Virus record (IMG/VR): IMGVR_UViG_3300025767_000089 | Location: 1-29,888 of that record | Length of the DNA stretch: 29,888 bases | From: a virus | Strand: one strand, 5' to 3' | In this document: in pieces, positions 1-29,888 of the stretch | Layout of the letters: every line of letters begins with the position of its first letter | How positions within the stretch are numbered: the first letter of the stretch is position 1 | The notes under the pieces: model-generated | Database searches by the model: none | What the model was told of the DNA's origin: nothing | The model's input: the letters and a program-made list of their open reading frames with translations, nothing else | Translations under genes and position numbers: made by a program

Positions 1-354
1 AGTAAGTACTAAATTATTCTTTGGTAGCAAAGAGTATTTAAAGTTTGGTGTTTCGCCATCAATAAGATAGTCAAATCCAAATCTCCAATCTCTTGGCATC
101 TCATCTTTAACCTCATTAGATAAACCTTGAAGGTGTCTAATTGCAGATTCATAAAATCTAACAATAGTTCTATCAACAATATTCATTGGATCTACTTGAC
201 CTGACTTGTAATATAAGTTAGTCATATCTCCACGTTGAACATCAAATGAAGATGCCGCCAATTTCTCAACGACATGAACTTTTTGATCTAACATCTTTAA
301 GAAGTTAGTTCTATTAGTAGTATTAAAATGATCTCTTAATTTTTGAAGTGCCAT
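1..354 (-). CDS. Hypothetical phage protein, C-terminal part missing (runs off left edge)
   Basis: The reading frame opens with ATG at 354 and stays open to base 1, giving 118 residues of a longer protein. It begins MALQKLRDHFNTTNRTNF and is largely helical and charged. The stretch near the cut edge, RDWRFGFDYLIDGETP followed by LLPKNNLVLT, has the look of a folded beta-rich domain. I do not recognise a family with confidence. Unlike its upstream neighbours it has no capsid-targeting-type N terminus. The start lies one base after the TAA of the preceding gene (TAA-T-ATG), so it is translated as the next cistron of the head-internal protein operon. No Shine-Dalgarno sequence is visible. Confidence 0.75.
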   Translation of the reverse strand, partial: MALQKLRDHFNTTNRTNFLKMLDQKVHVVEKLAASSFDVQRGDMTNLYYKSGQVDPMNIVDRTIVRFYESAIRHLQGLSNEVKDEMPRDWRFGFDYLIDGETPNFKYSLLPKNNLVLT

Positions 355-355
355 A

Positions 356-1426
356 TTATGCTTTTTTAGGTTGTTCTTCCTTAGTTACATCAATTAGAGT
401 TTCAATAATTGCAATATAAGCTAAATACTTAGCTATTGTTGCAGTCCATACAATAACAGTACCTGCAAATGGTATTGTGTGAAGCGATGCTTTAAGTAGT
501 TTCTTTCCGACATCTTTCACCTCCATTTCTGTGATAACACCGATAATAGTCGCTAACGCAACAAATTTATATGGTCCCGGTGCACCTGCAACTTCTGTTG
601 CCCATACTGAAAACTTCTCTAGTGAATTACCTACAAAGTCTTTGACCTTATTTTTTACTTTATATAATAAGCTAAATGGAGGAATCTTATTTAACTTAGC
701 TGCGATTGTAGATACAAACGGTATTTTTACACCACCAGCTTCATTAAGCGTAGAAAAATCTAATTCACCTGATAGTACAGCTTCATTAATAGACTTGTAT
801 AGTCCAAGCTCCATACCGTATGGAGAAAAGCTTTCATTAGTATCTGAATCTTTGGCCGCCTTTTGCATTGCTTGTGCCATTTCTTTGTGAAAGCCACTTA
901 AAACCCAAGCTTTAAATGATTTTAGCATTTTAGTTGCATTTACAATCTCACTTGCTAATAAACTTTTATCAGTAGTACTTGCAATAGCATCTTTAATCTC
1001 AGGAGCTTTAGCCTTTCCAGCTTTAAGAGCCATTGCATAGACCTTATCATAAGCTGTTTTACATGCTTTAGCAATATTTTGTACAACAAGCTTAATTACT
1101 TTACCAACATCACCACCAATTTTGATGATCATTTGTTGTGTATCTGTTAGAGCTTGTTTACCTTTTTCTTTGGCAACCGCAACTGCTTTATCAAACTTTT
1201 CTTTAGCCTTTTGAATTAAGTTTTCTTCAATCAATGCATCATCAATAGACATTAAGTCTTCTAATAACATGTCATCAAAAAGACCGGCATCTACAAGTGC
1301 AATAGCCTCGTTGATTACTGGTTTAACTTCTTCAAATTGATTAAAAATGTTAATGTACATTGATCTCTGTTCAGCAATGACTTGAGATCTAGTTGCATAT
1401 TCTGTAAATGATAATAATGGTTGCAT
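356..1426 (-). CDS. Putative capsid-targeted protein with hydrophobic C terminus
   Basis: This 356-residue protein begins MQPLLSFTEYATRSQVIAEQ. That is a short amphipathic leader ending in I-A-E, the same I/L-x-E pattern cut by the T4 prohead protease gp21 in internal proteins. The middle (about residues 70-200) is a lysine/alanine-rich helical stretch. The C-terminal 70 residues contain two hydrophobic segments (around 293-306 and 320-348) that could enter a membrane. A packaged protein that inserts into the host membrane on delivery would fit, but that is inference. It follows the 96-residue gene with a 14-base gap and has no clear Shine-Dalgarno site. I recognise no enzyme motif. The gene call is sure; the role is not. 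Confidence 0.85.
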   Translation of the reverse strand: MQPLLSFTEYATRSQVIAEQRSMYINIFNQFEEVKPVINEAIALVDAGLFDDMLLEDLMSIDDALIEENLIQKAKEKFDKAVAVAKEKGKQALTDTQQMIIKIGGDVGKVIKLVVQNIAKACKTAYDKVYAMALKAGKAKAPEIKDAIASTTDKSLLASEIVNATKMLKSFKAWVLSGFHKEMAQAMQKAAKDSDTNESFSPYGMELGLYKSINEAVLSGELDFSTLNEAGGVKIPFVSTIAAKLNKIPPFSLLYKVKNKVKDFVGNSLEKFSVWATEVAGAPGPYKFVALATIIGVITEMEVKDVGKKLLKASLHTIPFAGTVIVWTATIAKYLAYIAIIETLIDVTKEEQPKKA

Positions 1427-1440
1427 AGTTGTATTATATA

Positions 1441-1731
1441 TTATCTGCCTTCTCTCGCATCATCAAATGCAATCATAAAGTCTTCGCCGTCCATTCTATA
1501 ATGTGCAACAATGTCTGCTAAATGATCATTCATTGCTGGATTAGAATCTTCTAGATCTTCTCCTGTGATTTCTTTATAGTTCTTAACAATAAAATCTGCA
1601 AGCGATTGTTCAGTTGGCGTTGGACCATATTCCTTTTTAATAGCCTTTAGAAAACCTCTTAGAGTTTTCATATTTTCATTTAAAGACTCACTTGTATTTA
1701 CAAAGTCTTCAAATAGTCTTACATGTTTCAT
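1441..1731 (-). CDS. Small putative capsid-targeted internal protein (96 aa)
   Basis: The N terminus MKHVRLFEDFVNTSESLNE matches the leader shared by this operon (M-K-x-V-R/K-L-F-E-x-F), and L17-N18-E19 is a candidate gp21-type cleavage site. The rest is a small, acidic, helical domain (residues 20-96) without a motif I can name. The ATG at 1731 follows the TAA of the previous gene by two bases (TAACTATG), which suggests translational coupling. The leader DNA is almost identical to that of the next gene upstream, pointing to duplication of the leader. It is probably packaged in the head and delivered to the host; this rests only on the leader and the neighbours. Confidence 0.85.
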   Translation of the reverse strand: MKHVRLFEDFVNTSESLNENMKTLRGFLKAIKKEYGPTPTEQSLADFIVKNYKEITGEDLEDSNPAMNDHLADIVAHYRMDGEDFMIAFDDAREGR

Positions 1732-1733
1732 AG

Positions 1734-1982
1734 TTATTTCTTGTATTTTTGTACAATACGTTTTAGTTTTGTATCATCTCCTTTAAGAGCAGTCGTTAAG
1801 TCTTGTTTTAGACGATCATTAAACTTAAGATCTTTAATTAGTTTCTTAGAATCAATTTTATTATCGTCAATAAAGTCTTGTACTTTATCTTGGCCTGACA
1901 TACCTGTCATTCTATGGATAGCATATGCATCAGTAGAAACCGCTTCATTTGCAAAGGCTTCAAATAGTTTTACATGTTTCAT
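1734..1982 (-). CDS. Small putative capsid-targeted internal protein (82 aa)
   Basis: This 82-residue product begins MKHVKLFEAFANEAVSTD, the operon's shared leader. The likely processing point is F-A-N-E before A14, which fits the x-x-E pattern but not strict I/L-x-E. The mature part is lysine- and aspartate-rich and helical (residues 24-82), with a basic C terminus ending in KKYKK, so nucleic-acid contact is possible. I recognise no family. The ATG at 1982 comes two bases after the TAA of the ligase-like gene. At DNA level, the 32 bases around the start differ from those of the 96-residue gene at only two positions. Confidence 0.83.
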   Translation of the reverse strand: MKHVKLFEAFANEAVSTDAYAIHRMTGMSGQDKVQDFIDDNKIDSKKLIKDLKFNDRLKQDLTTALKGDDTKLKRIVQKYKK

Positions 1983-1984
1983 AA

Positions 1985-3295
1985 TTATCTACCGTACTTA
2001 ATGATACCCATTAGCTGATTAATTGCAGCGAAAGTACCAGTAAGTTTATATATTTTACCATTATATTTGAACACCAGGCCTTCAGTTGGTATGATTGACT
2101 CAATACCTCCGATTCTTTCAAGTCTTGCAAGTTCAGCTTCGACTTTTTCGATCTGATCAATCGCTCCAGTCTTCTTGATTTTAGAAGCTTCAGTTCTAAT
2201 TTGATTATGTAGTCTTTGCATCTCAGCATCTGGAGAAGCTGCCACAAAATTAGAAGCATTCATTAAAACAACTGAACCAAATTCTAGGAATAGATCTTCA
2301 AATGGTCTAATGTTTTCTTTGTATTTAACGCCTGATTTCTTATCAAATGCTTTAACCGCTTCCATGCCTTCTTTACCAACGACATTTGTCATTTCTCTAA
2401 AGTTCATAAAAGACTTATTGCTAAATGCCCATCTTTGTAAAAGACCTTCTTTAGCATCTTGTGCAATATTAGGGAATGTTTTATCAATCTCTTCTCTCCA
2501 CCACATTTCATGATATTTAGAAACCTCATCAGAACCTTTAAGATTGTACCTGCTTTGTAGATCATCAATCTTTTTCATAAAGTAAGGAAGCTTATCATCA
2601 AATTTTACATCCTTTCTAAGTTTTAACACTTGTGGTGGAATAATATTGAATACTTTACCAGCTCTTGCATTTACCTTATCTAAGAGGTTTGCAATTTCTT
2701 TAGCCGATCTAGGGCCCATATCACCTGTAATATTACCATTGCCATCAGTCTCTTTGATACCGTGGAATTGAATAATATCTCTATCGTAATTGATTACGTT
2801 AGGATTCTTTGAGTAGATAAGCTCCATGTTCATGAAGTTCTTACCGTCGTTAAAGTATTTTTCTTGATCTTGAGCACTAAGCTTTGTTAGAGATCTAGAT
2901 AAATCTTGAGCCGCAAATGTAAATGTATCTCTTACCATTTCAGATGGATGATCTTTAAACATTTGTGTAATTTGATCTAGATTAATTGGATCCTTAAGCT
3001 GCGTTTTATTTCTAGCAAAAAAAGCTTGACCATCTTTTACTGTAGCAAATACATTTTGACCATCGGTCTTTTCAGTTGCTTCTTCTTCAAAGTTCATTTC
3101 ACCTTGAAGTCCAGCTGTGATAAACTTTCTAAAGTCATCAAACGTAAGATCTTTATCGTCGAACGGGTGCATCATGTGACCCGCTGCACCACCTTCTATA
3201 ACAAGTTGAGAATCTCTCCATTCATTTAGATCACGGTGTGCCCCTTCAAGTGCCCTTTCAAGCAAAAATTCATTAAAAGAAACAAGTAATTTCAT
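1985..3295 (-). CDS. Capsid-targeted nucleotidyltransferase of the RNA/DNA ligase type
   Basis: This 436-residue protein carries the core signature of covalent nucleotidyltransferases. Motif I is E75-K76-T-D-G, with K76 the expected AMP-accepting lysine. It is followed by an FFARNK stretch with R95, then an E158 motif III (NMELIY), motif IV E404-G-L-V-F-K409 and a motif V-like K416-L-T-G. About 245 mostly helical residues sit between motifs III and IV, which is long for an RNA ligase. The first 13 residues, MKLLVSFNEFLLE, resemble the leader of the other head-internal proteins, with L-L-E as a cleavage site. Related proteins occur in marine T4-type phages, to my knowledge without a tested function. 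A role in sealing RNA or DNA ends soon after delivery is inference. It shares one base with the upstream gene (TAATG). Confidence 0.85.
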   Translation of the reverse strand: MKLLVSFNEFLLERALEGAHRDLNEWRDSQLVIEGGAAGHMMHPFDDKDLTFDDFRKFITAGLQGEMNFEEEATEKTDGQNVFATVKDGQAFFARNKTQLKDPINLDQITQMFKDHPSEMVRDTFTFAAQDLSRSLTKLSAQDQEKYFNDGKNFMNMELIYSKNPNVINYDRDIIQFHGIKETDGNGNITGDMGPRSAKEIANLLDKVNARAGKVFNIIPPQVLKLRKDVKFDDKLPYFMKKIDDLQSRYNLKGSDEVSKYHEMWWREEIDKTFPNIAQDAKEGLLQRWAFSNKSFMNFREMTNVVGKEGMEAVKAFDKKSGVKYKENIRPFEDLFLEFGSVVLMNASNFVAASPDAEMQRLHNQIRTEASKIKKTGAIDQIEKVEAELARLERIGGIESIIPTEGLVFKYNGKIYKLTGTFAAINQLMGIIKYGR

Positions 3296-3759
3296 TATCT
3301 AAACTTTTTAACTTGTCTTTCGATTTCTTTTCTAACTTCTGCAATAATACCAGGAGCTCTAAATGAACCTCCGATATCATTCGCATCAAATTCAGCTGAA
3401 GCTAAAATCTCTTCCATCTGCTCCTTTACTCTTTTAACTAACGCAGCTCTTCTTTCGTCTTCGTCGTCTGAAATAGTACCGTCAGCTTTAGCTTCAGTAA
3501 CATCTATACCTTCAACAAAAAGTGTTTGACCGCCTTTGTCTTCAACATGTACAGTTGCTTTAGGGTATTCTTTCTTTAATTGATTAAATGCAGCAGGAAC
3601 TATTTGAGGAGTTCCAACTAATTCTTGTTTAACTACTTTACCATTTTCAATTACAACAAGAGTTACCGGGTAACTTCCTTTCTTTGCAGCGTTATGAATC
3701 TTAGATAGTTTAGCTTCATCAATATCGTGAAAGCTTTCGTATAATCTTACTTTTTTCAT
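3295..3759 (-). CDS. Putative capsid-targeted internal protein (154 aa)
   Basis: It begins MKKVRLYESFHDIDEAKLSK, and I13-D14-E15 is a good gp21-type cleavage site. The mature protein has a compact alpha/beta-looking domain (about residues 28-88: a VTLVVIENGKVVKQ strand pair, then a helix, then ATVHVEDKGG), an acidic linker (TISDDEDERR) and a basic helical tail ending QVKKFR. I recall similar small domains in marine phage internal proteins but cannot name a function. Its start is 10 bases after the TAA of the 102-residue gene. Its stop overlaps the ATG of the ligase-like gene by one base, so the two are probably co-translated. Confidence 0.85.
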   Translation of the reverse strand: MKKVRLYESFHDIDEAKLSKIHNAAKKGSYPVTLVVIENGKVVKQELVGTPQIVPAAFNQLKKEYPKATVHVEDKGGQTLFVEGIDVTEAKADGTISDDEDERRAALVKRVKEQMEEILASAEFDANDIGGSFRAPGIIAEVRKEIERQVKKFR

Positions 3760-3769
3760 AGTGTTTATA

Positions 3770-4078
3770 TTAAAAGAACATAGCGTTCCAAGTAATACCT
3801 ATAGTCGCTTCTGTTTCTCCTTTTTTTGGTTTTTTATTGTTGTATTCGCTTTCAGTTTCTTTGGTAATTGCAACCCATTTTCCACCCTTCTTTTTTACAT
3901 CAACTAAAACACTTCTATTAGTTGAAGAGCTATTATCAGAGAAATCTTGACCAATAGCATCTTGAAGATCTTTAACCTTTGAAGGGTCTTGATCCTTCAT
4001 AGTATATGCTAGAGCTTTCTGATCTGAAGAGCTCATTGCTTCATTAGTAAAGTCTTCGAATAGTTTTACCTTTCTCAT
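3770..4078 (-). CDS. Small putative capsid-targeted internal protein (102 aa)
   Basis: The N terminus MRKVKLFEDFTNEAMSSS matches the shared leader, with T-N-E before A14 as the likely cut point. The remainder has a helical part (residues 20-48), a serine/asparagine-rich turn and a basic strand-rich half (VLVDVKKKGGKWVAITK), then a KKPKKGE segment and a hydrophobic end. No family is recognised. It sits 12 bases after the stop of the 106/101-residue gene, with an A-rich leader (AATAATAATACA) and no Shine-Dalgarno sequence. Packaging in the head is inferred from the leader peptide only. Confidence 0.83.
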   Translation of the reverse strand: MRKVKLFEDFTNEAMSSSDQKALAYTMKDQDPSKVKDLQDAIGQDFSDNSSSTNRSVLVDVKKKGGKWVAITKETESEYNNKKPKKGETEATIGITWNAMFF

Positions 4079-4090
4079 TGTATTATTATT

Positions 4091-4396
4091 TTATTTTGAC
4101 CAAGGGTGATTTCTTTTAACCATGTCGAACGCATTAATTAAACCTAAGACATCTCTATCTTTTTCTGAGTGATAAACTAAACCTTCATCTTTAAAGTATT
4201 TCCAAAAAGATTCACCAGAGCCTTTGCGGTGACCATACTCAACATCGTTCTTCTTGTCGTATGTAACTACATTATCTTTGTGAAGCTTCTTAAAAGCGTC
4301 TACAAACTCTCTGTATTCATAACCTATTAGTTCATTGTGAGTATTAAACACAGAACCTTCAGTAATAAATTCGTTAAGTGGTCTTATATGTTTCAT
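4091..4396 (-). CDS. Small putative capsid-targeted internal protein (101 aa)
   Basis: I take ATG at 4396 as the start, giving MKHIRPLNEFITEGSVFN. This is the shared leader with I11-T12-E13 before G14, close to the T4 internal-protein pattern. A longer reading from a TTG at 4411 would add five residues in front of this leader and reach into the terminator tail, so I reject it. The body (residues 19-101) is rich in tyrosine, lysine and aspartate and helical, with no motif I know. It is the first gene after an intrinsic terminator that ends only about a dozen bases before its start codon. It must therefore be expressed by read-through or from a promoter I cannot see. Confidence 0.82.
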   Translation of the reverse strand: MKHIRPLNEFITEGSVFNTHNELIGYEYREFVDAFKKLHKDNVVTYDKKNDVEYGHRKGSGESFWKYFKDEGLVYHSEKDRDVLGLINAFDMVKRNHPWSK

Positions 4397-4409
4397 ATGG
4401 CTAATATAC

Positions 4410-4440
4410 AAAAAAAGAAAGACCTGGAAAAATCCAGGTC
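4410..4440 (-). terminator. Rho-independent terminator (bidirectional)
   Basis: An 8-base-pair stem (GACCTGGA with TCCAGGTC, 4421-4440) closes a four-base loop. On the minus strand it is followed by the run TTTCTTTTTTT (4420-4410). On the plus strand the stem is followed by AACTTTTTT, so it could also stop the opposite direction. It lies 15 bases after the stop of the 472-residue gene and just before the next gene, inside the head-internal operon. Confidence 0.88.
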
Positions 4441-4455
4441 AACTTTTTTATAAAT

Positions 4456-5874
4456 TTATTTAAGTTTTTTAGAGGCTAGATCTTTATCCCTCTTAGCTAC
4501 ATTATCTAAGTAAGAACCGTCTCCCCAGAATTTAACAACTAGTTCAGTCTGAGTAGTTGAGTGCATTCCTGGTTTGTAAACTGCTATATCTTTTAGTTTT
4601 TTATTAGAATCAATCTCTTTCTTCATGAAGTCAAGTGCTTGTGCTTCGCTTCTAAATTTGTTTAAATGAGAAACGCCGTCGCTATAAACAACTTCGTAGT
4701 TTTCGTTAAGATTTACAGACTCAAACGCTGGAACTAATTGAGAGTTGTTATACACATCAACCATATACCATTTACCATCTCTTTCATCAAATAGATAAAC
4801 ATATTCTGCACCATTTGCATCAGCGTCTTTAATATATTTTCTAATATTATTAACTTTACCCTTTAGTGGTTTTAAGTCATTTGGTCCACCATAAAAATTC
4901 ATTTTATCAACGTTAAGCTCTAAACCAGAGTTATCACCCTTGCTTATAACAGTATCTACGTTATCTCCTTTTTTGTAACCTTTTTTAATTAGAGAAAGCA
5001 TATGCTCTGGGTATGAATCATAATGAGTGTATACCGATGCAATATCACCTGATTTATAGATCTTACCAAATTGACCTCTTGTTCCTTCGTTAATTACTGT
5101 TTCGATTTTAACTGATTCGTTAAAAGAAGTATTAAACGCATTCATTAATTGTTCAGCAACTTTAGTTTGACCAATTGAATCTAAGTACATTGCAGTGCCT
5201 TCAACAATTGCTATTCCATTATAATTAGCTGCGTGAGTAATTTCAGAAATACTATTTTGAATCATTTCAGTTAGTTTACCAACTGAAACTTTAATGATTG
5301 CATTATTTAATTCAGCAACCTTAACTTCAACTGGGAAAAGTCTACCTTTCATTTTACCTGCAGTTGCTGGAACCTCTCTCGAGAAGTTAGCATCTTCCAT
5401 TGCAAGTGAATATAGCTTCTTAATTGCACCGATGTGATGTATTGCAGGAACGCCTACTGCGTTTTTACCTAAAGCCGGATGTGCTTCAAAGAATTTAGCG
5501 TATTTGTTCATCACTTTCTTTGCATCTCTTTTACCAGTGACTACAACTGCTTCAGAAACTTCTTCTACTTCTGTAGATTCATCTTTCTTATCTTTCTTAT
5601 CTTTGTACTTATACTTCTTATAAAGCTCGTCATAATCAGCATCGTCCTTTTCGTGATCTGAAATAGCCTCGTTTTCAGCGTTAAGTTCTTTTAAAAATTT
5701 AGCTTGATCTTCTTCAGATAGTTCAGAAATTTTAGAAACGTTATACTTAGCTAAAAGTTCATTATATTCAGATACTGAAGCTTCTCTTTTAGTTGCCATT
5801 TCTTTTTGTGCTTCCTCTTCTCTTAGTTGATTTTGTAGCTGAGAGAAAGACTTAAAGTTATGAATCTTTTCCAT
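4456..5874 (-). CDS. Putative capsid-targeted polyprotein-like internal protein
   Basis: This 472-residue protein starts MEKIHNFKSFSQLQNQLRE, a leader-like peptide with L17-R18-E19. A coiled-coil region (20-85) and a lysine/acidic linker (about 86-108) follow. Then comes a helical domain (113-250), a domain starting after I261-N-E263 that contains VYTHYDSYPEH (281-291), and a last domain after L389-N-E391. The second domain resembles a family of small stand-alone phage proteins with a CHWDGYPEH-type motif (from memory, moderate confidence). Two internal I/L-x-E sites at domain borders, each preceded by an F-E/N-S stretch like the leader, suggest the prohead protease could release separate mature pieces. 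A scaffold/core role is an alternative. A terminator follows the gene, and a candidate late promoter precedes it. Confidence 0.85.
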   Translation of the reverse strand: MEKIHNFKSFSQLQNQLREEEAQKEMATKREASVSEYNELLAKYNVSKISELSEEDQAKFLKELNAENEAISDHEKDDADYDELYKKYKYKDKKDKKDESTEVEEVSEAVVVTGKRDAKKVMNKYAKFFEAHPALGKNAVGVPAIHHIGAIKKLYSLAMEDANFSREVPATAGKMKGRLFPVEVKVAELNNAIIKVSVGKLTEMIQNSISEITHAANYNGIAIVEGTAMYLDSIGQTKVAEQLMNAFNTSFNESVKIETVINEGTRGQFGKIYKSGDIASVYTHYDSYPEHMLSLIKKGYKKGDNVDTVISKGDNSGLELNVDKMNFYGGPNDLKPLKGKVNNIRKYIKDADANGAEYVYLFDERDGKWYMVDVYNNSQLVPAFESVNLNENYEVVYSDGVSHLNKFRSEAQALDFMKKEIDSNKKLKDIAVYKPGMHSTTQTELVVKFWGDGSYLDNVAKRDKDLASKKLK

Positions 5875-5889
5875 GTTATTGGATTATTT

Positions 5890-5924
5890 TATTTTTATAG
5901 TATAATACCTTGTTTTTATATATC
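5890..5924 (-). promoter_or_regulatory. Candidate promoter before the 472-residue gene
   Basis: Reading the minus strand, GATATATAA (5924-5916, including the uvsW stop codon) is followed by TATAAAAATA (5899-5890), then 15 bases to the ATG at 5874. The second box is close to the T4 late promoter TATAAATA. The first is one of four exact copies of this 9-mer at gene leaders in the window. It marks the switch from the recombination genes to the head-internal genes, where a change of timing is expected. Not tested. Confidence 0.4.
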
Positions 5925-7430
5925 TCCATCAAAACTAACTTTTTTAATCTTATACTTAAACTTTTCTTGACGGTATATTTTTTGTCTGGCTTTGCCATGG
6001 CGATATAAATAGTTTTCCCAATCATCGAATCTAATATCATCTACAAAGTCTATAATGTTGACTGAATCCTTAGACTCATGCTGCCTTAAACCACGACCAA
6101 TTGACTGGCGAATAATAACTTCAGATTTGAATGATTCTGTAAAGAATATGTTGTGAATCTTCTTAATAGAGATACCAGTTGAGAAGGTACCATAAGAGGC
6201 TACAATAACGACTTCATCACCAGCTTCCATTTTCTTTTTGTATTCTTCTCTAATATCTTTATCAGTTCCACCGTCAACATAATATACTTTTTTGTCAGAT
6301 CTTTGTCTTAACATTTCGTACAACTTTTTACCATGTTCAATTCTATGGAAAAGCACTAGAGAGTTCTTAGGTACTTTAGCAATAATCTTAGTTATAAAGT
6401 TTATTCTACCAGTTGAATTGATAACATAATTTTGTTCTAATGAGAATACATCTTTAGATTCATATTTGTTTGTTGCTAGTTCCATGAAAGCTTGCTTTGA
6501 AGCCTCAGGCGCATAGCTCATTTCAATAACTCTAACATTACAGCCTGCAATATGCCCTTCTTTTTGTAAGAAGTTTGCTTTAACCTCAGTGATTAGAGGT
6601 CCAGTTTGGCTCATTAGTGTTAATTTATCAAGTGAGTTCTCTTTTGGAATAGTACCAGAAAGACCGTATCTATACTTTGCATTTCTACATTTCTGCAAAA
6701 TGGTCTTAATCGAGTTTGATTTAGCTTTGTGAGTTTCATCTACAATTACAGCCTCAAAATCATCAAAGAATTCTTTTGGTTTCTTAACCAGCGATTGATA
6801 AGTTCCAATTACAATATTTCTATTTGTCTTAATCTTTTGACCAGAATAGATTTGTTGAATCATCATCTTGACTCTGTTCTCATGATTATATTCACCAAAG
6901 TCTTCAGTTGCTTGAACAACTAAAGAAACATTAGGTACAATAAAAAGAATCTTCTTGGCCTTTTCTTTTTCTAACATGTATGCAACTGTTAGAAACGATA
7001 TTAGTGTTTTACCAGCTGATGTTGCAAGTTCAGATAAAGATCTTCTAAATTTAAGAATGTTAAACGCAGCTTCAATTTGGTAATCTCTAGGAGTAATTCC
7101 ATCAGGGTGTCCATCAAAAAAGTCCATAGCCCATGATTCAAATGATTCAGCTGAAATATCTTTATCAAATATTCTAGTGACACCATTGATTTTAATATCG
7201 AAACGATACTGCTTACATATTTTAGTAACTTCTTGCCATAACCCAGCTGGAATCCATTTGTCATCCTTAACATATGAAACATAACCGTCCCATATACCCT
7301 TCTTAACTAATGGATTAAATCTCCAACTCTCAATTCTTCGAGTTAGAGAAATATTCAACTGTTCTAGTTCAAGTTCAGTAGCATCATCAATTCTTAAAAA
7401 TTGATTGTCTTCTGTTAACGTTAGCTCCAT
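5916..7430 (-). CDS. uvsW: UvsW-type superfamily 2 DNA helicase
   Basis: The 504-residue length is essentially that of T4 UvsW. Superfamily 2 motifs are all visible. They include a Q-motif-like R-D-Y-Q (115-118), Walker A A-T-S-A-G-K-T (136-142), motif Ia IVPNVSL (164-170), motif II D231-E-T-H, motif III S258-G-T and motif VI Q442-S-I-G-R-G-L-R. In T4, UvsW unwinds branched DNA and R-loops, drives branch migration and helps shift replication from origin-dependent to recombination-dependent initiation. The N-terminal 110 residues correspond to the substrate-binding domain. It follows the UvsY-like gene after 29 bases, keeping the T4 partnership although the gene order differs. No frameshift or missing motif is seen. 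Confidence 0.95.
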   Translation of the reverse strand: MELTLTEDNQFLRIDDATELELEQLNISLTRRIESWRFNPLVKKGIWDGYVSYVKDDKWIPAGLWQEVTKICKQYRFDIKINGVTRIFDKDISAESFESWAMDFFDGHPDGITPRDYQIEAAFNILKFRRSLSELATSAGKTLISFLTVAYMLEKEKAKKILFIVPNVSLVVQATEDFGEYNHENRVKMMIQQIYSGQKIKTNRNIVIGTYQSLVKKPKEFFDDFEAVIVDETHKAKSNSIKTILQKCRNAKYRYGLSGTIPKENSLDKLTLMSQTGPLITEVKANFLQKEGHIAGCNVRVIEMSYAPEASKQAFMELATNKYESKDVFSLEQNYVINSTGRINFITKIIAKVPKNSLVLFHRIEHGKKLYEMLRQRSDKKVYYVDGGTDKDIREEYKKKMEAGDEVVIVASYGTFSTGISIKKIHNIFFTESFKSEVIIRQSIGRGLRQHESKDSVNIIDFVDDIRFDDWENYLYRHGKARQKIYRQEKFKYKIKKVSFDGDI

Positions 7431-7459
7431 TCATAAGGCGCTGTGTTTTTTCTCGCAGT

Positions 7460-7885
7460 TTACAGATCGTTTAGCTGTAACTTGTTGCGAACGGCCCAAC
7501 TCATATTATCTAGAGTTTTAACCGATTCTCTCATGAAATCCATTTGGGTTTCAAGTAAATTAAGAACCATACCATCTTCAGACATATCTGCTTTAATGAA
7601 TGATTCTTTTTGTTTATCTGTTAGCTTGTAGTCATATTCATAGTAACTTACAAACTTAGTTTTATATGCTTTAGCCGATCTAACTTGCTGTTGCTTGATT
7701 TTAATATTAAGCTGTGCAATTTGTTCAATTAAGATTTGACGATACGATGGTATTTCAACCATAGCATCATGTAACTTATCAACGTACTTAAAGCACTTTG
7801 CAAGTTCTCTAATCTTGTGAGTCCATTCTTGACGTTGATCATTTAGATATGCGTCTAGTTTGATAACTTTATTCTGCTCTGCCAT
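7460..7885 (-). CDS. uvsY: UvsY-like recombination mediator
   Basis: This 141-residue, highly charged, helical protein matches T4 UvsY in size (137). The likeness is best in the C-terminal half, where YYEYDYKLTDKQKESFIKAD is followed by a helix and then LETQMDFMRESVKTLDN, ending in an amphipathic segment. T4 UvsY displaces gp32 from single-stranded DNA and loads the UvsX recombinase. Its place directly before uvsW, and a few genes after the gp32 gene, supports the call. The ATG overlaps the stop of the 72-residue gene by one base (TAATG). The identity rests on size, pattern and context rather than on a diagnostic motif. Confidence 0.72.
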   Translation of the reverse strand: MAEQNKVIKLDAYLNDQRQEWTHKIRELAKCFKYVDKLHDAMVEIPSYRQILIEQIAQLNIKIKQQQVRSAKAYKTKFVSYYEYDYKLTDKQKESFIKADMSEDGMVLNLLETQMDFMRESVKTLDNMSWAVRNKLQLNDL

Positions 7886-8103
7886 TAGAACAATGATTTT
7901 TTGTTATTACTCTTTGGTATGAACTTAGATGCTATTAGCTTCTTTTTCATTTTTGGTTTTACCTCTTCCATCTTCATATCTTTAGGAGTATACTCCACTG
8001 AAGATTGTTCGAAGTCAATCAATAGCTTAAAATTATTATGACGCTTACGCTCTGCATAAAAGTCATCTAAATCTTCTTCCATTTTAATATTAAACTCGAT
8101 CAT
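7885..8103 (-). CDS. Small hypothetical protein (72 aa)
   Basis: A 72-residue protein, acidic at its N terminus (MIEFNIKMEEDLDDF) and strongly basic at its C terminus (KMKKKLIASKFIPKSNNKKS). It overlaps the primase gene by four bases (ATGA) and the UvsY-like gene by one (TAATG), so it is almost certainly translated as part of this replication operon. I recognise no family. A small adaptor or nucleic-acid-binding role would fit the charge pattern but is a guess. Confidence 0.78.
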   Translation of the reverse strand: MIEFNIKMEEDLDDFYAERKRHNNFKLLIDFEQSSVEYTPKDMKMEEVKPKMKKKLIASKFIPKSNNKKSLF

Positions 8104-9179
8104 AAGTACAACGCATCCAATTTAGAGGTTGTAAAATAATCTTGTATTTTTTTTAATGCTGGTGATTTAAGTTCGAAACACTTAAGTACTAAATCGTTCA
8201 AATCTTTAATATCCTCAGTGTATATATTTAACTTATTATCGGCTAAGAATTTTGACCACATAAAGACTGATTTACCATTCTTAAGCTTCTCCAGCATTTT
8301 CTTTTTACCAACTTCGTCATTATCAAACATATATCTTACTGTTGGTATTTCATCTAGTTCAATTGTTGAACGACCTGCAGTTGCTAGTGCTAATGAGTTA
8401 TTCATAAACATTGCATCTAATGGTCCTTCAAATATTGTAACTGGACGTAACACGTCAACTCTCATAATATTAAACAAAGTTGACAATTTATTTACTGCTG
8501 TCTTATCTTCATCTGTAAATGGAAATTCTTTACCCATTTCTTCGTGAAGTTTAGCTAGATCATAAGTCAAGTAACGAGACTTGTACTTTCCTAGCTTACG
8601 GCTTTGACAACTTAATATTTTACCGTCTGGTGTTTTGTTTAAGATCCATAAGTTTTTACCATTATTAGAATATAAAAACTCATCAGTCTTTGTGTGTAGT
8701 GCTCTACCCTTTAAATAGAACCATGGAAAATCACCAGGCTCTATTGACTTTGCACCAAAATGTTTCTTAAATTCATCAACTGGAATAGCATGTTCACTTG
8801 CTTTTAAATAGACGCCATGTTTAAGGGTTTCTATTTGCTGAACATCTACCTTCTTCTCTTTGATATAATTAACAACATTAATTCTATCTTCTGAAGATCT
8901 AAGAGTTTGGTCAAAATCCTTTAAGAAATTATTTACATCAGAGTGAGCGCTGCAGTTATAGCAATGATATTGTAGGGTGTCCCAATATAGATTACCTCTT
9001 TTCTTGTGAGTATCTGTATGTGAATCACCACAATAAGGGCATGCCATAGTCAATCGACCTGGCATTTCCTTTATCATTTGCTTATAAGGGTGGCTATGCT
9101 CTTGCACAACCACCCCTTTAACTAAGCTTCTAATCTTATTCTTAAGATCTTCTGTAAGATTATTAGATGTCGAGGTCAT
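8100..9179 (-). CDS. 61: gp61-type DNA primase
   Basis: This 359-residue protein (T4 gp61 has 342) begins with a zinc-binding domain with C47-P-Y-C50 and C73-Y-N-C76. The TOPRIM catalytic core follows: E251 in the V-T-I-F-E-G-P-L-D-A motif and D286-N-D288 in the R-Y-M-F-D-N-D-E motif. It should synthesise short RNA primers for lagging-strand replication together with a gp41-type helicase, which is not in this window. The start codon lies 17 bases inside the 3' end of the gp32 gene, so expression is probably coupled to that of the single-strand-binding protein, its functional partner at the fork. All key residues are present. Confidence 0.93.
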   Translation of the reverse strand: MTSTSNNLTEDLKNKIRSLVKGVVVQEHSHPYKQMIKEMPGRLTMACPYCGDSHTDTHKKRGNLYWDTLQYHCYNCSAHSDVNNFLKDFDQTLRSSEDRINVVNYIKEKKVDVQQIETLKHGVYLKASEHAIPVDEFKKHFGAKSIEPGDFPWFYLKGRALHTKTDEFLYSNNGKNLWILNKTPDGKILSCQSRKLGKYKSRYLTYDLAKLHEEMGKEFPFTDEDKTAVNKLSTLFNIMRVDVLRPVTIFEGPLDAMFMNNSLALATAGRSTIELDEIPTVRYMFDNDEVGKKKMLEKLKNGKSVFMWSKFLADNKLNIYTEDIKDLNDLVLKCFELKSPALKKIQDYFTTSKLDALYL

Positions 9180-10089
9180 TCAAGAACGAGTCTAGATCAT
9201 CATCACTATCTACATTAGATGCACTTGAAGTATTAGATTCACCGAACGCAGCATCTAAAGATGGTTCGTTTTGAACTGAAGTTGGTTTAGCTGCGGCTTT
9301 TTTAGGAGCTGGAGTTGATACCTGGTCCATTGAACCGCCTGGATTAGAAATGTACTGACCTAACACAGTATGTACAAAATCTCTAGTTTGATCGTCCCAT
9401 ACCTTGTATTCATAAGATGCAAGTGAAGGTGCTGATTCTAATTCTTCTTTAATAGAAGACATTGACTCTTGATTGCGTTCTGCTGGAGCGTCACCTAGCA
9501 TAACTGCTGAAGTTGAAGCTGAGAACTTAGACTTGTCGTAGTTATTGTACTCACCTTGGCGTGAAATAATCAATTCAAAGTTCTTTCCTTCGAAAAGGTC
9601 AAATACTTGAGTTGGTTCGCCAAATGCTGGGTTCAATTCCTCATCGATTTTCTCTTTGATCTTGTAACCAAATTTGAAGATGCGATATTGACCTTCTAAT
9701 TCTGGACGCTGTGGGTCCTTTATTACTTTGATAAGAGCATAGTACTGTTCACGACGCTTAAGCTTGTCGCTCATCTTACGATCAACTGCTGAATCAGACT
9801 TACGTAGACGGAAGAATGCATCTTGAATAGGACATTTCTCACCCACTGATGATGGACTATCAACAAGACGACCGTTACCAGCTGCATCTGTTAGCCAATG
9901 AACGTACTTGCGTACTAGTGATTTACGTGGGTTTTCTGGATTTGGTACGAAGCGAATAAGTGCTTTGTAAGTACCATCTTTACCGTCATCTGCTGATGGA
10001 CGATAGATTACATCTTCAATTGTTGAAGCTGTTTGATTGTGAGTCTCAACGTCTGAGACACTCAGATTGAAAATATCAAAATCTGCCAT
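9163..10089 (-). CDS. 32: gp32-type single-stranded DNA-binding protein
   Basis: This 308-residue protein (T4 gp32 has 301) keeps the family pattern: an N-terminal segment, an OB-fold core with KVIKDPQRPELEGQYRIFKF (about 121-140), F-E-G-K-N-F-E-L (166-173), N-Y-D-K-S-K-F (183-189), and a flexible acidic tail ending DDDLDSFLNDLDI. The tail is the usual contact for other replication proteins. The zinc site of T4 gp32 (H64, C77, C87, C90) is not intact: H64 and C86-P remain, but the positions of the other two cysteines read D/S and Q89. The codon use (more CGT/CGC arginine and GGT glycine) suggests high expression. An AT-rich leader with a hairpin precedes it. Confidence 0.93.
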   Translation of the reverse strand: MADFDIFNLSVSDVETHNQTASTIEDVIYRPSADDGKDGTYKALIRFVPNPENPRKSLVRKYVHWLTDAAGNGRLVDSPSSVGEKCPIQDAFFRLRKSDSAVDRKMSDKLKRREQYYALIKVIKDPQRPELEGQYRIFKFGYKIKEKIDEELNPAFGEPTQVFDLFEGKNFELIISRQGEYNNYDKSKFSASTSAVMLGDAPAERNQESMSSIKEELESAPSLASYEYKVWDDQTRDFVHTVLGQYISNPGGSMDQVSTPAPKKAAAKPTSVQNEPSLDAAFGESNTSSASNVDSDDDLDSFLNDLDI

Positions 10090-10183
10090 AATGTTTAAAA
10101 ACTTTAAATTACTTTAATTACCGTTAAATTCATTTAACACTCTTTATATATCTAACTTTAAAAATGTTTCAAAATTAGTTTTG
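10090..10183 (-). promoter_or_regulatory. AT-rich leader of the gp32 gene with hairpin and GATATATAA box
   Basis: The 94-base gap before the gp32 gene contains GATATATAA (10152-10144, 54 bases between it and the start codon). A perfect 6-base-pair hairpin, GTTAAA-TGAA-TTTAAC (10138-10123), and an almost G/C-free stretch to the ATG follow. T4 gp32 represses its own translation by binding an unstructured AU-rich leader next to a folded element. This leader has the same general make-up, so autogenous control is plausible. There is no Shine-Dalgarno sequence. The promoter reading is inference. Confidence 0.45.
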
Positions 10184-10351
10184 TTAATTAAAAAAATACT
10201 GCATACCTTCGCCATCTTGCCATGTATGTTCGTCAATTTGTGTAAGACCCGCTTTGGCTAAAAGATCTAACGCTTCTTCATTAGTGATCTTATTTTCAGA
10301 GACCATCCATAAAAGAGTTTTTCTAAATTCAATAAGTTCTGTAGTTTTCAT
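10184..10351 (-). CDS. Small hypothetical protein (55 aa)
   Basis: An open frame from ATG at 10351 to TAA at 10184 encodes 55 residues, starting MKTTELIEFRKTLLWMVSEN and ending QDGEGMQYFFN. It contains a helix-turn-like stretch, NKITNEEALDLLAKAG, with normal codon use for this genome, and fills a region otherwise without a gene. The strongly A/T leader before it, with two tandem TATAAAATA boxes, looks like a promoter and supports expression. No family is recognised. The length and the helix pair are compatible with a small regulator or protein-binding factor, but nothing shows it. Confidence 0.68.
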   Translation of the reverse strand: MKTTELIEFRKTLLWMVSENKITNEEALDLLAKAGLTQIDEHTWQDGEGMQYFFN

Positions 10352-10376
10352 ATTATTATATTATATTATTATGTTA

Positions 10377-10403
10377 TTATTTTATATATTTATTTTATAT
10401 ATT
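10377..10403 (-). promoter_or_regulatory. Tandem 13-bp A/T repeat, candidate promoter of the 55-residue gene
   Basis: The 14-mer TTATTTTATATATT (plus strand) occurs at 10377-10390 and again at 10390-10403, a period of 13 bases. Read on the minus strand this gives two copies of ATATATAAAATAA, resembling a doubled -10 box, 26 to 52 bases before the ATG at 10351. The remaining bases of the gap (10404-10443) hold nothing else I can name. Confidence 0.4.
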
Positions 10404-10443
10404 TTGAAACAAAGGGCTTAAAAGTAGCATATAAGTTATGGTT

Positions 10444-11085
10444 TTACGCCTGAGAGGTAAGATTAGGGCCTAAACTAAGTTGATAGGAAAGTAAATAATA
10501 AGCATCTACAAGGTCATCGAGGGGCTTCATAATTTTCTTTGTTCCTTTAAATTGTTGACAGAAATTCCATAACTGAGACCCTTGAAGGGCATCTAACTCA
10601 AGAAAAGCTTCCCACATTTGTAACTTACTCATATTACCTTTACCAGCATGTTTCTTAATGGTTGTAGGTGCGTAAACCTCCATGGCTTTAACATCAAACT
10701 TATCAATCATAAGAGCTTTAAGAATAGAAGAAGCAGAAGCTAAATCAATAAGAGAGTTTGTACCAAATCTGGAAGTACCATAAGAAGAGCCTTCAAAATA
10801 GAAACCATAAGGTTGATTTGGATCAGTGTGTTCAATAATAATATCTAATAAACCATTAGCAATAGATTTGTGTCTCAAAACCCTTGTTAATTCTTGTTTA
10901 TCAATATTAGGCTCTTCTTGATAGATTAATGTGACATCATCTAACATGGCCATTTCCTCTTGTAACTTTTGTTCTTTCTTTGTGCCAGTTTTTGGCTTAA
11001 GATATGATATAAAGTGAGGCTTACCTTCCTTTAGGATACAAAGGCCAGGAGAGTTAATTGAAAAGTCAATTGTAACTATATTCAA
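10444..11085 (-). CDS. RuvC-like Holliday junction resolvase / RNase H-fold nuclease
   Basis: The protein has the RuvC pattern. D7 lies in I-D-F-S-I-N-S-P-G, E98 in F-Y-F-E-G-S-S-Y-G, a P-T-T-I-K-K-H-A-G-K-G-N-M-S-K loop at about 140-154 resembles the RuvC DNA-binding loop, and D190-D-L-V-D194 supplies the C-terminal acidic residues. It is expected to cut four-way DNA junctions during recombination or before packaging. I choose TTG at 11085, which gives MNIVTIDFS with 213 residues. That codon sits one base after the upstream stop (TAA-T-TTG), the same spacing as another junction in this window, and places the first catalytic strand at the N terminus as in RuvC. A GTG at 11112 would add nine residues but overlap the upstream gene by 26 bases. 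Classical T4 uses the unrelated gp49 instead. Confidence 0.8.
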   Translation of the reverse strand: MNIVTIDFSINSPGLCILKEGKPHFISYLKPKTGTKKEQKLQEEMAMLDDVTLIYQEEPNIDKQELTRVLRHKSIANGLLDIIIEHTDPNQPYGFYFEGSSYGTSRFGTNSLIDLASASSILKALMIDKFDVKAMEVYAPTTIKKHAGKGNMSKLQMWEAFLELDALQGSQLWNFCQQFKGTKKIMKPLDDLVDAYYLLSYQLSLGPNLTSQA

Positions 11086-11086
11086 A

Positions 11087-11455
11087 TTAGATACGTTTAC
11101 CAAGCGCAGCACCTAAAGCGGCACCAACAAGTCTTGAAGTTAATAGATCGTGCATTACACCTTTTTCAATACCTAATACTTTAGCAACAATTTTACCAAC
11201 TGATTTACCAAGTGCAAAGCCAGTAAGTCCACCAATAATAGAACCTAGAATACCTTCATTAGTAATTTCTGAGTTAAATGCATTTAGGTCATATGAACCA
11301 TCTTCTAGTTTATATTCTTCTAAGAATGCATCGACAGCTTCATCAATTTTTTGTTCAAGCTCTTCGTTCCACTCTTGTTCAAGTGATTCGTTAATTGCCT
11401 GAATATCAGCTTCAGTTACGTTTTGTTCGTTTAAGTAGTCAATAAATGTTTTCAT
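11087..11455 (-). CDS. Putative capsid-targeted glycine-zipper protein
   Basis: The N terminus MKTFIDYLNEQNVTEAD is strikingly close to the T4 internal-protein leader MKTYQEFIAEA, with L8-N-E10 as the cleavage site. An acidic helical region (14-66) is followed by a glycine-zipper region: GILGSIIGGLTGFALGKSVG at 68-87, then, after a short break, VGAALGAALGKRI at the C terminus. Glycine zippers of this kind pack in membranes. The simplest reading is a protein packed into the head and inserted into a membrane on DNA delivery, but this is inference. It lies between a tail-tube-like gene and the RuvC-like gene, 5 kb away from the main group with the same leader. Confidence 0.85.
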   Translation of the reverse strand: MKTFIDYLNEQNVTEADIQAINESLEQEWNEELEQKIDEAVDAFLEEYKLEDGSYDLNAFNSEITNEGILGSIIGGLTGFALGKSVGKIVAKVLGIEKGVMHDLLTSRLVGAALGAALGKRI

Positions 11456-11465
11456 AATCTATATA

Positions 11466-12017
11466 TCACTGTAATTCATTCAGCAAATTAAACTTGTTAT
11501 ATCTGAATGTAATGTTAAATGTTGAGAATTCGGCAACGTTTTGAGCCATATTTAATTCTAGTTCAGATATTGAGGTAAAGATTGGCTTCTCAAAAACAAC
11601 ACTCATCATATGAATACCCTCAGCATCTGTGATTTGTAACTTTAAATCATCAACATATGAGTTTAAGTTCTCTCTATTATAGTGATATAATAAAGTGTCG
11701 TTTAGAATCCAATAGTTGATGAATCCATCAAGTAACTGCAAAGTAACAGTTACCTCTCTGTCTATTAAGTTTTGAATTGGTACATATCCTCTTTTATATG
11801 TAATCGTACCGTCGTTTGGGTTTTGTTCAGATGGTTCGAACGAAATACCTGGCATAGAAATACCTTGAACCGTATAATTAATAAAATCAATAGGTTCTTC
11901 GATCAAGTTACCCGGCATTCTATTAAGATATGGCTTATACTTATCGGCCACTTCTTGTGGAATAAATCTCTTAGGAAACTTAAAGTTAAATAAGTTACTT
12001 CTAGAATTTAAGATCAT
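11466..12017 (-). CDS. Tail-tube-like / baseplate tube structural protein
   Basis: This 183-residue protein has the size and pattern of tail-tube-fold proteins. It has VQGISMPGISFEP near residue 50-62, a strand with REVTVTLQLLDGFINYWIL (about 87-105), and a C-terminal strand pair ending in FSTFNITFRYNKF. T4 makes related folds for the tube (gp19, 163 residues) and its baseplate initiators (gp48, gp54). I cannot decide among these from the sequence, so no symbol is given. It overlaps the preceding structural gene by four bases (ATGA). Confidence 0.6.
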   Translation of the reverse strand: MILNSRSNLFNFKFPKRFIPQEVADKYKPYLNRMPGNLIEEPIDFINYTVQGISMPGISFEPSEQNPNDGTITYKRGYVPIQNLIDREVTVTLQLLDGFINYWILNDTLLYHYNRENLNSYVDDLKLQITDAEGIHMMSVVFEKPIFTSISELELNMAQNVAEFSTFNITFRYNKFNLLNELQ

Positions 12018-14089
12018 CTTTGAATTGGTCTAATATTATTACTACCAGCACCAACATCAATACGAGTATTACCTAAAATTTCAAAGCTACCGTGGTGAAT
12101 AAGAGTTTTATCTAGTCCGTTTACAATTGAAAGCATATATGTACTTTGACCCGTTTTAGCCGCAGCAAGTGCATTCTTTTCTTCTATTTTAAACATAATC
12201 TCGCCTTCACCTAATTCTACGTCAGCATAATTAAGAGAGTTGTCGATTGCAATAGAACCTAAATTTAGAACCACTTTATCAACACTTTCAAGTGAGATTG
12301 CAATAAAATCATCACCGTCTAGTTTAGCAATTTTAAATTTAACGTAGTTGTCAAACGGGCTTAGAACTAATTTAGATTCACCGTCAGAGTAAAAGTTGAT
12401 AGCTGAATTATCAACAACTTCATTGTTGACTACAGTTACGTTAGTAGATCCAGTAACTACATTCATTCTTTCAATAAACGTTGGTACAAATCTAGTTTGG
12501 TTTTCAGGCAGTGTAGCCAAGTTTTCAACAATTTGTCTGTTCTCTAAAACGTTAGGTAGAGTGTTGTAAACTTTCATTACTGAATTTGAAGATGGTAAAT
12601 TTACAGACTGTAATTTCTTACCGTATTTACCTACATTATAAGAAGTAAATGAAGCTCTCTTAACAATTTGAGTATTGTTGGTTTCGTCATATATTCTTAG
12701 AGTGTAGTCTATATTATATGCGGTTGCTGTTGAAGAGTTTGTTACAACTGGTCTAAACGGAATTGGCTCATCAAAGTTTTCAACTTGTGAAATAGACAGT
12801 TCATATGTTTTATCAAAGTATGTTGTAATCTGTTCAAAGACTGCAACATCATGGAATACTGTAATATCAGCATTTGAGCCTGCGATTCTATTCTGAATAT
12901 ACTTGTCAAACTCAGCAATAGATCCATCTTTAGTAGCATATAAGTTAAAGTAATCACCGTCTTCAGCTTCTTCAACTACTGCTGCGATATCTTGAAACTC
13001 ATCTTCTTTTGCTAGTGTAAACTCAACTTCTTCAGTCGTATTAATGTAATCAAATCCAGTTGAGCTATCGACAGATTCAATTGTTTTATATGTAATTTCA
13101 TAGTTAGCCGTTGGATCAATTGCATCAGAACCAGATCCAAAGAACCAGTTTGCAAAATCAGTATCCATATTAACTAATGAAGGTACTTTGATCTCTATAA
13201 ATTTAGAGTACATTGTTTCACCTAAAATAAACGGCTTTGGATTTTGAATCTCAAATGAAGATGAATTAAGGTAGACAATAGAAGTTAAATAGTTCTTAAT
13301 ATTAGAAGCTCTTCTAACTCCAACTTGAAATAAGAAACCTTCATAGCCTCTTGCATCAAATGAATAACCAGATCTTAAGTGAAGTCTAACAGTATCATAT
13401 GTGATAGTATTAGAAGGAATATCAGTCGCATCGGCTTGATCAATCGTTGACGATGTAGAACCAGTCCAATCAACATTATTATCAATGTAATTATTAGTAG
13501 AATCTAATAAAGCATACTTAGAACCTTGATCACCATCAACTAATATCGCTTGATATCTACCAACTTGACCAGATCCTGTTTTAATGTCATTACCTGTTTC
13601 TTCATCTGCCGTTGCATATAATGGGTTAGCAGTATTTTGAACTTTAATAGAACCACCTACTAAATTTGGGTAAGTATACGTGAAGTTACCGTTTGTAGTT
13701 GGTGTAAATGTGTAAATATTATTTGATAAGCTACCTACTGGAACTGCATTTTCATCTAAGATTGCAAAGTCAGCTGGCACAGTAAGAGCTGAAACATCAA
13801 ACTTGTATGTTTTACCATTACCAAGAATTAACGCTCTCGAAGCAAAGTTTTCTATTAGAATTGCATTGCTTGAGGCAGTTACATCAAAGTTTACAACAAG
13901 AGCACCTAACTCATGAATTAAGTGTCTTGAATCAGAGCTTGAAGCTGTTGTATTCAGTGCTAAGACATGTGATCCATTATCGTCAATCTCAATCTGATAG
14001 TTGCTCAGTGTAGCAACATTTTGATCATGGTAGATAAACTCTAATAGAACGTCTTGGTCTAGTCTTGCGTATTTTGACGATTGTGCCAT
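12014..14089 (-). CDS. Large tail/baseplate structural protein (691 aa)
   Basis: A 691-residue beta-rich protein, high in Ser, Thr, Asn and Asp and poor in Cys, beginning MAQSSKYARLDQDVLLEFIY. It has no transmembrane segment or enzyme motif. Short domains seem to follow one another: an Ig-like stretch near 95-150, a middle region with RLHLRSGYSFDARGYEGF (about 240-257), and a C-terminal part with repeated strand pairs (DFIAISLESVDKVVLNL). Position between the fibre genes and the tube-like gene points to a baseplate or tail component. It has the clearest Shine-Dalgarno sequence of the window (AAAGGA). No T4 counterpart is recognised. Confidence 0.8.
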   Translation of the reverse strand: MAQSSKYARLDQDVLLEFIYHDQNVATLSNYQIEIDDNGSHVLALNTTASSSDSRHLIHELGALVVNFDVTASSNAILIENFASRALILGNGKTYKFDVSALTVPADFAILDENAVPVGSLSNNIYTFTPTTNGNFTYTYPNLVGGSIKVQNTANPLYATADEETGNDIKTGSGQVGRYQAILVDGDQGSKYALLDSTNNYIDNNVDWTGSTSSTIDQADATDIPSNTITYDTVRLHLRSGYSFDARGYEGFLFQVGVRRASNIKNYLTSIVYLNSSSFEIQNPKPFILGETMYSKFIEIKVPSLVNMDTDFANWFFGSGSDAIDPTANYEITYKTIESVDSSTGFDYINTTEEVEFTLAKEDEFQDIAAVVEEAEDGDYFNLYATKDGSIAEFDKYIQNRIAGSNADITVFHDVAVFEQITTYFDKTYELSISQVENFDEPIPFRPVVTNSSTATAYNIDYTLRIYDETNNTQIVKRASFTSYNVGKYGKKLQSVNLPSSNSVMKVYNTLPNVLENRQIVENLATLPENQTRFVPTFIERMNVVTGSTNVTVVNNEVVDNSAINFYSDGESKLVLSPFDNYVKFKIAKLDGDDFIAISLESVDKVVLNLGSIAIDNSLNYADVELGEGEIMFKIEEKNALAAAKTGQSTYMLSIVNGLDKTLIHHGSFEILGNTRIDVGAGSNNIRPIQR

Positions 14090-14098
14090 TTAGTTAGT

Positions 14099-14104
14099 TC
14101 CTTT
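14099..14104 (-). promoter_or_regulatory. Shine-Dalgarno sequence of the 691-residue structural gene
   Basis: AAAGGA lies nine bases before the ATG at 14089. It stands out because nearly all other starts in this window lack a purine-rich site and instead have A/T-rich leaders or overlap the previous stop codon. Confidence 0.7.
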
Positions 14105-14105
14105 A

Positions 14106-14864
14106 TTAAAATTGAAGCCATTTAGGTGAGTAACCAAAAACAACACCGACAAACGGAGTTGCTCTAACTGAACCATCAACTGGATAGATTCCATAACCTA
14201 TTCCAAAGTTCATATTCCACCTACTCTTCTTCTTATATGTATTCAACTCATTATTGATAAGATCGATACCTTCGATTTTAATATCATCAAATGGGTATTT
14301 TGTGCTTATTCTCATTCTATTAACACCGTTCTCTTTTTCAAGCGCTGCTAGTAGTGAGATTGTTTGGTAGATTGATAGCTTGCCAGTAATCTGATTACTA
14401 TCAATTAAACCATTAAGAGTTACTACTCTTGTGTTATTATCACCAAAGTCTGCTGAATCTTTAAACATAAACGTTGAATCAGCATTAATAGTTGATGAAA
14501 TTAAAAGACTATCCTTAAGTTTGATTTCAGAAGATAATAACAAGTTTACACCTTCAAGGTCTTTATTAAGGTTAAGTGCCTTTCTATATTTTTTAAGAAG
14601 CTTTTCATTCTGTACTGCTAATTGTTCAGCAGTAGAAACATATGTTTTAATCTCAGCTTCTAAATAGCCGTTAGCATTTCTGTAAATCTCAACAGAATCG
14701 TGAGCCGCTTCGTAGTTAGCTCTTTCATTCTCAACTTGAACCTCAAGAACTTTAATATCCTCTCTAAGCGCTGAGTTTGAAGAACACTGTCCTAATAGTA
14801 CAAAAGCCAAAGCGGCAATTACTATAAAAGGAATCCAGTCTTTATTTATATTAATATTAATCAT
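14106..14864 (-). CDS. Spanin-like membrane protein with coiled coil
   Basis: This 252-residue protein has an N-terminal membrane anchor (about residues 11-28, PFIVIAALAFVLLGQCSS), a long periplasmic-type coiled coil (about 30-125) and a C-terminal strand-rich end (WNMNFGIGYGIYP ... GVVFGYSPKWLQF) typical of outer-membrane-facing beta hairpins. This layout resembles proteins of Bacteroidota phages that look like single-protein spanins, which join inner and outer membranes at lysis. The LLGQC motif is not a proper lipobox because Gln precedes Cys, so lipid anchoring is unlikely. Finding it inside the tail module is odd, and a membrane-spanning tail or entry role cannot be excluded. It overlaps the collar-fibre gene by one base. 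Confidence 0.65.
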   Translation of the reverse strand: MINININKDWIPFIVIAALAFVLLGQCSSNSALREDIKVLEVQVENERANYEAAHDSVEIYRNANGYLEAEIKTYVSTAEQLAVQNEKLLKKYRKALNLNKDLEGVNLLLSSEIKLKDSLLISSTINADSTFMFKDSADFGDNNTRVVTLNGLIDSNQITGKLSIYQTISLLAALEKENGVNRMRISTKYPFDDIKIEGIDLINNELNTYKKKSRWNMNFGIGYGIYPVDGSVRATPFVGVVFGYSPKWLQF

Positions 14865-16108
14865 TAGTCATGCTCTAAATTATCAGCTCCTAAATAAATC
14901 ATATAACCAACTGTAGTTGCAAGCGGTGTGATCGCCACATCTTTAACTTGATTAAATCCACCATCTTCTCCAGTTTCAATACCAACACCCGCGTTATAAT
15001 TCATTATACTTTCACCAGTTTGTATTGCCTGAGATGCATACATCGGAGCTGAAACAGTATGTTTATGATCAGGAACCGAAATATTAAAGCTTGAAGTAGC
15101 AGATCCAGATTCACGATCAGCTGTAGCAGATGGTGCAGAACTAGAACCTGCATTTTGAATATCCCATCCCATAGGAAATCTACCTCTCATATCTGGAGTA
15201 ATGTAATCCGGATAACCGACACCAGACCATGTAGCACCCCAACAGTAATACCAACCAGCCCAGTCACCAATACCTTTACCGGCTTGTTTGCCAGTACCAG
15301 CTGACCAGCCTAGAACCTTTGAACCATTATTAAGTACAAATGCAGGTACCATAACCATTGTACCAATAGGCACAACACTAGCCTCACCCCATTCGAAAGC
15401 ACCGTTTGAATTAGTAGCCATAATCACTTTACCAGTTGGATCAACGACATTAGGATCATTAAATTCAACATTTCCATTAAACTCAACCGTATTACCTGAA
15501 TTGAAATTAACATCAGTGTCAATTAAAGAACCATCTTTATTAAAATCTATAAAACTAGATCCATTAAAGTTTAAGTCTAATCCTTTACCATTAAACCCAT
15601 AAACCACATCAGAACCTACCGCAGAACTTAAAAAATCTAAAGTTTTAGCACTACCATTGTCTTTAAAAACAACATCAATGTAATTAGAGTCATTACCGTT
15701 AGTATCGAATCTGATAACTTTACCTAAATAGGATTCACTTACAAATTTAATGCTAGAAGCACTATATGGTGCTGGCGAATTAATACTGGTAGCAGTTAGA
15801 TCACCAATAACAATATTAGAAGGTCTGCCACCCTCTGTTTTAGTAAAGATAGTTCCAGAATATGTCGAAGATGCTAATGCATCGCCAACAAAGAAATCAG
15901 TGTAATCTCCAGGGTCACCTTTAGGACCAATAGGACCTTGAGCACCTGTTGCACCTGTTGCACCAGTTCCACCGCTTGCACCTTTAGCACCCGTTGCACC
16001 AATTGGACCACCTCCATTTGCTAGAATTTGGTCAAAATTGTAATTAATTTTATCGATCTGCTGTGCTTGTGAATCACCGTCAAAGATCTCTTTAATGTTA
16101 ATAGCCAT
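14864..16108 (-). CDS. Short tail fibre with collagen-like and tail-collar domains
   Basis: The N terminus (IKEIFDGDSQAQQIDKINYN) is a typical phage fibre attachment segment. About eleven Gly-X-Y triplets follow (G34 to G67), a collagen-like trimer rod, then beta-rich spacer repeats (F-N-G-N-V-E-F style, 170-220). The C-terminal tail-collar domain has P-I-G-T-M (247-251), W-Y-Y-C-W-G, then D306-M-R-G-R-F-P-M-G-W and H348-K-H. The collar domain is found in T4 gp12, the short tail fibre that anchors the phage to the cell surface, where His pairs bind metal. Function in receptor contact is likely. Whether it is the true gp12 counterpart or another fibre is open. Confidence 0.85.
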   Translation of the reverse strand: MAINIKEIFDGDSQAQQIDKINYNFDQILANGGGPIGATGAKGASGGTGATGATGAQGPIGPKGDPGDYTDFFVGDALASSTYSGTIFTKTEGGRPSNIVIGDLTATSINSPAPYSASSIKFVSESYLGKVIRFDTNGNDSNYIDVVFKDNGSAKTLDFLSSAVGSDVVYGFNGKGLDLNFNGSSFIDFNKDGSLIDTDVNFNSGNTVEFNGNVEFNDPNVVDPTGKVIMATNSNGAFEWGEASVVPIGTMVMVPAFVLNNGSKVLGWSAGTGKQAGKGIGDWAGWYYCWGATWSGVGYPDYITPDMRGRFPMGWDIQNAGSSSAPSATADRESGSATSSFNISVPDHKHTVSAPMYASQAIQTGESIMNYNAGVGIETGEDGGFNQVKDVAITPLATTVGYMIYLGADNLEHD

Positions 16109-16112
16109 TTGA

Positions 16113-19100
16113 TTAGCTTCTTATTTTTATATAAATGTATAGCTTATGTCTAAAGCCAGCTCTTTTGTTATATATTACCCTTAATTTTAAAGGATTTATA
16201 GTATCATACTCTATTCTGAAGTTTTTGCTTTCTGTAAATCCAGAGTCTAGAATATCATTTAAATTCTCAGCTGAAACTACAGTACTTGATGCTATTGTTT
16301 TATCATCTTTAGCATATACCTTTATTTCTTCAATATTCATTAACTTTAATAGGTTAACTTCAATGTATTTTCTAATATCATCTCTTAAAGAAGTTTTATC
16401 ACCGTATGATTGTGAAACTTCTACGAATTTCTTAATAGAAAGACCAGCGTTATCGTCTTCAAGTAGATTGACTAAAAGATTATCAACATACATATCTAAG
16501 TATATTCTTTCAGCATCTTCAAATTGAGCAATATCTTTTGTAAAGTTATTAGCTTGATCTATCGACTTTAAAGTATCTAAAGTATTGACCTTTTCAATAG
16601 CATCATACGTAGTTATTTCATATTTAGATTTTGGTAGGTTTAGCGTAGAGGCTAAGAACGCTGACTCTTCATGTGTTGATAGAGTTCCGTACACATTCTT
16701 ATTACTTTGTTTACTACCGTTCTTAACGTAAAACTCATCTTCCCAAGAAGATCTGAATACATTAATGTCTCTTTTTTCTATAGCAACCTCATCAATTAAA
16801 GGGTATTTTGGTTGACTGCCAGTTGTGTTTGACAACTTTAATATACCATCTGCTTTTTCAGGATTGACTTTGTGATAAAAAAGATCTTCTATCAAACCAT
16901 ATTTGTATTGACCTCTATTGACATATGAACCAAATGCGATGCCAAGTCTATTATAAGTATTGTATAGTAGCTTTTCTCTTTCTTCTTCTAATGTTAAAGT
17001 ACCTTGATCCTCTAATTGAGTTGTCTTAAAGTATTGATATAAATCAGTAAATGTTACAACTGGTCTAGTTAGTGGTGTGTAATACCCTGACATTCTAATA
17101 AGAGTTGCTTGATATGCATCATCTCTTTCAACTACAATATAACCAACTTTACCAGCTGAAACCTTATAACTTTGTGGTTTATTTGGGTCAGCTATCGGTT
17201 TAAGCGTAGACATTTTAGTTAGCTTATGACCATCTTCAACGTTTAGAATGAATCTATTAGGATTAATTGTACCATCTTCTTCAACAGTTAAATACTCGAT
17301 TGACGTAGTATCATTATTGTTTAATATATCGACAATATTCTTAGTAGAAACGTATTCGGTTAGCGACTTAAATAATCCATAACCACCATCTTGGTATTCA
17401 AACGTTATATTCTCCCAGTCACTTGTAGATAAACTTGTAATATTAAGTGTATTTGAACCACCTAATTCTTGAATCTTATAATTATCAGTCGCAATTCTAA
17501 TAGCATTATTAGAAGTAACACTTATTACAGGAGCATACCAGTCTAATCCAGCATAACTAAACTTGATCTTATTATATCCACCGTTTTGATTAATAGGTAT
17601 GTCCCTAATCAGCGTAGTGTTAACCCCGACTGCATCCGCATATTTACCATCAGCATCTTGTGCTATGTCAAAGTTTAAATAACCGTTTATTTCGGTATCA
17701 TCGATAGAACCATTACTAAATACATCTCGTAAGCTATATAGTAGTTCTCTGTTTATTGATTCAAAACCAGTTTCAGTTGAGTTTAGTTCAATGTATAAAC
17801 ACACAAACTTAAACGCTTTGTTTTGAACAACTTTGATCTCTACGCCATTTTTACTTTGATTAGCGTTGAAATTAAGAACTGCTGTAAATTTATAGTCATT
17901 AAAAGAAGTTGAAGTTATTAAATTCTTAGGGTTTGTTTCGTTAAATTCTTTTCTTTCGTATAACTTAACCTTTAGACCTCTAAATAATGCTTCAGATGGT
18001 GCTTGAGTAGATCCGCCTCTAAGTCTAACATATTTAGCAGATGGTCCAGCTGGCGCAAAACCTGCTCCAGCAACGTCATAGCCCTCATAAACAAAAAGTC
18101 TATCAAAATAATTGTTATTGACATCAGTTAGTTTAGATAAGTCTAAATTAATATCGATCTCTGGTTGAATATAACTCTTAAGACTTGTAACCATATTGGC
18201 TACATCGCGAGAGCTTGTTAAAGAATCGTAGTACGGATGCTTATATAAATAGTACCATTCATGTGTCATGTCAGCTATACTTCTACCTCTAACATCAATG
18301 TCAGGCGACAGATTAGTTTTACCAAAAGCTTCACTCATTGAAAGCATATATGGCATTTCTTTAGCATTATGTCCATCTAAATATCTCCACTTATTAATAG
18401 TAGGTATAATTCTAGAAGCTAAGGCAAGTTCAGTGTTGTAGTTTTCTTGTAAACGATCATACTCATTAGCTATTGAAATAACACCGGATGAATTTTTAGT
18501 TACTGAGTTCTTGACACCTTGTAGATTTGCATATGTATCTTGTAGTAGATCCACTTGATTTGCATCTACACCTGATATATTGTAATCTATTTCATATTGT
18601 AATTCACCTAATTCTGAATTTGCAGTAGAATAAAAGTTAAAATCAAAATCATGGAAGTCAAATGCTTCAAACTTACCAAACTTAATTGTATTCTCAGTCC
18701 ATAATTGAAGATTAACATCTTTTATTTCTCTTCTATCAATTGGTCCACTTATACAAACCCTGTAATACTTGGTTTGAACTGGATCTTTTATAGTTTCAAC
18801 TACTTTAATAAATCCATTTTTAGTTTTAAGATATGTGTTTTCATCAATATCTCCAACTTCATCTTCTGAAATTAAAAAGCCTTGACCATCAAATGAACCA
18901 CCTAAGCCAACATATACATTATAATCATCATAAAAAGCCTGGTCAAAACCGATCTTTCGAGTCTCATTATCACTTAAACCTACTATAGAAAGACAATCAT
19001 TATTAGTATTATTAACAGAGAATGCCATGTTATATCTTCTGTTACCTGAAGATGTATTTGTAATAAGAATCTTGTTATTATTAACTGTAACATCTAAGTG

Positions 19101-20555
19101 CAAATCTAATATATTTAGCATCGCGCCTCTCATGGCTTTAGCAATATCTCTTGTAGAACCTTTAGTTGAAAACTTATGAGCTTCTGATTCTCCAGCATCT
19201 AGTGTTTGACTTTCAGCAATTATTGTGAATCTTGATAAATCAAGAAAGTCTTCTTGCATTTCAGTTTTAAGACCTAAAATATATTCATCAGCCGGGTTAG
19301 GCGTATCAATGACTTCTATTTCAATAAAATCCTTTGCGTTGTCCAAGTAAGACGTAATTGTTAATGTGTCTTCTCTCTTAACAAACTTAGACGTGTCTAT
19401 ATTGAACGCGTTCACATTCAGTTTAAGCGCGCTTTGATCACTATCAATAAGATTCTTTATGTGGGCAAATGACTTACCAGATTTTACCCAGTGTAATGTT
19501 GGATCATATAGTTCAGTCTTAGGTAACATGTCTAAATCAGTTAGACTAGTATTCGTTAAATCAAAATTAGTTTTAACAGTGTCGCTGTTGATTTGAAGTA
19601 CATTATTGGTATATTTGATATGCTTAAATTCACCTTCTTCATGTGCATTAACATAAACGCCAATATATCTATTGACTTCATATGCATTATCGAAGTCTTC
19701 GAATAAGAATTCTAAGTTGATTAGATTAGCACTAACAAGCTGATTTCTTTTAAATCCGTGTGTAATGAATTCGTTGTTAAGCATTTCTACTCTGTCTTGT
19801 AAAACAAAGTCTCTATAAATGTATTCGCCCTTAGAAGAGAAACCACCTTTATATAAATCAATACCATTCCATGAAGACTTTTCGTCTTTCTCAAATGAAA
19901 TAGTTAACGGAGCTTTAGGTCTTTTTGGATCATTAACGAATGTATCTAGATATGTACCTATTTTAGAGCCCGTTGATTTTCTAAGATCAAACGTTTTAAC
20001 AATTGTTGCGTTAGACAACATATTCATTATATGAGAATTAATGCCGTCTCTAGTTGGTACAATAGGATCACTATCATCAACCGAATCTAAGAGAACATTA
20101 CCTGAAACTGGCTCTTCAATTCTGTAAATTACAAAATATTCAGGTAGCTTTTCATTAATCCATAAAGGTGCCATGAATCTAATATTCTCATCGAAACCTT
20201 TAGATCCATTTAATCTAGCACCATAATTGTATTGTTCTTCGTATTGCTTATTATATTCTCTATAAACTGAAAGATCAGAGTCAGTTCTATAGACATCATA
20301 GATTGTATTATTGGGTGTATTAGCGTAAAAAGAAGCTAAGTCATAAGCATAATGACCATTAGCATCAAGATTAAACTTCTTGTATCTTTGATCACTTAAT
20401 GCTCTATTAGCATTGATAGAATCTAGGTATATTTCACCTTTAGAATCTACAACAAGCTTTACGTTTGAAGACAATAATGGGTTAGTACGCAGAATTGCAT
20501 TACTTTTACCCTCAATAGAGTTATTGTTTGCTTCGAAATTTAAGTTAGTAGCCAT
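16113..20555 (-). CDS. Giant tail/baseplate structural protein (1480 aa)
   Basis: The longest gene of the window encodes 1480 residues, beginning MATNLNFEANNNSIEGKSNA. It is acidic, rich in Asn, Asp, Tyr and Leu, has no signal peptide or transmembrane segment and shows no catalytic motif. A conserved-looking N-terminal block contains F-M-A-P-L-W-I-N-E-K-L-P-E-Y-F-V-I-Y-R (about 149-167). Long beta-rich stretches follow, and the end (KIRS) is basic. Size and position among fibre and baseplate genes suggest a baseplate wedge or tail-fibre scaffold, in the place of large T4 proteins such as gp7 or gp10, but I see no sequence likeness to either. The start at 20555 is preceded by an exact TATAAATA. 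Confidence 0.8.
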   Translation of the reverse strand: MATNLNFEANNNSIEGKSNAILRTNPLLSSNVKLVVDSKGEIYLDSINANRALSDQRYKKFNLDANGHYAYDLASFYANTPNNTIYDVYRTDSDLSVYREYNKQYEEQYNYGARLNGSKGFDENIRFMAPLWINEKLPEYFVIYRIEEPVSGNVLLDSVDDSDPIVPTRDGINSHIMNMLSNATIVKTFDLRKSTGSKIGTYLDTFVNDPKRPKAPLTISFEKDEKSSWNGIDLYKGGFSSKGEYIYRDFVLQDRVEMLNNEFITHGFKRNQLVSANLINLEFLFEDFDNAYEVNRYIGVYVNAHEEGEFKHIKYTNNVLQINSDTVKTNFDLTNTSLTDLDMLPKTELYDPTLHWVKSGKSFAHIKNLIDSDQSALKLNVNAFNIDTSKFVKREDTLTITSYLDNAKDFIEIEVIDTPNPADEYILGLKTEMQEDFLDLSRFTIIAESQTLDAGESEAHKFSTKGSTRDIAKAMRGAMLNILDLHLDVTVNNNKILITNTSSGNRRYNMAFSVNNTNNDCLSIVGLSDNETRKIGFDQAFYDDYNVYVGLGGSFDGQGFLISEDEVGDIDENTYLKTKNGFIKVVETIKDPVQTKYYRVCISGPIDRREIKDVNLQLWTENTIKFGKFEAFDFHDFDFNFYSTANSELGELQYEIDYNISGVDANQVDLLQDTYANLQGVKNSVTKNSSGVISIANEYDRLQENYNTELALASRIIPTINKWRYLDGHNAKEMPYMLSMSEAFGKTNLSPDIDVRGRSIADMTHEWYYLYKHPYYDSLTSSRDVANMVTSLKSYIQPEIDINLDLSKLTDVNNNYFDRLFVYEGYDVAGAGFAPAGPSAKYVRLRGGSTQAPSEALFRGLKVKLYERKEFNETNPKNLITSTSFNDYKFTAVLNFNANQSKNGVEIKVVQNKAFKFVCLYIELNSTETGFESINRELLYSLRDVFSNGSIDDTEINGYLNFDIAQDADGKYADAVGVNTTLIRDIPINQNGGYNKIKFSYAGLDWYAPVISVTSNNAIRIATDNYKIQELGGSNTLNITSLSTSDWENITFEYQDGGYGLFKSLTEYVSTKNIVDILNNNDTTSIEYLTVEEDGTINPNRFILNVEDGHKLTKMSTLKPIADPNKPQSYKVSAGKVGYIVVERDDAYQATLIRMSGYYTPLTRPVVTFTDLYQYFKTTQLEDQGTLTLEEEREKLLYNTYNRLGIAFGSYVNRGQYKYGLIEDLFYHKVNPEKADGILKLSNTTGSQPKYPLIDEVAIEKRDINVFRSSWEDEFYVKNGSKQSNKNVYGTLSTHEESAFLASTLNLPKSKYEITTYDAIEKVNTLDTLKSIDQANNFTKDIAQFEDAERIYLDMYVDNLLVNLLEDDNAGLSIKKFVEVSQSYGDKTSLRDDIRKYIEVNLLKLMNIEEIKVYAKDDKTIASSTVVSAENLNDILDSGFTESKNFRIEYDTINPLKLRVIYNKRAGFRHKLYIYIKIRS
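16122..16131 (-). promoter_or_regulatory. TATAAAAATA box before the collar-fibre gene
   Basis: TATAAAAATA on the minus strand lies 13 bases before the ATG at 16108, inside the last codons of the 1480-residue gene. The identical decamer stands 15 bases before the 472-residue head-internal gene. It may be a late-promoter variant of TATAAATA or a translation-enhancing A/T leader. Confidence 0.3.
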
Positions 20556-20603
20556 TAATCTATGATATATTTATAAGCGCTTGACTTATATATCATGGAT
20601 TAT
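20556..20603 (-). promoter_or_regulatory. Candidate late promoter and hairpin before the 1480-residue gene
   Basis: This 48-base gap contains, on the minus strand, GATATATAA (20594-20586) and an exact T4 late-promoter box TATAAATA (20575-20568) that ends 12 bases before the ATG. The two halves also form an imperfect hairpin: ATGATATATAAG (20596-20585) pairs with CTTATAAATATATCAT, with a 4-base bulge. No poly-U run follows, so it is not an intrinsic terminator on this strand. Confidence 0.5.
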
Positions 20604-23600
20604 TTACGCAGTATACTTAGCGAATACTTCTAGATCGAATGAGAATAGATCACTATCGATATCAAGAATATCTAAGCCAATTCTCTTAGAATATGTTAAG
20701 TTACTAGGAGTTGAATTTGAAATACCACCAATAAATCCAAGAGCTTCTTCAGCAACACCAGCATAATCAGTCATTCTGTATTGGAAAATTACGTCAATTG
20801 CAATTGCATTGTTTTCACCGTTCTTAATAACTCTTTTACCTGATGTATTATCTGCATCAACTGAAATAGATTCGATTGATAGTGGAGAAACAAATAAGTA
20901 AGATCCACATGATTTTGCACCTAATAAGTATTGATCATTAGGCTCAAAAGCCATCTTAACTGTTCTTTGTACAGTCGCATCGTAAAAATATGGTGTATTA
21001 ACGTTATCAAATTTAATAGACTTAGAGTGTACAACACCAGCTCCATTATCATAAATCGTAGAGAATGACGAACCATTCTGTACTTCCGGGTGATCGACGT
21101 GAATAAGAATAGAATCATCATATCTTAATGTCACTGGCAAGTTTTGAATATCAATTGATTCTGCATCTCCACCGATATAGGTACCACCCCAAATGTAATT
21201 GTTAGTATCTTTTACACCTGGATATAGAGATATAACATCCTTTGTAGAGTATTCATGTTCAATAGCACCAGTAGTATCGCCAATCTCTAAATTAGTAGTA
21301 ACATATAGATCATTAGATCTTGTAATGTCTTTAAATCTAGAGTATGCAAACTGACCTCTTAATTGAGAAGACTGTGTAGGAGCTTCGTTCAAGAAGTTTT
21401 CAGTTGTAAATTCAGATGCCGATGTATTTTGATATAGAACAGGTACTAAATCATATTTACCGTTTGCTAAGTAATATGTGTCATTTGCAACTTCAGTATC
21501 TATAGTTGTATTGGCATTGGCACCAAATACAGATCCTTGTGTTGATGTATATGCTGGTTGTTTTCTGTCTCCAGCAAGTCTTGAAATAAGTTCAAGAGGT
21601 GTTGCTTTAGAGTTCTCAAGAAGTATCTTGAAAGTTTTAGTTACAATATGACCCTTCTTAATTGTTAGATCTTTAACTTCATCAGTGTAATAGCCAGCAA
21701 AAATAGATTTAACTGTATTATTTTGAAGAGTTTCAGTTCTACCATCTTCATATTGAATCTTAACCGCAAGTTCTCCAACTGTTCCAGCAATCTTCTCTTT
21801 AAGTGCATTTATCTCATTTTGCATTTGAGTTAGTTTCTCAAATAAGTTGATTGGAGATTGCTCGCTTGTAAAGAAACCAGATGCAACGTTTTGTGCTTCG
21901 TGTGCAAAGTATTTGTCGCTAATAGAAAATGAATCAGCGGTATGTATGTATATGCCATTGCTTTCAAGTTCACTAATTAAACTAACCTTTGCAATCTCTT
22001 TAGAGTTTTCTTCAATTAAAGAAACCACTGACTCATCACCTTGAGTACCTGCTGGAAATTCAATTCTAGTAATATCAGACCAATCAGATTCTACTGGGTT
22101 AGCTGGCCAACCAGCCTCGGATAAAGACTTAACTCTAAATTCAACAACTTCTCCAGCTTGAATTGGAATATCAAGTTGATTAATATTAACCTCTTGACCG
22201 TTTTCAATAGCTTCAGTTGCCCAAATGTATTTACCAGTTACCTCGTCCTTAATTCTTTTTCTAGCTTTAGACTTAACTTCAATCCAATTAGAGAATACTC
22301 CAGTTTGTGTTGATCCACCGTCATTAACTTCAATTTGATTAATATCTGAAGGAGTACCATCAGATGAAAGGTATCTGTATTGAATTTTAAATTGTACAAC
22401 TTCCTGTGGTACAGTATCTCCAGCTAATTTAGAGATTGGCATTGGCCAAAAACCTCTAACTCTGTATTTCGCTGAAATATTTTTAATAGAACTGTTATCA
22501 GCAACTGATTTAATTTCATTAACTAATGAAGAATATAGCTTAGATTCTGCAGTTCTTTCATTTAGCATAGAAGTTAATTCATTTCTATCTCTATCTCTTT
22601 CAATTGATGAAGAGTATTTCTTAGTTGCGATTTCAGATCTTTTCTTAGATAGATCATCATCAAGTCTTTTGATCTTATCTTCAGTCGTAACTTTGTTAGA
22701 ATTAAGATCTTTGACTTTTTGGAATGAATTACTCTTAGTTAAGTGTGTGTTAACTTGTACAACCTTAAAAGAATTTGCATTAATTGAAGGTGCATCTGGT
22801 ACAACACCGACTGTTGAAGGTGGGATTGAATCTTCTTTAAGAGCTTTAATAAATTGCCCAAAGTCAGACACTTCTTCTTTATAGTAATCTGCAAGCGATT
22901 GTACTTCACCGTTAGCTCTTGTAATAACAAGATCGTTAGTGTAAAATGCAGTACCAGGTGACCAAGACTCAGCTTCAAAATTAGATTCAGGATCTACTGG
23001 TTTAATGAAGGCTACCATTCTTTCATCAAAACCTATGTTGATTTCAATGTTTTCGTAAGCCTCTTTGTTCTTGTATATCTTAAGTTGATTAGTGCCGATT
23101 TTAACAGCTTCATAACCTTCTAATAATAGAAGTTCAACTTCTAGTGTATCAGTATTAATAGCTAAAACTCTATACTTAGTTGAGTTATTACCTGAGTTTA
23201 GTAATAGTTCATCATTTACCTTTAGAGATTCAGTTTCTGACATTGATTTATCAGCATCACTGTAAGTCAATTTATCTAAAGAATATAGTTTAACTGATTT
23301 AGTTTGAGACACTCCGTCTACTACAATTGATCTCTGTGCAGTTCTAACATTAGTTACGTTAAAACCACCGTAGAATCTTGAAGATCTAACTGGTGCATCT
23401 ATAACCTCTTCGTCGACGATGTAAGAAACTGATGCAGTTTCAAGTTGAGAAATCATTGCATTGATTTCAATATTATCTAAACCTCTTAAGTTTTCGTCAA
23501 ACCACTCAGTTGACGCTGCATCGTTTGCATCAACAATATATCTTTTAAGTTTAATCTTCTCAACATCCGTTGGAATCTGTTGATTAACATTAATATTTAC

Positions 23601-23996
23601 TTGTAGTAATGGGTTTAAAAACGATTCAAAGAAGTTGTTAGACTTAGCTTCAAATTCTCTAGGAGTTTCTACTGAAGTTACAGATTTAGCAGGAGTCTTT
23701 AGCTTAGACTTTTGAATCTTTCTATAAGTGCCATCTGCCATTCTAACCGATGCATCAGAAGATCCAATACCTGACATTGATTTAAAGTTCTGGTCAAGTC
23801 TTTCAATTTCACGCTTTAAATAGCCGAACGCAGGAACCTGCACCGTCTTAAGATTACCTTGCTCATCGAATAAATCTAGAGATACGGTTTTCTTATCAGT
23901 TGTAATTGCTTCAGAAATCTTTTCGTAGTTCTCTAAAGAGTTCTGGTTCATTTCCAGAAACTGTCTGATTATTTGTGAGATTGAATTATTTGCCAT
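20604..23996 (-). CDS. Large tail/baseplate structural protein (1130 aa)
   Basis: An 1130-residue protein starting MANNSISQIIRQFLEMNQNS. The N-terminal 100 residues are helical. Around residues 430-500 there is a coiled coil rich in K, E and R (from the SFQKVKDLNSNKVTTEDKI region to the ELTSMLNERTAESKLYSS region). Next comes a beta domain with fibronectin-like spacing (VVQFKIQYRYLSSDGTPSD, then FRVKSLSEAGWPANPVESDW), and the C-terminal third is again beta-rich. No enzyme motif is visible. The mix of coiled coil and repeated beta domains suits a baseplate wedge or fibre-attachment protein. It starts one base after the TAA of the 630-residue gene, so the pair is probably made together. Confidence 0.8.
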   Translation of the reverse strand: MANNSISQIIRQFLEMNQNSLENYEKISEAITTDKKTVSLDLFDEQGNLKTVQVPAFGYLKREIERLDQNFKSMSGIGSSDASVRMADGTYRKIQKSKLKTPAKSVTSVETPREFEAKSNNFFESFLNPLLQVNINVNQQIPTDVEKIKLKRYIVDANDAASTEWFDENLRGLDNIEINAMISQLETASVSYIVDEEVIDAPVRSSRFYGGFNVTNVRTAQRSIVVDGVSQTKSVKLYSLDKLTYSDADKSMSETESLKVNDELLLNSGNNSTKYRVLAINTDTLEVELLLLEGYEAVKIGTNQLKIYKNKEAYENIEINIGFDERMVAFIKPVDPESNFEAESWSPGTAFYTNDLVITRANGEVQSLADYYKEEVSDFGQFIKALKEDSIPPSTVGVVPDAPSINANSFKVVQVNTHLTKSNSFQKVKDLNSNKVTTEDKIKRLDDDLSKKRSEIATKKYSSSIERDRDRNELTSMLNERTAESKLYSSLVNEIKSVADNSSIKNISAKYRVRGFWPMPISKLAGDTVPQEVVQFKIQYRYLSSDGTPSDINQIEVNDGGSTQTGVFSNWIEVKSKARKRIKDEVTGKYIWATEAIENGQEVNINQLDIPIQAGEVVEFRVKSLSEAGWPANPVESDWSDITRIEFPAGTQGDESVVSLIEENSKEIAKVSLISELESNGIYIHTADSFSISDKYFAHEAQNVASGFFTSEQSPINLFEKLTQMQNEINALKEKIAGTVGELAVKIQYEDGRTETLQNNTVKSIFAGYYTDEVKDLTIKKGHIVTKTFKILLENSKATPLELISRLAGDRKQPAYTSTQGSVFGANANTTIDTEVANDTYYLANGKYDLVPVLYQNTSASEFTTENFLNEAPTQSSQLRGQFAYSRFKDITRSNDLYVTTNLEIGDTTGAIEHEYSTKDVISLYPGVKDTNNYIWGGTYIGGDAESIDIQNLPVTLRYDDSILIHVDHPEVQNGSSFSTIYDNGAGVVHSKSIKFDNVNTPYFYDATVQRTVKMAFEPNDQYLLGAKSCGSYLFVSPLSIESISVDADNTSGKRVIKNGENNAIAIDVIFQYRMTDYAGVAEEALGFIGGISNSTPSNLTYSKRIGLDILDIDSDLFSFDLEVFAKYTA

Positions 23997-23997
23997 C

Positions 23998-25890
23998 TTA
24001 TCTTAGTACGTCTGTAACGAATGTTAATTGTTTTACGTCTAGACAGATTAGTTCAATATATGGTTTAGCACCTCTAATTTGAGATGGAGTTATTTGTTCA
24101 ACTTTAGACCAACCATTTTTCTTATCTGTCCAAATATTGATGTTAAAACCATTCATGTTTAAAGTGTCATCGAATATAATCTTGTAAGATTGACCATTAA
24201 CCCATGAGTGTGTAGTATCATCAATGTATATATTCATATCATTATTGACAGCCTGTGTTTGAGTAGCTATGTTAACTCTCATCATATTACCAAACGACTT
24301 AAGTCTTGAGTATAGCCCCTTAGTTGATATGTTATCAATATCAAATTCACTAATAGTATTAGCTGAAGCTGTTTTAGCGCTTAAGTCAAACTCAAACTTA
24401 TTCAAAAGCATGTAGCCTTCAACCGTGTTATTAATTTTAATTTTACCAGGAACTGACTTGTCAACCGAAGTGCCTTTACCGTCAAATATAACATCTGTGT
24501 TATATTGAACTTCGGTTGGAATTGTACCGTTAACGATACTGTTAATTCTTCTATTGATATCAGTGATCATATCAAGTAATGAAGTCTCTTCTGCATAGTT
24601 TAGAGAAGCCGCTTCAACTTGTTCCTGTAGTTCTACTAATTTAACGTTTAGTTCATTTGCATCTTGAGAAGACATTACTAAATTTTCAATGTCATCTAAT
24701 CTAGATGCAATACCATCATAACGATCATTTGCTTGAACTAACATTTTAGCGGCATTCTCAAATACAGTAGTGGTATCAAAGAATAGGTCCATTGAGAATG
24801 TTGTAAAATCATTAATGTTATTCTCAACGCCGACGTTATCAAGAGATGTATTGTATTTAATGTTAAGCTTTAATGAGTAAGAGTTACCGTTAAGTCCAGT
24901 AACTGAATTAGGCTTATACTTAATAAGCTCATTAATCTTACCATCTTTAAAGTTATCTAATAATAGAATACCATATAAGTTTGTCGCTCTATTACCAGGG
25001 TTTGTTTGTGAATATAGATCGTAATAAACTAGAACAGCATTAAACTTAAAGTTACCTCCGTTTTGAGAGAAATCATGTAATGTGTTGATAGATGAATTGA
25101 CATTAACTGCATAATAGTCATTTTCATTAAAGTCTATACCAACTGCTGGGTTTTTATTAGTATCAATATCGTAAGATCCATTACCATCTACAAGTGATTG
25201 AATACTAAAATTAGTTTCTGGGTGACTTGATCTACCTTCAATAATATTGCTCGCATTTAATGCAAGGCTTGTTGTATTGTATGTGTCATTATCAAAAAGA
25301 ATAGTTGGAGTGTAACCAACTGAAGAAGGTACATTAATAAATACTTCTTGATATGTATTCGCAGCATAGTTCTTATCGTTAACTACGTCAATTGTACCCA
25401 AATACTTAACTACTTTTTCATAGTCATTACCAGTACCTGAAGCATTATCCTCTTCCACATATTTACCAGCTGTACCAACTGCCTCTGAAGAGGTAGCTGA
25501 TCTCATTCTAAAAGCACCAATACCTTGAAGGTACTTAAAGAATATCTTTTCAGCATCTGACTTATAGATTACTGGATCGAAGTCATCATCATTTCTAATA
25601 ATCTCTTCTAAGTTCAGCGCATAATTTTGAAGAGTTTCTGCCCATGATCTATTATCATCAACAGAAGGTGTATATGTACCTCCAGCAACATCTTCTAGTC
25701 TATCGAACTCAATCGTATTAAGATTATTTACTTGTGCCGCAATATTAGGTAGGTCTAATAGAGCATACTGAGAAAATTCAAATTTTAAATCTGGATCTCC
25801 TTGTGCTCTAGTTAAATCTCTAGCGGCAGAAGCAAAAGTGTACATTGTACCACCTTGCTCTCTAACAGTTCTTACTAATGGTGTTGCCAT
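23998..25890 (-). CDS. Tail/baseplate structural protein (630 aa)
   Basis: A 630-residue protein beginning MATPLVRTVREQGGTMYTFASAARD, followed by a helical N-terminal region (to about 130), a beta-rich middle (150-370), a coiled coil around 395-455 (DRYDGIASRLDDIENLV ... NVKLVELQEQVEAASLN) and a beta C terminus. The coiled coil in the middle suggests a trimer. There is no T4 counterpart I can name. Its place between a small fibre-type protein and the 1130-residue protein, with almost no spacing downstream, suggests a baseplate or fibre-base component. Confidence 0.8.
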   Translation of the reverse strand: MATPLVRTVREQGGTMYTFASAARDLTRAQGDPDLKFEFSQYALLDLPNIAAQVNNLNTIEFDRLEDVAGGTYTPSVDDNRSWAETLQNYALNLEEIIRNDDDFDPVIYKSDAEKIFFKYLQGIGAFRMRSATSSEAVGTAGKYVEEDNASGTGNDYEKVVKYLGTIDVVNDKNYAANTYQEVFINVPSSVGYTPTILFDNDTYNTTSLALNASNIIEGRSSHPETNFSIQSLVDGNGSYDIDTNKNPAVGIDFNENDYYAVNVNSSINTLHDFSQNGGNFKFNAVLVYYDLYSQTNPGNRATNLYGILLLDNFKDGKINELIKYKPNSVTGLNGNSYSLKLNIKYNTSLDNVGVENNINDFTTFSMDLFFDTTTVFENAAKMLVQANDRYDGIASRLDDIENLVMSSQDANELNVKLVELQEQVEAASLNYAEETSLLDMITDINRRINSIVNGTIPTEVQYNTDVIFDGKGTSVDKSVPGKIKINNTVEGYMLLNKFEFDLSAKTASANTISEFDIDNISTKGLYSRLKSFGNMMRVNIATQTQAVNNDMNIYIDDTTHSWVNGQSYKIIFDDTLNMNGFNINIWTDKKNGWSKVEQITPSQIRGAKPYIELICLDVKQLTFVTDVLR

Positions 25891-25910
25891 TTAACTTTAA
25901 ATCTTTTTAA

Positions 25911-26450
25911 TTATGATAATGCAGCGTACTTTGGTGACGCATTGATAACGTACCATTCGCTACCATAGTATCTTAGTGTTACTGATCCATTAGGATCTAG
26001 TACAATTGAGCCATATCCAGGTACTAGAGATGTATCAACAGTAACTTGAATGCCATCTGCGATTAGAGTAATTTCTTGTCCTGGTTGACCCTGTGTAAGT
26101 GCAGCGTTTCCAACTGCTACAAAATATGTAGAAGCTGTATAACCAAGAGGACCTGGCATTGCGCCTGCAATGTTTTCAGATTCAAAAGAAATACCACCGT
26201 TAATATTAATTAGCTCTTCAACATCAGTAACTGTTGATAGAGTAATAAGAGCTGAAGCAAAAGATGCCGCTCCAGTAATATCTAGTGCATCTGTTGAAAC
26301 ACTTGTCATATTAGATAGTGTCGAAGCAGTTGGATCTAACTTACTTGTAAGTAGGCCAAGTTCATCATTTAATGCATCAAAGTTTTCGTTTAAAGTAACT
26401 CTTGAAGCTGAAAGGCTATCTGTGCCTTGAATTAATGTAATGGTTGCCAT
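25911..26450 (-). CDS. Small tail-fibre-type structural protein (179 aa)
   Basis: The N terminus (LIQGTDSLSASRVTLNENFDALNDEL) has the N-E-N-F-D-A-L-N pattern seen at the base of many phage fibres, followed by a probable short trimeric coiled coil. The rest is beta-rich and ends with SIVLDPNGSVTLRYYGSEW, like the surface-decorating domains of marine phage virion proteins. It is probably a fibre tip, whisker or baseplate decoration. The 104-base leader before it holds two hairpins and a GATATATAA box, so it may start a separate transcript of the tail module. Confidence 0.7.
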   Translation of the reverse strand: MATITLIQGTDSLSASRVTLNENFDALNDELGLLTSKLDPTASTLSNMTSVSTDALDITGAASFASALITLSTVTDVEELININGGISFESENIAGAMPGPLGYTASTYFVAVGNAALTQGQPGQEITLIADGIQVTVDTSLVPGYGSIVLDPNGSVTLRYYGSEWYVINASPKYAALS

Positions 26451-26554
26451 TTGTGAGTTTATATTTAATTATTACACTTAATATAATATTAAGCGGTTAT
26501 TTGATTATATATCATGCTTAATTTTTAGATTAAGCTAAACTTTATCTATTTGAC
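26451..26554 (-). promoter_or_regulatory. Leader region with two hairpins and GATATATAA box
   Basis: In the largest gap of the window, the minus strand shows GCTTAAT-CTAAAA-ATTAAGC (26535-26516), then CATGATATATAATCAA (box GATATATAA at 26513-26505), then a second hairpin CGCTTAATA-TTA-TATTAAGTG (26495-26475) and an A/T leader to the ATG at 26450. Neither hairpin is followed by a U run. The CATGATATATAA...TCAA...CGCTTA order recurs in the gap at 20556-20603. Confidence 0.45.
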
Positions 26555-27469
26555 TCATGATCGTTGTAGAGCAGTAATAACTATAGATTCATTATGGTTA
26601 AGTTCTGTGATATTTACATCAAACTGCCGGCCTAACCCGCCAGTATTATCTTCAAAATCCATAACAACAGTAGCAGACATTATATTGTTTCTTGGGTCTA
26701 CTAACTTAACATTATTAACCTCTATAAACTCAGCCCATGTTGCGGGTTTTCCAGTATTAACATCAATTATTTCTACATCCCACACTGGGTTGTATCTAAT
26801 ACCATCAGTATACAACTGCGAGTGCTGAAAACCATTATACCATTGACCTGGGTAATCATATCCCACACCTACCATAGTACCTCCTGGACCACCAACATTT
26901 ACGAACGTATCTTTCGCATTAAATCGCACAACTACAGTGCCAGTACCGCCAGTTGAGCTAGGCCAATTCGATCCGTATCCTTCGGTTAAATTTAAAGGAG
27001 TCTTATTTGCTGCTAAAGCACCTTCTTGTGTTAAAGTATGAGTTACTGATTCTCCGGTTTCACTTTCAGTAAATGTTATTTCCATAGATCTTGATTGGGT
27101 ATCAGCGTCTTGTAGCCAATTCCAACCACATATAAACCTCCATTCATTTATACTATATCCAGGGGGTGTATCGTCAGGGTATAATAATTTTAATGTACTA
27201 CCTAATGGTGTAACAATATTAGTTAAATGAAAATAATGTATTAGCCAAGTAGGATATTCACCGGTATTAGTATCTATAATATCCAATGTAAAGTTTTCAT
27301 ACGGAATTTCATTATCTCTATTATAATTATCATATAATACCTTAATGCTATGTTGACCTATACCCCCAGTACCTTTTATAGTAACGCCCTCAGAATCGGT
27401 ATCTGCCGTTTTATTTAGAGTAGATTCGTCGGTCCCCCATATTTTACCGTATTTTATAATTTCACCCAT
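26555..27469 (-). CDS. Duplicated BACON-like tail protein (304 aa)
   Basis: The 304 residues look like two copies of one beta domain. Copy one has FTLDIIDTNTGEYPTWL (about residue 60) and ends with VTHTLTQEGA (about 150). Copy two has WDVEIIDVNTGKPATWAEF (about 227) and ends with NITELNHNESIVITALQ. The domain end resembles BACON modules (…T-V-T-Q-x-G/A) that are common in Bacteroidota surface proteins and in tail proteins of their phages, where they are thought to bind sugars or mucus. That match is from pattern memory and is tentative. No signal peptide is present, as expected for a virion protein. It follows the large PKD-containing tail gene by six bases. Confidence 0.65.
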   Translation of the reverse strand: MGEIIKYGKIWGTDESTLNKTADTDSEGVTIKGTGGIGQHSIKVLYDNYNRDNEIPYENFTLDIIDTNTGEYPTWLIHYFHLTNIVTPLGSTLKLLYPDDTPPGYSINEWRFICGWNWLQDADTQSRSMEITFTESETGESVTHTLTQEGALAANKTPLNLTEGYGSNWPSSTGGTGTVVVRFNAKDTFVNVGGPGGTMVGVGYDYPGQWYNGFQHSQLYTDGIRYNPVWDVEIIDVNTGKPATWAEFIEVNNVKLVDPRNNIMSATVVMDFEDNTGGLGRQFDVNITELNHNESIVITALQRS

Positions 27470-27475
27470 AATATT

Positions 27476-29888
27476 TTAATATGATCTTAAATTTAATGTT
27501 AAACCACTAGTACCTGAAGTACCTGAAGTAACGCTAGTCCCTGAAGTACCTGATGTACCACTAGTTCCTGAAGCCCCTGATGTACCGCTAGTGCCTGAAG
27601 CCCCTGATGTTCCACTAGTCCCTGAAATTATAATAGGATCTAAATTAGGCCTTACTGTTGGACCATTCGTCCCAATATTACCATTATTTGAAAACGTTTT
27701 AATAGTAAATGCATTTTTAGTAACAGTGTTTGAATTACCATTAATATCAGTAATTTTTAAAGTTACTGTATAATCACCTAGATGTTCAAATAAGTATGTA
27801 AGTATATTTCTCCTAGACTTAATTGAATCAACTGACCTAGATATGTTTACAACATCCCATTCGTATGCTGTTTTACCAGGTATTTTAGAATTATCTGGTG
27901 AAAATGTCATATGTGTTAATTTTTCAACCTCAACATGATCTTTAGATATTCTTACGTCATTGTATGTTGGATTATATGCTTTATAGTTAGACATTCCATT
28001 AATTAAACCAGAGCCATTTACAATGCTTACTTCTTCAAAATCATATGTTCTTGAATAGTTTTTACCAACCGCAATTATACCTAAACATACATCAACAATA
28101 CCATCATTATCAGTATCTTCTAGTATGGCATTATAATTAAATTTAGATATTATAGGATTTGTTGAATTGTTTAATGCATCTCTAACATCTTTCCAATCTT
28201 GAATTGTTGCATTAACATCTAACTCACTTACAATAGTTTCATATCCAACGTACATTTGATTATCGTTGTAATCATAATGCATTATTTTAAGATCTGAATT
28301 AATATTAGCACTTCTTATAACAAATGATGCACTTACATCAGCACCTACTCTAGTTGAATCCCACCAAGTTCTAGAACCATTGTTCCAATTATGGTTTTTC
28401 AAGTTTCTCCAATAATATGGCCCTGTAGTTTCAGAATAGCCTGTTGTAGAAGTAGAATCTGCAAATCTTTTAACCATTGATGCATTTACACCATCACTAG
28501 TATCATATAAATAGTTATTGCGATCTAACGTATGGTATAATGTAGCAATTTCATGATCTACTGTATCGGTATTTTGTTGCGGGAAATCCCAATCACCACC
28601 TAAGTTTTTCCATCTAGTAGATGTACCGCCCCATAGATTTTCACTATAATCGTTAAGCCATTTATAGACTGAATAAAACTCAACTGGTTTCATTTTAACT
28701 GTGATTGCATCAGGGTATCTTAAAACCATCACGTTGTTAAATAGATCTACTTGTTCAAATTTAACAGAGTATGTGCCTTCATACGGTAAAGCAATTGCAA
28801 CCCTTCTATAAGTATCTACATTACCGATTAAAGTAGCTGAGAAGTTTTTAGGGCCAGTAATATACCATCTAAGTTCATAGATATCTTGCTTCCACCAATT
28901 ATCAAATGTAACTTCAGCTTGACCAGCATCTAACCACGTAAATTGTGCATCGTCCCATGTTTCATTGAAAGACGTACACTCTAGCATAATTGGAGCTCCG
29001 ATTCTAGAATCAGTATCATCTGATCTAAATGTATTTCTATCAATGTCGTAATATGTTTGGTAGAATGTTTCAACATCTGAATACAAATCTATGATATCTT
29101 GATCTGATAGATTATCAAAGCTTTGAGATTTACCTTCTAATATGTCTGAAACTTTTTCTAAATCTTCAATATAAATATTGTCTTGATGAATATTAATGCT
29201 AGCCTCTGTCCCTGCAGTTATAAGACTGATTGGGTTTTGACTAGTCCATATGTTAGTGTTATACGAAGAATAGAAATCGGCTTCACCAATGATGTCTATG
29301 ATTCTAGCATGCAGTGGTAAATACTCTTTCTGTAATTTGTTCTTAAGACCATATAACTTAATGAGTACCTCATCAGGTGTAAAGTCAAATATCTCTTCAA
29401 CTTGAGGTGTGTCCCATTCATCAAACTCACCAGTTGGTTCGTTTAATTTATAAAATAGACCAAATCTAGAAGTCTTCTTATATGACGAAGAAGGTAATAG
29501 AGTTTCTCTCTTTTTAGCTGCGAAGCCATCGCTATTAAATGGTACTTCTAAAGCCTTCATCTTACCAAACATTGGTGATCTATCATCGATCATTAACCAA
29601 TACTCTTTAAGGGTTAAGTTGTTATAGCCAAAGAATTTAATGGCATTAATAAGAGCTTTGTATGTACCGACAAATGGTTTAATATTTGCAAGTTCTAATA
29701 AAAGTTCTTTACGTTTTCTGTTAATAAGTTGCCAATCAGTACCTAATTCATTAATATCATGATCTTTAAATAGGAATTGATCTTTAGTTGATAGACTTGT
29801 ACCGAAGTTAGATAAAAGAACTGCTAGTCTTTCGTCTTCTCCCACAGTCTCACCATAAACATAGATATTAGCAACGAGCTTATCATCA
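27476..29888 (-). CDS. Large tail protein with PKD-like domain and GTS repeat tail, N terminus missing
   Basis: The frame is open through the right edge. The GTG at 29845 that could serve as a start is preceded in frame by sense codons (…DDKLVANIYVYGET), so the gene continues beyond the window and at least 803 residues are seen here. The N-terminal part (NIKPFVGTYKALINAIKFFG) looks like a baseplate or fibre-base domain. A PKD-like beta domain lies near the end (SPDNSKIPGKTAYEWD ... GDYTVTLKITDINGNSN), followed by a 40-residue run of G-T/A-S triplets and a short tail. Likely a tail-tip or fibre component facing the host surface. I cannot match it to one T4 gene. Confidence 0.8.
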   Translation of the reverse strand, partial: DDKLVANIYVYGETVGEDERLAVLLSNFGTSLSTKDQFLFKDHDINELGTDWQLINRKRKELLLELANIKPFVGTYKALINAIKFFGYNNLTLKEYWLMIDDRSPMFGKMKALEVPFNSDGFAAKKRETLLPSSSYKKTSRFGLFYKLNEPTGEFDEWDTPQVEEIFDFTPDEVLIKLYGLKNKLQKEYLPLHARIIDIIGEADFYSSYNTNIWTSQNPISLITAGTEASINIHQDNIYIEDLEKVSDILEGKSQSFDNLSDQDIIDLYSDVETFYQTYYDIDRNTFRSDDTDSRIGAPIMLECTSFNETWDDAQFTWLDAGQAEVTFDNWWKQDIYELRWYITGPKNFSATLIGNVDTYRRVAIALPYEGTYSVKFEQVDLFNNVMVLRYPDAITVKMKPVEFYSVYKWLNDYSENLWGGTSTRWKNLGGDWDFPQQNTDTVDHEIATLYHTLDRNNYLYDTSDGVNASMVKRFADSTSTTGYSETTGPYYWRNLKNHNWNNGSRTWWDSTRVGADVSASFVIRSANINSDLKIMHYDYNDNQMYVGYETIVSELDVNATIQDWKDVRDALNNSTNPIISKFNYNAILEDTDNDGIVDVCLGIIAVGKNYSRTYDFEEVSIVNGSGLINGMSNYKAYNPTYNDVRISKDHVEVEKLTHMTFSPDNSKIPGKTAYEWDVVNISRSVDSIKSRRNILTYLFEHLGDYTVTLKITDINGNSNTVTKNAFTIKTFSNNGNIGTNGPTVRPNLDPIIISGTSGTSGASGTSGTSGASGTSGTSGTSGTSVTSGTSGTSGLTLNLRSY
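27503..27622 (-). repeat. GTS-triplet coding repeat (9-bp unit)
   Basis: Thirteen consecutive Gly-Thr/Ala-Ser triplets (one with Val in place of Gly) are encoded by a 9-base unit whose codons vary mainly at third positions. Such repeats are common as flexible or trimer rods in marine phage tail proteins, and they change length easily by slippage. Confidence 0.85.

What the first reader, a model, noticed from the sequence alone, without database searches (positions are those of the whole stretch)
356..5874. Operon of eight proteins with a shared capsid-targeting-like leader: a candidate injected effector set
Eight consecutive products start with variants of M-K-x-[VI]-[KR]-L-[FY]-E-x-F, and a ninth is at 11087-11455. 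This is the layout of T4 internal proteins (MKTYQEFIAE then A), which are sorted into the prohead and cut by gp21 after I/L-x-E. A strict I/L-x-E lies within the first 19 residues in seven of the nine (for example S-L-N-E, D-I-D-E, F-I-T-E, V-I-A-E, Y-L-N-E). The bodies differ completely, as expected for a modular cargo. T4 IPI is an anti-restriction protein, so the others may be early anti-defence or takeover factors. The leader reading and the cargo idea are inference from pattern and context.
Basis: partly seen in the sequence, partly recalled or inferred. Interest (0 to 1): 0.88.

Follow-up and report, generated by a model that had tools for sequence, protein, structure and literature searches.

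The report
Phage head cargo with shared tag
This stretch of a T4-like phage encodes a run of unrelated proteins that share the same short front tag, most likely a ticket that sends them into the phage head, is cut off there, and lets them be injected with the DNA; in related phages the same tag sits on proteins known to switch off bacterial immunity.

Summary
The shared leader is real. Of the eight operon products, five carry it strongly, one (the 436-aa protein) moderately, and two (472 and 356 aa) only weakly. Relatives of this uncultured T4-like phage carry the leader (consensus MKH[IV]KLFEQF[IV]NE, then A/S/K/G) on at least 167 unrelated bodies. Four results support a T4-type capsid-targeting sequence. 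(1) Glu13 is conserved in 71 of 87 leaders chosen without looking at that position. (2) Relatives encode a gp21-type (S77) protease and a gp23 capsid protein. (3) In five of five head clusters checked, a short leader-like protein lies just upstream of the protease, where T4 has core proteins gp67/gp68. (4) Leader-bearing proteins include a Tad3 Thoeris inhibitor, whose homology to solved Tad3 begins at an internal SINE|G site in both genomes, and Acb1/LigT-like 2H enzymes. Several products, two of them in this window, look like strings of modules joined at [ILV]-x-E sites. The best-conserved window product resembles an RNA ligase and may repair cleaved RNA. Packaging, cutting and injection are inferred; no virion data exist. 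The principle is known from T4 IPI-III; the scale, the cargo and the polyprotein layout appear new.

The parts
4456..5874 (-). 472-aa product W1: weak leader (MEKIHNFKSF), charged N-terminal part, conserved module (residues 264-391) and C-terminal module
5086..5097 (-). Predicted internal cut site V-I-N-E|G (W1 residues 260-263) just before the phrog_1987 module; aligned relatives keep [ILV]-x-E|[GA]TR there
4702..5085 (-). phrog_1987 module of W1, well-folded prediction (pLDDT 89), no informative solved-structure match
4091..4396 (-). W2, 101 aa, leader MKHIRPLNEFITE|G; homologues in 24 held loci
3770..4078 (-). W3, 102 aa, leader MRKVKLFEDFTNE|A; orphan body
3295..3759 (-). W4, 154 aa, leader MKKVRLYESFHDIDE|A; two modules
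3493..3501 (-). Predicted internal cut site V-T-E|A (W4 residues 87-89) at the junction of two modules; the second module lies behind A-V-T-E|A after a different module in L018
1985..3295 (-). W5, 436 aa, leader MKLLVSFNEFLLE, RNA-ligase-like covalent nucleotidyltransferase; conserved in all 80 fetched relatives
3194..3295 (-). Predicted removable N-terminal region of W5 (residues 1-34), ending in an [IVL]-x-E|GGA site kept in 36 of 36 aligned relatives; low-confidence, largely unfolded in the model
3059..3070 (-). Nucleotidyltransferase motif I K-T-D-G (W5 residues 76-79), invariant
1734..1982 (-). W6, 82 aa, leader MKHVKLFEAFANE|A
1441..1731 (-). W7, 96 aa, leader MKHVRLFEDF, first I/L-x-E beyond the leader is S-L-N-E19|N, the layout of T4 ipI
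356..1426 (-). W8, 356 aa, weak leader MQPLLSFTEY with V-I-A-E19|Q; further I-N-E/L-N-E sites at residues 40, 215 and 229; no relative found
11087..11455 (-). W9, 122 aa, leader-like MKTFIDYLNE; conserved in 77 held loci; glycine-rich hydrophobic C-terminus

Best explanation
The leader is a capsid-targeting sequence of the T4 internal-protein type. It docks each product into the prohead core. The S77 prohead protease then cuts after the Glu of the leader, and at further [ILV]-x-E sites between modules. The freed proteins stay in the head with the DNA and are injected at infection, where they counter host defences or take over the host. Shown here: the leader, its conserved Glu, its spread over unrelated bodies, its presence beside the protease gene, and its presence on Tad3 and Acb1/2H-type proteins in relatives. 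Inferred: packaging, cutting, injection, and the function of the window's own cargo. For the window's best-conserved product, W5, the most likely role is an RNA-ligase-like enzyme that reseals RNA cut by host nucleases.
For: Leader: Glu13 in 71 of 87 leaders selected only on residues 1-10; 58 of 66 independent body families have Glu13, 53 with [ILV]-x-E, against 1.6% at matched internal positions. At least 167 body families and 450 proteins in held loci, from a capped scan. Reversed-pattern control empty in all records. Codons vary between unrelated bodies, so the peptide is selected. Head link: S77 protease-scaffold fusion and gp23 in 9 of 16 related records; in five of five head clusters a short leader-like protein lies between the presumed portal gene and the protease; the protein next to gp23 is leader-like in some; the capsid protein has K-L-Y-E|[DE]-A at its N-terminal boundary. 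T4 ipII/ipIII start MKTYQEFIAE|A and ipI starts MKTFKEF with I-T-E19|A; the 76-residue mature IPI (PMC3012670) fits a cut at 19. Cargo: Tad3 behind the leader in two genomes (PF25185; PDB 9b7d, E 2.5e-35 and 4.2e-35), with Tad3 residue 1 falling on the Glu of an internal SINE|G site in both; Acb1/2H-type proteins with leader or leader-like starts in four genomes, two above the Acb1 cut-off; also zeta-toxin-like kinase, GNAT, ATP-grasp, cytidylyltransferase-like, Nudix and amidotransferase-like proteins. Modules: 10 of 14 shared modules keep an [ILVFM]-x-E site at the boundary, background 19%; [ILV]NE occurs 25 times in leader bodies, shuffles 9.0 +/- 3.1. Cargo genes come and go between fixed neighbours.
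Against: No virion proteomics exists for this clade in anything I could read. The window is a fragment without head genes, so its own protease is not seen. Head genes were found in only 9 of the 16 related records, the rest being fragments. W1 and W8 score at background for the leader. Only two leader families carry a protein known to inhibit a defence system, and the 2H proteins match the general 2H family (PF13563) slightly better than Acb1. [ILV]NE is also somewhat above shuffles in other proteins of these genomes (151 against 105). Two leader-bearing or leader-like AAA+ ATPases are not obvious cargo.
Confidence: 0.8

Rival explanations
1. The leader does send proteins into the prohead, but most cargo only helps build or fill the head (core, DNA condensation) and is degraded or left inside, with no role in the new host cell.
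For: A leader-like protein sits at the core-protein position beside the protease, and T4 core proteins are cut to fragments (PMC5694885). Most bodies have no known domain.
Against: Leader proteins include Tad3, Acb1/2H-type, kinase, GNAT, Nudix and RNA-ligase-like enzymes, which make little sense as filler. Gene content varies strongly between close relatives, unlike assembly genes.
Confidence: 0.1
2. The leader targets proteins elsewhere in the infected cell, for example to the membrane or a replication site, and Glu13 is conserved for binding, not for cutting.
For: Cutting and location were not observed. The leader is a short, probably helical peptide, as many docking peptides are (low confidence there).
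Against: Internal [ILV]-x-E sites at module boundaries, the register of Tad3 with the SINE|G site, placement in the head cluster and likeness to the T4 leaders are all explained by cutting and not by docking.
Confidence: 0.06
3. The products are ordinary paralogues that share a front end by descent, with diverged bodies, and the motif is a relic.
For: Some tandem genes are related, and some longer products share modules.
Against: At least 167 body families without detectable similarity carry it, including well-known unrelated folds. The first 13 residues stay constant while bodies differ, with varied codons.
Confidence: 0.02
4. The start-site likeness is chance or a composition effect of an AT-rich genome.
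For: Lys, Phe and Glu are common in AT-rich phage proteins (general knowledge).
Against: Reversed-pattern controls gave no match in any record while forward patterns matched in 15 of 16. Internal Met positions reach the score threshold in 0.15% of cases against 7% of ORF starts.
Confidence: 0.01

Closest known systems
Phage T4 internal proteins IPI, IPII, IPIII with capsid-targeting sequence and gp21 protease
   Same: Short N-terminal peptide shared by unrelated bodies, [ILV]-x-E cut-type site after about 10-19 residues, S77 protease in the genome, diverse anti-defence cargo. The IPI layout (site at 19) is seen in window W7 and W8.
   Different: Leader is 13 residues, three longer than MKTYQEFIAE (MKHxKLFExF against MKTYxEF); up to about twenty cargo genes per genome instead of three; enzymes and known defence inhibitors among them; several cargos joined as strings; protease and scaffold fused in one ORF.
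Phage P1 DarA/DarB/Hdf packaged antirestriction proteins
   Same: Head-associated proteins that protect the incoming DNA (PMC12810830, abstract).
   Different: A different, unrelated set of proteins; no shared short leader known to me (own knowledge, not tested).
SPN3US / phiKZ head and ejection proteins with propeptides
   Same: Head proteins cut by a prohead protease at short x-x-E motifs, with extra sites in propeptides (PMC5694885).
   Different: Propeptides mostly over 100 residues, in large ejection proteins, not a common 13-residue tag on many small bodies.
Polyvalent proteins injected by tailed phages and plasmids
   Same: Several effector domains in one polypeptide thought to be delivered on entry (PMC5512222, found, abstract only).
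   Different: Here the modules are separated by prohead-protease-type sites and carry a T4-type leader, so they are probably released inside the head.
Tad3 (type I Thoeris inhibitor; PDB 9b7d) and Acb1/2H phosphoesterases
   Same: Homologous domains occur behind the leader in relatives of the window.
   Different: T4 57B (Acb1) does not match the leader, and solved Tad3 has almost nothing before the homologous domain.

Membership tests
T4-type capsid-targeting sequence / internal protein | Short N-terminal peptide shared by otherwise unrelated proteins | tested here: met
   At least 167 body families; K2, E8, F10, E13 in 90% or more of 97 unrelated proteins
T4-type capsid-targeting sequence / internal protein | Prohead-protease-type [LI]-x-E site at or just after the leader | tested here: met
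   53 of 66 families have [ILV]-x-E at 11-13; window 7 of 9 by the strict I/L rule, the rest T-N-E or A-N-E
T4-type capsid-targeting sequence / internal protein | gp21-type S77 protease and gp23 capsid protein in the same phage | tested here: met
   9 of 16 related records, all above Pfam cut-off; not visible in the window itself, which is a fragment
T4-type capsid-targeting sequence / internal protein | Leader removed and protein present inside mature heads | not testable with these tools
   Needs virion mass spectrometry
T4-type capsid-targeting sequence / internal protein | Injected and active in the new host, as IPI is | not testable with these tools
   Tad3 and Acb1/2H homologues behind the leader are suggestive only
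T4-type capsid-targeting sequence / internal protein | Sequence match to the T4 leader itself | tested here: inconclusive
   MKTYQEFIAE|A and MKHVKLFEQFVNE|A share MK, an aromatic, F-[IV]-x-E but differ by three residues in length; too short for a homology score
Covalent nucleotidyltransferase / RNA ligase superfamily (window W5) | Motif I KxDG plus conserved motif III, IV and V residues | tested here: met
   K76, D78, G79, R95, E158, E405, G406, K417 invariant in 36 sequences
Covalent nucleotidyltransferase / RNA ligase superfamily (window W5) | Nucleotidyltransferase fold | tested here: inconclusive
   Predicted model: top 23 aligned chains are all RNA ligases, best Z 8.7, rmsd 4.5 over 189 residues; Foldseek best E 0.005; no Pfam or sequence match
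Tad3 (cargo in relatives G002 and G003, not in the window) | Sequence homology over the domain | tested here: met
   PF25185 E 2.9e-23 and 4.2e-20; PDB 9b7d E 2.5e-35 and 4.2e-35
Acb1 (cargo in relatives, not in the window) | Acb1 profile match with two HxT motifs | tested here: inconclusive
   Two of four over the Pfam cut-off, but PF13563 scores as well; HCT and HMT motifs present

The most novel reading that the evidence does not exclude
A widespread clade of T4-like phages carries a head-packaged arsenal of well over a hundred kinds of effector marked by one peptide tag. Part of it is made as polyproteins that the prohead protease cuts into separate effectors inside the head, including anti-Thoeris Tad3, 2H enzymes that destroy cyclic-nucleotide signals, and a packaged RNA ligase that mends host RNA. 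The tag itself then becomes a search handle for unknown anti-defence proteins.
Probability: 0.6. Interest if true: 0.92.

Novelty: new variant of a known kind. Interest (0 to 1): 0.82.

Why it matters
Most phage counter-defence genes have no recognisable sequence, so they are found one by one. If this tag marks injected cargo, each of the 167 or more body families becomes a candidate anti-defence or takeover protein that acts before any phage gene is expressed. It would also explain how a phage can block fast alarm systems such as Thoeris or CBASS at the moment of entry. The internal cut sites would add a way to pack several effectors as one chain. The prediction is sharp and cheap to test on any cultured relative.

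Tried and rejected
Pfam, PHROGs and NCBIfam gave no known function for the window's own products, except the phrog_1987 module of unknown function. Searches for relatives of W8 and of whole W1 in viral contigs found none; W1 modules were found in held loci instead. Fold search of the phrog_1987 module gave no solved-structure match and only uncharacterised viral proteins. T4 late-promoter motif: 6 hits against 6.2 expected, none just upstream of the operon, so timing stays open. The general [ILV]-x-E motif is not enriched in leader bodies (178 against 179 in shuffles); only the narrower [ILV]NE is. The leader pattern did not match T4, Tenacibaculum phage PTm1, Chryseobacterium phage MA9V-1, Sphingomonas phage PAU or Microcystis phage Mel-JY01, and matched once in LR756500, so the exact 13-residue form seems specific to this clade. 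Literature searches for prior description in this clade and for Tad3 papers found nothing in the held library, which is not proof of absence.
Full report
WHAT WAS CHECKED. The window is a 29,888-base virus record from IMG/VR. It carries T4-type genes on the minus strand: a UvsW-like helicase at 5916-7430, a primase, a gp32-like protein, a RuvC-like resolvase, a tail-tube protein and a tail-fibre protein. I call them W1 (4456-5874), W2 (4091-4396), W3 (3770-4078), W4 (3295-3759), W5 (1985-3295), W6 (1734-1982), W7 (1441-1731), W8 (356-1426) and W9 (11087-11455).

THE LEADER IS REAL. A scan with W5 found 97 related stretches; the best 80 were kept. I collected strict leaders from the window and these loci using a pattern on residues 1-10 only. 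Residue 13, which the pattern did not see, is Glu in 71 of 87; residue 12 is most often Asn and residue 11 Ile or Val. By the resulting matrix W2, W3, W4, W6 and W7 are strong, W5 moderate, W1 and W8 weak. A DNA pattern for the leader matched 15 of 16 long related records and its reversed control matched none; a second pattern including Glu13 gave 17 matches in one 256-kb record and none for its control. A wider, capped scan of viral contigs brought the total to 450 proteins and 167 body families without detectable similarity. Aligning 97 such proteins blindly leaves only M1 invariant and K2, E8, F10 and E13 in 90% or more. Unrelated bodies spell the leader with different codons, at most positions near the background rate, though Lys and Glu codons near the start are less varied; selection therefore acts on the peptide.

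IT LOOKS LIKE THE T4 CAPSID-TARGETING SEQUENCE. T4 ipII and ipIII start MKTYQEFIAE|A, and ipI starts MKTFKEF with its I-T-E at residue 19. A review states that mature IPI has 76 residues (PMC3012670), which fits a cut after residue 19 of 95. The window shows both layouts: a site at 13 (W2, W3, W6, also W5) or 15 (W4), and a site at 19 (W7, W8). Nine of 16 related records encode an S77 prohead protease and the same nine encode gp23; the protease is fused to a long acidic scaffold-like tail, as annotated in Tenacibaculum phage PTm1. In five of five head clusters examined, a short protein with a leader-like start (for example IKTFEQFI-E) lies between the presumed portal gene and the protease, where T4 has the core proteins gp67 and gp68. 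The gp23 of these phages keeps K-L-Y-E|[DE]-A at the boundary of its N-terminal part.

THE CARGO IN RELATIVES INCLUDES DEFENCE INHIBITORS. In G003 (256 kb) at least 20 leader proteins were found, many in one island near 189-200 kb. One is a Tad3 homologue, present also in G002. Both match the solved Tad3 chain 9b7d at E about 1e-35. Query residue 45 pairs with Tad3 residue 5 in G003, and 48 with 7 in G002, so Tad3 residue 1 falls on the Glu of an internal SINE|G site in each. Cutting there would yield a protein with the extent of free-standing Tad3. Alignment ends are uncertain by a few residues. 2H phosphoesterases of the Acb1/LigT kind sit behind a leader or leader-like start in G002, G003, G007 and G008; two pass the Acb1 cut-off. 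In T4, ipI lies next to 57B/acb1, though T4 Acb1 does not match this leader. Other leader proteins match zeta-toxin-like kinase, GNAT, ATP-grasp, DJ-1/amidotransferase-like, cytidylyltransferase-like, Nudix, HD, phosphoribosyltransferase and PAP2 families.

STRINGS OF MODULES. Where one body occurs directly behind a leader in one protein and internally in another, 10 of 14 pairs keep an [ILVFM]-x-E at the boundary, against 19% by chance. In W1 the phrog_1987 module begins right after V-I-N-E, and aligned homologues in relatives show [ILV]-x-E|[GA]TR there. In W4 the second module begins at V-T-E|A; in L018 the same module follows A-V-T-E|A after a different first module. [ILV]NE is 2.8 times as frequent in leader bodies as in shuffles, while the wider [ILV]-x-E is not enriched. 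I infer that the protease releases several effectors from one chain.

THE RNA-LIGASE-LIKE PRODUCT W5. It is the best-conserved member. In 36 relatives the residues KTDG (76-79), E158, E405 and K417 are invariant, and so is an [IVL]-x-E|GGA site at residue 34. In several relatives it has the full leader MKHIKLFE-EW. The model is confident from about residue 45 and poor before it; its 23 best structural matches are all RNA ligases, best Z 8.7, although Foldseek E-values are weak. In Microcystis phage Mel-JY01 the homologous domain follows I-I-A-E|GG behind a cytidylyltransferase-like domain and lies about 8 kb from a predicted prohead protease. I infer a packaged RNA-repair enzyme; its substrate is unknown.

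ISLAND DYNAMICS. Between UvsW-W1 and W5 the number of leader genes varies from none (L044) to several (L012), and W3 and W8 have no body homologue in held loci. This is how a cargo island would behave.

WHAT REMAINS OPEN. No step inside the virion or the cell has been seen. The window has no head genes. The functions of W1-W4 and W6-W8 are unknown. W9 is conserved and may be a core or membrane-active component. The principle, a targeting peptide on diverse defence proteins, is known from T-even phages (PMC3012670, PMC7697877); I found no earlier description in this clade, within a library that lacks many papers.

Noticed in passing
L083, L087 and other protease loci of relatives (G002-G006, G008-G010, G014): The S77 prohead protease is fused to a long acidic scaffold-like tail with repeated Y-x-x-[YH]-[VIL]-A-E units, which look like self-cleavage sites.
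   Followed up: partly
L216:44-1390 and L229:1064-2650: AAA+ ATPases with a leader or leader-like start (FTEFVNEA; MKKIYNFKEFVNE); not obvious cargo and possibly packaged motors.
   Followed up: no
L004:13168-16395, L009:13418-16642, L012:13758-16532: Products of about 900-1080 aa two genes downstream of the RNA-ligase-like gene start with a leader-like stretch (for example MFESFNDF followed by PLNE|G); probable very long cargo strings.
   Followed up: no
L206:9308-11227 (Microcystis phage Mel-JY01): Cytidylyltransferase-like domain fused ahead of the RNA-ligase-like domain with I-I-A-E|GG at the junction; the record annotates only the first domain.
   Followed up: partly
L339:17592-18411 (T4): In T4 the internal-protein gene ipI lies next to 57B/acb1, and T4 Acb1 itself starts MMEFKDFSTG, faintly like the ipI leader.
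   Followed up: no
window 11087-11455: W9 has a glycine-rich hydrophobic C-terminus, overlaps the RuvC-like gene by 26 bases and is conserved at about 60-80% identity in many of 77 loci; it may act at a membrane.
   Followed up: partly
window 27476-27700: The 789-aa product at 27476-29845 ends in a low-complexity G-T-S repeat, and the 414-aa product at 14864-16108 has collagen-like GXY repeats.
   Followed up: no
L165:17157-18878 (G008): A 574-aa product starting with a leader and a GNAT domain contains a second complete leader (LKHVKLFEQFVTE) in frame, as if two cargo genes had fused.
   Followed up: partly
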